In this document: one piece after another, positions 1 through 42,384 of the stretch
How positions within the stretch are numbered: position 1 is the first letter of the stretch
Layout: each line of letters begins with the position of its first letter
The notes under the pieces: model-generated
What the model saw: the letters and a program-made list of their open reading frames with translations, nothing else
Databases searched by the model: none
Told to the model about the DNA's origin: nothing
Program-made: the position numbers and the translations under genes
Source of the DNA: Bacteroidota bacterium
GTDB taxonomy: Bacteria > Bacteroidota > Bacteroidia > B-17B0 > Aurantibacillaceae
DNA length: 42,384 bases
Assembly: GCA_013697245.1 (NCBI GenBank)
Contig: JACCXH010000024.1
Span: 1-42,384, forward strand
Direction: 5' to 3'

Positions 1-526
1 TTTCAAAATCGGTTGGGGAGATCATTAATAAACCGGCAATGTATTTGATTACATTTACTTCTGTATCGGCCACATGTCCATCTGCTTTCGCTATCCCAAA
101 CAAATAATGTATCAATTGGATCCTTACTTCCACATTTGTACGCTGGTTAATATCGTTGCAGATGGCTTCTAAAGGAATATTTGGTGCATCTAAAAATTCT
201 TTTAAGGTTTGTAAATGCGAACTAGTGAATTGTGGGCCAAATTGTTGGGCAAAAAACCCTTTAATATAATCCAGCTCCACTTTTAAAGTTTTTCCATCGG
301 CTTTCATCACTGCCGCTGAAAGTGCCATAAGCATCGTTGCAAAATCTTCGTGCGGCTGAGCAGCATGCTGCCTGTATACGTCAAAAATATTTTCGCCTTT
401 GCCTGCGCTTGCTTTAATAGTTATAAAATTATCAATAACCGAACCAATAACAAAACCTGTAATGGCGCCAAAAAAATGTCTGCCTAAAAAGAAATATCCA
501 AGGGCAGCTCCAATAAACTTAAACAA
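1..526 (-). CDS. DjlA/TerB-like co-chaperone, 5' part (runs off left edge)
   Basis: The minus-strand frame is open from a TTG at 526 to the window edge (175 codons), with an in-frame stop a few codons upstream, so TTG or a neighbouring codon must be the start. The first 35 residues form a glycine-rich membrane hairpin (FKFIGAALGYFFLGRHFFGA) that matches the N-terminal membrane segment of E. coli DjlA in layout. It is followed from about residue 60 by a TerB-type helical domain (DFATMLMALSAAVMKADGK ... IAKADGHVADTEVNVIKYIA), with the paired 'KADG' turns typical of TerB. A C-terminal J domain would be expected beyond the left edge but cannot be seen. Likely role: membrane-anchored DnaJ-type co-chaperone, or a TerB-only protein if the J domain is absent. 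Confidence 0.75.
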   Translation of the reverse strand, partial: MFKFIGAALGYFFLGRHFFGAITGFVIGSVIDNFITIKASAGKGENIFDVYRQHAAQPHEDFATMLMALSAAVMKADGKTLKVELDYIKGFFAQQFGPQFTSSHLQTLKEFLDAPNIPLEAICNDINQRTNVEVRIQLIHYLFGIAKADGHVADTEVNVIKYIAGLLMISPTDFE

Positions 527-600
527 AATAGTAGGTTTTAAAGATTATACACAAATATAAGCTTATTCTAAATGCAAAGTATGTGGTTAAAAAGACCGGC

Positions 601-1002
601 TTAAATTTCCTGGTCCTTAATCTGGAGCACTCTTTTTAAATATTTTACAAGAGTTTCTATTCTGGAAGGTTTTTCAATATGATCAAAAGCACCATCGCGA
701 AGCGTATCATAAATAATACTTTCGTTTATGGTTGTTGAATATATTATAACCGGTGTTTCGGAGAGTTTTGACATCTTTTTTAATTCAATTAAACATTCAA
801 CGCCGGTCATTAAAGGCATATTAAGATCTAAAAAAATAAAATCAGGAATCTTTTTATCTGCATTTAATTGTTTTATGGCATCAATGCCGCTTGGCGCATA
901 ACCAAACTCAATATCTTTATCTATTTTTTCCAGGGCCATGCCAAAGATCCTTCTATCATCATCATCATCATCAATAAGAAAGCAATAAATATTTTTTTTC
1001 AT
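601..1002 (-). CDS. CheY-like response regulator, stand-alone receiver
   Basis: A 133-residue receiver domain with no output domain. The acidic pocket is a run of six aspartates (residues 11-16), the phosphoacceptor is D59 in FIFLDLNMP, the switch Ser/Thr lies in IIYSTT (89-91) and the conserved lysine is K111 in EKPS. Single-domain receivers of this type in Bacteroidota usually take phosphate from hybrid kinases and act by protein-protein contact. No kinase is adjacent. The ATG at 1002 is preceded by a -7-like box only 5 bases away, so the mRNA may be almost leaderless. The partner cannot be named; the SpoIIE-type phosphatase at 6.2-8.5 kb is one nearby candidate signalling protein but nothing in the sequence links them directly. 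Confidence 0.9.
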   Translation of the reverse strand: MKKNIYCFLIDDDDDDRRIFGMALEKIDKDIEFGYAPSGIDAIKQLNADKKIPDFIFLDLNMPLMTGVECLIELKKMSKLSETPVIIYSTTINESIIYDTLRDGAFDHIEKPSRIETLVKYLKRVLQIKDQEI

Positions 1003-1007
1003 AATTC

Positions 1008-1039
1008 TAAAATTAATACATTTTTTATAGCAAATCCAA
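1008..1039 (-). promoter_or_regulatory. Candidate sigma-A promoter of the receiver gene
   Basis: On the minus strand TAATTTTA (1015-1008) fits the Bacteroidota -7 box TAnnTTTG in 7 of 8 positions counting the free bases, 5 bases before the ATG. A TTG lies 21 bases upstream of it (1039-1037). Inferred by pattern only. Confidence 0.45.
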
Positions 1040-1175
1040 TACCTAAAAAGTTAAATTTTAAAATTCATTATGACGGAGGATTTACTTAATAATTGTGGAG
1101 AATTTTCCTTTCTTCGTTATTTCTATTGAGAAAATTGATTCCCGGTTTGGGTAACACTAATATTTACTACCGGTT

Positions 1176-1748
1176 TTAGTAAGAAGAAACTTTTGGTTGA
1201 AAATTAACAATAAACGTATTGTCTTTATAATTAGAAAGGTCGTTCAATTCATCACTTATCCTTTTATTCCATTTTCTTTGTCGTCGAACATTTCTTGAGT
1301 AATTTGTAGCTCTGTCATATTGGTTTTGGTAATGATCTAGCTCTTTTTGATCGTATCGGTATAGATCTTCCAATTTTTTAATAAGGTCATTATAATTCGT
1401 ATACGATCCTTCTTGTATCTTTTTTCTTAATTTTCTAGCAAAGAGTTCTACAATATCAAAATGTTTTTGTTCGTGTATCAAAACACCATCCTTTTTTTTA
1501 CGTTTCCATGATTCGCTTGGGAAGAAAACAGCCACAATTTGAACCGTTGCAAAGTCTTCTTTTAAATAACATTTTTTGATCAGATCATAATGCGTAGAAG
1601 CAATACTGTTCCTTGGCTCCGGCTTACCTCTGAAATCATCCCAGGATAAGTGTTTATTCACTTTCCAAATGATTATTTCTAAAGACTGATTTTGGCTGCA
1701 AAAACAAAAGCTATAAAAACTGAGTATAAGAATATATAATTTGCGCAT
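1176..1748 (-). CDS. DUF922-type exported Zn-dependent protease-like protein
   Basis: From the ATG at 1748 the product is 190 residues with an N-terminal hydrophobic signal (MRKLYILILSFYSFCFC). An HExxH zinc motif is present as HEQKH (residues 92-96), followed by the D/E-rich helix IVELFARKLRKK. An early W-x-x-F segment (LSWDDFRGKP) and the size fit the DUF922 family of predicted secreted metalloproteases. The frame is open upstream to 1778, directly after the stop of the TPR gene, but those ten residues are polar and would spoil the signal peptide, so 1748 is preferred. It is probably co-transcribed with the upstream TPR gene. Protease activity is a family prediction; no substrate is known. 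Confident in the domain, not in the function. Confidence 0.7.
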   Translation of the reverse strand: MRKLYILILSFYSFCFCSQNQSLEIIIWKVNKHLSWDDFRGKPEPRNSIASTHYDLIKKCYLKEDFATVQIVAVFFPSESWKRKKKDGVLIHEQKHFDIVELFARKLRKKIQEGSYTNYNDLIKKLEDLYRYDQKELDHYQNQYDRATNYSRNVRRQRKWNKRISDELNDLSNYKDNTFIVNFQPKVSSY

Positions 1749-1778
1749 TTTTAAACTAAGCCGCAAATTATATACCAA

Positions 1779-3113
1779 CTATGATCTTGAGTTTTTTACC
1801 TTATTAAAGATGCGATCAATGTATTTTTCGGTTGGCATAAGCGAATTTTGTATGCGACGGGCGTATTTTATGCTATCCATGATCTCTTTTTGTTTCTCAT
1901 CTACCAAAATTTTTTGTTGATAGATCTCTTCTTTTTGAGCTTGCGAGATCCTGTAACGCTTATATAATATAAGTAAAAAAACAACAATACATGCTACTAT
2001 AACGAGTAAGAAAGAACGAAAAGTATTACTGCGGTTTATTTCAATTTTTTGTTTTTCAATTCTTGCTGCCTGCATTAAACTGTCCTTTAAATGCGCATTA
2101 GAGAAATCGCTCATCAATTCTTTTTGCTCGATTTTTTCTGCCATCTCCCTATTAAATAAGGTGGTGTTCATATGCCGTAATAATTTGTAATATTTATTGG
2201 CTTCTTTTTGATTGTTTAAATTCTCATAATTATCGGCGTAGCTTTCGTATAATTTTTTAAGATCGCTGTTATATACAGCTGTATCAATGTATTTTAAGGC
2301 CATTTTAAGGCAGGACACTGATGTTTTATAATCTTCCATTGAATAATAAATAGTAGACAGATTAACATAGCCATCAGATTTCTCAGCATTATCACCGTGT
2401 TTTAATTTTAACTCCAATGCTTTTTGTAAATAAGGTAAGCCCTCTTTATATCTTTGTTGTGCGCTATAAGTGCTCCCTATATTGTTATAGCCATAAGCCA
2501 TACTTATAGAATCTTTGTCCTCTTTGCATATTTCAAGAGACTTGGTGAACCATACAAGAGCTTCTTCATGTTTGCCTTGAGAACTACAAGCACTACCAAG
2601 ATTATTATAAATATCAGCTTCTGTTCCTCTATTAGACGGCTTGGTTTTAAATAGTTGTAAAGCCTTTCGGTAAAATTTTTCTGCTTTAGCTTCTTCATTG
2701 CAAAAATAATAGGCATTACCTTTATTTATATAAACACTTACCTGGCCCGAAATAAAACCGCTCTTTTTATAAATAACAAGTGCTGCATTAAAATTATCGA
2801 TGGCTTTATTTGCATCGTTTATATAATTATACAATCCACCAAAATGACTATATGCTTTTGCTTCAAACGCAGGCTTATTTATTGATTTTGCTTTTATCAA
2901 AGCTGAATCAGCGTAATCGAAACTTAATTTTATTTTTTTTGCTTCAATGTATCTATCTGAAATCTTTATACATAATTTAATGTAATTTGTATCGTTTGCA
3001 TGATGTAATACATTAAGAAGACTATCAATTCCAGATTGATCTTGGGCAGTAATTACATTTAAATTAAAAAAAAATAAAACCAGAGAAATTATTTTGAAAC
3101 TACGTAATACCAT
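1779..3113 (-). CDS. TPR membrane receptor lacking its expected PP2C (SpoIIE) output domain
   Basis: A 444-residue protein: signal peptide (1-23), about six tetratricopeptide repeats (roughly 40-300, for example KALELKLKHGDNAEKSDGYV), one membrane segment (366-384, SFLLVIVACIVVFLLILYK) and a cytoplasmic coiled coil ending in EKQKEIMDSIKYARRIQNSL (405-425). In the usual Bacteroidota architecture that last motif leads straight into a SpoIIE-type PP2C phosphatase; the homologous motif is in the complete phosphatase at 6163-8490 (EKQKEIVDSIHYAKRIQTTI). Here the protein stops about 19 residues later, so about 220 residues of phosphatase are missing. The DUF922 gene follows at once. It could be a decayed gene, or a TPR sensor that now signals through its coiled coil alone. 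Confidence 0.85.
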   Translation of the reverse strand: MVLRSFKIISLVLFFFNLNVITAQDQSGIDSLLNVLHHANDTNYIKLCIKISDRYIEAKKIKLSFDYADSALIKAKSINKPAFEAKAYSHFGGLYNYINDANKAIDNFNAALVIYKKSGFISGQVSVYINKGNAYYFCNEEAKAEKFYRKALQLFKTKPSNRGTEADIYNNLGSACSSQGKHEEALVWFTKSLEICKEDKDSISMAYGYNNIGSTYSAQQRYKEGLPYLQKALELKLKHGDNAEKSDGYVNLSTIYYSMEDYKTSVSCLKMALKYIDTAVYNSDLKKLYESYADNYENLNNQKEANKYYKLLRHMNTTLFNREMAEKIEQKELMSDFSNAHLKDSLMQAARIEKQKIEINRSNTFRSFLLVIVACIVVFLLILYKRYRISQAQKEEIYQQKILVDEKQKEIMDSIKYARRIQNSLMPTEKYIDRIFNKVKNSRS

Positions 3114-3127
3114 TAAGTAATTATAGA

Positions 3128-3135
3128 CAAAATTA
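3128..3135 (-). promoter_or_regulatory. -7 box upstream of the TPR gene
   Basis: TAATTTTG on the minus strand is an exact match to TAnnTTTG, 14 bases before the ATG at 3113. No convincing -33 element was seen at 19-21 bases upstream. Confidence 0.4.
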
Positions 3136-3172
3136 ATTTAATTTACAATTGCGAAATGGCTTCAGAACAACG

Positions 3173-4570
3173 TTATACTTTTATTTCTTTCCATTTACCT
3201 TTTTTAAAATAGTACCAGGCCATTAAAGCAATTAAAGCTTCTGCGGCTGGGATGGCAATAAAAGCGCCGGTAGCATGAAGTTCCAATCCTTTAGAAAGAA
3301 AATAAGCTAATGGGATCTGAAATACCCAGAAGCAAACAAAATTAATAATGGTTGGCGTTCTTGTATCGCCTGCACCGTTCAAAGCTTGTGTCATAACCAT
3401 GGCAATGCCATAAAAAATATAACCTGTACCAATGATTTGCAATGCTCTTGCCCCATACGCAACGACTGCGGTATCCTCTGTAAAAATGCGAATAATAGGG
3501 GTTGCAAAGAAAACGAACAAGATGGTTACAAAACTCATAAAAATGGTATTGTATTTTGCAGTAAGCATCACACTCTGCTCTGCCCTTTCTAATTGTTTGG
3601 CACCAAGATTTTGCCCCACCAAAGTTGCAGCCGCATTACTTAAGCCCCATGCCGGTAAAATAAAGAACACCACATTCCTTATTGCTATTTGATAGCCAGC
3701 AGAAGCTGTTGTACCGCCGGTATCCGCTACTATGCTGGCCAATACGATCCAACTACCGCTACCAATTATGAATTGCAGTGTTGCCGGAGAAGCAATCTTT
3801 ATGATCGATCGAATAATAACAGTGTCGAATTTAAAACTGCTCAGATAGATCTTGAGTGTGCCGCTTCCTTTAAATAAATGATAACATTGATATATCACTC
3901 CCGAGCTTCTGCCAATAACTGTTGCAATGGCTGCTCCTTTAAGTCCAAAGAAATTAATAAAAATAGGGCATAAGATAATGTTGATGATACTGGCAATCCA
4001 TAAACTTTTCATAGCCATTGCCGCATTACCGGCGCCGCGAAAAATCCCGTTGATCAAAAACAAAAGCATAATAGCAATACTGCCACCAAGCATGATACGT
4101 GTAAAGATAGCGCCTTCCTTCACCACCTCGCTACTTGCGCCCATAAGATGAAGAATATCGCCTGCAAACACAACACCAATTATACTTAAAATAACAGTGG
4201 CAATTAATGCAATGATCAACGATTGTGCACCTGCGTGCGCAGCAGCTTTAGGATCTTTCTCGCCAATACGCCTGGCAACAATAGCAGTTGCTCCTGTACT
4301 TAAACCAATAGCAATAGAATATATAATTGTAATAAACGATTCAGTTAAACCTACCGTAGCAATTGCATTTTGCCCAAGCTTACCAACAAAGAACATATCT
4401 ACAACCGCAAACACACTTTCAAGGCTTAATTCCAAGATCATTGGAATAGCAAGCAGGAAAACAGCCTTACGGATGCTTCCTTTCGTGTAATCCAATTCCT
4501 CACCATTTAACGATTGTTTGATGGTATTAAAAAATCTATTACCCGGTTTGGTTTGATCTATCGAGAACAT
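3173..4570 (-). CDS. MATE-family efflux transporter
   Basis: A 465-residue inner-membrane protein with twelve predicted membrane segments and two homologous halves. Diagnostic MATE segments are LAIPMILELSLESVFAVVDM near residue 40, FFVGKLGQNAIATVGL, IFRGAGNAAMAMK in the first half and LVGQNLGAKQLERAEQ and TQALNGAGDTRTP in the second half. MATE proteins export cationic drugs or metabolites in exchange for Na+ or H+. The ATG at 4570 lies 3 bases after the stop of the SRPBCC gene, which itself overlaps the ArsR gene, so this is the third gene of an ArsR-controlled operon. That arrangement suggests efflux induced when the ArsR repressor is released. The substrate cannot be read from the sequence. 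Family call is firm. Confidence 0.93.
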   Translation of the reverse strand: MFSIDQTKPGNRFFNTIKQSLNGEELDYTKGSIRKAVFLLAIPMILELSLESVFAVVDMFFVGKLGQNAIATVGLTESFITIIYSIAIGLSTGATAIVARRIGEKDPKAAAHAGAQSLIIALIATVILSIIGVVFAGDILHLMGASSEVVKEGAIFTRIMLGGSIAIMLLFLINGIFRGAGNAAMAMKSLWIASIINIILCPIFINFFGLKGAAIATVIGRSSGVIYQCYHLFKGSGTLKIYLSSFKFDTVIIRSIIKIASPATLQFIIGSGSWIVLASIVADTGGTTASAGYQIAIRNVVFFILPAWGLSNAAATLVGQNLGAKQLERAEQSVMLTAKYNTIFMSFVTILFVFFATPIIRIFTEDTAVVAYGARALQIIGTGYIFYGIAMVMTQALNGAGDTRTPTIINFVCFWVFQIPLAYFLSKGLELHATGAFIAIPAAEALIALMAWYYFKKGKWKEIKV

Positions 4571-4573
4571 AAT

Positions 4574-5008
4574 TTATTTTAATTCTAAATATTCGTTAAG
4601 TGCTTTGCCAATAATATGGTTCCAACCTTCGGCAAAATTCTTAGCTGCAAAATCCGGATTGCTTTCAGGAACAAAACTATCTAAGCCCGCATGCGTTAAT
4701 TTTAATTTTGTTTTACCGTTATCTGCAAAAAGCTCGAAAGTTACAAAAGAATTTCCAGGATACCCGTCATATCGCCAGCTGTAAGTTAACTTTTCGTTAG
4801 GAATAGCCTCTGTTACTTTACATAAATGTAAATATTGCTTTCCGCCATCCGGACCGCCGGTGAACTGAAATTCAAAACCCACTTCGGCTTTAAACTCCGG
4901 AAGATCGAAATACCACTTTTTCATTTCACTCTTATTAGTGATCGCTTTCCATACTTTTTCTATAGGCGCGTTATAAATACGTTCTATTGTAAATGCATCT
5001 TGTATCAT
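4574..5008 (-). CDS. SRPBCC (AHSA1-like) domain protein
   Basis: A 144-residue START-like protein of the Activator-of-Hsp90-ATPase type: FTIERIYNAPIEKVWKAITN at the start, then KKWYFDLPEFKAEVGFEFQF, YSWRYDGYPGNSFVTFELF and the C-terminal helix FAAKNFAEGWNHIIGKALNE. The fold binds hydrophobic small molecules in a cavity. It overlaps the upstream ArsR gene by 4 bases (ATGA), a very common pairing in which the two are translationally coupled. In this operon it stands between the regulator and a MATE pump, so a role in handling the pumped compound is a reasonable guess, not a demonstrated one. Confidence 0.88.
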   Translation of the reverse strand: MIQDAFTIERIYNAPIEKVWKAITNKSEMKKWYFDLPEFKAEVGFEFQFTGGPDGGKQYLHLCKVTEAIPNEKLTYSWRYDGYPGNSFVTFELFADNGKTKLKLTHAGLDSFVPESNPDFAAKNFAEGWNHIIGKALNEYLELK

Positions 5009-5391
5009 TTTGACTTTTTTTTAGGGATTAATTTATTTTTTGTTTTAGTATATACTTTTTTTTCTTTTTTCTTTGAAGGTGTTGCTTGTAATTCAAAAAG
5101 ATAGGTTTCCAACGAATCTAGTTTTTCATTCCAGAATTTTTTGTATTGTTCTATCCAATCAGAAACCTCGTTCAGTTTTTGTAACCTGGCCTCGCAAAAA
5201 CGTTCGCGACCATATTGTTTAATAACTACCAAGCCACATTCTGTTAATATTTTAATATGTTTGTATACGGCCGTTCTGCTTACATTAAAATTCTCAGAAA
5301 CCGCGTTTACGTTTAGCGACTTGTATGCCAGCATATTTAATATCTCTCTGCGGGTTGGATCGGCGATCGCCTGAAATGTATCTCTTCTCAT
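5005..5391 (-). CDS. ArsR-family winged-helix repressor
   Basis: From the ATG at 5391 the product is 128 residues. It opens with RRDTFQAIADPTRREILNML, the signature of ArsR/SmtB-type regulators paired with SRPBCC proteins, followed by the helix-turn-helix NAVSENFNVSRTAVYKHIKI and the wing VVIKQYGRERF. No metal-binding Cys cluster is present, so a metal-sensing role is unlikely. The tail after residue 105 is unusually lysine-rich (PSKKKEKKVYTKTKNK). The frame continues upstream to a TTG at 5412, but that TTG is the end of the -7 promoter box, so ATG 5391 is the start. Two palindromes at its promoter suggest autorepression of the ArsR-SRPBCC-MATE operon. Confidence 0.92.
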   Translation of the reverse strand: MRRDTFQAIADPTRREILNMLAYKSLNVNAVSENFNVSRTAVYKHIKILTECGLVVIKQYGRERFCEARLQKLNEVSDWIEQYKKFWNEKLDSLETYLFELQATPSKKKEKKVYTKTKNKLIPKKKSK

Positions 5392-5396
5392 AACGT

Positions 5397-5408
5397 AACC
5401 ATTTGGTT
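5397..5408. promoter_or_regulatory. Palindromic operator copy 1 (ArsR candidate)
   Basis: AACCATTTGGTT, a palindrome with arms AACC(A)/(T)GGTT, lies just downstream of the -7 box of the ArsR operon. Its centre is 26 bases from the second copy. Confidence 0.6.
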
Positions 5409-5409
5409 G

Positions 5410-5441
5410 CAAATATATATGAAACCTTTTGGTTACACAAA
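5410..5441 (-). promoter_or_regulatory. Promoter of the ArsR-SRPBCC-MATE operon
   Basis: On the minus strand a TTTG -33 box (5441-5438) is followed after 20 bases by TATATTTG (5417-5410), an exact TAnnTTTG -7 box. The expected mRNA start is about 5406, giving a leader of roughly 15 bases. The spacer contains one palindromic operator copy and the other covers the likely start site. Confidence 0.65.
5423..5434. promoter_or_regulatory. Palindromic operator copy 2 (ArsR candidate)
   Basis: AACCTTTTGGTT, with the same AACC/GGTT arms as copy 1, lies between the -33 and -7 boxes. A repressor bound here would block polymerase. Confidence 0.6.
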
Positions 5442-5457
5442 TATTTTTAGACTTTTT

Positions 5458-5492
5458 TTTAAATAAAAAAAGCCTTCGTTTTGAAGGCTTTT
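5458..5492 (-). terminator. Rho-independent terminator after the membrane SRPBCC gene
   Basis: A perfect 10-bp stem (AAAAGCCTTC / GAAGGCTTTT, 5468-5477 with 5483-5492) with a 5-base loop. On the minus strand it ends in seven T, an A and three more T. It lies about 23 bases after the stop codon at 5515 and separates this gene from the ArsR operon. Confidence 0.8.
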
Positions 5493-5514
5493 CACAAATT
5501 AAAGAATACTTTAT

Positions 5515-6054
5515 TTATTTCTCCAGAATTACTTTCAGATCGCCTAAACTTACCTCCATATCTTTACCCAACATTTTATCCATATTCATAAACGACAATA
5601 TAATGTTCATTGGATATTTCATGGTACTTTGTATACCCCATTTTACTTTTGTTTGTTGCTCACTCACATTTTGGGTAGCTATAAAAGACGCTGCCACAGC
5701 AGAAAAAGGCCGTATGAACCTTATTTCACTTTCCATTCTTTCGCCATCGGCTATTTTTTTTATCTCTTGCTCGCCTGCGCCCGCTTGTTTATTCTGGCTA
5801 TCCCATGCGTATACAAAACCAACTGTTCCATCGGTACCTTTATAATCTTTTTTCATTCCGAGATCTGTTTTATTCCATTTACTGTATTTATCCTGATTAC
5901 AAATATGTTTTACATAATTAAATACTTCTGCTTTGGGTTTGTTTATGATTATCTCACGTTCTATTTCATATCCTTTTTTAGTGAATAACGCAGCAATTAA
6001 AAGCAATGCTATTAAACCTACAATTGCAATTACAATAATAATTAAGATGCTCAT
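5515..6054 (-). CDS. Membrane-anchored SRPBCC / polyketide-cyclase-like protein
   Basis: A 179-residue protein with one strong N-terminal membrane helix (MSILIIIVIAIVGLIALLLI) and a START-like domain from about residue 30 (YEIEREIIINKPKAEVFNYV ... NQDKYSKWNKTD ... GTVGFVYAWDSQNKQAGAGE). This is the usual layout of Bacteroidota SRPBCC proteins annotated as polyketide cyclases, for which no cyclase activity is established. It is unlike the soluble AHSA1-type SRPBCC protein of the ArsR operon and stands alone, with a strong terminator directly downstream. The ligand is unknown. No clear -7 box was found in the very AT-rich 100 bases upstream. Confidence 0.85.
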   Translation of the reverse strand: MSILIIIVIAIVGLIALLLIAALFTKKGYEIEREIIINKPKAEVFNYVKHICNQDKYSKWNKTDLGMKKDYKGTDGTVGFVYAWDSQNKQAGAGEQEIKKIADGERMESEIRFIRPFSAVAASFIATQNVSEQQTKVKWGIQSTMKYPMNIILSFMNMDKMLGKDMEVSLGDLKVILEK

Positions 6055-6162
6055 ATGCTATTTTTTAGATTAATTTTTTTAATGTATTTTTTTTATTGTT
6101 TAATTTTTTGTGATAATATATTTAGTTCGCTCCATTGGATTTATAATCCTATAAAACCACTT

Positions 6163-8490
6163 TTAAACTCTCACAGCAAACACACAAACATCATCTATCT
6201 GCTCCAAATGACCTTTCCAATCGTTAAAAGTTTCTAATAAGATCTTAGATTGTTCTGTTAACGACAGGTGGCTGTTATCTAATAATAAAGCATTTAATGT
6301 TTTATATTTAAATTTTTTACCTTTTGGTCCGCCAAACTGGTCGGCATAACCGTCTGTATAAAAATAAAGTACGTCACCTTTTTTTACATCCATTTTTTGC
6401 AGCGTGAACGAATCTGTTTTTATACCTTTACCCACCGGCATTTTATCTGCAGTGTATTCAATAATATTTTTATCTCTTACAATAATTGGCGCGTTATGAG
6501 CCGAAGCATAACTAATGGTATTATTCGTTTTATCAAAACAAATAACCGCTCCGTCCATACCATCCTGCCCGCCTTCATGCGAGAGGTTCTTAATTAAACG
6601 TTTACGAACATAATTTAAGATCTCGTTAGGCTCTTCAATATTTTTTTCGTTAATAGCCTCGTTTAAAAATGAAATATTTAAAATGCTCATAAAAGCGCCG
6701 GGCACACCATGGCCGGTGCTATCGCAAACCGCCAAATAAAACTTTTCACTCACCACTTCATCCTCCATTTTCTTTATCACACGGGTTGCCCAATAAAAAT
6801 CTCCCGAAACAATTGACTGTGGTTTAAATAAAACAAAAAAGTCAGACAGGTTCTTACCTAAAAATTCATTGCTTGGTAATATGGTTGTTTGTATACGTTT
6901 GGCGTAGTGAATGGAGTCAACAATTTCTTTTTGTTTTTCTTCGATCACATCTTTTTGTTTCATTACTTCTGCAGTACGTTCTTTTACTTTGTCTTCCAGA
7001 TTATGGTTAATGTCTTTAAGGTCGTTTATTAATTTACTAATAGAGGCCTGCATTTTTTTAAAGCTAAATGCTAAAATTCCGATCTCATCTTTTCTTCCTG
7101 TTTGTATCTCTACTTCCAGATTGCCATCGGCGAGTTCAAGGGCCTCTCTTGTTAATTCATTCAATGGCCTTGTAATAGCGCGCGACACAAAATAAGAAAC
7201 AACAAATACCACTACCAACAAACATAAAAAACCAACAATGATATTATTCCGTAAAATATCTACTTGATCAAACGCTTCGGCTTCATCCATCTCGCTCATC
7301 AAAGCCCAATGCATATCGCCTATCTTTAAAGGTTTATACGCCGACAGAACCGAAACGCCGCGGTAATCAGGAAAGATCTTGGCGTCTGTTGTTCCGCTTA
7401 ACGCTTCTTTGGTACCGGGTGTTTTAACGCTTTGCAAACCTATTGAACTGTTGTAATTTTTTATTTCTTCAATTACTTTTTTGTCTTCGCCCAGATCTTC
7501 CAGCATTCTGAAATAATTGGTACTGTCTTCAATTAAAAAACGTGATTGGTTGCGGATCTTAAAATCATCCCCAACAATATAGGTCTCACCTGTTTTTCCC
7601 AAACCTACATTTTCCCAATTTTCTTTATCGGTCATAATGGCGTTGATCTTATCAATTGGCATTTGAAAAGCCAATACACCAATTTCTTTATCGCCATCAA
7701 ATATTGAGCAGGCTATAAAAGAAGAAGGTGCGTTATAGGAAGGATGGTACGGCATATAATCTACCAGCTTAACAAAATTCTTTTTACCACTCTTAGTGAC
7801 AGCATTATAAGCTGCGGCCAGGTTGGTGTTTTTAAAAGGACCTTTGGTTAACGAAGTTGCAAAGTCAAGTTCCTTATAAACTGTGTAAACGATATTTCCT
7901 GTTTGTGTATCTATTAAAAAAATATCGTAGTAGCCAAATTTATCGGCAAAACTCTTAAAAATAGAATGAAATTTAGCATGAGATGCGCTATAGGAACTTG
8001 GATCATTAGAACTCATTAAATTATTCTTCTCTCCGGGTGGATTAGGGTTTTTTACATAATACAGATCAGTTAAAAGCACACACTTTTTATCGTAATCTAC
8101 TTCATCGGCCAGAGTAGCTTTTGGATAAATATTTTTATTTAATTTTGGTAAAAACTCTTTGGTAATGTAATCGTCGCCTCTCTTTTTAACGTCTTCGTAT
8201 TCGGCATCCGTTAATTTTATATCCTCTTCAATTTTATTAAAACCGGTTTCCAGTTCTTTCATCGCTTCAATAACCATGGGGCTTTCGGCCATGGTAAGAA
8301 TCTGATCATTTATCAGTTCGAAATAATCTTCAATTTGCCCCGCTTTTAATTCACGAAAGGCCGTTAGTTTATCAAAAGATTGTTTATGCAAAGCATGTTT
8401 AGCTCTAAAATAACTTATCATGCCAATAACCAACATAGATAGAAAAGCTATCATGAAAAACGCTATTGCCAGTTTACTTCCTATTCTCAT
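6163..8490 (-). CDS. Cache/HAMP sensor with SpoIIE-type PP2C phosphatase output
   Basis: A 775-residue receptor: membrane segment 1 (about 7-28), a 380-residue extracytoplasmic dCache-like domain, membrane segment 2 (about 415-435), HAMP (435-488, with ITRPLNELT and GRKDEIGILAFSF), coiled coil (488-545) and a SpoIIE/RsbU PP2C domain (550-775). The metal-binding acids are all there: SGDFYW (D564), VCDSTGHGVPGAF (D590), GMDGA (D646), YTDG (D713) and IDDV (D766/D767), so it should be an active Ser/Thr phosphatase. Such proteins dephosphorylate STAS anti-anti-sigma-like partners in response to an external signal. A STAS-like protein is encoded at 9919-10299 but the link is only by proximity. Signal unknown. 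Confidence 0.93.
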   Translation of the reverse strand: MRIGSKLAIAFFMIAFLSMLVIGMISYFRAKHALHKQSFDKLTAFRELKAGQIEDYFELINDQILTMAESPMVIEAMKELETGFNKIEEDIKLTDAEYEDVKKRGDDYITKEFLPKLNKNIYPKATLADEVDYDKKCVLLTDLYYVKNPNPPGEKNNLMSSNDPSSYSASHAKFHSIFKSFADKFGYYDIFLIDTQTGNIVYTVYKELDFATSLTKGPFKNTNLAAAYNAVTKSGKKNFVKLVDYMPYHPSYNAPSSFIACSIFDGDKEIGVLAFQMPIDKINAIMTDKENWENVGLGKTGETYIVGDDFKIRNQSRFLIEDSTNYFRMLEDLGEDKKVIEEIKNYNSSIGLQSVKTPGTKEALSGTTDAKIFPDYRGVSVLSAYKPLKIGDMHWALMSEMDEAEAFDQVDILRNNIIVGFLCLLVVVFVVSYFVSRAITRPLNELTREALELADGNLEVEIQTGRKDEIGILAFSFKKMQASISKLINDLKDINHNLEDKVKERTAEVMKQKDVIEEKQKEIVDSIHYAKRIQTTILPSNEFLGKNLSDFFVLFKPQSIVSGDFYWATRVIKKMEDEVVSEKFYLAVCDSTGHGVPGAFMSILNISFLNEAINEKNIEEPNEILNYVRKRLIKNLSHEGGQDGMDGAVICFDKTNNTISYASAHNAPIIVRDKNIIEYTADKMPVGKGIKTDSFTLQKMDVKKGDVLYFYTDGYADQFGGPKGKKFKYKTLNALLLDNSHLSLTEQSKILLETFNDWKGHLEQIDDVCVFAVRV

Positions 8491-8521
8491 TTACTTATTT
8501 TTATTCTTTACACTAAAAATA

Positions 8522-8551
8522 CAAAAAGCTCCCGTTACCGGGAGCTTTTTG
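8522..8551 (-). terminator. Strong hairpin terminator after the Cys-rich gene pair
   Basis: A perfect 13-bp stem (CAAAAAGCTCCCG / CGGGAGCTTTTTG, 8522-8534 with 8539-8551) and a 4-base loop, 4 bases after the stop at 8556. T-runs on both strands mean it could work both ways, but only minus-strand genes flank it. It insulates the Cys-rich pair from the phosphatase gene. Confidence 0.85.
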
Positions 8552-8555
8552 TTAC

Positions 8556-8714
8556 TTATTTTTTGCAACAATCGGCCTTATCGCAATTGCTGTTTGGCTT
8601 GCAAATAGCCATTGGGCAATCATCACAGCCAAAAGGGCAACTACTGTTTGCCGCAACAAGAACGGCAGTTGATGCAACTAAAATGGTTGCGCCAATTAAA
8701 ATTATTTTTTTCAT
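8556..8714 (-). CDS. Small exported Cys-rich protein (52 aa)
   Basis: From the ATG at 8714 the product has a signal peptide (MKKIILIGATILVASTAVLV) and then seven cysteines within residues 26-50 (CPFGCDDCPMAIC ... CDKADCC). The frame remains open upstream, but those residues are polar and precede the signal, so 8714 is preferred. There is no lipobox, so a soluble periplasmic protein is expected. The Cys spacing suggests metal binding or several disulfides; no family is recognised. It follows the other Cys-rich gene by about 50 bases, and a strong terminator follows it, so the two form a small transcription unit. Confidence 0.7.
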   Translation of the reverse strand: MKKIILIGATILVASTAVLVAANSSCPFGCDDCPMAICKPNSNCDKADCCKK

Positions 8715-8764
8715 ATTATTATTTTTTAAGATTAAACTGTTTTTTAAATTAACTATTTTTTTAG

Positions 8765-9097
8765 TTAAACAGTTTTTGGCGGCTGCCAACGATCAGCAAC
8801 AAAATCAGATAAAATAAATTGATCTGTTGCATACTTGATTTTAATGTTAGTTGAATAAATAACTATTTGGAGCTTATTATTTTCTACCGGGCAAAGCGAA
8901 CTGCAAATGCAGCACTGGCAATTGTTACACATTTTTATTGGACAATCATCTGAACTTTCATCCCCACATGCCTTTTTACTTTCACAAACCTGGCGTTGAA
9001 CACAACTCATTTTTTTATTACAGGCCATTACCTTAACCGTTGGACAAACGGTTAAAATAAAAAATGAAACAAATAATAGGTGTGTTATAATTTTCAC
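8765..9097 (-). CDS. Exported Cys-rich protein with C-terminal WQPPK (110 aa)
   Basis: It starts at GTG 9097 with a signal peptide (KIITHLLFVSFFILTVCPTV), then eleven cysteines in residues 26-69 with the dense block CNNCQCCICSSLC, then a Cys-free beta-like segment ending in RWQPPKTV. From memory, small Bacteroidota proteins with this layout (signal, Cys block, C-terminal W-Q-P-P) occur beside heavy-metal efflux genes, so a periplasmic metal-related role is plausible; no efflux pump is in this window. An exact -7 box (TATATTTG) ends 5 bases before the GTG. It is the first gene of a two-gene unit with the 52-residue Cys-rich protein. Confidence 0.7.
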   Translation of the reverse strand: MKIITHLLFVSFFILTVCPTVKVMACNKKMSCVQRQVCESKKACGDESSDDCPIKMCNNCQCCICSSLCPVENNKLQIVIYSTNIKIKYATDQFILSDFVADRWQPPKTV

Positions 9098-9102
9098 TCT
9101 AT

Positions 9103-9110
9103 CAAATATA
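9103..9110 (-). promoter_or_regulatory. -7 box of the Cys-rich gene pair
   Basis: TATATTTG on the minus strand is an exact TAnnTTTG match 5 bases before the GTG start, which predicts a leader of one or two bases. Confidence 0.5.
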
Positions 9111-9220
9111 ACAAAATAGTGCAGAATGATTTTTATTTGGGTATAATTTTCCGCATATTGATGACTGATGGTTAAGGAATTACCGGATATTACTGTTTTT
9201 TAACAAATTGTTTTGTTAAT

Positions 9221-9262
9221 TGCCAATGTTTTAATAAAGTTATAATTGGCATGATACTTGGA
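9221..9262 (+). promoter_or_regulatory. Possible sigma-54-like promoter and inverted repeat before the MEDS gene
   Basis: At 9246-9262 TTGGCATGATACTTGGA fits the sigma-54 consensus YTGGCACGRNNNTTGCW except for two bases, one of them the important C of the -12 GC. The TGCCAAT at 9221-9227 forms an inverted repeat with ATTGGCA at 9245-9251. No TAnnTTTG box was found here. Weak evidence. Confidence 0.3.
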
Positions 9263-9291
9263 ATATTTATTATGAATTAAAATTAAATAAA

Positions 9292-9912
9292 ATGTTTGAA
9301 GAAGATAATTGGAAAAAAAGTAATACTCAGGATTTTTGGGGAGAGATAGCTCCTTGTGATCATTTACTTCAAATCTATGATAATGATCATGTTTTTTTAA
9401 TCTCTTTGGAAGGTTTTGCCGGTAGCGGATTTCTTGCCGGAGATAGTGTTATTATAATTGCCACGCAAGCCCATATAAATGCTTTAAACGAACGTTTAAT
9501 TTACCAGGGCTTTGATCTTGATAAATTGATTAACGAAAAAAAATATATCACTCTTGATGCTGAAAAGACCTTGTCAAAATTTATGATAAATAACTGGCCG
9601 GATGAAGTTCTTTTTATAGATCTTGTTTCCGGTTTATTGAAAAACGCTAAGCAAAATAACCGCAAGGTTAGGGCATTTGGAGAGATGGTAGCTTTGCTTT
9701 GGGCCAAGGGTAATAATGGCGCAACAGTTCATCTGGAACATTTATGGAATGAATTTTGTGCGAAAGAAGGCTTTTGCCTTTTTTGTGCCTATCCTAAAAC
9801 CGGCTTTACACAATCTGCAACTAAAAGCCTTGAACATATATGCGCTACTCATTCAAAAATTATTTCCGGCGAATCGGGCGCGTCAACTGAAATAATTTAC
9901 AAAAGCGCGTAA
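9292..9912 (+). CDS. MEDS-domain sensory protein
   Basis: A 206-residue protein made up almost entirely of a MEDS domain (the sensory domain first seen in methanogen and methylotroph regulators such as DcmR). Typical segments are DHLLQIYDNDHVFL (23-36), GDSVIIIATQAHINAL (50-65), KFMINNWPDEVLFI (96-109), RKVRAFGEMVALLWAKG (124-140) and FCLFCAYP (161-168). The fold resembles a RecA/KaiC-like ATPase without an obvious P-loop. A kinase or HTH output domain is absent, so it probably acts through a partner. It converges on a STAS-like gene with only 6 bases between the stops. MEDS proteins are often coupled with STAS or histidine-kinase modules, but the partnership here is inferred. Confidence 0.8.
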   Translation: MFEEDNWKKSNTQDFWGEIAPCDHLLQIYDNDHVFLISLEGFAGSGFLAGDSVIIIATQAHINALNERLIYQGFDLDKLINEKKYITLDAEKTLSKFMINNWPDEVLFIDLVSGLLKNAKQNNRKVRAFGEMVALLWAKGNNGATVHLEHLWNEFCAKEGFCLFCAYPKTGFTQSATKSLEHICATHSKIISGESGASTEIIYKSA

Positions 9913-9918
9913 CAATCT

Positions 9919-10299
9919 TTATTTCATAAACAACTTTAACCAATCAATTGCTTCATTGTAATCTGTGAAAAACTTTGCTCTTACTTTACCTGAGCTAAAT
10001 TTTAGAAAAAAGTTAAGAGAGATTTTTTTTACATTATTAGTTGTTAAAACAGCCCGGGCAATTGTTAAACTCTGCACTTCTTTATTTTTAATATAGGTTT
10101 TAGCCTTACTTTCAAACGTTGTATTATTAACCAGATTTACCAATTTAATACAAGGTTGGTTATTAGTTAGGTTTTTCATTACTAAAAAATTATCAACGGC
10201 ATCTTCATAATCAACTACAACATTTGCAAACATAACTACATGTAAGATATTATCTTTATCTACAAAAAATTCACCCGTCCTAGTCTTAATACTCTTCAT
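9919..10299 (-). CDS. Small SpoIIAA/STAS-like protein
   Basis: A 126-residue soluble protein. The N-terminal strand pair (TRTGEFFVDKDNILHVVMFA), the middle 'ACIKLVNLVNNTTF'-type core strand (here IKLVNLVNNTTFESKAKTYI), KKISLNFFLKFSSGK and the closing helix ARAKFF-like segment RAKFFTDYNEAIDWLKLF fit the SpoIIAA-like (STAS-related) proteins common in Bacteroidota, which are typically about 120-130 residues. There is no clear phospho-accepting serine followed by a D-S-S/T motif, so partner switching is not certain. A -7 box ends 6 bases before the ATG. It converges with the MEDS gene; together with the nearby SpoIIE phosphatase it may form a signalling set, an inference from location only. Confidence 0.6.
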   Translation of the reverse strand: MKSIKTRTGEFFVDKDNILHVVMFANVVVDYEDAVDNFLVMKNLTNNQPCIKLVNLVNNTTFESKAKTYIKNKEVQSLTIARAVLTTNNVKKISLNFFLKFSSGKVRAKFFTDYNEAIDWLKLFMK

Positions 10300-10305
10300 T
10301 TAAGA

Positions 10306-10313
10306 CAAACGTA
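10306..10313 (-). promoter_or_regulatory. -7 box of the STAS-like gene
   Basis: TACGTTTG on the minus strand is an exact TAnnTTTG match 6 bases before the ATG at 10299. The expected leader is about 3 bases. The -33 region is not convincing (TTTG with a 15-base spacer). Confidence 0.45.
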
Positions 10314-10389
10314 CAAAACAATTAAAAGCAAATAAGTTAAAGCGTGTTAATAGGTAAGAGCGGTAAATAATCGGTAAAATTAAAGTTTT

Positions 10390-11535
10390 TCATAAACTAC
10401 CGCTTTTTACAACTGTAAACTTATGCTTTAATTTTAAGAACCATGATTCAAAATACCTGTACGAAAGCCAGGCAGCCAATATGCTGCAGCCTGTAGCGCC
10501 TATATAAACGAGTAATTGTGATGGAATTGAATTATCTACAGTAAAACCCATTTTTTTTAAGACTCCTATAAAAGCAGCTACTACCATTAAATGGTACATA
10601 TAGATGCCATATGAAATATTACCAAGGAAAACAAAGAACTTATTCTCGATTTTAATTTTTGAAGAAGGATTGAGGGAAACATTTAAAATAATGATCAGGA
10701 ACAAAACAGAATGTATTAAAAAAGAACCATCCTGCAATTGATCGGGTACAAAATAGATCAAAGCAAAAACACCGGCAATTGCAAAAAGCAAAAAATAATT
10801 ACTTAATACTTTTTGGAAATATTTTTTCCGGAAGACCATCCATGCTCCTATTCCACCAATAGCCATACTTTCTATCTTAAACATAGCCACAAAATTTTTA
10901 AGAATGATTAGATCAGTGTTTTTTGGATCGCACATAAAAATATACAATACAATAGCCTTAACGATAATTAGTAACACAATAATAATAGATAAGGTCTTTA
11001 AAATATTTTTTGATTTTTTTACAACCCAAGGCCATAAAAGATAAAATTGCTCCTCTACACCAATGCTCCATAATTGACCAACATGCGGTAGCGGCTTAAA
11101 TACAGCAAAAGCCAGATTTGGCAACATAATTAAGAAGAAAACCAAATTTAAAATAGAAAGATGGGCCTGGTACTTTGAAAAAAAAGGAAGATCCATAAAA
11201 TGGAAATACGGTAGCACAAAAAACCCAATTGCTACAATTAGAAAATAAAGCGGCCAGATACGTAGTACCCTTCGTACATAAAATTTCTTTACATTGATGG
11301 TATTAGTTTGCTCTTTTTCTTTTAGCAACAAATAAGTAATTAAAAAGCCGCTCAATACAAAAAAGAAGATAACGCCCAGACTGCCCAATTCTTTTATGAT
11401 CTTGCTATTAAAATACAGGCTCGGACAATACATTTGCCCTTTTATCATTTCAATATGCGTGATAATAACAGCAAAGGCGGCAAAAAAACGCAAGCCATTC
11501 AATCCTTTAAAATAAATATGTTTATTATCCTCCAC
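10390..11535 (-). CDS. Acyltransferase-3 family membrane protein (OafA-like)
   Basis: A 381-residue integral membrane protein with about ten membrane segments. The family's R and H pair sits in GLNGLRFFAAFAVIITHIEM (R16, H27), with FFVLSGFLITYLLLKE and RRVLRIWPLYF further on and the conserved QLWSIGVEEQFYLLWPW around residue 150. These enzymes move an acyl group, usually acetyl, onto surface sugars from the cytoplasmic side. The start is a GTG that directly follows the TAG of the MBOAT gene, so translation is probably coupled. The cluster of two acyltransferases and two SGNH proteins points to acylation of a surface polymer. Acceptor unknown. Confidence 0.9.
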   Translation of the reverse strand: MEDNKHIYFKGLNGLRFFAAFAVIITHIEMIKGQMYCPSLYFNSKIIKELGSLGVIFFFVLSGFLITYLLLKEKEQTNTINVKKFYVRRVLRIWPLYFLIVAIGFFVLPYFHFMDLPFFSKYQAHLSILNLVFFLIMLPNLAFAVFKPLPHVGQLWSIGVEEQFYLLWPWVVKKSKNILKTLSIIIVLLIIVKAIVLYIFMCDPKNTDLIILKNFVAMFKIESMAIGGIGAWMVFRKKYFQKVLSNYFLLFAIAGVFALIYFVPDQLQDGSFLIHSVLFLIIILNVSLNPSSKIKIENKFFVFLGNISYGIYMYHLMVVAAFIGVLKKMGFTVDNSIPSQLLVYIGATGCSILAAWLSYRYFESWFLKLKHKFTVVKSGSL

Positions 11536-13143
11536 CTAAAACTGAAAATAAATAAATGGTTGCATTTCGCCGCTCATTAACTGGTACATCATAAAAACCG
11601 TAAATATAATCATTGCACCCATGGCATAATAGGATTGACAGGCAAACCAATTGCGATAAATCACTTTATGCCTTTCAGGAATCCAATGTATCAAATAACC
11701 AATGGCTATTAAGGCAAACACTGCCCTGTAACCATATATCACTTTAAATATAAGGTCAAGCCCAAGATGATTACCGATCCGGTAAAAAATAGTATCTACA
11801 ATTTGTAAACTACTGCTTCTAAAAAAAATACGGGTAAAACTTATAAAAGTTAATGTTATTAAAACACAGGCAATTTTATAACCCAAGTGGTCGGCATTTT
11901 TAAATGGCGAAATCTTTTTCCATTGTTTATGAATGATTAGCCCTAAACCATTTAAACCACCCCAAATAAGGAACAGCCAGCTACTGCCATGCCAAAGGCC
12001 GCCGAGCAACATAGTAACCATTAAATTAATATTGGTAGTAAAGCTGTTTTTAATTTTAGGAAAGAAGTAAGCAAGGATCAACAATAATAATGCGGTTAAC
12101 ATTAAAACCAATAATAACCAGAGTTTACCGCTTAAAAGCACCATAAATAAAGCCAAAATAGAAATAGCGATGTAAGACCCCATAGTGCCTTTTTTATTTC
12201 CACCTAAAGGAATGTATAAATATTCCTGCAGCCAAGAAGAGAGTGAAATGTGCCAGCGTTTCCAGAACTCACTTGTGCTTGTAGCTTTATAAGGTGAGTT
12301 AAAGTTAGTCTTTAATCTGTAACCTAAGATCAAAGCCAGACCAATAGCCATATCGGTGTATCCGCTAAAATCCATATAAATTTGCAGCGAGTAACCAAAG
12401 ATCCCAAAGATCATTTCTACGCCGCTATAATAAGTCGGACTGTCAAAAACTCTATCAATAAAATTAACTGCTAAATAATCGGCAACTATCTTTTTGCAAA
12501 AACCATTTATGATCCAAAATGCCGCCATGCCAAATTCGAATTTGGTTAACCGGTAAGGCTGGTAGATCTGGTGCACAAAATCATGTGCCTTTACAATTGG
12601 CCCTGCCACAAGATGCGGAAAAAAACAAACAAAAAAACCATAATCAAAAATACTATCTACCGGTTTTATTTTGTTGCGATACAGATCAATAGTATACGAC
12701 AAAGATTGAAACGTAAAAAAAGATACACCAACCGGCAACAAAAGCTTATCTACACTAAAGCCGGTTGAGAAAAATGTATTTGAGAACTGCGCAAAGTGAT
12801 TAAAGAATTTTAAATGACCATCGGCAATTTGGTTATAACTCTCAACAAAAAAATACGCGTATTTAAAATAACATAATAGTGTTAAATTTAAAATAACACT
12901 TATTGTTAAAAATAATTTTCGTTTTGAATCGGAGGTGTTTTTATTAATCTTCCCGCCCCAATAGTAATCGCTGCAAATGGTAAATAAAAGTAAAACAACA
13001 AACACGCCACTTGTTTTAAAATAAAAGAACAAACTTACCGCCAATAAATAGGCTGTCCGCATTTTATTTACTTTGTAAACAAGCGAGTAAATTAAAAGAA
13101 CGATCGAGAAAAAAGCCCAAAAGAATAATTGCGTAAAAAGCAA
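11536..13143 (-). CDS. MBOAT-family O-acyltransferase (AlgI/DltB/PatA type)
   Basis: A 535-residue polytopic protein starting at TTG 13143 (LLFTQLFFWAFFS, the normal MBOAT beginning). Hallmarks are LLPVGVSFFTFQSLSYTIDL (135-154), FFPHLVAGPIVK, WKRWHISLSSWLQEYLYIPL (294-313) and MLLGGLWHGSSWLFLIWGGL (378-397), where H385 is the expected catalytic histidine. Between IPLGGNKKG and NLMVTMLLGG there are about 50 extra residues with two membrane segments that short AlgI-type members lack. The enzyme should pass an acetyl group across the membrane to an extracytoplasmic SGNH partner, and two SGNH-like proteins are encoded just upstream in the same operon. The acceptor polymer cannot be told. Confidence 0.92.
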   Translation of the reverse strand: MLFTQLFFWAFFSIVLLIYSLVYKVNKMRTAYLLAVSLFFYFKTSGVFVVLLLFTICSDYYWGGKINKNTSDSKRKLFLTISVILNLTLLCYFKYAYFFVESYNQIADGHLKFFNHFAQFSNTFFSTGFSVDKLLLPVGVSFFTFQSLSYTIDLYRNKIKPVDSIFDYGFFVCFFPHLVAGPIVKAHDFVHQIYQPYRLTKFEFGMAAFWIINGFCKKIVADYLAVNFIDRVFDSPTYYSGVEMIFGIFGYSLQIYMDFSGYTDMAIGLALILGYRLKTNFNSPYKATSTSEFWKRWHISLSSWLQEYLYIPLGGNKKGTMGSYIAISILALFMVLLSGKLWLLLVLMLTALLLLILAYFFPKIKNSFTTNINLMVTMLLGGLWHGSSWLFLIWGGLNGLGLIIHKQWKKISPFKNADHLGYKIACVLITLTFISFTRIFFRSSSLQIVDTIFYRIGNHLGLDLIFKVIYGYRAVFALIAIGYLIHWIPERHKVIYRNWFACQSYYAMGAMIIFTVFMMYQLMSGEMQPFIYFQF

Positions 13144-13187
13144 GGGTTTGTCTTGCGAATAAGCGATCAGATTATGTAATATATCGG

Positions 13188-14432
13188 TCAGTTAACTTTT
13201 TTTTGATTATTTAAATACGATTTATAAAATGCTTCGTACATTAAATTTCCCAATAATATATATCCTTTTGGCGAGAAATGAATTCTATCACGCCCTGCCA
13301 GGCCGGCCTTTTGCCATTTCATGATGGATTTATAACCACCCATTAACGAGAACAGATCCCAAACAGCTATGTTATGTTTTTCCATTAGTTCAAACATTGC
13401 ATCGCGTGCAATTACCGTTCGTTTATTAGAAGTTTTGCGGCGAATAAAATTATCCGTTGTTGTAGTTAAAATAATTGCCGCGTTTGGGTTTGCTTTTTTT
13501 ATTACAGTAATTAAGCTGTCGTAATTTTCAATATACTCACCTTTTTCAAAATCTTTTGCCTGCGTATCATTAACTCCCAACGAAATAATAACGAGATCGG
13601 CCTTTAAGCTAGTAAATTGTGAGGAAAGATCAATGCACTTTAAAAAAGAGCCGCTGGCTGCACCATTAGCGCCTAAGCCGGCAAAATAAAACCCCGATTG
13701 CAGATCGTTATCCAAACTAAATCCAAATAAAACAAAATCGGCATGCATCGTATCTTTTCTAACCAACCTAAAATTTACAGAGTCAACGGGTAATTCAAAA
13801 TTAAAAAGTGTGTATCCAAATTCTTTAAAATCTGTCCTTATGGGATTAAAATTATGCATGCTGTCTAACTTAAATTCAAATCCTTCGCTAAAATTGTGAT
13901 ACACTTTTATGGAGCTAAAACTTCTACAAACAGCTTTCTTCGTTAAGGCAACCCCAAAATTAGTAGCGCTGTCGTGCGTAGCTATACTAAGGGCGCTCAT
14001 GCCCAAGGGGACAAAAAAATCTTTTCCTATAGCCCGAAAACGTTTCCAATTACCGTTCGAGAATGTAGTGGCAAAGGATTGGCCGTTTGTCTTTGCAATT
14101 TTATAAGGAAAAACAAAATATCCACCGCCAACGGTTTTAAATTCGTTCTGCAAATTATTTACAAAAGTACTGCTCCATGTACCAGCCTGCACATGTGAGC
14201 CACCAAAGTGCGCCACGCCTACCCTACTTACTTTTTTTAATTTAAGGTCGTCCAGTTTTTTATAGAGCTTTAAAAAGTTGGTACTATCCTTAGAAAAATA
14301 TAAATGATTGAATTCCATTTTCATAAATGGATATGGATTAGCTGGTTCTTGCGCATGGAAGAAAAAGGAAAAGCCAAAACAAAAAATTACAAGTAATTTA
14401 ATTTTGAAATTATATATTAAATTGAAGTACAT
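13188..14432 (-). CDS. SGNH/GDSL-like exported protein, partner of MBOAT (1)
   Basis: A 414-residue exported protein with a hydrophobic signal at residues 8-27. SGNH blocks are visible: block I as VAHFGGSHVQAG (putative nucleophile S79, with G in place of the usual D before it), block III as LVIISLGVNDTQAKDF, and block V as GRDRIHFSPKGY with the D-x-x-H pair. Proteins of this type take the acyl group exported by an MBOAT and place it on a polysaccharide (as AlgJ/X or PatB do). Its ATG overlaps the stop of the second SGNH gene (TAATG), and the MBOAT gene begins 44 bases downstream, so the operon link is strong. Acylation rather than deacylation is inferred from context. Confidence 0.82.
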   Translation of the reverse strand: MYFNLIYNFKIKLLVIFCFGFSFFFHAQEPANPYPFMKMEFNHLYFSKDSTNFLKLYKKLDDLKLKKVSRVGVAHFGGSHVQAGTWSSTFVNNLQNEFKTVGGGYFVFPYKIAKTNGQSFATTFSNGNWKRFRAIGKDFFVPLGMSALSIATHDSATNFGVALTKKAVCRSFSSIKVYHNFSEGFEFKLDSMHNFNPIRTDFKEFGYTLFNFELPVDSVNFRLVRKDTMHADFVLFGFSLDNDLQSGFYFAGLGANGAASGSFLKCIDLSSQFTSLKADLVIISLGVNDTQAKDFEKGEYIENYDSLITVIKKANPNAAIILTTTTDNFIRRKTSNKRTVIARDAMFELMEKHNIAVWDLFSLMGGYKSIMKWQKAGLAGRDRIHFSPKGYILLGNLMYEAFYKSYLNNQKKVN

Positions 14433-15865
14433 TATTTTTTTGTTTTTAAATAAGCATTGTACTCAGTAATTAACGCAGAGTATAATAGCGTGGCTATTTT
14501 TCTTGCGCCCTGCGGACTAAAATGAATATAATCCGTAGCCGCTAATTTTTGATCTACCCAACCTGCCATGCTATTCCTGCCGCCCATGCAATCATACATA
14601 TCAAAAAAAGCACAACCACTTTCTAAAACAACTTTTTTAATTTCGTTGCGGGTTGATTCTAAAAAAGGATAGGTTTCATACTCAGTGCCATTTTTAATGC
14701 TCATATCGGCAGGGCCAATAAATAAAATACTGGCATTAGGTGCAGCCTTTTTTACAATATTAATTTGCGAGCGTAGATAACCCGCATAATTAATGGCCGT
14801 TTTTTCATCTTTTATTGAAGGTGTTGCATTACCACCAAATTGAAGAATAACCAACTTCACATTTAAATACTCATAAAATTGTTTTAGCTGACTGTTATTT
14901 ATCTGGTGAAAAAAAGTTCCGCTACTGCCTCGTAAAGCAATATTATCAACCAATACACCTGTTTCGCTTTCTAACGAGATAGCGTAAAAATCAGGACTGT
15001 CTTTACCTGTAAATTTTAACTGGTGTGTATTTGACCCATTACCTACGTTGTATTCTTTTATCCTGAAAGAACCGCCTTCCTCTAAACTATCCGCACCAAC
15101 CAAAGCCGGCCCATCATAAAACTCGCACCAGGTTTTTGTTTGTGCGCCACCATAAAATAATTTTAATTTTTTGTAAGCTAAAGCATTTGCCCCACCCGAT
15201 TTTGTAGTTGTAACTGAAATACTTGATGTAACGATAGCACTTGAGTCATTTAATTTTTTATAATTAGTAAAACGGTTAAAACTTGCCAATACACCAAAGT
15301 TGCTGTGTGCTACACGCTTGTCTTTACTTGTAAAAACATTGTACCTGTCCCAACCAGGGCCGGTAGAAATTTTATTGATAACACTTGGCGCAATGGGCAT
15401 AAGTGAAATTAAACCCGGGCCATGACCACCAAATTGGCCCTGTAATTTTAAACGTAAATAATCTGTAATTCTGTCTCCTTCTATCTGACTATCGCCATAA
15501 TGTAAAACACGAATGGCTTTTGGATCTGTTTTTAACTCGCTTAAAGCATCGAAGAAATTTTTTAGCGCATCTTTATTTGTTTCCTGTATCCCAGTAATAA
15601 GTTTTACGGTGGAATCTTTTGTTTTAGTTGTTTTAGCGGTAGTATCGTTTATTGCAAAAGTGGTGTCAATATTATTTACTGCTTCCAATATTTTAGAAAT
15701 ATCTTTTTTGTTGGTCTTTTCACCAAATAAACTTGCTAAGGATGGGAATTCTAATTTTAAATTTGAGGATAAGGTAATTCCATCCTTTGGGAAAGAAAAA
15801 CTTAAAAGTCCCAAAGTCAAAAATACGAGAAGTACAAAGGTTAAACTTTGCAGCGGTTTATGCAT
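14432..15865 (-). CDS. SGNH/GDSL-like exported protein, partner of MBOAT (2)
   Basis: A 477-residue protein, first gene of the acylation operon. An N-terminal membrane/signal segment (TFVLLVFLTLGLLSFSF, 9-25) and a Ser/Thr/Lys-rich linker to about residue 90 lead into an SGNH domain: block I IRVLHYGDSQIEGDRITDYL (S126), block III VILQFGGNATPS (the usual N-D is replaced by N-A) and block V AATDYIHFSPQGARKIA (D-x-x-H). It is a clear paralogue of the next gene but more diverged around block III. A TTG-N19-TATATTTA promoter puts the mRNA start at or next to the ATG at 15865. Likely anchored at the membrane and working on a surface glycan with MBOAT. Confidence 0.82.
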   Translation of the reverse strand: MHKPLQSLTFVLLVFLTLGLLSFSFPKDGITLSSNLKLEFPSLASLFGEKTNKKDISKILEAVNNIDTTFAINDTTAKTTKTKDSTVKLITGIQETNKDALKNFFDALSELKTDPKAIRVLHYGDSQIEGDRITDYLRLKLQGQFGGHGPGLISLMPIAPSVINKISTGPGWDRYNVFTSKDKRVAHSNFGVLASFNRFTNYKKLNDSSAIVTSSISVTTTKSGGANALAYKKLKLFYGGAQTKTWCEFYDGPALVGADSLEEGGSFRIKEYNVGNGSNTHQLKFTGKDSPDFYAISLESETGVLVDNIALRGSSGTFFHQINNSQLKQFYEYLNVKLVILQFGGNATPSIKDEKTAINYAGYLRSQINIVKKAAPNASILFIGPADMSIKNGTEYETYPFLESTRNEIKKVVLESGCAFFDMYDCMGGRNSMAGWVDQKLAATDYIHFSPQGARKIATLLYSALITEYNAYLKTKK

Positions 15866-15869
15866 GACC

Positions 15870-15899
15870 TAAATATACCAAAGCCTTAAAAACCTTCAA
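15870..15899 (-). promoter_or_regulatory. Promoter of the surface O-acylation operon
   Basis: On the minus strand TTG (15899-15897), 19-base spacer, TATATTTA (15877-15870), then GGTC and the ATG. The -7 box is TAnnTTTG with one change (last base). The spacing predicts a leaderless or one-base-leader mRNA. Confidence 0.6.
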
Positions 15900-15931
15900 G
15901 AAGTTTTAAAAAAGAGTTGTTCACAAACGGT

Positions 15932-15964
15932 TTTGAATAATTATTGGAATAAAAATTACCTTTA
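15932..15964 (+). promoter_or_regulatory. Possible promoter inside the annotated 5' end of miaA
   Basis: TTTG (15932-15935), 21 bases, TACCTTTA (15957-15964, one mismatch to TAnnTTTG). If used, transcription would begin about 15968, one base before an in-frame ATT, and the TTG at 15933 would not be in the mRNA. Confidence 0.35.
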
Positions 15965-16889
15965 CGTCATTAATTCAACCAAAAATAAATATTTAATCGT
16001 AATTGCGGGGCCCACAGCAGTAGGGAAAACAGCGCTTTCTATTGAGCTGGCAAAGCATTATGGCTCGGTAATACTATCGGCTGATTCGCGGCAGTTTTAC
16101 AAAGAAATGAGCATAGGCACAGCAAAACCTACAAATGAGCAATTAAAAGCCGTAAAACATTATTTTATTGATACAAAAAATATTACCGAATTATATGGCG
16201 CCGGCCATTTTGAAAAAGATGCTCTTTTAAAACTAAACGAAATATTTAAAGAACAAGATCTTGTTTTTTTAGTGGGAGGATCGGGTTTATATATAGATGC
16301 TGTATTAAATGGAGTAGATGATTTTATTGAGGTGCCTTTAGAAATAAGAGAAGAGTTGAATGAAAAATTTAAAGAACATGGTTTAGAGTGGCTACAAAAC
16401 GAAGTGAAGAAACTAGACGAAACTTACTTCAATTCTGTAGACACTCACAATCCCCAACGCCTGGTAAGGGCGCTTGAAGTTTGCCGTTTTACAGGTAAAC
16501 CGTACTCTTCTTTTTTAAATCAACCTAAGGCCGAACGTAATTTTACTCCTGTTAAGATCCTCATCAATACCGATCGTGAAAAACTCTATTCACAGATCAA
16601 TCAACGAGTGGATGAAATGATGACTGCAGGTTTATTGGAAGAAGTAAAAGAACTTAAAGATCAAAAACATTTAAATGCGCTTAAAACTGTTGGTTACAAA
16701 GAACTTTACGCTTATTTGGATGCAAGCTATGATCTAAATACCGCAATTGCTAAGATCAAACAACATACCCGTAACTATGCCAAGCGTCAATTAACCTGGT
16801 TTAAGAATCAAGATGACTTTGAAGAGTTTGAACCCAGCGACCTTGAAAAAATAAAAGCGTATATTGATATTATTATAAGTCATAATTAA
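15933..16889 (+). CDS. miaA: tRNA dimethylallyltransferase MiaA
   Basis: The enzyme adds a dimethylallyl group from DMAPP to A37 of tRNAs that read UNN codons. Clear motifs are the P-loop GPTAVGKT, the catalytic-region LSADSRQFYKEMSIGTAKPT, FLVGGSGLYIDAVL, and DTHNPQRLVRALEVCRFTGK, then TVGYKELYAYLDASYDLNTA and RNYAKRQLTWFKNQ near the C-terminus. From TTG 15933 it is 318 residues, normal for the family, with a P-loop at 26-33. No ATG or GTG exists in the right place; an ATT at 15969 would give a 306-residue protein with the P-loop at 14-21. The start is therefore uncertain, the identity is not. Its stop overlaps a convergent minus-strand stop by 4 bases. Confidence 0.96.
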   Translation: MNNYWNKNYLYVINSTKNKYLIVIAGPTAVGKTALSIELAKHYGSVILSADSRQFYKEMSIGTAKPTNEQLKAVKHYFIDTKNITELYGAGHFEKDALLKLNEIFKEQDLVFLVGGSGLYIDAVLNGVDDFIEVPLEIREELNEKFKEHGLEWLQNEVKKLDETYFNSVDTHNPQRLVRALEVCRFTGKPYSSFLNQPKAERNFTPVKILINTDREKLYSQINQRVDEMMTAGLLEEVKELKDQKHLNALKTVGYKELYAYLDASYDLNTAIAKIKQHTRNYAKRQLTWFKNQDDFEEFEPSDLEKIKAYIDIIISHN

Positions 16890-17170
16890 TTTTGTTTGTT
16901 TATAATAACTCTTGGTACAAGTAAAGTTGGATTTTCAGACGATGAAATAAATTGAATTTCCTCATTTCTTTTTTTAGTTTTCAATATAAAAGAAGTTTTA
17001 CTTTCTTTTGCCATTTTAATATCATTTAAAATTCTCATTTTTAAATGAATTAAATCATTATTTGTATTGTAATTTTCAATACTAAATGGTTTGTTAATTT
17101 GTTTATATGCCGTAAAAACAAACATTATAAAAAACAAACTTGATATTAAGACTAATGTTTTAGTTTTCAT
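16886..17170 (-). CDS. Small exported or membrane-anchored hypothetical protein
   Basis: From the ATG at 17170 the product is 94 residues: a strong N-terminal hydrophobic segment (KTKTLVLISSLFFIMFVFTA) and a polar, lysine-rich remainder with no recognised motif. A second ATG at 17179 would add three residues. It begins 26 bases downstream of the stop of the next exported protein gene (17197-18087) and so is probably co-transcribed with it. Its stop TAA shares the palindrome TTAA with the miaA stop. Function unknown; it may assist its operon partner at the membrane, but nothing shows this. Confidence 0.6.
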   Translation of the reverse strand: MKTKTLVLISSLFFIMFVFTAYKQINKPFSIENYNTNNDLIHLKMRILNDIKMAKESKTSFILKTKKRNEEIQFISSSENPTLLVPRVIINKQN

Positions 17171-17196
17171 ACTTATCATCTTTTAAATAATCAGTT

Positions 17197-18087
17197 TTAT
17201 TTCTTTCTTGAGTTAAATCCAACTACCAATGATAATCTACAGCCTGTTTGAAAACTTTGTTTTGAAGAAGTATTTGTATTAACATCATAAATATCATGTT
17301 TACTGCCAATAGATGGTACAAACGCAATATTTACAGGGAAGTTAATATTACCATGTTTAAAACTGGTTCCAAAAGCAATTACAACACCGGTTTGTACAGT
17401 TATATCTCTTTTATAATCGCGCGTTACTGAAAAATTAGGGCCCATTGCAAATTCAAACATTCTTTTTTCTCCACTTCTTATACCTATCAATAAACTTGCA
17501 CTTGGAATGAACATACCTTGCTCAACGCCGCCAATTAATGGAATAAATTCTATTATTCCTTGTGTGTTACCTTCCACAGTAAATAACCTTCCTTCAAACT
17601 GCCAGCCAAATTGGGTAATAACGGGTTGTTTACCTTCGCTACTTAAATAATCCGAAGCCGTGCCGGGAGAAATATAAGTTAAACCAATACGTGGTCCGCC
17701 AAATCTTTTACGTTTTATTTTCGCGAAATCTGAAGAATCCGTTTCAAATTCATTTGGAATAGGCGGCTGTTGAATAATTATCTCAGGGTTGGTAATTATT
17801 TTAACACTAGAATTTTCCTTTTTTGTTTCACTTACAAAAACATCTTTAACACCATTTGGGTAAGAGATAGAGAATATCTCTTCTTTTGAAACAATACGTG
17901 TTGGACCGGAAAGGTTATCTTCGTTTTTAAATTTTACTTGTGTTTCGTTTATTTCAAGAACTTTTACTTTTAGTTCATCACCGTTTTTTAATAGTATTTT
18001 ATCTTGTGCATTTATTGCACCGAAAAAAATAAAGGATAAAAATAATGTTACTAGCCCCTTGTTTAATTTGTTTGTTTGGTTTTTCAT
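17197..18087 (-). CDS. Exported hypothetical protein, 'KNGD' N-domain and beta-barrel-like C-domain
   Basis: A 296-residue protein with a signal peptide ending at AINAQ (about residue 28). Residues 29-85 (DKILLKNGDELKVKVLEI, VKFKNEDNLSGPTRIVSKEE, IFSISYPNG) form the short beta domain seen at the front of many Bacteroidota exported proteins. A Pro-rich linker (IIIQQPPIPNEF) leads to a C-terminal part of alternating strands rich in aromatic and Gly residues, ending in LSLVVGFNSRKK, that looks like a small outer-membrane barrel. An exact -7 box (TAATTTTG) lies 30 bases upstream of the ATG. No specific function is known. Confidence 0.7.
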   Translation of the reverse strand: MKNQTNKLNKGLVTLFLSFIFFGAINAQDKILLKNGDELKVKVLEINETQVKFKNEDNLSGPTRIVSKEEIFSISYPNGVKDVFVSETKKENSSVKIITNPEIIIQQPPIPNEFETDSSDFAKIKRKRFGGPRIGLTYISPGTASDYLSSEGKQPVITQFGWQFEGRLFTVEGNTQGIIEFIPLIGGVEQGMFIPSASLLIGIRSGEKRMFEFAMGPNFSVTRDYKRDITVQTGVVIAFGTSFKHGNINFPVNIAFVPSIGSKHDIYDVNTNTSSKQSFQTGCRLSLVVGFNSRKK

Positions 18088-18117
18088 GTTTTCTAGTTTT
18101 TAAATTGTTTGTTGAAA

Positions 18118-18125
18118 CAAAATTA
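18118..18125 (-). promoter_or_regulatory. -7 box upstream of the exported 'KNGD' protein gene
   Basis: TAATTTTG on the minus strand is an exact TAnnTTTG match 30 bases before the ATG at 18087. It gives a leader of about 27 bases, unlike the very short leaders elsewhere. Confidence 0.45.
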
Positions 18126-18253
18126 GGCCCATTTAAAACCCTGCTGAAACTGCTTTTCGCTAGCCTCTTTTAAAAAAAATTGAGAAATGATTTTATGCGG
18201 CAAATACACTTAAAGAAAGTACTTAACCTGCGTAAATTAATAGGGCAAACGAC

Positions 18254-18261
18254 TATATTTG
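18254..18261 (+). promoter_or_regulatory. -7 box upstream of the MFS gene
   Basis: TATATTTG is an exact TAnnTTTG match. Its last three bases are a TTG in frame with the transporter, but transcription would start after it, so this TTG is not a start codon. The leader to ATG 18358 would be about 93 bases, with no clear structure seen. Confidence 0.5.
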
Positions 18262-18357
18262 CATTTTTTGCAACTTATTGATACTTTTATTATTGCACAG
18301 CGCAAAATTAAAAGTCTTAAATGTTGCCATTTTTATTCAAAACCTCTTAGAACCCTT

Positions 18358-19647
18358 ATGGCCAGGCTATTTTCATTTATAAAAGATTATAAAAATTTGG
18401 AGAAAGCTGTAATTAGTGTTATTGTTTCTGAGTTCTTTATACAGATGGTAAATGCCACTTTTATGAACATTTTGCCGCTTTATATGACCCGCAAAGGCTT
18501 TACTGATGAGGAAATTGCTCTCTTTATCACCTTTAGGTTCCTGGGGGTTTTTATATTGGCATTGCCTCTTGGCAATTTAATTAAAGGGCGAAAATTGATG
18601 CCCCTCTTCTATCTTTCAAATTTTTGTGTTCCCATTTTCGGAATTGCTATTGTGCTTTCCATCATGTTCCAATTAAAATACTTAACGCTTATTTCACTTT
18701 TGTTGTGGGGCGCTTCTTTTACTTTTATGCAAATTCCGGTGGCACCGTTTATTTTGCGCAATTCTAAAAAAGAAAACCATACCGCCGGCATTGCATTAAG
18801 CTATAGCACTTGGAGCTTTGGTGGTATAATAAGTGGCATTATAATTGCAGTTTTAGATAAGATAGATCCTGTTTTTTTTGATGAGCAATTTATTTTATTG
18901 CTTTTTTCAATTCTTGGTTTTGGTGGTTTATTCTTTCTTATTGGCCTTAAAAAATTTAAAGAAGTACCATCAGAGCATTTTGTCCGAGAGGACTCCTTTG
19001 GAGAAACCCCGGAAACTAAAAAAAACAAAGCAAGGCCTACAGAATGGTTCCTGATCTTCAAAGCCCTTATACCAACGTTGATCATTGCTACCGGCGCAGG
19101 TTTAACCATTCCTTTTATCAGTTTGTTTTTTGACAAGGTACATCATGTAGATAAGGGTGGCTTTTCTGTATTAAGTGCTGTTGCAGCCGTTTTAGTTGCA
19201 TACAGTGCCATGCTGGTACCAAAAATCAAAAAAGAGATCGGTTATAAAGTGGCTATTCCAACTACACAATCGCTGGCGGTAATTTCGCTGGTTGCATTGG
19301 CAACTACACAGTTCTATAGTCAATACTCGGTAGCAGTTATTATTGCTGCTGTTTGTTATCTTTTACGTCAACCCTTAATGAACATGGCCGGCCCAATGAC
19401 CACCGAAATAGTTTTAAATTATGTGGGCAAACATAACCGCGAGATCACAAGCGCTCTTACGGCAGCCATTTGGAGTGGCAGTTGGGTATTAAGCGGTTTT
19501 ATGGTAAAGATATTATTATCGCACGGTTTTCAATTTGTAAATATTTTCTTAATTACATCGGCACTTTATGGTTTTGGCGTGATCATGTATTATTTACTTA
19601 TTTTAGATTATAACAAACGCGAAGAAAAGGGGTTAATTGAGAGCTAA
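18358..19647 (+). CDS. Major facilitator superfamily transporter
   Basis: From the ATG at 18358 (MARLFSFIKDYKNLEKAVIS) the product is 429 residues with twelve predicted membrane segments. The first loop carries RFLGVFILALPLGNLIKGRK, a form of the MFS loop 2-3 motif, and the halves are joined by a charged loop (EVPSEHFVREDSFGETPETK). The frame is open 33 codons further upstream, but those residues are not MFS-like and begin inside a promoter box. The next gene overlaps its end by 11 bases. The substrate cannot be inferred; the protein has no signature of a named subfamily that I can recognise. Inner-membrane secondary transport is the safe call. Confidence 0.88.
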   Translation: MARLFSFIKDYKNLEKAVISVIVSEFFIQMVNATFMNILPLYMTRKGFTDEEIALFITFRFLGVFILALPLGNLIKGRKLMPLFYLSNFCVPIFGIAIVLSIMFQLKYLTLISLLLWGASFTFMQIPVAPFILRNSKKENHTAGIALSYSTWSFGGIISGIIIAVLDKIDPVFFDEQFILLLFSILGFGGLFFLIGLKKFKEVPSEHFVREDSFGETPETKKNKARPTEWFLIFKALIPTLIIATGAGLTIPFISLFFDKVHHVDKGGFSVLSAVAAVLVAYSAMLVPKIKKEIGYKVAIPTTQSLAVISLVALATTQFYSQYSVAVIIAAVCYLLRQPLMNMAGPMTTEIVLNYVGKHNREITSALTAAIWSGSWVLSGFMVKILLSHGFQFVNIFLITSALYGFGVIMYYLLILDYNKREEKGLIES

Positions 19648-21121
19648 GATCAAATATATTTTATTGGTTTATTTTTTGATGCCTGTTCTTTTAGCGCAAC
19701 CCAAGCAATTTAATTTAATAAGCGGTAATTGCCAGTTGTTTAATGGTAATGTATATGCCTTTGGAATAAGCGGCCAAAAACAAAATTCAAGTTGTGTTAT
19801 TTATAAGCTCAATCAACAATTAAAAGTACAAGACAGTCTTATTGTTAATCTTGGTAAAACACCTGCAGATAATTATTTACAGGTTTTTTCTGACACATTA
19901 CATAATTATTTGAACGTATACATACAACGAAAAGATAAAAAACTCATTACAATTTTACGGTTAAATAAATTATTTGAATTAACTGCAACCATTGAAGATG
20001 TGGATGTAGCAAGACTTAACAGCATCTCTAATTTCGAGAACGAATTATTTTATTATAAGAACGATGTTTATACCGTAAAAAGTCAAACCGATACCGGCGG
20101 CAAACAATTTTATTTAAATAAATACACGCTCAAATCTGAATTAAAGAATTTTGAATACGAACCAAAGTGGCAATTTCCGTTTGAAAGAAAGAACATTAAT
20201 TCTGCTCATATTTTTTATGCTGATAAAAAACAAGTAATGTTATATGTAAATGTAAGCGGTGGTTTAAAGTTCGGGCAATGGATCTTAAAAGTAAATTCAG
20301 TAACCGGAAAATTAATTCGAGGTACTAAATTAAACGATAAAGGAGAAAGTACTTCTTACCAATACGGTACTTTTTTGATGGATACTACCAGCAAAACACT
20401 TTCTGTTATAGGTCAACGTTTTACCGAAGCACAGTTTGATCAAAGAACAAACAAATTAGCTATCAGTAATGCTTTATTTGCTTCTATTTACCTTATGGAT
20501 ATTGATTCTGCAGGTGAAGTAATTTTAAAGCAAGACTTTAAGATACCAATAAATGAACCTAAAACAACTTCCAAAAAAACAATCTCGAATTATCTTTTAA
20601 GATTAAACAACTTAAACAAGAACAGGGAAGGCTTTTCGTTTAACGGCGATATTTATAAAAACACTAATACTACTTTATGCTATTTATATGCGAATACAGT
20701 TTCCTATAAATTGATCACCGAGGACGAAACGCTTGTTTTGGAAAAGAATAGTGTTGGCACTAATCCTGCCATAGAAAAATACTATTTTAATACCGATAAA
20801 ATGGATATGAATGGAAAGTTATGCGTTGATAGTCTTGTACAATTTGAAACTATATTTTACAAGGGCCTTAATTTCCCCATTAAAAAATATTTTAAAACCG
20901 TAGATAATTCTCCGGTTTGGCTATTGACAAGGTCCGATATTAAAAAAAACAGTATTAATTATACGGTCTTAAGTCCTGTAAATAAGATCTATCAATTAAC
21001 TGTGGTAGACGATATTTTAAAATCAAAAGATCCTTCTATAATAATACTATCGCCAACTCAATTTATTCTTTCGTCGCAGGAAGAGTATGGAAAATTCCAG
21101 TTAAAATTAGTTGCCTGGTAA
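19637..21121 (+). CDS. Large exported protein of unknown function
   Basis: A 494-residue protein beginning at TTG 19637 with a signal peptide (KIKYILLVYFLMPVLLAQPK). The remainder is rich in beta strands and repeats phrases such as NGNVYAFGISGQK, KLITILRLNKLFEL and MLYVNVSGGLKFGQWILKVN, which look like the blades of a propeller that records quantities, but no blade count could be fixed. It has no cysteine cluster, membrane anchor or C-terminal sorting domain. It overlaps the MFS transporter gene by 11 bases, so the two are translationally linked. Periplasmic or cell-surface location is expected; function unknown. Confidence 0.75.
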   Translation: MRAKIKYILLVYFLMPVLLAQPKQFNLISGNCQLFNGNVYAFGISGQKQNSSCVIYKLNQQLKVQDSLIVNLGKTPADNYLQVFSDTLHNYLNVYIQRKDKKLITILRLNKLFELTATIEDVDVARLNSISNFENELFYYKNDVYTVKSQTDTGGKQFYLNKYTLKSELKNFEYEPKWQFPFERKNINSAHIFYADKKQVMLYVNVSGGLKFGQWILKVNSVTGKLIRGTKLNDKGESTSYQYGTFLMDTTSKTLSVIGQRFTEAQFDQRTNKLAISNALFASIYLMDIDSAGEVILKQDFKIPINEPKTTSKKTISNYLLRLNNLNKNREGFSFNGDIYKNTNTTLCYLYANTVSYKLITEDETLVLEKNSVGTNPAIEKYYFNTDKMDMNGKLCVDSLVQFETIFYKGLNFPIKKYFKTVDNSPVWLLTRSDIKKNSINYTVLSPVNKIYQLTVVDDILKSKDPSIIILSPTQFILSSQEEYGKFQLKLVAW

Positions 21122-21159
21122 AGTTTAAAATAAATATATTTTTTATAAATTCTATTTCT

Positions 21160-21167
21160 TAATTTTG
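21160..21167 (+). promoter_or_regulatory. -7 box of the DUF4293 gene
   Basis: TAATTTTG is an exact TAnnTTTG match followed by four bases (AAGC) and the ATG at 21172, so the mRNA should be leaderless or nearly so. No clear -33 TTG is present. Confidence 0.5.
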
Positions 21168-21171
21168 AAGC

Positions 21172-21621
21172 ATGATACAACGCAAACAAACACTTTTTTT
21201 AATTGAGCTTATTTTTTTAGGTCTATCGTTCCTATTTGTTCCATGCCAGACAATTCTTACAAAAACATCTGCTACCAATATTTATTTAATGCCTTTGGTA
21301 GATTTTCAGTCAACTACCGGCCATTTAGCGGCTATTATTTTAAATTTTATTGGACTTGTTTTAGCAACCTTCACTATTTTTTCATTTAAAAAAAGAGAAT
21401 TACAGGTAAAACTATGTTACGCACAACTTGTATTATGGCTAATTATAATTGCTATGATACTCTTTTGCCCTTTTGTGGTCAGAATAGAAAGTATTTTAGA
21501 GATACAGGTACATTACTTTGTAATTGCAATTGGTTTATTTGCAGTAATAGCAGCTTATTTAGCGGCACACTTCATTAAAAAAGACATCGAGCTTTTAAAA
21601 AGCGCCGATAGGATCCGCTGA
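21172..21621 (+). CDS. DUF4293 family membrane protein
   Basis: A 149-residue protein with four membrane segments, typical of DUF4293, a family largely confined to Bacteroidota. The family pattern is clear at both ends: MIQRKQTLFLIELIFLGLSF at the start and YLAAHFIKKDIELLKSADRIR-like ending (AHFIKKDIELLKSADRIR). The function of the family is not known. In many genomes it stands near rho or housekeeping genes, but here the neighbours are an exported hypothetical and a peptidoglycan hydrolase. The ATG is 4 bases after a -7 box. Confidence 0.93.
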   Translation: MIQRKQTLFLIELIFLGLSFLFVPCQTILTKTSATNIYLMPLVDFQSTTGHLAAIILNFIGLVLATFTIFSFKKRELQVKLCYAQLVLWLIIIAMILFCPFVVRIESILEIQVHYFVIAIGLFAVIAAYLAAHFIKKDIELLKSADRIR

Positions 21622-21625
21622 TATA

Positions 21626-21733
21626 GAACACTGATTGATCTGATCTAATATGATTTTTATTTTGGTATATTCTCGACGCAGCAAAAGATTAAAAAATCAG
21701 CGTTCATCTGCTTTATCCGCGTCATCTGTGTTC
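21626..21733. repeat. REP-like imperfect palindromic intergenic repeat
   Basis: The element is bounded by GAACAC (21626-21631) and GTGTTC (21728-21733). The right half carries the phrase ATCAGCGTTCATCTGC ... ATCCGCGTCATCTGTGTTC, with GAT/ATC spaced at 6-8 bases; the left half is a more worn inverted copy (GAACACTGATTGATCTGATC). Sequences of this kind (ATC-rich words with 'CCGCGTCATC') recur between genes in many Bacteroidota and other bacterial genomes. It is non-coding in both strands and more GC-rich on the right than its surroundings. It lies between the DUF4293 stop and the promoter of the M23 gene. Confidence 0.6.
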
Positions 21734-21759
21734 AATTTCCGAAAAAAAACCTTCTAAAA

Positions 21760-21790
21760 TTTGCTTTTTAAGCGTAAACCATTATTTTAG
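21760..21790 (+). promoter_or_regulatory. Promoter of the M23/LysM peptidase gene
   Basis: TTTG (21760-21763), 19 bases, TATTTTAG (21783-21790). The -33 element and the spacing fit the Bacteroidota sigma-A consensus; the -7 box has one change. Transcription would start near 21794, 3 bases before an in-frame ATT and 30 bases before the in-frame TTG. Confidence 0.5.
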
Positions 21791-21796
21791 TGGTCT

Positions 21797-22900
21797 ATTT
21801 TAAAAGCTGCTTTCATACTCGCCTTGTTTTGCCTGTGGAAACCCCTGTTTTCGCACACAGATCCAGTTCCTAAAAGAACTGATTCTATAAAACATTACAA
21901 GGTTATAAGCAAGATAGAATTAGCCGGCTTAATTGATTCTGTTTTTGAATTAGAGCATGTTACGTCAAAAGATCTTGACCTGATGAGCTATTACGCTTCG
22001 CTTTTAAACAGTACTAAAAGCGATTCGGTTAGGATCTTAAAGTTCAGATCCAATAATATTATGACACGTTCAAAACTGGCGCATTTAATCGATTCGGTGC
22101 TTGAACTTAAAAATGTTAGCACCAAAGATGTGGATCTTTTAAATTATTACACTAGTTTATTAAACAGCAATAATACGGACGCGGTAAAGATCTCAGAATT
22201 TAATTTAAGCGAATTGAGTTTTTATTCTGAAGAAGATGAAAAATTACTGTTCCCGCTTACACCAGCCGATAGTTTACCGAGGTCATTTAATCTTGTTTTA
22301 GAGAATGATCTTTTAAGTTATTATGTTTCGCCATTTAAAGGTGTTGTAACATCCAATTATGGTTGGCGAGATAAACGTATGCATAATGGTATTGATATTG
22401 ACCTAAATAAAGGTGATAAGGTTTGCGCGGCATTTGATGGTAAAGTACGTGTTGCTAAAAAACAAGGTGGTTTTGGAAATGTAGTGATCTTAATGCATCC
22501 TAATGGTTTAGAAACAGTTTACGCACACCTGTCACGACTAAAAGTAAAAACAGGAGACATTGTTTTAAGTGGGCAAATGGTTGGCCTTGGCGGTAACACA
22601 GGCCATAGCCACGGTTCGCATTTACATTTCGAGGTGCGTTATAAAGGCCATGCCTTAAACCCGGCAACAATTATTTCGTTCAATGATCATAAATTATACC
22701 ATCATACTATTACAGTAAAATCCGGCAAACAAAAGCTGGCGGCTTTTCCAACCAACAGTAGCCTGCATAAAGTAAACCGCGGCGAAAGCTGGAACTATAT
22801 TGCTTCGCAATATGGCATCTCAACCAAACAATTAATGACCTTAAATGGCGTTAGCAAACGTTATTATTTAAAAATTGGTCAGCAGTTAAGAGTACATTAA
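21797..22900 (+). CDS. M23-family peptidoglycan hydrolase with LysM domain
   Basis: An exported endopeptidase-type protein. The M23 zinc motif set is intact: HNGIDIDLNKGDKVCAAFDG (H and D ligands) and HSHGSHLHFEVRYKG (H-x-H). A LysM domain for binding glycan closes the protein (HKVNRGESWNYIASQYGIST ... YLKIGQQLRVH). The N-terminal third holds two tandem 52-residue repeats (LAGLIDSVFELEHVTSKDLD and LAHLIDSVLELKNVSTKDVD). The first conventional start, TTG 21824, leaves out half of a good signal peptide; an ATT at 21797 restores it (ILKAAFILALFCLWKPLFS), giving 367 residues. The start is thus uncertain, the family is not. Alone in its transcription unit. Confidence 0.9.
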   Translation: MLKAAFILALFCLWKPLFSHTDPVPKRTDSIKHYKVISKIELAGLIDSVFELEHVTSKDLDLMSYYASLLNSTKSDSVRILKFRSNNIMTRSKLAHLIDSVLELKNVSTKDVDLLNYYTSLLNSNNTDAVKISEFNLSELSFYSEEDEKLLFPLTPADSLPRSFNLVLENDLLSYYVSPFKGVVTSNYGWRDKRMHNGIDIDLNKGDKVCAAFDGKVRVAKKQGGFGNVVILMHPNGLETVYAHLSRLKVKTGDIVLSGQMVGLGGNTGHSHGSHLHFEVRYKGHALNPATIISFNDHKLYHHTITVKSGKQKLAAFPTNSSLHKVNRGESWNYIASQYGISTKQLMTLNGVSKRYYLKIGQQLRVH

Positions 22901-22930
22901 AATTTCTTTCCTAAAAAAAAGCTAACTTCA

Positions 22931-22960
22931 TTTAAAACTCATCCTAAATTCTTACTTTTA
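22931..22960 (+). promoter_or_regulatory. Candidate promoter of the 174-residue membrane protein gene
   Basis: TTTA (22931-22934), 18 bases, TACTTTTA (22953-22960), then GGT and the ATG at 22964. The -7 box fits TAnnTTTG except for the last base. It predicts a leaderless transcript. Confidence 0.4.
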
Positions 22961-22963
22961 GGT

Positions 22964-23488
22964 ATGGCCAAAAAAATATCCATATTGCTTTTGTTTTTTT
23001 TATTTGCTGGTCATTCGCATTGTTACTCACAAAAAACACTGGAGATCTTAATTACACGTTTTGGAAAATTAAAGAAATTTGAGGTTCACAATGGTGAGTT
23101 TCTGGAATATAAATTAAAAGGGCAATTTAGTTATCACCGAAATAAGATCACCAATTTACAGGATAGTTTAATCGTGTTCTCAAATGATTCGGTTATTAAA
23201 TTGGAGCAATTAAAGGCTATTCGCCTTAAAAATAACATTCACCTGGTAAGAACATTTCAAACAGCTTTTATTGGCTTGGGTGCGGGTTTTTTCTTTTTAA
23301 ATACCACTAACAATTTAATTAACGACCGAAGTCCGGCAATAGACCCATTAGCAGTTATGATAGGTGCCGGTTTAATTGGCACAGGCCTGCTAATTAAACA
23401 AATTGGTATTAAACGAATTAGGATAAACGGCCGAAAACATTTAAAAATAATTGACCTAAACTTAAATAATTTATCTGAAAAACCTTAG
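22964..23488 (+). CDS. Exported/membrane hypothetical protein
   Basis: A 174-residue protein with a signal peptide (ISILLLFFLFAGHSHCYSQ), a charged domain containing DSLIVFSNDSVIKLEQLKAI (a strand pattern that occurs in several Bacteroidota exported proteins), and two glycine-rich membrane segments (TAFIGLGAGFFFLNTT and AVMIGAGLIGTGLLIKQIGI), ending in a basic tail. It looks like a small integral membrane protein with a periplasmic N-terminal part. No homologous function is recognised. It precedes the potassium locus by 75 bases, but a separate promoter and regulatory repeat lie between, so it is probably not part of that operon. Confidence 0.7.
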   Translation: MAKKISILLLFFLFAGHSHCYSQKTLEILITRFGKLKKFEVHNGEFLEYKLKGQFSYHRNKITNLQDSLIVFSNDSVIKLEQLKAIRLKNNIHLVRTFQTAFIGLGAGFFFLNTTNNLINDRSPAIDPLAVMIGAGLIGTGLLIKQIGIKRIRINGRKHLKIIDLNLNNLSEKP

Positions 23489-23503
23489 AATTTATCTTTT
23501 ATC

Positions 23504-23526
23504 AAAATCTTTATAAAATCTTTATA
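23504..23526 (+). promoter_or_regulatory. Tandem TTTATA-N5-TTTATA repeat, candidate KdpE-type operator
   Basis: An 11-base unit AAAATCTTTAT is repeated exactly in tandem (23504-23514 and 23515-23525), which sets two TTTATA boxes (23510-23515, 23521-23526) one helical turn apart. OmpR/KdpE-family regulators bind such direct repeats. From memory, the E. coli KdpE site has TTTATA and TTTACA with the same 5-base spacer. It lies just upstream of the -7 boxes of the kinase-regulator-kup operon. Confidence 0.5.
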
Positions 23527-23530
23527 AAAC

Positions 23531-23544
23531 TAACTTTAACTTTA
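23531..23544 (+). promoter_or_regulatory. Overlapping -7-like boxes of the kinase/regulator/kup operon
   Basis: TAACTTTA occurs twice, overlapping (23531-23538, 23537-23544), each one mismatch from TAnnTTTG. The transcription start should lie near 23542-23548, giving a leader of 16-22 bases to TTG 23564. The tandem operator sits over the expected -33 region, so activation by the regulator is plausible. Confidence 0.45.
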
Positions 23545-23563
23545 CACAGTTAAAATCACCTTA

Positions 23564-24646
23564 TTGAACAGTCTTCTTCTTCGAAAATTTAGTTTAACAA
23601 AACAATACTTCATAAGTATTTTTTCTATTGCTTTGGTGGCTGCCGCTTGTTATTTTTTATCGAGCATAGTTGGTTACAGAGTAGTGGCACTCATCCTATT
23701 AGTTACAGTATCATTAATAGCCATGTTCTTTGATATAAAACCTGTACTTATTGCCGCCATATTAAGCGCTTTGATTTGGGACTTTTTTTTTATTCCACAA
23801 AAATTCACCTTCGCAATTACAAGTGCAGAAGACCTTTTAATGTTTTTGATGTATTTTGTGGTGGCACTTGTAAATGCTGTATTAACTACCAAGATCAGAA
23901 AAATAGAAAAAAAAGCGAATGAAAAAGAAGAAAAAGAAAATACGCTTAAGCTTTATAATACACTGCTTAATTCTTTATCTCACGAGTTAAGAACTCCCAT
24001 CTCAACTATAATAGGCGCTACCGATAACTTGCAATCCATGGCCGATAAACTTTCGGAGCATCAAAAATACGAACTGCTTTCCGAGATCTCTAAAGCATCT
24101 TTGCAATTAAACAGGCAGGTTGGTAATTTATTAAATATGTCGCGGCTCGAATCGGGTTTTATTAAACCAAAGAACGATTGGTTTGATGTAAGCGAATTGA
24201 TCTACGATGTATTAAATCAATTAAAAGATAATCTGAATGATAAACCGGTTCACGTGGCGGTTAAAGAAAATATACCTTTATTTAAACTAGATTATGGTTT
24301 GCTATTACAAGTAATTCATAATTTAGTGCATAACGCACTAACCAATATTCCAAAATACGCTGTCATCACAATTCGCGCCAGCTGTAAACAAGATACACTT
24401 GTAATTGTTATAGAAGATACGGGTTATGGTTTTCCCGAAGACGAAATTGATAAAGTATTTGATAAATTTTACAGGCTCAAAAATTCAAAACCCGGTGGCA
24501 CAGGCCTTGGTTTATCTATCGCAAAAGGATTTGTTGAAGCGATGAAAGGAAACATTCATTTGGAAAATATACCCGATGGTGGTGCCAAATTTACGGTCGA
24601 GATCCCTTCAGAATTGTCATATGTTAACTTAGGTGCAAAAGTATGA
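23564..24646 (+). CDS. KdpD-like sensor histidine kinase, short form (DUF4118)
   Basis: A 360-residue kinase starting at TTG 23564. Four membrane segments at about 15-110 (FSIALVAAACYFLSSIVGYR, IWDFFFIPQKFTFAI) match the DUF4118 block of KdpD. Then come the H-box SLSHELRTPIS (H140), the N-box LVHNALTN (N257), the G1 box VIEDTGYGFPEDE and the G2 box GGTGLGLSIAKGF. The roughly 380-residue N-terminal KdpD and Usp domains that sense K+ or cyclic di-AMP in classical KdpD are absent. It overlaps the regulator gene by 4 bases (ATGA). Gene order kinase-regulator-kup implies that it senses K+ status or a related stress; the signal itself is not visible. Confidence 0.9.
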   Translation: MNSLLLRKFSLTKQYFISIFSIALVAAACYFLSSIVGYRVVALILLVTVSLIAMFFDIKPVLIAAILSALIWDFFFIPQKFTFAITSAEDLLMFLMYFVVALVNAVLTTKIRKIEKKANEKEEKENTLKLYNTLLNSLSHELRTPISTIIGATDNLQSMADKLSEHQKYELLSEISKASLQLNRQVGNLLNMSRLESGFIKPKNDWFDVSELIYDVLNQLKDNLNDKPVHVAVKENIPLFKLDYGLLLQVIHNLVHNALTNIPKYAVITIRASCKQDTLVIVIEDTGYGFPEDEIDKVFDKFYRLKNSKPGGTGLGLSIAKGFVEAMKGNIHLENIPDGGAKFTVEIPSELSYVNLGAKV

Positions 24647-25335
24647 ACAGCCCAAAAATATTAGTGATAGATGACGAAGCGCAGATCCGAAAGCTGCTAG
24701 AAATAACCTTGCAGGCAAATGATTTTATTGTTAAAGAAGCTGTAAATGCAAAAGATGGATTAATGATGGCAAAAAATATTATGCCCGATTTGATTTTACT
24801 TGACCTTGGTTTGCCTGATGAGAGCGGACATATTGTTTTGAAAAAACTTAGGGACTGGTTCACAAAACCAATTATAATTTTATCCGTTCAAAGCGGTGAA
24901 GAAGATATAATAAAGGCTTTGGATAACGGTGCAAACGATTATTTGGTAAAACCATTTCGCAGCGGCGAACTTTTAGCAAGGCTGCGTTCTTCTTTGCGGG
25001 GCTCTTTATTAAGTATTTCCGGTCAGCATAAAATTACCGGCGATCTTGAGATTGATCTTAACCTGCGAGTAGTAAAAAAGAAAAATGAGGTTGTAAAACT
25101 CACCGCAACTGAATATGATCTTCTTACTTTATTTGTAAAGAACGAAGGCAGAGTGTTAACACATCAATACCTTTTAAGAGAAGTATGGGGGCCCGGTTAT
25201 ATTAACCAATCGCAATACCTGCGGGTATTTATTGCACAATTAAGAAAAAAAATAGAAACAGAACCAAATCAACCCGAATATATACTTACTGAATCGAGGG
25301 TAGGTTATCGGTTTGCGGCAAAAGATAATTTGTAA
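24643..25335 (+). CDS. KdpE-like OmpR-family response regulator
   Basis: A 230-residue regulator: receiver with acidic pocket DDE (10-12), phosphoacceptor D54 in LILLDLGLPDESG, conserved K in DYLVKPFRSGELLARLR, and a winged-helix DNA-binding domain from about residue 125 (VKLTATEYDLLTLFVKNEGR, LREVWGPGYINQSQYLRVFI). The motif L-x-E-V-W-G-P-x-Y is highly characteristic of KdpE. It is translationally coupled to the kinase, and its stop lies 4 bases before the kup ATG. It probably activates its own operon through the tandem repeat at 23504-23526, an inference from spacing and position. Confidence 0.93.
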   Translation: MNSPKILVIDDEAQIRKLLEITLQANDFIVKEAVNAKDGLMMAKNIMPDLILLDLGLPDESGHIVLKKLRDWFTKPIIILSVQSGEEDIIKALDNGANDYLVKPFRSGELLARLRSSLRGSLLSISGQHKITGDLEIDLNLRVVKKKNEVVKLTATEYDLLTLFVKNEGRVLTHQYLLREVWGPGYINQSQYLRVFIAQLRKKIETEPNQPEYILTESRVGYRFAAKDNL

Positions 25336-25339
25336 AAAA

Positions 25340-27292
25340 ATGACAACACAAAATCAAGGCATTAATAAAGTAACTGTTGCGGGCTTACTGGTTACATTAG
25401 GAATCATTTTTGGCGATATTGGTACATCACCACTATATGTTATGACAGCCATTATTGGCAAAGACGTAATTAATGCCGATATTGTAAAAGGCGCTATATC
25501 AGCCGTTTTCTGGACACTCACGCTTCAAACAACACTAAAGTATGTAGTGTTAACTCTAAGAGCAGATAATAAGGGAGAAGGTGGTATTTTTTCTTTATTT
25601 ACCCAGATAAAAAGAAGCAAATATAAATGGTTGCTGGTTCCGGCAATTATTGGCGGCAGCGCTTTACTGGCGGATGGTATTATTACGCCACCCATTTCTG
25701 TTTCAGCAGCGGTTGAGGGTTTAAGGTTTTTTAAAACAGAGTTCAATACTGTACCAATAGTAATTGGCATCTTATTTGGGTTGTTCTTTATTCAACAATT
25801 TGGAACCGGTTTTATTGGAAAATTCTTTGGCCCCTTAATGATCTTATGGTTTTTAATGCTTGGCGTTTTAGGTATAACCCAACTTAGCGGAAACTGGTCA
25901 ATACTCTCAGCATTAAATCCATATTATACTTATAAATTACTCGCTACACATCCATCCGGTATATTTATTTTAGGCGCAGTATTTCTATGTACGACCGGTG
26001 CAGAAGCTTTATATTCAGATCTTGGCCATTGCGGTAAGGCAAACATTAGAGTTTCGTGGATATTTGTAAAAACAATGCTGGTATTAAATTATTTTGGACA
26101 AGGCGTTTGGCTTATTGCGCATGAAGGACAAAAACTTGAAAATTTCAAAGCCTCCAATCCATTCTTTGCCATTATGCCCGAAACATTTATGCCATACGGA
26201 ATTGTGATCGCGACAATTGCAGCCGTTATAGCCTCGCAAGCCTTAATTAGTGGATCATTTACATTAATAAATGAAGCCATGCGTTTAAATTTATGGCCAA
26301 AAGTATTGGTAAAATATCCGACTGAATTGCGTGGGCAAATTTATATCCCCTCCTTTAACTGGTTATTACTAGGGGGCTGTATTATGGTTGTATTGTATTT
26401 CAGAGAATCTGCCAACATGGAAAATGCCTATGGCTTAGCAATTATATTATGCATGTTAATGACCACAACGCTTCTGAATTTTTACATGCACATGAAACGC
26501 TACAATAAATATTTTATTTATTTTGTAATTACTGTTTATCTAATTATAGAATTGTCTTTTTTATGGGCCAACCTTCACAAATTCTCTCATGGCGGCTGGA
26601 TAACATTATTAATTGCTTCATGCCTTATCCTTGTAATGGCTGTTTGGCATCTTGCAAAAAAAATCGGGAACCGTTATGTAGATATGGTACAGTTTGAAGA
26701 TCATAAACAATTGTTGATCGATCTTAGTAACGATGAGTCATTACAAAAATATGCCACGCATCTTGTGTATATGACAAGTGCCAATAATCCTAAAGAAATA
26801 GAAGCGAAAATTATTTATTCTATTCTTCAAAAGCGCCCTAAAAAAGCAGATGTATATTGGTTTGTACATGTTGATGTTATGAATGAGCCTTATCGGATGG
26901 AATACAAGGTAACGCACATTGTGGATAACGATATAATTCGAATTGATTTTCGGCTGGGTTTTAGGGTAGCACCAAAAATTAATTTGATGTTCAGAAAAGT
27001 AGTGCAGGATATGGTTCAAAAAGGCGAAGTAGATATTACCAGCCGTTACGAATCTCTTAACAAAAACAATGTTATTGGTGATTTTAAATTTGTGGTGCTT
27101 GAAAAATTTCTTTCATATGAAAATGATCTGCCAACGTTTGAAAAAATGATCATGAATGCCTATTTTTTTCTCAAACGCTTTAGCCTGAGCGAAGCCAAAG
27201 CCTTTGGGCTAGATAGCAGCTCGGTTAAGATTGAAAAATTTCCAATGGTAATTAAACAACAAAAAGAAATTGCCCTTAACAGGATAAATTAA
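25340..27292 (+). CDS. kup: Kup/Trk-type potassium uptake protein
   Basis: From the ATG at 25340 (TTQNQGINKVTVAGLLVTLG) the product is 650 residues, close to the usual KUP/HAK size. Twelve membrane segments carry the family signature FGDIGTSPLYV near residue 35, DNKGEGGIFSLF, TGAEALYSDLGHCGK and QALISGSFTLINEA. A cytoplasmic C-terminal domain of about 200 residues follows (from YVDMVQFEDHKQ). KUP imports K+ with protons. An in-frame TTG upstream lies within the regulator gene and is not used. Placement directly after a KdpDE-type pair, where kdpFABC genes would be expected, indicates that this K+ uptake gene is controlled by that pair. Confidence 0.95.
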   Translation: MTTQNQGINKVTVAGLLVTLGIIFGDIGTSPLYVMTAIIGKDVINADIVKGAISAVFWTLTLQTTLKYVVLTLRADNKGEGGIFSLFTQIKRSKYKWLLVPAIIGGSALLADGIITPPISVSAAVEGLRFFKTEFNTVPIVIGILFGLFFIQQFGTGFIGKFFGPLMILWFLMLGVLGITQLSGNWSILSALNPYYTYKLLATHPSGIFILGAVFLCTTGAEALYSDLGHCGKANIRVSWIFVKTMLVLNYFGQGVWLIAHEGQKLENFKASNPFFAIMPETFMPYGIVIATIAAVIASQALISGSFTLINEAMRLNLWPKVLVKYPTELRGQIYIPSFNWLLLGGCIMVVLYFRESANMENAYGLAIILCMLMTTTLLNFYMHMKRYNKYFIYFVITVYLIIELSFLWANLHKFSHGGWITLLIASCLILVMAVWHLAKKIGNRYVDMVQFEDHKQLLIDLSNDESLQKYATHLVYMTSANNPKEIEAKIIYSILQKRPKKADVYWFVHVDVMNEPYRMEYKVTHIVDNDIIRIDFRLGFRVAPKINLMFRKVVQDMVQKGEVDITSRYESLNKNNVIGDFKFVVLEKFLSYENDLPTFEKMIMNAYFFLKRFSLSEAKAFGLDSSSVKIEKFPMVIKQQKEIALNRIN

Positions 27293-27364
27293 ACCTATTA
27301 TTTAGCAGAAATATTTATATATTTAATTTCTATTATTAAAAGATTAATTTATAAGATCAAAACT

Positions 27365-28741
27365 ATGAAAAAACTATTACCCGGTTTTGCATTAATTTTC
27401 TTCGCACATACAACTCATGCACAAGAAGACACTACAGAAGTTTTCAATAAACAAAAAGGCGAACCTTTAGAAGGAATGGACTGCACTTGGTGGAACGGTG
27501 GCGACAGGCGCCCTACCCCAACCCTTGCCGGAAAATATTTTACACCTACAGTTATGGTAGATGCAAATTATTCTTATTCATTTAATGATCCTATTGATAA
27601 TACAGTTGTGGGTTCTACAGCAATTATAAGAAATAATGAAATGCAGGTATCTGCGGCACATTTGGGTGGCGATTTCAACTATAAAGGCGCCCGTGGCCAC
27701 ATCGTTACACAATTCGGAACGCGATCAAGTGTTATTCCCAGAAATGATTACAGCGTTTACAAAGGTCAATACCAGTTGGATAATGTGTACCGTTATTTAG
27801 CAGAAGCCAACGCAGGTTATCATTTTAATGTGCTGCACGGAATAAATATTGATGCAGGTATGTTTATGTCGTATATTGGTCTTAACTCTTATTACCAGGT
27901 AGAGAATTGGGAATACCAGGCTTCATTTACATCAGATAATACTCCTTGGTTTTTTAATGGCATACGACTCCAACTTTTTTTGACAAAGAAATTAAAGGTA
28001 GAACCCTGGATCATTAATGGTTGGCAGAGTTACGGCATGTTTAACCACCAACCTGGTGTTGGCGGTAATATTACCTGGTGCCCGAACGAAAATGTAAAAA
28101 TGTTAACCAATAATTATTATGGCGCCGACGCCGCCGGTATTCCTTCACGAAAACGCTTTCATACCGATAATAGTTTATTGGTGAGGTATTTTAATCGTCC
28201 AAAATCGAGAGGTATTAGCCGCATGGCTTTTTCTTTAACAGCCGATTTTGGTTTTGAAAAAGGTGGCGGTGTTAATGGTCTTAAGGATGGAGATTCCATT
28301 CACGGACCAGCACAATATTTTGGTAGTGTGATGTTTTACAACCGTATATTATTTGCAAAAAATAAACTGGCATGGACCTTTGGTGGTGGTTATATGAGTA
28401 ACCCGGGACGTTATTTGGTGCTTGTACCTGTAGGACAAGCAAGTAATCTGCCAAATCCCAATAATCCAACAACTACAAGCGGTGCTTTTCCCTACAGCGC
28501 CAATCCTGGCGATAAATTTGAGGGCTTTGATTGCTCCACTAATTTTGATTGGATGCCGAATGAACATATTTTATTTCGTTTAGAATATGTACATCGCCAG
28601 GCAAGCGTAAATTATTTTGCAGGGCATGGCGGTGTTACTTCACCTACAGGTTATTCTACAACCGGTTTACCGGCGGGCTGGATGCCGGATCTTGTAAAAT
28701 CTGAAGAGCGAATAATATTCGCCGTTCTGTTTAGGTTATGA
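27365..28741 (+). CDS. Outer-membrane porin, BBP2-like, of the potassium locus
   Basis: A 458-residue protein with a signal peptide ending at THAQ (about 20), then EDTTEVFNKQKGEPLEGMDC and a long series of amphipathic strands ending in IIFAVLFRL, with a final hydrophobic strand as in outer-membrane barrels. The segment CTWWNGGDRRP and the pattern VDANYSYSFNDPIDNT are those of putative beta-barrel porin-2 (BBP2) proteins, which in Bacteroidota often accompany kdp operons. It lies 73 bases after kup in the same direction, so it may pass K+ through the outer membrane for Kup. A weak TATATTTA-like stretch upstream could be an extra promoter. Confidence 0.82.
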   Translation: MKKLLPGFALIFFAHTTHAQEDTTEVFNKQKGEPLEGMDCTWWNGGDRRPTPTLAGKYFTPTVMVDANYSYSFNDPIDNTVVGSTAIIRNNEMQVSAAHLGGDFNYKGARGHIVTQFGTRSSVIPRNDYSVYKGQYQLDNVYRYLAEANAGYHFNVLHGINIDAGMFMSYIGLNSYYQVENWEYQASFTSDNTPWFFNGIRLQLFLTKKLKVEPWIINGWQSYGMFNHQPGVGGNITWCPNENVKMLTNNYYGADAAGIPSRKRFHTDNSLLVRYFNRPKSRGISRMAFSLTADFGFEKGGGVNGLKDGDSIHGPAQYFGSVMFYNRILFAKNKLAWTFGGGYMSNPGRYLVLVPVGQASNLPNPNNPTTTSGAFPYSANPGDKFEGFDCSTNFDWMPNEHILFRLEYVHRQASVNYFAGHGGVTSPTGYSTTGLPAGWMPDLVKSEERIIFAVLFRL

Positions 28742-28770
28742 TTTTTTTCTATGGATACGTGTAAAAAAAA

Positions 28771-29304
28771 TTAAAATAAAGCTTTCGTATTAAAAAATAT
28801 AATATTACTGCGAAGCTTGTTAGTATCCTGATTATTATTGATCTCCGATATCCTTATCTTTTCTGTTTTGTCAGGAAGAAAGTTTCCTGCTGTATCAAAT
28901 TTAAGAATGTTGTTTTTACGTTTTGCAAAATAATACTTTTGCCCACTGGCAGTTTCGCTTTGAAGTATCCTGAATTTTTCTTCCGGAAATCTTTGACTAT
29001 AATATTTATTAATTGATATTGGATATTCTTTATAATCCAATTCACTTTCTTTTCTTATAAGGTTTCCATCTTTATCATAAACAATAACGTGTTTAAGCTT
29101 ATTTTTATCCATATAACTTGCTTCGTAATTTACCCCATCCGATCTCCAACTTGGTTGTACGTCCGGGTATTCGCAGGAAAATTTAGCAACCAACTTTTTT
29201 GGTCCTTTTGTTATAATAATTTTAGATTCTTTTCTTTCAGTTGTTTGAGCAACAAGTGTATTCATCCCCAACATTATCAGTATTGCTATTGCCACATTTT
29301 TCAT
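28771..29304 (-). CDS. Exported PepSY-like protein
   Basis: A 177-residue exported protein. After a signal peptide (AIAILIMLGMNTLVAQ) it contains one PepSY-like (BLIP-related, DUF2874) unit: FSCEYPDVQPSWRSDGVNYE, YDKDGNLIRKESEL, YPISINKYYSQRFPEEKF and ASGQKYYFAK. These domains are common in the Bacteroidota periplasm and are thought to bind proteins or peptides; no function is shown for this one. It ends 30 bases from the porin stop, converging on it. No promoter box was recognised in the AT-rich region upstream. Confidence 0.75.
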   Translation of the reverse strand: MKNVAIAILIMLGMNTLVAQTTERKESKIIITKGPKKLVAKFSCEYPDVQPSWRSDGVNYEASYMDKNKLKHVIVYDKDGNLIRKESELDYKEYPISINKYYSQRFPEEKFRILQSETASGQKYYFAKRKNNILKFDTAGNFLPDKTEKIRISEINNNQDTNKLRSNIIFFNTKALF

Positions 29305-29420
29305 TTTTTATTCTTTTAAGTTCTCTTATATATATGTCCAATATTGTACCATACTTAAATTAAGATGAAATTATAGTGTTTATAATGCCTGCAGGGCTAA
29401 AGAAAAATAAATGTTAAGCT

Positions 29421-29448
29421 CAGCTTGTGGAAATATAAGGTCAAGCTG
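29421..29448 (-). terminator. Weak inverted repeat downstream of the M28 peptidase gene
   Basis: CAGCTTG (29421-29427) pairs with CAAGCTG (29442-29448), a 7-bp stem with a 14-base loop, about 20 bases after the stop at 29470. Downstream on the minus strand there is only AGCTTAACATTTATTTTT. It could be a weak terminator; the rest of the 29305-29469 gap shows nothing else. Confidence 0.3.
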
Positions 29449-29469
29449 CGTAAAAATAACACAGAACTA

Positions 29470-30702
29470 TCAGAATGTAACGCTAAGTTTTTTTAATTCG
29501 CCGTTACGCAATATTTCTATTGGGGCCGTATCACCTTTTTTAAGGCTTGACAGGGCTTTCATATAATCCTGTACATTTTTTACTTGAATCTCACCGAGTT
29601 TTTTCACAACATCTCCTTTTAAAATACCTGCTTTATTGGCAGGTTTTCCATCGGTTACACCATCAATGCGCATGCCTTCGCCTTCGTAGGCATAATCAGG
29701 CATTACACCCATGGTTACTTTAAATCCGCCTTTTCCGGTATCAGGGTTTCTTGTTTTACTAAACTTTAATTTTTGGTAATGAAAAGTTTTTTGTATCACC
29801 TGTACAATAAAATTCAACACATTCACTTCACCCTTATAATTTATTTTTTCTGCATCATCACTTGGTTTGTGATAATCACTATGTTGCCCGGTAAAAAAAT
29901 GTAATACGGGAATATCCTTTAAATAAAAAGAAGTTTGATCGCTGGGCCCAATTCCACTACTATCTTTTTTAAGGCTTAAAGTAGTTTTAATAGAATCCAA
30001 AAGCGGCACCCATGTTGGCGATGTGCCAACACCATAGATGAGTATTTTTTTTGTAGAATCGTTCAAACGACCGATCATATCCATATTTATCATGTAATTG
30101 ATCTTGCCTGGTTCAATATTAGGATCATCACACCACTTTTTAGAGCCCAAAAGGCCTAATTCTTCTCCGCTAAAACAAATAAATAAAAAATTAAAGGGCT
30201 CAATCGTTTTATTTTCGGCAAAATAATTAGCTAACGCTATAACACCGGCGGTACCACTCGCATTATCATCAGCGCCATTGTGGATCTTCCCATCAGGATT
30301 GGCATCTAAGCTGTTGTGATCATGACCAAGGCCCAGGTGATCGTAATGTGCCCCAATTACAATCGTATAAGGCGCCTTATTATCTATAAAACCAACCACA
30401 TTATTCGCTTTTTTTTCTTTGATCCCTGCAGTTGATGTATCATGCGGGCTCGGGTTCTTTTTATATGTAAATGGCTTTAAATAGGAATTATTAAAACTAT
30501 TTAATCCCGCATTTTTGAATTTATCAGCAATATAGTTGGCCGCTAGCAGTTCCTCGGGCGAAGAGGTGCCGCGACCTTTTAATTTATCGGAGGCTAAAAA
30601 AGAAATATCTTCTTTTATGTTTTTAACCAAAATCTCCTGGCTTTTAACTACAGGAGAAGATAACAAAAGCACTACTAAACAGCTTACTAAATTAAATTGC
30701 AT
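29470..30702 (-). CDS. Exported M28-family aminopeptidase with C-terminal PDZ domain
   Basis: A 410-residue exported zinc peptidase. Signal peptide 1-21; a catalytic domain with all five metal ligands in place: GAHYDHLG (H119, D121), HNGADDNASG (D145), SGEELGLLGS (E180, E181), MINMDMIGR (D208) and TGQHSDYHKPSDD (final H). A PDZ domain follows from about residue 325 (GVTDGKPANKAGILKGDVVK, VQDYMKALSSLKKGDTAPIE). M28 peptidases of this build release N-terminal amino acids from peptides in the periplasm. A -7 box sits 4 bases before the ATG at 30702. It is transcribed away from the DAB locus and is probably unrelated to it. Confidence 0.92.
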   Translation of the reverse strand: MQFNLVSCLVVLLLSSPVVKSQEILVKNIKEDISFLASDKLKGRGTSSPEELLAANYIADKFKNAGLNSFNNSYLKPFTYKKNPSPHDTSTAGIKEKKANNVVGFIDNKAPYTIVIGAHYDHLGLGHDHNSLDANPDGKIHNGADDNASGTAGVIALANYFAENKTIEPFNFLFICFSGEELGLLGSKKWCDDPNIEPGKINYMINMDMIGRLNDSTKKILIYGVGTSPTWVPLLDSIKTTLSLKKDSSGIGPSDQTSFYLKDIPVLHFFTGQHSDYHKPSDDAEKINYKGEVNVLNFIVQVIQKTFHYQKLKFSKTRNPDTGKGGFKVTMGVMPDYAYEGEGMRIDGVTDGKPANKAGILKGDVVKKLGEIQVKNVQDYMKALSSLKKGDTAPIEILRNGELKKLSVTF

Positions 30703-30706
30703 CAGT

Positions 30707-30714
30707 CAAAATTA
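30707..30714 (-). promoter_or_regulatory. -7 box of the M28 peptidase gene
   Basis: TAATTTTG on the minus strand is an exact TAnnTTTG match, 4 bases (ACTG) from the ATG, predicting a leaderless mRNA. No clear -33 TTG was seen. Confidence 0.5.
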
Positions 30715-30803
30715 ACCATAAAAAATTAAATTCGGCTTTTTGGCTCCAGTTTTGCTAAAACATAAAAAAATGTAAAAAAAAGACCAAAGCTTAAAAATTT
30801 AGC

Positions 30804-30811
30804 TAAATTTG
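30804..30811 (+). promoter_or_regulatory. -7 box ahead of the DAB locus
   Basis: TAAATTTG is an exact TAnnTTTG match. Transcription should begin about 30815, so the TTG at 30809, which is part of the box, cannot be the start of the small membrane protein; TTG 30821 can. This may be the promoter for the whole dab operon. Confidence 0.5.
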
Positions 30812-30820
30812 TTATCAAGT

Positions 30821-31174
30821 TTGAAAAACAGTAAACATACCTTGTGTATTTTTAACCTAATATTTTTTTTAGGTTCGTTTCTATTAATGTCATTTTCGGT
30901 TTTTTCTAATTCCACTAACAACAGCGATGCCTTTCATATTGAACATAAAGTTTCAACACCTGAAAAACACGATGATTCTAATTCCTCTCAAGTTGTTATA
31001 GAAGAAAGAGGCAACGAAACTGAAAGCAATTTTATTTCACCCGCTTTTATTGTTCCGTTCCTGATCTATTTTTATCATTTAGACTCTACTCCAATTCAAT
31101 TTTTCTCTTCAGTTCCTCGTACTGAAAAATTAACCAACCCGATCTGTATTTCCGGTTGTAATTTCCGTATCTGA
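30821..31174 (+). CDS. Small membrane protein upstream of dabA (unknown)
   Basis: From TTG 30821 the product is 117 residues: an N-terminal hydrophobic segment (CIFNLIFFLGSFLLMSFSVF), a polar, His- and Ser-rich stretch (AFHIEHKVSTPEKHDDSNSS), the acidic/basic motif QVVIEERGNETES, a hydrophobic aromatic stretch (SPAFIVPFLIYFYHLDSTPI) and an Arg-containing end. It is oriented with dabA, 93 bases upstream. No family is recognised. A second small protein with a comparable plan (N-terminal membrane segment, an EEER-type motif, a C-terminal hydrophobic part and a basic end) lies between dabB and the SulP gene. A role with the DAB complex is possible but is inferred from position only. Confidence 0.6.
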   Translation: MKNSKHTLCIFNLIFFLGSFLLMSFSVFSNSTNNSDAFHIEHKVSTPEKHDDSNSSQVVIEERGNETESNFISPAFIVPFLIYFYHLDSTPIQFFSSVPRTEKLTNPICISGCNFRI

Positions 31175-31267
31175 TATTTTTTTATTTACCCGATCTAGGG
31201 TGTAGTTGGCTTTTCTATAGTCGACATTTGTTTCGAAAAAACAATTCAATTAATTTTTAATAAAAAA

Positions 31268-33763
31268 ATGAAAACAGAAACTTCTTCATTTGATGAACAT
31301 AAAGTGCTGCACGAACTAAAGCATTACTTACCGGCGCAGGCACCTCTTAAAGATTTTATTCATCACAATACTTTGCATGCTTTTCAGAACTTAAATTTTT
31401 TTAAAGCATTAAACAATGCTCACGAAATATTGGGCTATAACGTTTCTTTATCTTTAGATGAGTACCGCTCTTTATATCAGACTAAAAAAATAAAAGAAAA
31501 CATTCTGGATAAAGTTATTGCTTCACAAAAAGGAGCAAATAACATTAATGAATGGAAAACAAAACTTATCTCTCAAAGATATGATAATTCTAACAATGCG
31601 CGAATAGGGCAGCTTAGGGCTAATTGGAAAAAAGAGTTCAGCATTGATCTTGATCTTTTGATACAACCCATTCTTTTTAGAGTACTTTGCAGTTATCTCG
31701 ACCAGGGAATTTCTATCTGGAATTTTCCTGTTCATGAACTAGGTTTTCTTGCTTCTATAAAGGAAATGGAAAAAAATACTTACACCAGTTTCTTTAAAAC
31801 CGAAAGAGCGAAAAAATTATTATTAAGCGATAAATGCCAGATCGAAGACCTGCTAAAAATAATTGTTGGTGATGAATCTCTTTATGCACAATATATTTTT
31901 GATCAACAATTTTCTCACCAGGGATGGTCGGGTATGGTTTCAACGATCGAAGATCAACCTGAAACTTTACTGGATTCAAAAAAAATAAGTATTAAAGAAT
32001 TAGTGACGTTTGAACTTTTATTAGAGATAGACGCGCTGGATAAAAAATTTGGAAAGATCTGGTCGCCTTTAGGCCAAAGAATTGAGCGTAGACCAATTGA
32101 TCTTTTTGCTGAAGTTCCTGAAACAGAATTGCGCGATGTATTTACCATTTGGCAATTGGCATACGAATGGAGTTATTATGATGAAGTACTAGCCGGCCTG
32201 CAACAAGGTATTATAGAGAAAAAAGAAATTCCATCAAAAAGTTTCCAGATCATGCTTTGTATTGATGATCGCGAAACATCCCTTAGGGATTATATGGAAA
32301 AACTGGATCCGAATTGCGAAACATTTGCAACTCCCGGTTTTTTTGGCGTTGAATTTTATTTTCAACCTGAACACGGTAAATCTTATACAAAACAATGTCC
32401 GGCTCCGGTAACTCCTAAATTCCTGATAAAAGAAATTGAAATTACAGAAGGAAGAAAAAAAGATGTGCATTTTGCAAAACATACACATGGCTTGTTCAGG
32501 GGCTTGATCATATCACCAACGCTTGGCTTTTGGTCGGCTTTTAGATTATTCATCAGTCTTTTTAAACCGTCTATTAGTCCGGCCACTGCCTTATCCTTTA
32601 GCCATATGGATAAATTATCGAAATTGACTATCGAACACAAAGAGGGTGTAGCCAATGAAAATGGTTTACAAGTAGGGTTTTCATATGAAGAAATGGCGAC
32701 AAGAGTGGAAGCTCTATTAATGAGCATAGGCATGGTAAAAAACTTTGGGCCGTTAGTATATGTTGTAGGTCACGGTTCCAGCAGTGTAAATAATCCACAT
32801 TACGCAGCTTACAATTGTGGTGCCTGTTGCGGCAGACCGGGATCGGTTAATGCCAGGGTCGTTTCTTTTATGGCCAATCATCCTAAAGTTAGAGAGATAT
32901 TAAGATCTAAAGGATTAAACATTCCTGCTGAAACCCAGTTTATGGGAGGATTGCATGATACAACGCGTGATGAGATCGTTTTTTATGATTTGACTTTTCT
33001 TTCAGCTGAAAATGCAAAATTACATACTGAAAATTTAAAGACCATTAATAAAAGCCTTGATCTTAACTCTAAAGAAAGATCAAGAAGATTTGAATCGATT
33101 AATTCAAAACTGGATGCGGCAAAAATCCACAAGAAGATCCTTAGTCGCTCCGTTTCATTATTTGAACCAAGGCCCGAACTTAATCATGCCACCAATACCT
33201 TATGTATTGTAGGAGGCAGAGAAATGACAAAAAAATTATTTTTAGATCGCAGGGCATTTTGCAATTCATATGACTATAAGATCGATCCGGAAGGAAAGAT
33301 CCTGGTTAATATTATGAAACCATTAGGGCCTGTTTGTGGTGGAATTAATCTTGAATATTTTTTCTCACGTGTAGATAATCACAAACTAGGAGCAGGTACA
33401 AAATTACCACATAACGTAATGGGTTTATTTGGTGTAGCAAATGGTATTGATGGCGATCTTCGTCCGGGCTTACCAAGCCAGATGATAGAAGTACATGACC
33501 CAATAAGATTACTCATTATTGTTGAACATTTTCCTGAAGTTGTTTTAAAAACAATTAAATCGGTAGATGCGATGTACGAATGGTTCATTAACGAATGGGT
33601 TAATTTGGTTGTAATGAATCCGGAGACTAAGAAATTGTCGGTATTTAAAAATGGTGATTTTACAAATTACGAACCGTTGGCAAAGAAATTAAATACGGCA
33701 ACAGACATGACCTCTATTCTAGAAAATAATTTAGATAATATTCCGGTTTACTTAATTAAATAA
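31268..33763 (+). CDS. dabA: DabA, DUF2309 (UPF0753) carbonic-anhydrase-like subunit of the DAB inorganic-carbon pump
   Basis: An 831-residue protein, normal for DabA. It begins with the family's PAQAPLKDFIHHNTLHAFQN (22-41). The zinc-site residues known for Halothiobacillus neapolitanus DabA have counterparts here: C331 and D333 in MLCIDDRETS, H502 in VVGHGSSS and C517 in YNCGACCGRP, with the same 15-residue H-to-C spacing. With DabB it forms an energy-coupled complex that turns CO2 into bicarbonate in the cytoplasm. Gene order here is dabA then dabB, 8 bases apart. The ATG at 31268 is preceded by a run of A. Members in heterotrophs probably supply bicarbonate for carboxylations; this use is inferred. 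Confidence 0.95.
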   Translation: MKTETSSFDEHKVLHELKHYLPAQAPLKDFIHHNTLHAFQNLNFFKALNNAHEILGYNVSLSLDEYRSLYQTKKIKENILDKVIASQKGANNINEWKTKLISQRYDNSNNARIGQLRANWKKEFSIDLDLLIQPILFRVLCSYLDQGISIWNFPVHELGFLASIKEMEKNTYTSFFKTERAKKLLLSDKCQIEDLLKIIVGDESLYAQYIFDQQFSHQGWSGMVSTIEDQPETLLDSKKISIKELVTFELLLEIDALDKKFGKIWSPLGQRIERRPIDLFAEVPETELRDVFTIWQLAYEWSYYDEVLAGLQQGIIEKKEIPSKSFQIMLCIDDRETSLRDYMEKLDPNCETFATPGFFGVEFYFQPEHGKSYTKQCPAPVTPKFLIKEIEITEGRKKDVHFAKHTHGLFRGLIISPTLGFWSAFRLFISLFKPSISPATALSFSHMDKLSKLTIEHKEGVANENGLQVGFSYEEMATRVEALLMSIGMVKNFGPLVYVVGHGSSSVNNPHYAAYNCGACCGRPGSVNARVVSFMANHPKVREILRSKGLNIPAETQFMGGLHDTTRDEIVFYDLTFLSAENAKLHTENLKTINKSLDLNSKERSRRFESINSKLDAAKIHKKILSRSVSLFEPRPELNHATNTLCIVGGREMTKKLFLDRRAFCNSYDYKIDPEGKILVNIMKPLGPVCGGINLEYFFSRVDNHKLGAGTKLPHNVMGLFGVANGIDGDLRPGLPSQMIEVHDPIRLLIIVEHFPEVVLKTIKSVDAMYEWFINEWVNLVVMNPETKKLSVFKNGDFTNYEPLAKKLNTATDMTSILENNLDNIPVYLIK

Positions 33764-33771
33764 TATTAATA

Positions 33772-35646
33772 ATGACAACACAATTGCTCTTCCATATTTT
33801 TATATTGATCCCTGTATTTGGATTTATACTTAGTATATTCATTCCGGGTAAAAATGAAAAATTAATTTCAGGTATTGCCTTTTCAATTGTAGGTGTACAC
33901 TTTATAGCATTTCTTGCCTATATGGTATACTGGTTAATGAATGGCCACCCAACTTTAAACTTTAAGGATATCGTTCTGTTTAAAACAACAGGCTATGAGT
34001 TTTACATCGATTTCTTATTTGATAAAATAACTGCCGTATACTTTTTTGTAGGCTCGTTACTTACTTTTATGGTAACCATCTACAGTAAAGCCTACTTGCA
34101 TCGCGAAAACGGGTACAAACGTTTTTTTAATACCTTGTTATTCTTTTATCTTGGTTACAACATTATTATTTTTGCCGGCAACCTCGAAACTCTTTTTATG
34201 GGTTGGGAAATACTTGGTATTTGCTCTTTTTTATTAATTGCATTTTACCGCGAACGCTATTTGCCTGTAAAGAATGCTTTAAAGGTTTTTACCGTTTATC
34301 GTATTGGTGATGTGGGCCTAATACTTGCTATGTGGATGAGCCATCATTTGTGGCACCAGAACATTACATTTGCGCAATTACAAAACGATGAATTAATTCA
34401 TGCGCAACTGGAAACGCATAGTTTAGTTGGTGTATTTATTTCACTTATGATCTTAATTACCGCAGCTGCGAAATCGGCGCAATTACCATTTTCGTCCTGG
34501 TTACCAAGAGCCATGGAAGGACCAACGCCATCCAGTGCTATATTTTACGGATCACTTTCGGTACACATTGGCGTTTTTCTTTTATTAAGAACTTATGAGT
34601 TGTGGGAAAACCAGGTATCTGTAAGAATAATTATTGGTGTACTTGGTTTAGCCACAAGTATTGTTACTTCTTTAATTGCTCGTGTACAATCATCGGTTAA
34701 AAGCCAGATCGCCTACTCCTCTGCCTCGCAGATAGGTTTGATCTTTATTGAGGTGGCTTTAGGCTTTGAGAACCTTGCCTTAATTCACTTTGCCGGAAAC
34801 GCATTCTTAAGAACTTATCAATTATTAGTTTCGCCATCTGTAGTAAGTTATTTAATACGTGAGCAATTTTACAATTATGTACCGCGTAAAGCTACTTTCG
34901 AAGATTCGTTCCCGAAAAAGATAGAGTACTCTATTTATTTAATGAGCATAAAAGAATTTAATCTTGATTCATTTATGTACACTGTTTTATGGAACTCATT
35001 AAAAAGATTAGGCAAAAAATTAAACTTCTTAACCTTAAATAATTTATTTATCTTTTTTGTTCCGGTTTATTTAATTGGTTTAGTTTGTCTTTATACCAAA
35101 GCGCATATCCCTGATGATATACATGAATACCTTCCTGCATTTTTTGCATTGATAGGTTTAATGATGGTATTAAAATCTTTTGCTGAAAGAAAGAATGTTA
35201 TCTTAAGCTGGACATTGATCATCATGAATCACTTTTGGGTAGCACTAGCGGTTTCCTTCAACGAAAATTTTACTTACGATCAAATACATCTTTACTTAAG
35301 CGGAATTGTTGTTGCAGGAATTGTTGGTTATGTTTGTTTAAATAAATTAAGGTCTATTGAAAAAAATATTGACCTTAATCAATTTTATGGACACGTATAC
35401 GAGCATCCAAAACTGGCATTTGTTTTTCTTTTGGCTTGTTTAGGTTTAACGGGCTTCCCTATCTCTCCTACCTTTGTTGGCGAAGACCTTATTTACAGCC
35501 ATATTCACGAAGATCAATATGTGTTGGCTTTATTTACAACCTTAAGTTTTATAATTGATGGTTTGGCATTGGTTAGAATTTATGCACGTGTATTTTTAGG
35601 ACCACACATAAAAACATACCACGAATCGCCATACAGGTCATCATAA
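33772..35646 (+). CDS. dabB: DabB, NuoL-like membrane subunit of the DAB complex
   Basis: A 624-residue polytopic protein of the proton-pumping antiporter (NuoL/MrpA) family. The conserved charged pair needed for ion movement is present: E146 in LFMGWEILGICSFL and K234 in AAAKSAQLPFSSWLPRAMEG. After PTPSSAIF the sequence reads YGSLSVHIGVFLLLRTYE, as in DabB rather than in complex I subunits, and the long C-terminal lateral helix of NuoL is lacking. It should couple a cation gradient, most likely H+, to CO2 hydration by DabA. No other complex I genes are near, which supports the DAB assignment. The gene follows dabA by 8 bases. Confidence 0.94.
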   Translation: MTTQLLFHIFILIPVFGFILSIFIPGKNEKLISGIAFSIVGVHFIAFLAYMVYWLMNGHPTLNFKDIVLFKTTGYEFYIDFLFDKITAVYFFVGSLLTFMVTIYSKAYLHRENGYKRFFNTLLFFYLGYNIIIFAGNLETLFMGWEILGICSFLLIAFYRERYLPVKNALKVFTVYRIGDVGLILAMWMSHHLWHQNITFAQLQNDELIHAQLETHSLVGVFISLMILITAAAKSAQLPFSSWLPRAMEGPTPSSAIFYGSLSVHIGVFLLLRTYELWENQVSVRIIIGVLGLATSIVTSLIARVQSSVKSQIAYSSASQIGLIFIEVALGFENLALIHFAGNAFLRTYQLLVSPSVVSYLIREQFYNYVPRKATFEDSFPKKIEYSIYLMSIKEFNLDSFMYTVLWNSLKRLGKKLNFLTLNNLFIFFVPVYLIGLVCLYTKAHIPDDIHEYLPAFFALIGLMMVLKSFAERKNVILSWTLIIMNHFWVALAVSFNENFTYDQIHLYLSGIVVAGIVGYVCLNKLRSIEKNIDLNQFYGHVYEHPKLAFVFLLACLGLTGFPISPTFVGEDLIYSHIHEDQYVLALFTTLSFIIDGLALVRIYARVFLGPHIKTYHESPYRSS

Positions 35647-35669
35647 ATTAAATTTTTATAAGGAAAAAA

Positions 35670-36020
35670 ATGAAATTGAAAAAACTATATATGTCTTTTA
35701 CTTGCTACCTCATACTGGTGGCTTTTATAAGCGTAATTAGTATCGATATCTCTTCGCGTTCGTACCTATCCCTCAAAAAAACACAAGTTGCTTCCAACCA
35801 ATGTAATTTAACTTCTGACCTTAATTTGGTATTTGAAGAAGAAAGAGATACTACAGACCCGCTTTTTTTTACAGTTTTATCACAGCATGTTTTTTCTTTA
35901 CAGACGGTAGTGCCCAAAGTATCAGAGCAACTCGGGGCTTTTAATACCAATGTAAAAAACAAAATAAACAATTTATTTAAAGTACCGTTATTCATATATT
36001 ATAGAGCCATCAAAATATAG
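35670..36020 (+). CDS. Small membrane protein between dabB and sulP (unknown)
   Basis: A 116-residue protein starting at ATG 35670 with a purine-rich AAGGAAAA just upstream, one of the few Shine-Dalgarno-like sites here. An N-terminal membrane segment (FTCYLILVAFISVISIDI) is followed by a polar part, the motif LVFEEERDTTDPLFF, a moderately hydrophobic stretch (LSQHVFSLQTVVPKV) and a basic, aromatic C-terminus (LFKVPLFIYYRAIKI). The gene begins 23 bases after dabB and ends 57 bases before the SulP gene. No family is recognised. Its plan resembles that of the small protein upstream of dabA, but the similarity is too weak by eye to claim homology. Confidence 0.65.
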   Translation: MKLKKLYMSFTCYLILVAFISVISIDISSRSYLSLKKTQVASNQCNLTSDLNLVFEEERDTTDPLFFTVLSQHVFSLQTVVPKVSEQLGAFNTNVKNKINNLFKVPLFIYYRAIKI

Positions 36021-36077
36021 ACCCCACTTTTTTCGAATTAAAAAATAAATAATAACTATTAATTAAAAAATAAAAAT

Positions 36078-37724
36078 ATGTCATCAAAAATTCAAATTCC
36101 GGAAGACGGGTTCAAAGGAATGAAACAAAATTTAGCAGCAGACCTAACGGCCGGCTTCATGGTATTTTTACTGGCCTTACCTTTAAGCTTAGGTATTGCC
36201 AAAGCAAGTGGTTTTCCAAATCCTATCTTTGGTGTTGTTACTGCCATTGTTGGTGGTATCATCGTTTCTTTTTTAGCAGGTTCCCGTTTAACTATTAAAG
36301 GCCCTGCTGCAGGATTAATCGTTATCGTTTCAGGTTCGGTTGAAGCTTTTGGTGGCGGAGAAAATGGCTGGCACCTTGCGTTAGGTTGTATAGTTGTTGC
36401 AGCAATAATACAGGTAATGTTTGGGTTATTAAAAATAGGAAGCCTGGCTGATTTCTTTCCGGGAGCAGCTATTCATGGAATGTTAGCCGCTATTGGATTA
36501 ATTATTATTATTAAACAAATACCTTTTCTTTTAGGTGCAAACCCTGCATTAACTAAACATGCCAGCGAAACTGATCCTACAAAAATGGTATCATATGAAA
36601 CACTTCCATTAGCAGGGCAAATTCCTAAGTTTATCGCCGGTGCCAATGCACATGTTGCTATTATAGGGCTTATTTGTTTGGCAATTATGTTCTTTTTTAT
36701 GTTCGTTAAAAATCCAATAATCAAAAAAATTCCCGGACCATTAGTTGTATTAATATTTGCAATTCCTATGGGCATGTTTTTTATGTTAGGAACAGATGAG
36801 GTCGTTGGCAAGTTTGCATTAGTAAAAGTTGGACATATCACCGAGATATTAAGTAAACAATTTATTAATGTTGATTTTTCAGGAATTTCCTCTCATACAG
36901 GTGTCTTTATACAATATGTTGTGTTATATGCTTTAATTGGTAGTTTAGAATCCTTATTAACCGTAAAAGCAATTGATGGTTTAGATCCATATCACCGTAA
37001 ATCAAATGCCAACAAAGACCTAACGGCTTTGGGTATTGGTAATGCAGTAAGCGGTATAATTGGTGGTTTGCCAATGATCTCGGAAGTTGTTCGTAGTTCT
37101 GCCAATGTTGGCTTTGGCGCGAAAACACGTTGGGCTAATTTATTTCATGGTGTGTTTTTATTAGTTGCTGTTATTGTTGCTGTACCTGTCATCGAAATGA
37201 TTCCTCAAGCTGCTTTAGCTGCTTTATTAATTTTTGCAGGTTATCGTCTTGCCAGTCCTAAAGAATTTAAACACATGTTGCATGTTGGTACCGATCAATT
37301 CATCATTTTTATTGTTACAATATTTATGACGCTTGCTACCGATCTTTTAATTGGTGTAGGAAGTGGAATTTTATTAGAGCTTTTATTAAACATGTTTAGC
37401 GGTGCTAAACTTGGTAATTTTTTCAAATCGAGATCAACTGTGGAAGAAAAAGGAGATAATCAGGTTATTGTACGTGTAACCGGCGACGCCTTATTTTCTA
37501 ATTACCTAGGATTGAAAAAAGTTATTTATGCGCTTCCAAAAGCAAAAAATGTGGTGATCGATCTTTCGGCATGTAAAGTTGTTGATCATACTACATTGCA
37601 TGCACTTCATGGTTTTCAGCACGATTATCAACTCGAAGGTGGAACCGCAGTTTTATCTGATCTAAGGGATCACAAGGCTAAAGGTAAAGCGGGTACATCT
37701 ACAAAAGTATTAACAAGGGTATAA
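36078..37724 (+). CDS. SulP-family anion (probably bicarbonate) transporter with STAS domain
   Basis: A 548-residue transporter. The SulP core shows MKQNLAADLTAGFMVFLLAL with PLSLGIAKASGFPNPIFGVV, FLAGSRLTIKGPAAGLIVIV, AAIHGMLAAIGLIIIIKQIP, SLLTVKAIDGLDPYHRKSNA with KDLTALGIGNAVSGIIGGLP, and a C-terminal STAS domain from about residue 450 (DLSACKVVDHTTLHALHGFQ). SulP proteins move sulfate, bicarbonate or other anions. Position in a DAB operon favours bicarbonate as substrate, similar to SulP members joined to carbonic anhydrases elsewhere; this is inferred. The family's interplay with STAS suggests regulation. It is followed by a structured intergenic region and a porin gene. Confidence 0.9.
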   Translation: MSSKIQIPEDGFKGMKQNLAADLTAGFMVFLLALPLSLGIAKASGFPNPIFGVVTAIVGGIIVSFLAGSRLTIKGPAAGLIVIVSGSVEAFGGGENGWHLALGCIVVAAIIQVMFGLLKIGSLADFFPGAAIHGMLAAIGLIIIIKQIPFLLGANPALTKHASETDPTKMVSYETLPLAGQIPKFIAGANAHVAIIGLICLAIMFFFMFVKNPIIKKIPGPLVVLIFAIPMGMFFMLGTDEVVGKFALVKVGHITEILSKQFINVDFSGISSHTGVFIQYVVLYALIGSLESLLTVKAIDGLDPYHRKSNANKDLTALGIGNAVSGIIGGLPMISEVVRSSANVGFGAKTRWANLFHGVFLLVAVIVAVPVIEMIPQAALAALLIFAGYRLASPKEFKHMLHVGTDQFIIFIVTIFMTLATDLLIGVGSGILLELLLNMFSGAKLGNFFKSRSTVEEKGDNQVIVRVTGDALFSNYLGLKKVIYALPKAKNVVIDLSACKVVDHTTLHALHGFQHDYQLEGGTAVLSDLRDHKAKGKAGTSTKVLTRV

Positions 37725-37741
37725 CCTTAAAGATTCTTGCT

Positions 37742-37804
37742 GGGCCTCAGTAGATGAGTTGTGTTTCCATCTAAAGTTTTTCACAACTATATTTACTGAG
37801 GCTT
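37742..37804 (+). terminator. Nested hairpin between sulP and the porin gene
   Basis: Outer stem GCCTCAGTA/TACTGAGGC (37744-37752 with 37794-37802), extended by two G-T pairs; inner stem AGTTGTG/CACAACT (37757-37763 with 37782-37788); only TTTT follows. It could be a partial terminator or an mRNA-processing element that sets the ratio of sulP to porin, or the end of the dab unit. Strong outer stem, weak T-tail. Confidence 0.5.
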
Positions 37805-37841
37805 TTGCAAGACCATATATTTATTTTAAAAATTTCATAAA

Positions 37842-39203
37842 ATGAAAAAAATATTTTTTTTAATGCTTAGTGTATTTTCCATCAATGCATTTGCACAATT
37901 ACCTTTACCAAGCGTTCGTTTTAAAGACGGATTAAAGATCTATTTAAACGACGACAGTACACGTTATATTAAAGGCACCGGTTTAGCACAGATCTGGTTC
38001 AGATACAACGATAACAACCCGGGCTCAACAATTTTCGGTACGCCAAAAAAAGAGACCTTTGATGTTGGTTTACGTCGTGTTCGTTATCAAACTTTAGCAC
38101 AGGTTACCAGCAGAGTCTTCTTTTACGCGCAATTTGGTATCAATAGTCAAAATAGTTTATCGGCAAGAAAATCACAACTTTTCTTTCATGATGTTACAGC
38201 GGAATACAATGTGCATAAAAATTATTTAGTATTAGGCGGTGGGTTGAGCGGCTGGAATGGAACAGCAAGGTATACCTCTTCATCGGTTGCAAGCATTCTT
38301 TGCATGGATCTTCCAATTGTTGAAGAAACCACGAACGATGTTTCTGACCAGTTTGTAAGAAGATTGGGTGTTTATGCAAAAGGTAAAATAAGTGGTTTTG
38401 ATTATCGCTTATCTGTTGCAAATCCTTTTCCAGTTCAAACAACCACAACAATTCCAGGCGGTGGTGCTGTTGCGGCATTACCTGCAACAGGAACCAATAC
38501 AGCTTATTATTCTCCTAAAGCACCTGAGTTAAATTATCAGGGATATTTTATGTGGCAATTTCTTGAAAAAGAAAGCAACCAGGTTCCTTATATGACAGGT
38601 TCTTATTTAGGAAAAAAACGTGTGTTCAACATTGGTTCCGGTTTCCAATACCAAAAAAATGCCATGTGGTATAGAAACGCCACATTAGATACCGTTTCAA
38701 CACCATTAACACAATTTGGTGCTGATCTTTTTCTGGATTATTATTTAAATAAAGAAAAACAAACTGCCATAACTGCTTACGCTGCATTTTTAAACTATGA
38801 TTTTGGCCCAAATTATTTACGTAATGCGGCCATTATGAATACAGCGAATGGTACAAGTGGTCCGGCAACAAGTTTTAATGGTTCCGGCAATGGATTACCA
38901 TTGGTTGGAACAGGCCAGGTAATTTACACGCAAGCTGCTTATTTATTTAAAAAAGACCTCCTAAAAAAACAAGGTACTTTGCAACCCTATGCCTCTGCTA
39001 TTTATGCAAAATACCAAAAATTAAAAGATCCTATGTTGGTGTATAATGTTGGTGTGAACTGGATCATGAGCGGGCAAAACTCAAAGATCTCTTTAGATTA
39101 TCAAAGCAGGCCGATATTTAATACCGATGCCAATGGCGATCTGAGAGAGACGAAATCAGCGCGCAGGGGTATGGTGGTATTACAGTACCAGGTAGCATTT
39201 TAA
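37842..39203 (+). CDS. Outer-membrane porin of the DAB/SulP locus
   Basis: A 453-residue protein with a signal peptide (KKIFFLMLSVFSINAFAQ) and a barrel-type body of alternating strands: FGTPKKETFDVGLRRVRYQT, VFFYAQFGINSQNSLSARKS, NYLVLGGGLSGWNGTARYTS, ending in GMVVLQYQVAF with a terminal aromatic. It resembles phosphate-selective OprP/O-type porins of Bacteroidota in the DVGLRRVRYQ segment. Placed after sulP with a structured spacer, it might let bicarbonate or another anion through the outer membrane for the carbon pump. Whether it belongs to the same transcript depends on the hairpin upstream. The substrate is inferred. Confidence 0.8.
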   Translation: MKKIFFLMLSVFSINAFAQLPLPSVRFKDGLKIYLNDDSTRYIKGTGLAQIWFRYNDNNPGSTIFGTPKKETFDVGLRRVRYQTLAQVTSRVFFYAQFGINSQNSLSARKSQLFFHDVTAEYNVHKNYLVLGGGLSGWNGTARYTSSSVASILCMDLPIVEETTNDVSDQFVRRLGVYAKGKISGFDYRLSVANPFPVQTTTTIPGGGAVAALPATGTNTAYYSPKAPELNYQGYFMWQFLEKESNQVPYMTGSYLGKKRVFNIGSGFQYQKNAMWYRNATLDTVSTPLTQFGADLFLDYYLNKEKQTAITAYAAFLNYDFGPNYLRNAAIMNTANGTSGPATSFNGSGNGLPLVGTGQVIYTQAAYLFKKDLLKKQGTLQPYASAIYAKYQKLKDPMLVYNVGVNWIMSGQNSKISLDYQSRPIFNTDANGDLRETKSARRGMVVLQYQVAF

Positions 39204-39241
39204 ATATTTAAATAAAAATAATTTTCTTGTATTTAATCTTT

Positions 39242-39249
39242 TAACTTTA
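39242..39249 (+). promoter_or_regulatory. -7-like box upstream of the UbiA-like gene
   Basis: TAACTTTA is one base from TAnnTTTG. Transcription would begin near 39253. An out-of-frame ATG at 39262 opens an 11-codon reading frame that overlaps the TTG start at 39272. Confidence 0.35.
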
Positions 39250-39271
39250 TGGGATAATTAAATGATAAAAT

Positions 39272-40132
39272 TTGAAATTGTTTTCATTTATAATTAATAC
39301 AAATATATTCATTTCTATTGCAGCTGTTTTTTTAACGATAGAGACACAAGTGCAATTAGGAATGAAACCACAGCTCCATCCCTATTTATTTATTATTTTT
39401 TTTGCAACCATTTTTGAATACAATGTGCACAGGTTAATAACTATTATAACAAATCCAAAAGCTTTGACCGACAATAAACATAACTGGGTTAATAAAAACT
39501 TAAAAGCCTTTTATTTTTTAGTGGGTTTTTCGGTTATTGGTTTTGTTATAGCCACAGCTATGGCAAAAAAAATTGTATTAATAACCCTGTTGCCAATAGG
39601 CCTTGTTACCTTATTTTATTCTTTACCGATCTTTAAAACAAAAAAGATCCTTTTTAGGTTAAGAGAGATCCCTGCTTTAAAGATCTTTTTAATTTCTATG
39701 GTATGGTCGGCCACAACAATTTTATTGCCCATTATACAATCCGGCAACTCTTACAACAACTGGCACATTATTACCATGTTGATCGAGCGATTTATTTTTG
39801 TTTTTGCCATTACCATACCTTTTGATATAAGAGATATGAAGGCTGATGAAACTGCGGGCTTACAAACCTTACCTCTTATTATTGGAGAAAAAAAAGCAAT
39901 GATCCTTGCAAACGTTTATATTTTGCTTTTTTTAATACTTTGCATCTTTCATTATTATAACACAAGCCTTAGCTTTACTTTACCCGCATTTATTATTTCA
40001 GCGCTTACAACATTTTTGTTTATCAACAATAAAAAATTGCAGGCAACAAAGTATTACCACTATTTTATCTTAGATGGTACCATGTTATTGCAGGGCCTTC
40101 TTGTTTGTATTTGTTATTATTTGTTTAACTGA
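39272..40132 (+). CDS. UbiA-superfamily prenyltransferase homologue
   Basis: A 286-residue membrane protein with eight or nine membrane segments, starting at TTG 39272 (a stop lies just upstream in frame). The second Asp-rich motif of UbiA is intact (FDIRDMKADETAGLQTLP: D185, D188, D192) and so is the YSLP motif (116-119). The first motif, N-D-x-x-D in active enzymes, is reduced to FEYNVHRLIT (N51 only), so metal-diphosphate binding in that site may be lost. Many Bacteroidota encode such a divergent subfamily of unknown substrate. It is followed 7 bases later by a porin gene and is probably co-transcribed with it; the reason for that pairing is not evident. Confidence 0.8.
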   Translation: MKLFSFIINTNIFISIAAVFLTIETQVQLGMKPQLHPYLFIIFFATIFEYNVHRLITIITNPKALTDNKHNWVNKNLKAFYFLVGFSVIGFVIATAMAKKIVLITLLPIGLVTLFYSLPIFKTKKILFRLREIPALKIFLISMVWSATTILLPIIQSGNSYNNWHIITMLIERFIFVFAITIPFDIRDMKADETAGLQTLPLIIGEKKAMILANVYILLFLILCIFHYYNTSLSFTLPAFIISALTTFLFINNKKLQATKYYHYFILDGTMLLQGLLVCICYYLFN

Positions 40133-40139
40133 TTTATAA

Positions 40140-41519
40140 ATGTTTCGATCTTTAAAAATATTTATCCAAAAAATAAAATTGAAACACAATAAATTGTTTC
40201 CTCTATTATTAACGGCCAACATGGCCTTTGCGCAAGACTCCCTGCAAAAAAAAATAAAATGGTTTACCTTACATGCTCAGGAAACGACTGTTACCCAATT
40301 TAGGCCAAAATTTAATGCACTTTATACCGGTGCGCACAGTCAAACACCCGAAGAGCAATGGGCCACTACTATAACAAGCACTATTTTTGGCGGCTTAAAA
40401 TTATGGCCACAGGCGCAAATATTTATTAATCCTGAAATTGCCGGCGGCTCCGGATTATCTTCTGCGTTTGGGATTGCCGCTTTTACAAATGGCGAAGCAT
40501 TTAGGGTTGGAAGCCCCGCTCCTACTATCTATTTAGGCCGCGGTTTTTTTAGACAACTCATTCCACTTTCAAAAGAAAGAGAATGGCAGGATGATGGCGA
40601 AAATAAAATAGCACAATACATCCCTAAAAAATATATTTCGTTTACTATCGGAAAAATTTCTATTGCCGATTATTTTGACGACAATTCTTTTTCGCATAAC
40701 CCGCGTAATCAATTTTTAAGCTGGGGCTTAATGAGCAATGGTGCCTGGGACTATCCAGCCAACACAAGAGGTTATACACCAAGTATAATTCTTGAATACA
40801 TTAGCCGAAAATTTGAAGTGCGTTACGGCATAAGCATGATGCCTGTAACTGCCAACGGAAATATAATGGATAAGAACGTGAATAAAGCCAACGCCCATTC
40901 TTTTGAAGTAAAATATAAATACACGGTAAAAAATAAACCCGGCAAAATAAGTGCATTAGCCTTTTATAATACGGCTTTTATGGGCAGTTATACCGATGCA
41001 AACATTATTAGCACAGCCGACTCTGCTAACCCAAATTTTTACCGGAACGATTATTCAATTGTAGCAAGCAGGCAATACGGAAGAAGTAAATATGGTTTTG
41101 GATTGAACATTGAGCAGACAATTACAGATAATGTTGGTGTTTTTGCGAGAGCCTCTTATAACGATGGTAAAAGCGAAACCTGGTGTTTTACCGAAATTGA
41201 CCGAGCATTTAGCATTGGCACTTCTATTAAAGGAAATAACTGGAAAAGAGAAAACGATATTATTGGTATTGCTTATTGTTTATCAGGACTATCGGCTGAA
41301 CATGCTAACTATTTAGCAAAAGGCGGACTTGGTTTTATTATTGGTGATGGGCGTTTGAACTACGGTAACGAACATTTATTTGAATCGTTCTACAGCGCCT
41401 CGTTATTGAATTGCAGGTTCACGCCATCTTTAGTTTATCAGTTCGTTTTAAACCCGGCCTATAATAAAGACAGAGGCCCAATAAATATTTTTTCGCTTAG
41501 ATTACATTTTAGCATTTAA
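40140..41519 (+). CDS. OprB-family (carbohydrate-type) porin
   Basis: A 459-residue outer-membrane protein. A signal peptide ends at NMAFAQ (about residue 31). The OprB pattern is clear: FRPKFNALYTGAHSQTPEEQ, LYGG-like GGLKLWPQAQIFINPEIAGG, YLGRGFFRQLI, and the C-terminal strand NPAYNKDRGPINIFSLRLHF. Porins of this family take up sugars in other phyla, and in Bacteroidota they are often single genes with no sugar cluster nearby, as here. It starts 7 bases after the UbiA-like gene. Two further porins (27.4 and 37.8 kb) are not of this family, so the window encodes three unlike porins. Confidence 0.85.
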   Translation: MFRSLKIFIQKIKLKHNKLFPLLLTANMAFAQDSLQKKIKWFTLHAQETTVTQFRPKFNALYTGAHSQTPEEQWATTITSTIFGGLKLWPQAQIFINPEIAGGSGLSSAFGIAAFTNGEAFRVGSPAPTIYLGRGFFRQLIPLSKEREWQDDGENKIAQYIPKKYISFTIGKISIADYFDDNSFSHNPRNQFLSWGLMSNGAWDYPANTRGYTPSIILEYISRKFEVRYGISMMPVTANGNIMDKNVNKANAHSFEVKYKYTVKNKPGKISALAFYNTAFMGSYTDANIISTADSANPNFYRNDYSIVASRQYGRSKYGFGLNIEQTITDNVGVFARASYNDGKSETWCFTEIDRAFSIGTSIKGNNWKRENDIIGIAYCLSGLSAEHANYLAKGGLGFIIGDGRLNYGNEHLFESFYSASLLNCRFTPSLVYQFVLNPAYNKDRGPINIFSLRLHFSI

Positions 41520-41543
41520 TAATTTCATCTAAAAAACAACATC

Positions 41544-42275
41544 ATGAAAAAAACAAAAGTCGCAACCAGTATTGGAGTAGCTTGCCTTGCACTGCTATTT
41601 CAACAATGTGCCATTATTCGCCCCGGCGAGATCGGCATTAAACAAACTCTTGGAAAAATAAGAGGGAATGAATTAAAACAAGGTGTAAATTTTTACAATC
41701 CTTTTTCAAGTAAGATCATCCGGATCAATGTGAGAATCGTTGAAAGTTTTAACACACTTCCTTTACCAACAAAAGAAGGTTTAAGTGTAAATACAGAGAT
41801 CAGTCTCTTATATCACGTAAAGGCCGAATCGGCAAACGATGTGTATTTAAAGCTTGGGCCTAATTATGAAGAAGTAATGGTGTTAAGTAATTTTAGAGCA
41901 ACAGCCCGCGAAATTAGCGCACGCTATTATGCAAAAGAGCTTTACGCTACCGAAAGAAATAAAGTAGAAACAGCAATAGCCGAAGAACTTGGCCTACATA
42001 TTTCTAAATACGGTTTTGTGGTAGATGCTGTTCTGCTAAAGGACATCATTCTTCCACCACAAATGGTACAGGCCATTCAGGAAAAAGTAAATGCTGAGCA
42101 ATCTGCCTTAAAAATGGAATTTGTGATCGATCTCCAAAAAAAGGAAGCAGAAAGAAGAATTATTGAGGCTGAAGCAATTAAAAAGGCCCAAAATATAATT
42201 AATGAGTCCTTGTCTGACAAATTGTTACAGTATAACCATATAGAAATGTTAAAAAGCCTTGTAATATCAACTTGA
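41544..42275 (+). CDS. SPFH/band-7 (prohibitin-like) lipoprotein
   Basis: A 243-residue protein. The N-terminus looks like a signal with a near-lipobox (GVACLALLFQQC), so it may be a lipoprotein; the L-F-Q-Q-C box is not ideal. A band-7 domain covers about 25-195 (IIRPGEIGIKQTLGKIRGNE, GLSVNTEISLLYHVKAESAN, ATAREISARYYAKELYATER), followed by the coiled coil EAERRIIEAEAIKKAQNIIN and ending LLQYNHIEMLKSLVIST. Prohibitin-like proteins form large ring assemblies on membranes. From memory, relatives go on for 15-20 more residues after this last motif, so the C-terminus is somewhat short. It stands 24 bases after the porin gene in the same direction. Confidence 0.88.
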   Translation: MKKTKVATSIGVACLALLFQQCAIIRPGEIGIKQTLGKIRGNELKQGVNFYNPFSSKIIRINVRIVESFNTLPLPTKEGLSVNTEISLLYHVKAESANDVYLKLGPNYEEVMVLSNFRATAREISARYYAKELYATERNKVETAIAEELGLHISKYGFVVDAVLLKDIILPPQMVQAIQEKVNAEQSALKMEFVIDLQKKEAERRIIEAEAIKKAQNIINESLSDKLLQYNHIEMLKSLVIST

Positions 42276-42279
42276 TTTA

Positions 42280-42384
42280 TTAAATAGTCCAAATTTCTTC
42301 TACAAAAGCGTATTGATAGTTACAAGTATTAATAATTTGTATCTCAGTAATTGCCTTTATAGTTTTTTCAATATAGTCACTGAT
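42280..42384 (-). CDS. 3' end of a minus-strand gene (runs off right edge)
   Basis: The minus-strand frame is open from the window edge to a TAA at 42282-42280: 34 residues, including ISDYIEKTIKAITEIQIINT and ending AFVEEIWTI. The composition is that of a folded protein and it converges on the SPFH gene 4 bases away, as other gene pairs do here. It is too short to place in a family. It could also be a chance open frame. Confidence 0.45.
   Translation of the reverse strand: MSDYIEKTIKAITEIQIINTCNYQYAFVEEIWTI

Follow-up and report, generated by a model that had tools for sequence, protein, structure and literature searches.

The DAB/MpsAB systems are known also from non-autotrophs, and homologues have been noted in Bacteroidetes (PMC6689103, in the sections available); in DabA2, the zinc ligands C351, H524 and C539, and an Asp-Arg dyad, D353-R355, are named in excerpts of PMC13144422. 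A Leptospirillum operon that joins DUF2309 and NuoL genes to a hypothetical protein and a dehydratase was interpreted in terms of chromate tolerance (excerpts of PMC9080137), and a study of a different bacterium assayed two SulP transporters, one of which did not sustain growth when CO2 was low (PMC12628692, available in part). Small upstream ORFs provide further background: arrest peptides have been sought among upstream ORFs of 80-200 aa and unknown function, with an N-terminal signal and a conserved C-terminus more than 40 residues further on (PMC7897499, in part), and in the NAP-stop/NSP-stop uORFs of Bacteroidota, translation arrests while the A site holds the stop codon (excerpts of PMC10987492). 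CutF offers an earlier case in which a nascent exported protein acts as sensor in combination with a stem-loop, from a paper whose survey of PP-ending small proteins takes in Bacteroidota (PMC9973294, in the portions available). Within the literature searched, including accessible parts of PMC13144422, PMC10219603, PMC8552792, PMC10880623, PMC6689103, PMC9080137 and PMC12628692, we met no account of a Bacteroidota locus in which DAB is combined with SulP, porin and leaders, nor of the DAB-SulP module that recurs, accompanied by porin or carbonic anhydrase, in the loci reported below; and a search that took in parts of PMC7897499, PMC12992588, PMC10987492, PMC9973294 and PMC9426467 returned no described leaders ahead of carbon transporters.

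The DAB-SulP gene group

The locus, which lies in the window, the whole 42,384-nucleotide stretch of Bacteroidota DNA analysed here, comprises six ORFs on the + strand, in the order small ORF, dabA, dabB, small ORF, sulP and porin. The first-pass annotation had described small ORFs flanking dabAB, with SulP-STAS and porin genes in one direction, and this layout is borne out across 31268-39203. The dabA product (31268..33763) is assigned by Pfam (PF10070, E 9.8e-207, 689 bits against a cut-off of 25), and on alignment to 9rd0_A its C331, D333, R335, H502 and C517 correspond to C351, D353, R355, H524 and C539 of DabA2. The gene for its NuoL-like partner, dabB (33772..35646), starts 8 bases downstream; DabB carries Proton_antipo_M (1.3e-40, Pfam) and matches the DabB2 chain, 9rd0_B (E 2.1e-28). 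Both the 8-base spacing and the retention of C331, D333, H502 and C517 had been claimed at first pass, and agree with the ORF coordinates and the 9rd0 alignment, respectively. The SulP-STAS anion transporter (36078..37724) is likewise assigned by Pfam (Sulfate_transp, 3.9e-60; STAS, 3.5e-6). The locus thus resembles known DAB/MpsAB systems in its adjacent subunits and its retained zinc and active-site residues, and differs from them in the addition of SulP, of small leader ORFs and, often in relatives, of a porin, and in a genome that additionally carries three beta-carbonic anhydrases. A search of the whole genome for the RuBisCO large subunit (PF00016) found none, in keeping with the earlier remark that no Rubisco gene is present; the likely use is therefore provision of bicarbonate for heterotrophic carboxylations.

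DAB and SulP recur as a gene group across Bacteroidota. Of 54 genomes with DabA, 44 have a SulP gene no more than 5 kb from it, where by our own estimate (approximately 2.1 SulP genes per genome) chance would account for less than 1% of genomes, and 32 have the porin within 10 kb of it; the neighbourhood comparison proposed at first pass as a check on the grouping has therefore come out in its favour. Among 113 non-duplicate DabA loci, 87 have any SulP and 44 a porin. Judged from sequence, the locus is best explained as a Bacteroidota inorganic-carbon uptake cluster, comprising a putative DabAB CO2-to-bicarbonate pump, a SulP anion transporter and, often, a porin. In other Bacteroidota among these 113 loci, a beta-carbonic anhydrase gene lies between SulP and DabA, a feature which the earlier reading had overlooked.

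SulP, the porin and a complete uptake set

The first-pass annotation went further, proposing a complete uptake set with DAB as a route for CO2, SulP as a route for an anion, and an outer-membrane channel. Taken as one transcript, with SulP moving bicarbonate and the porin serving as a dedicated channel, this reading, which is compatible with the interpretation of the small ORFs given below, we consider doubtful. The conservation of the grouping across several orders speaks for it, as does the closest solved relative of the window SulP, 6ki1, which we take to be BicA. The window protein shares the SulP and STAS domains of the BicA/SulP family, but it scored 115.6 bits against the NCBIfam BicA (NF050096) cut-off of 880, leaving bicarbonate a candidate substrate, and elsewhere not all assayed SulPs support growth at low CO2 (excerpts of PMC12628692). 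The claim of a single transcript is opposed by a very stable hairpin on the + strand (37735..37812; -38 kcal/mol, z -5.98, with 0 of 200 shuffles as good), which separates sulP from the porin gene and is possibly a terminator or processing site.

The porin itself (37842..39203), for which the Pfam scan of window proteins returned no family, is predicted to be a beta barrel (mean pLDDT 77.4); the best PDB match of the predicted structure is OprP (TM 0.53 by query length), and it falls below the NCBIfam cut-off for ExtI, NF040900 (49.9 vs 150 bits). Its family appears separable from DAB and SulP: of 150 genomes, 60 carry it, DabA being present in 42 of these, and where porins outside DAB loci were read, SulP adjoined in just 3 of 20 stretches. 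The porin is thus also found without DAB or SulP, which weakens the idea of a dedicated outer-membrane carbon channel.

Small ORFs ahead of dabA and sulP

We lean, with modest confidence, towards reading the two small ORFs as translational leaders, and so as candidate regulators. ORF 1 (30821..31174, UGA stop) encodes 117 aa, or 121 aa from the longest start; the first-pass annotation correctly placed a small ORF here, although its start of 30804 was slightly off, the longest ORF opening at 30809 and the probable TTG start, 30821, being the start point of ORFs in several relatives. ORF 2, ahead of sulP (35670..36020, UAG stop), encodes 116 aa and has the tail VPLFIYYRAIKI. The leader-like nature of both had been overlooked. 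ORF 1 comprises an N-terminal helix, an acidic middle and a C-terminal motif, NPICISGCNFRI; the two ORFs end TNPICISGCNFRI and KVPLFIYYRAIKI. In a structure predicted from a shallow, 18-row alignment (mean pLDDT 57.9), ORF 1 forms a helix at residues 4-32, followed by disorder and no predicted fold beyond the helix, and its membrane segment is assigned from this confident helix together with the hydropathy threshold. Pfam and NCBIfam returned nothing confident for the small ORFs, setting aside a known protein family, and a noncoding origin is rejected by dN/dS, which for ORF 1 is 0.15 against its counterpart at locus L048 and 0.16 against that at L114, and which across the 22 of 24 listed leader pairs that yielded a value is 0.12-0.37 in 21 and 0.68 in one.

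By thresholds of hydropathy and acidity chosen after the sequences had been inspected, a leader-type ORF (a small ORF with an N-terminal hydrophobic stretch and an acidic patch or middle, directly preceding a gene) stands directly ahead of DabA in 49 of 106 loci, the other 57 failing the full test, and ahead of SulP in 43 of 86. By comparison, such ORFs precede DabB in 0 of 108 cases, the porin in 0 of 44, beta-carbonic anhydrase in 1 of 29, and other genes of at least 200 aa in 5 of 371. The window's two small ORFs belong to one large class, which precedes dabA and sulP in many genera. In one large leader class, an 11-residue tail motif, P-[IL]-[YF]-[IL]-x-x-[RC]-x-[FLI]-[RLK]-I, is fixed to the stop codon; over 52 selected sequences, positions -11, -9, -5, -2 and -1 from the stop hold 2.7-3.2 bits, against a mean of 0.66 and a maximum of 1.50 in the comparison region from -41 to -84. 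UGA ends 30 of 50 leaders ahead of DabA and 10 of 17 ahead of SulP, vs 178 of 1030 genes, in a count that ignores kinship; Algoriphagus-type leaders mix UAA and UGA stops. Some relatives' ORFs ahead of SulP end in PP, and a RAPP-like or PP motif, sought in the C-terminal 15 residues of both window ORFs, was absent. The same genomes have ORFs of this build at the head of RND efflux operons as well; of 12 RND/carbonic-anhydrase leaders, 6 terminate in UGA.

In size, position, membrane segment, tail conservation and spacing, the window ORFs agree with the search profile published for arrest peptides (PMC7897499, in part): the motif of ORF 1 begins near residue 107 of 117 and its helix ends at 32, which places them more than 40 residues apart. 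Small size, membrane signal, conserved C-terminus and upstream position are shared with SecM, MifM, VemP, ApcA, ApdA, ApdP and the NAP-stop/NSP-stop leaders, from which the window class differs in its tail, which lacks RAPP or a terminal proline, and in heading carbon transporters and RND pumps rather than sec/yidC. The resemblance extends to CutF and CruR (DUF2946 and relatives), small exported ORFs that head transport or homeostasis operons, carry a C-terminal stall-like motif, and control the next gene through intergenic RNA (excerpts of PMC9973294 and PMC9426467), a control that is proposed in the present case; the window ORFs differ in having no confident Pfam or NCBIfam family, an acidic middle, and a tail without PP.

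The small ORFs might instead encode a stable accessory membrane or periplasmic protein, whether a third part of DAB or SulP, an assembly factor or an ion-binding protein, with any RNA pairing incidental. The purifying selection on the protein would suit such a role, as would the acidic patch conserved among relatives (FEENENE), for which a leader would have no use if only its tail mattered, and the RNA evidence for leaders is modest. We nevertheless hold it to be rather unlikely, given a single helix with no further predicted fold (again from the shallow alignment), the divergence of the relatives (21-57% identity to ORF 1, the L048 ORF reaching 57% where its DabA reaches 78%), a solved DAB2 entry, 9rd0, that is matched here as DabA2 and DabB2, and a strongest conservation that lies in a tail anchored to the stop codon. 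A subunit specific to inorganic carbon is in particular weakened because the same build precedes unrelated RND pumps.

Leader-gap RNA and possible modes of control

In many loci, the predicted mRNA fold base-pairs the leader end with the downstream start. In the window gap (31175..31270, + strand), folding predicts a closing stem of 31175-31186 with 31259-31270, which includes the dabA ATG and encloses three hairpins (31187-31202, 31205-31225 and 31228-31244). This fold is moderate (-20.9 kcal/mol, z -1.93, with 10 of 200 shuffles as good), and as many closing pairs arise in 20% of 50 shuffles. Across window-type leaders, closing pairs average 11.2, vs 4.5 in shuffles and 4.2 in control gene pairs, and at least 6 occur in 16 of 19 loci vs 48 of 147 controls, although only 8 of the 19 individually pass the 10% level. 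Across 17 Algoriphagus-type loci, RNAalifold recovers the closing stem without being guided to it (consensus energy -0.09 kcal/mol); these are the loci that the covariation figures cover, the alignment of the window-type clade being poor. In that stem, 87.3% of cells are paired, vs 82.6 +/- 1.2 in shuffles, and 5 of 500 shuffles match the covariation score. The covariation is otherwise thin: 2 pairs have changed on both sides, a number that 177 of 500 shuffles reach, and 499 of 500 reach the number of pair types. A first comparison of gap folding gave z -2.21 for leader-DabA gaps vs -1.55 for 213 other gene pairs (p 0.0006), and p 0.08 and 0.16 for two SulP groups. With a simulated ribosome at the leader stop, the unpaired fraction of the dabA start rose only slightly, from 0.56 to 0.62 (p 0.06 vs 80 controls), and that of the start ahead of SulP from 0.53 to 0.63 (p 0.007). 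SulP leaders ending in PP showed no closing stem (2.3 pairs vs 3.6 in shuffles), and at least 5 closing pairs formed in 4 of the 11 RND leader gaps folded.

If the small ORFs are leaders, then ORF 1 would be translated at the membrane by way of its N-terminal helix, and the 11-residue tail, to judge from its conservation, could slow or arrest the ribosome at or beside the UGA stop. Arrest might then disturb the mRNA structure tying the leader end to the dabA start, a structure which is predicted here and has some covariation in another clade, and thereby set dabAB output in response to a signal on the nascent chain, for which inorganic carbon, pH, ions and insertion state are candidates. For sulP, the second leader would play the equivalent part, but the window RNA gives no support here, as the gap between ORF 2 and sulP is unstructured (z +0.50). 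More tentatively, we propose a nascent-chain sensor, a membrane-directed leader peptide with a new stop-proximal arrest motif, mostly followed by UGA, that may read bicarbonate/CO2, pH or insertion state and gate dabAB and sulP; members of the same class with other middles would gate RND efflux pumps, as a widespread device for regulating transporters. If true, heterotrophs would have a post-transcriptional means of switching CO2/bicarbonate uptake, inorganic carbon would join protein export and copper among the processes under nascent-chain regulation, and a new tail motif, directly testable in vitro, would become available.

Ordinary translational coupling, whereby any ribosome finishing the leader would open an RNA lid with neither sensing nor arrest, draws on the same structures, since neither the closing stems of window-type leaders nor the paired Algoriphagus-type stem requires arrest; but it leaves the membrane helix, acidic patch and conserved tail unexplained, and we judge it rather unlikely. 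An exported sensor of envelope stress, with a hydrophobic-x-hydrophobic C-terminus (FRI-COOH) that we presume to be a ligand for a DegS/DegP-type PDZ protease, would suit a tail conserved through its last residue and an M28 peptidase with a PDZ domain that lies divergently beside the window's leader and has homologues adjoining four further leaders in the 113-locus set, but is very improbable, given that it explains neither the position right ahead of a transporter, nor the UGA enrichment and RNA stem, nor the PP-ending leaders that lack this tail.

Known RNA elements were discounted, as the two Rfam hits in 29300-42384 fell far short of the respective gathering thresholds. Terminator prediction over 30600-39400 yielded three candidate sites, against an average of 6.1 in shuffles, and the second hairpin of the leader gap, 31205-31225, is among them.

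Organization and conservation of the carbon locus

The window is an entire contig (G000:C40) of a host genome that is 4.44 Mb in length and 100% complete. The gene order given in the first-pass annotation is confirmed, with small ORF 1 (30821-31174), dabA, dabB, small ORF 2 (35670-36020), sulP and the porin all on the + strand up to 39203, and dabA and dabB separated by 8 bases. The residues highlighted there in DabA (C331, D333, H502 and C517), together with R335, do align with residues of the solved DabA2 that bind zinc or belong to its active site, their roles being described in passages of PMC13144422, and DabB matches the solved DabB2. The closest DabA records in the named collection, 78% and 76% identical, come from genomes of uncultured Bacteroidetes, followed by Runella and Rhodocytophaga at 65-66%. 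The whole host genome lacks a RuBisCO large subunit, and encodes three beta-carbonic anhydrases and two SulP genes.

Counting the host, DabA is present in 54 of 150 genomes, with SulP at most 5 kb away in 44 of these 54, and the porin at most 10 kb away in 32. Neighborhoods were compared in the window and stretches L032-L151 (121 loci, short loci L001-L031 being excluded), which left 113 loci after removal of 8 duplicates, many of them truncated by contig ends. A SulP of either type occurs near DabA in 87 of the 113, the porin in 44 and carbonic anhydrase in 24, shares which should not be taken for phylum-wide rates because loci were picked by similarity to the window DabA. The most frequent layouts are dabA-dabB-SulP-porin (22 of 113), dabA-dabB with nothing else visible (17), dabA-dabB-SulP (13), SulP-carbonic anhydrase-dabA-dabB (11) and SulP-porin-dabA-dabB (10). 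Loci with type A SulP (at least 41% identity to the window SulP) carry the porin in 41 of 62 cases, and those with type B (below 41%) carry carbonic anhydrase in 20 of 30. Two contigs labelled Methylotenera/Methylophilaceae (L079, L082) have SulP, carbonic anhydrase, dabA and dabB in that order, with DabA 54-55% identical, reflecting either inter-phylum transfer or misbinned contigs.

Around the locus, a divergently oriented M28 peptidase carrying a PDZ domain (29470-30702) has a homologue adjoining the leader at 4 more of the 113 loci. A UbiA-type prenyltransferase, an OprB-type porin and a SPFH/Band7 protein follow the porin (39272-42275), and OprB and UbiA recur close to some DAB loci of relatives. 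A second DIC-like site on host contig G000:C22 (L190:240-9898) comprises a leader, a czcCBA-type RND operon, one gene, a leader ending IPPPKI, a type B SulP and a beta-carbonic anhydrase.

The porin and the sulP-porin hairpin

The porin is a predicted beta barrel, with OprP as the closest solved structure. Its family has members in 60 of 150 genomes, and DabA is also present in 42 of those. Among 20 stretches with porins outside DAB loci, 18 of them from genomes without DabA, SulP adjoins the porin in three and, as far as the stretches reach, not in the other 17; the members at 35-60% identity are more distant and may form a separate subfamily. One DabA-lacking genome (L198, G007:C2) has M28 peptidase, porin and UbiA in the window's order but neither dabAB and sulP nor the two small ORFs, suggesting that the carbon genes may be gained or lost as a unit. 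As the porin thus mostly lacks an adjoining SulP outside DAB loci, and given the L198 arrangement, it does not appear to be tied to carbon uptake. Within the window, a hairpin between sulP and the porin (37735-37812; -38 kcal/mol, equalled by 0 of 200 shuffles) might act as a terminator or as a processing site, and may separate expression of the two genes. A leader-type ORF also lies upstream of the porin in L202 (G031:C1) and L200 (G057:C63), where dabAB and sulP are absent from the stretch examined.

Small ORFs as candidate arrest leaders

Both window small ORFs belong to a single class, recognized by a hydrophobic stretch near the N-terminus together with an acidic patch, with cut-offs chosen after the sequences were inspected. 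ORFs of this build immediately precede DabA at 49 of 106 usable loci and SulP at 43 of 86, vs. DabB at 0 of 108, the porin at 0 of 44, carbonic anhydrase at 1 of 29 and other genes of at least 200 aa at 5 of 371. Counted by directly preceding gene, 47 of 104 DabA genes with a visible upstream gene and 44 of 92 SulP genes follow such an ORF; another 37 DabA genes follow a same-strand carbonic anhydrase, porin or SulP. Judged by substitution patterns the small ORFs are coding, as dN/dS, obtained for 22 of 24 listed pairs, is 0.12-0.37 in 21 and 0.68 in one. From an alignment of just 18 rows, AlphaFold predicts a confident helix at residues 4-32 only, and disorder beyond.

Conservation is concentrated at the tail. 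In 52 sequences of at least 90 aa ending in I, L or V, with no PP near the end and the Algoriphagus-type cluster excluded, the last 11 residues follow P-[IL]-[YF]-[IL]-x-x-[RC]-x-[FLI]-[RLK]-I at constant distance from the stop, position -1 being inflated by selection on the last residue; positions -12 to -40 all reach at most 0.98 bits. Algoriphagus-type leaders mostly end LYDLFHSWK-x-HLS or a near variant, and many ORFs before type B SulP end PP or PPP. In counts which ignore kinship, and with 13 small ORFs failing the build test kept separate, UGA terminates 30 of the 50 leaders preceding DabA and 10 of the 17 preceding SulP, vs. 178 of 1030 genes of at least 150 aa; UAG terminates 6 of 10 second leaders (after dabB), and UAA 16 of 23 PP-ending leaders, not above other genes.

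The leader-dabA gap spans 83-106 nt in 33 of 51 cases. In the window it is predicted to fold into a 12-pair stem linking the dabA ATG with the base that follows the UGA, enclosing three hairpins (z -1.93), with closing pairs equalled in 20% of shuffles. At least six closing pairs occur in 16 of 19 window-type leaders vs. 48 of 147 control gene pairs (means 11.2 and 4.2; 4.5 in shuffled leaders), and 8 of the 19 reach the 10% level individually. Across 17 Algoriphagus-type loci, RNAalifold recovers the closing stem unprompted, with the consensus energy reaching only -0.09 kcal/mol. Stem cells there are paired in 87.3%, vs. 82.6 ± 1.2 when shuffled (0 of 500 reach) and 16.7-37.3% when slid, and five cells have both sides changed vs. 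1.5 (1 of 500 shuffles); pairs with both sides changed (two, reached by 177 of 500) and pair types (5 vs. 6.2, reached by 499 of 500) show no such excess. PP-ending leaders have no excess of closing pairs, and the window's second gap, before sulP, folds as unstructured. A simulated ribosome at the leader stop is predicted to free the start only slightly.

The leaders have the features by which arrest peptides are screened for in passages of PMC7897499. Precedents include stop-codon arrest at Bacteroidota uORFs (PMC10987492), an exported nascent copper sensor that opens the stem-loop covering the downstream gene (PMC9973294) and a copper sensor leader controlling Rho termination (PMC9426467). 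The motifs in the passages compared (RAPP-like, LPPP, KYxIW, NSP/NAP-stop and DGMK-stop) are absent from both window ORFs. Given this fit, these precedents and the missing motifs, we lean towards the small ORFs being a new variant of nascent-chain arrest leader, a guarded preference that already takes account of where the RNA evidence is weak. This reading would add membrane targeting, arrest and a signal to what the analysis shows, namely where the ORFs lie, that they are coding, their conserved tail and the predicted pairing of the RNA.

Leader-type ORFs at RND operons

Profile searches of 36 and 22 genomes placed window-type leaders mostly before dabA or sulP. The remaining full-length matches with inspected surroundings lie ahead of RND efflux operons, including two in the host (contigs 18 and 22), with one exception in a genome without DabA, where the leader is 730 nt upstream of a carbonic anhydrase, after which an RND operon comes; a weak match (G024:C80) and partial weak matches inside long frames were also returned. 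Among these RND and carbonic anhydrase leaders, 6 of 12 stop at UGA and 4 of 11 folded gaps have at least five closing pairs. On host contig 18 (L242:1241-7505, G000:C18) and in relatives (L245-L248), leader-type ORFs ending YLAISVLRI/V or similar, with UGA stops, lie 136-194 nt before MFP-RND genes.
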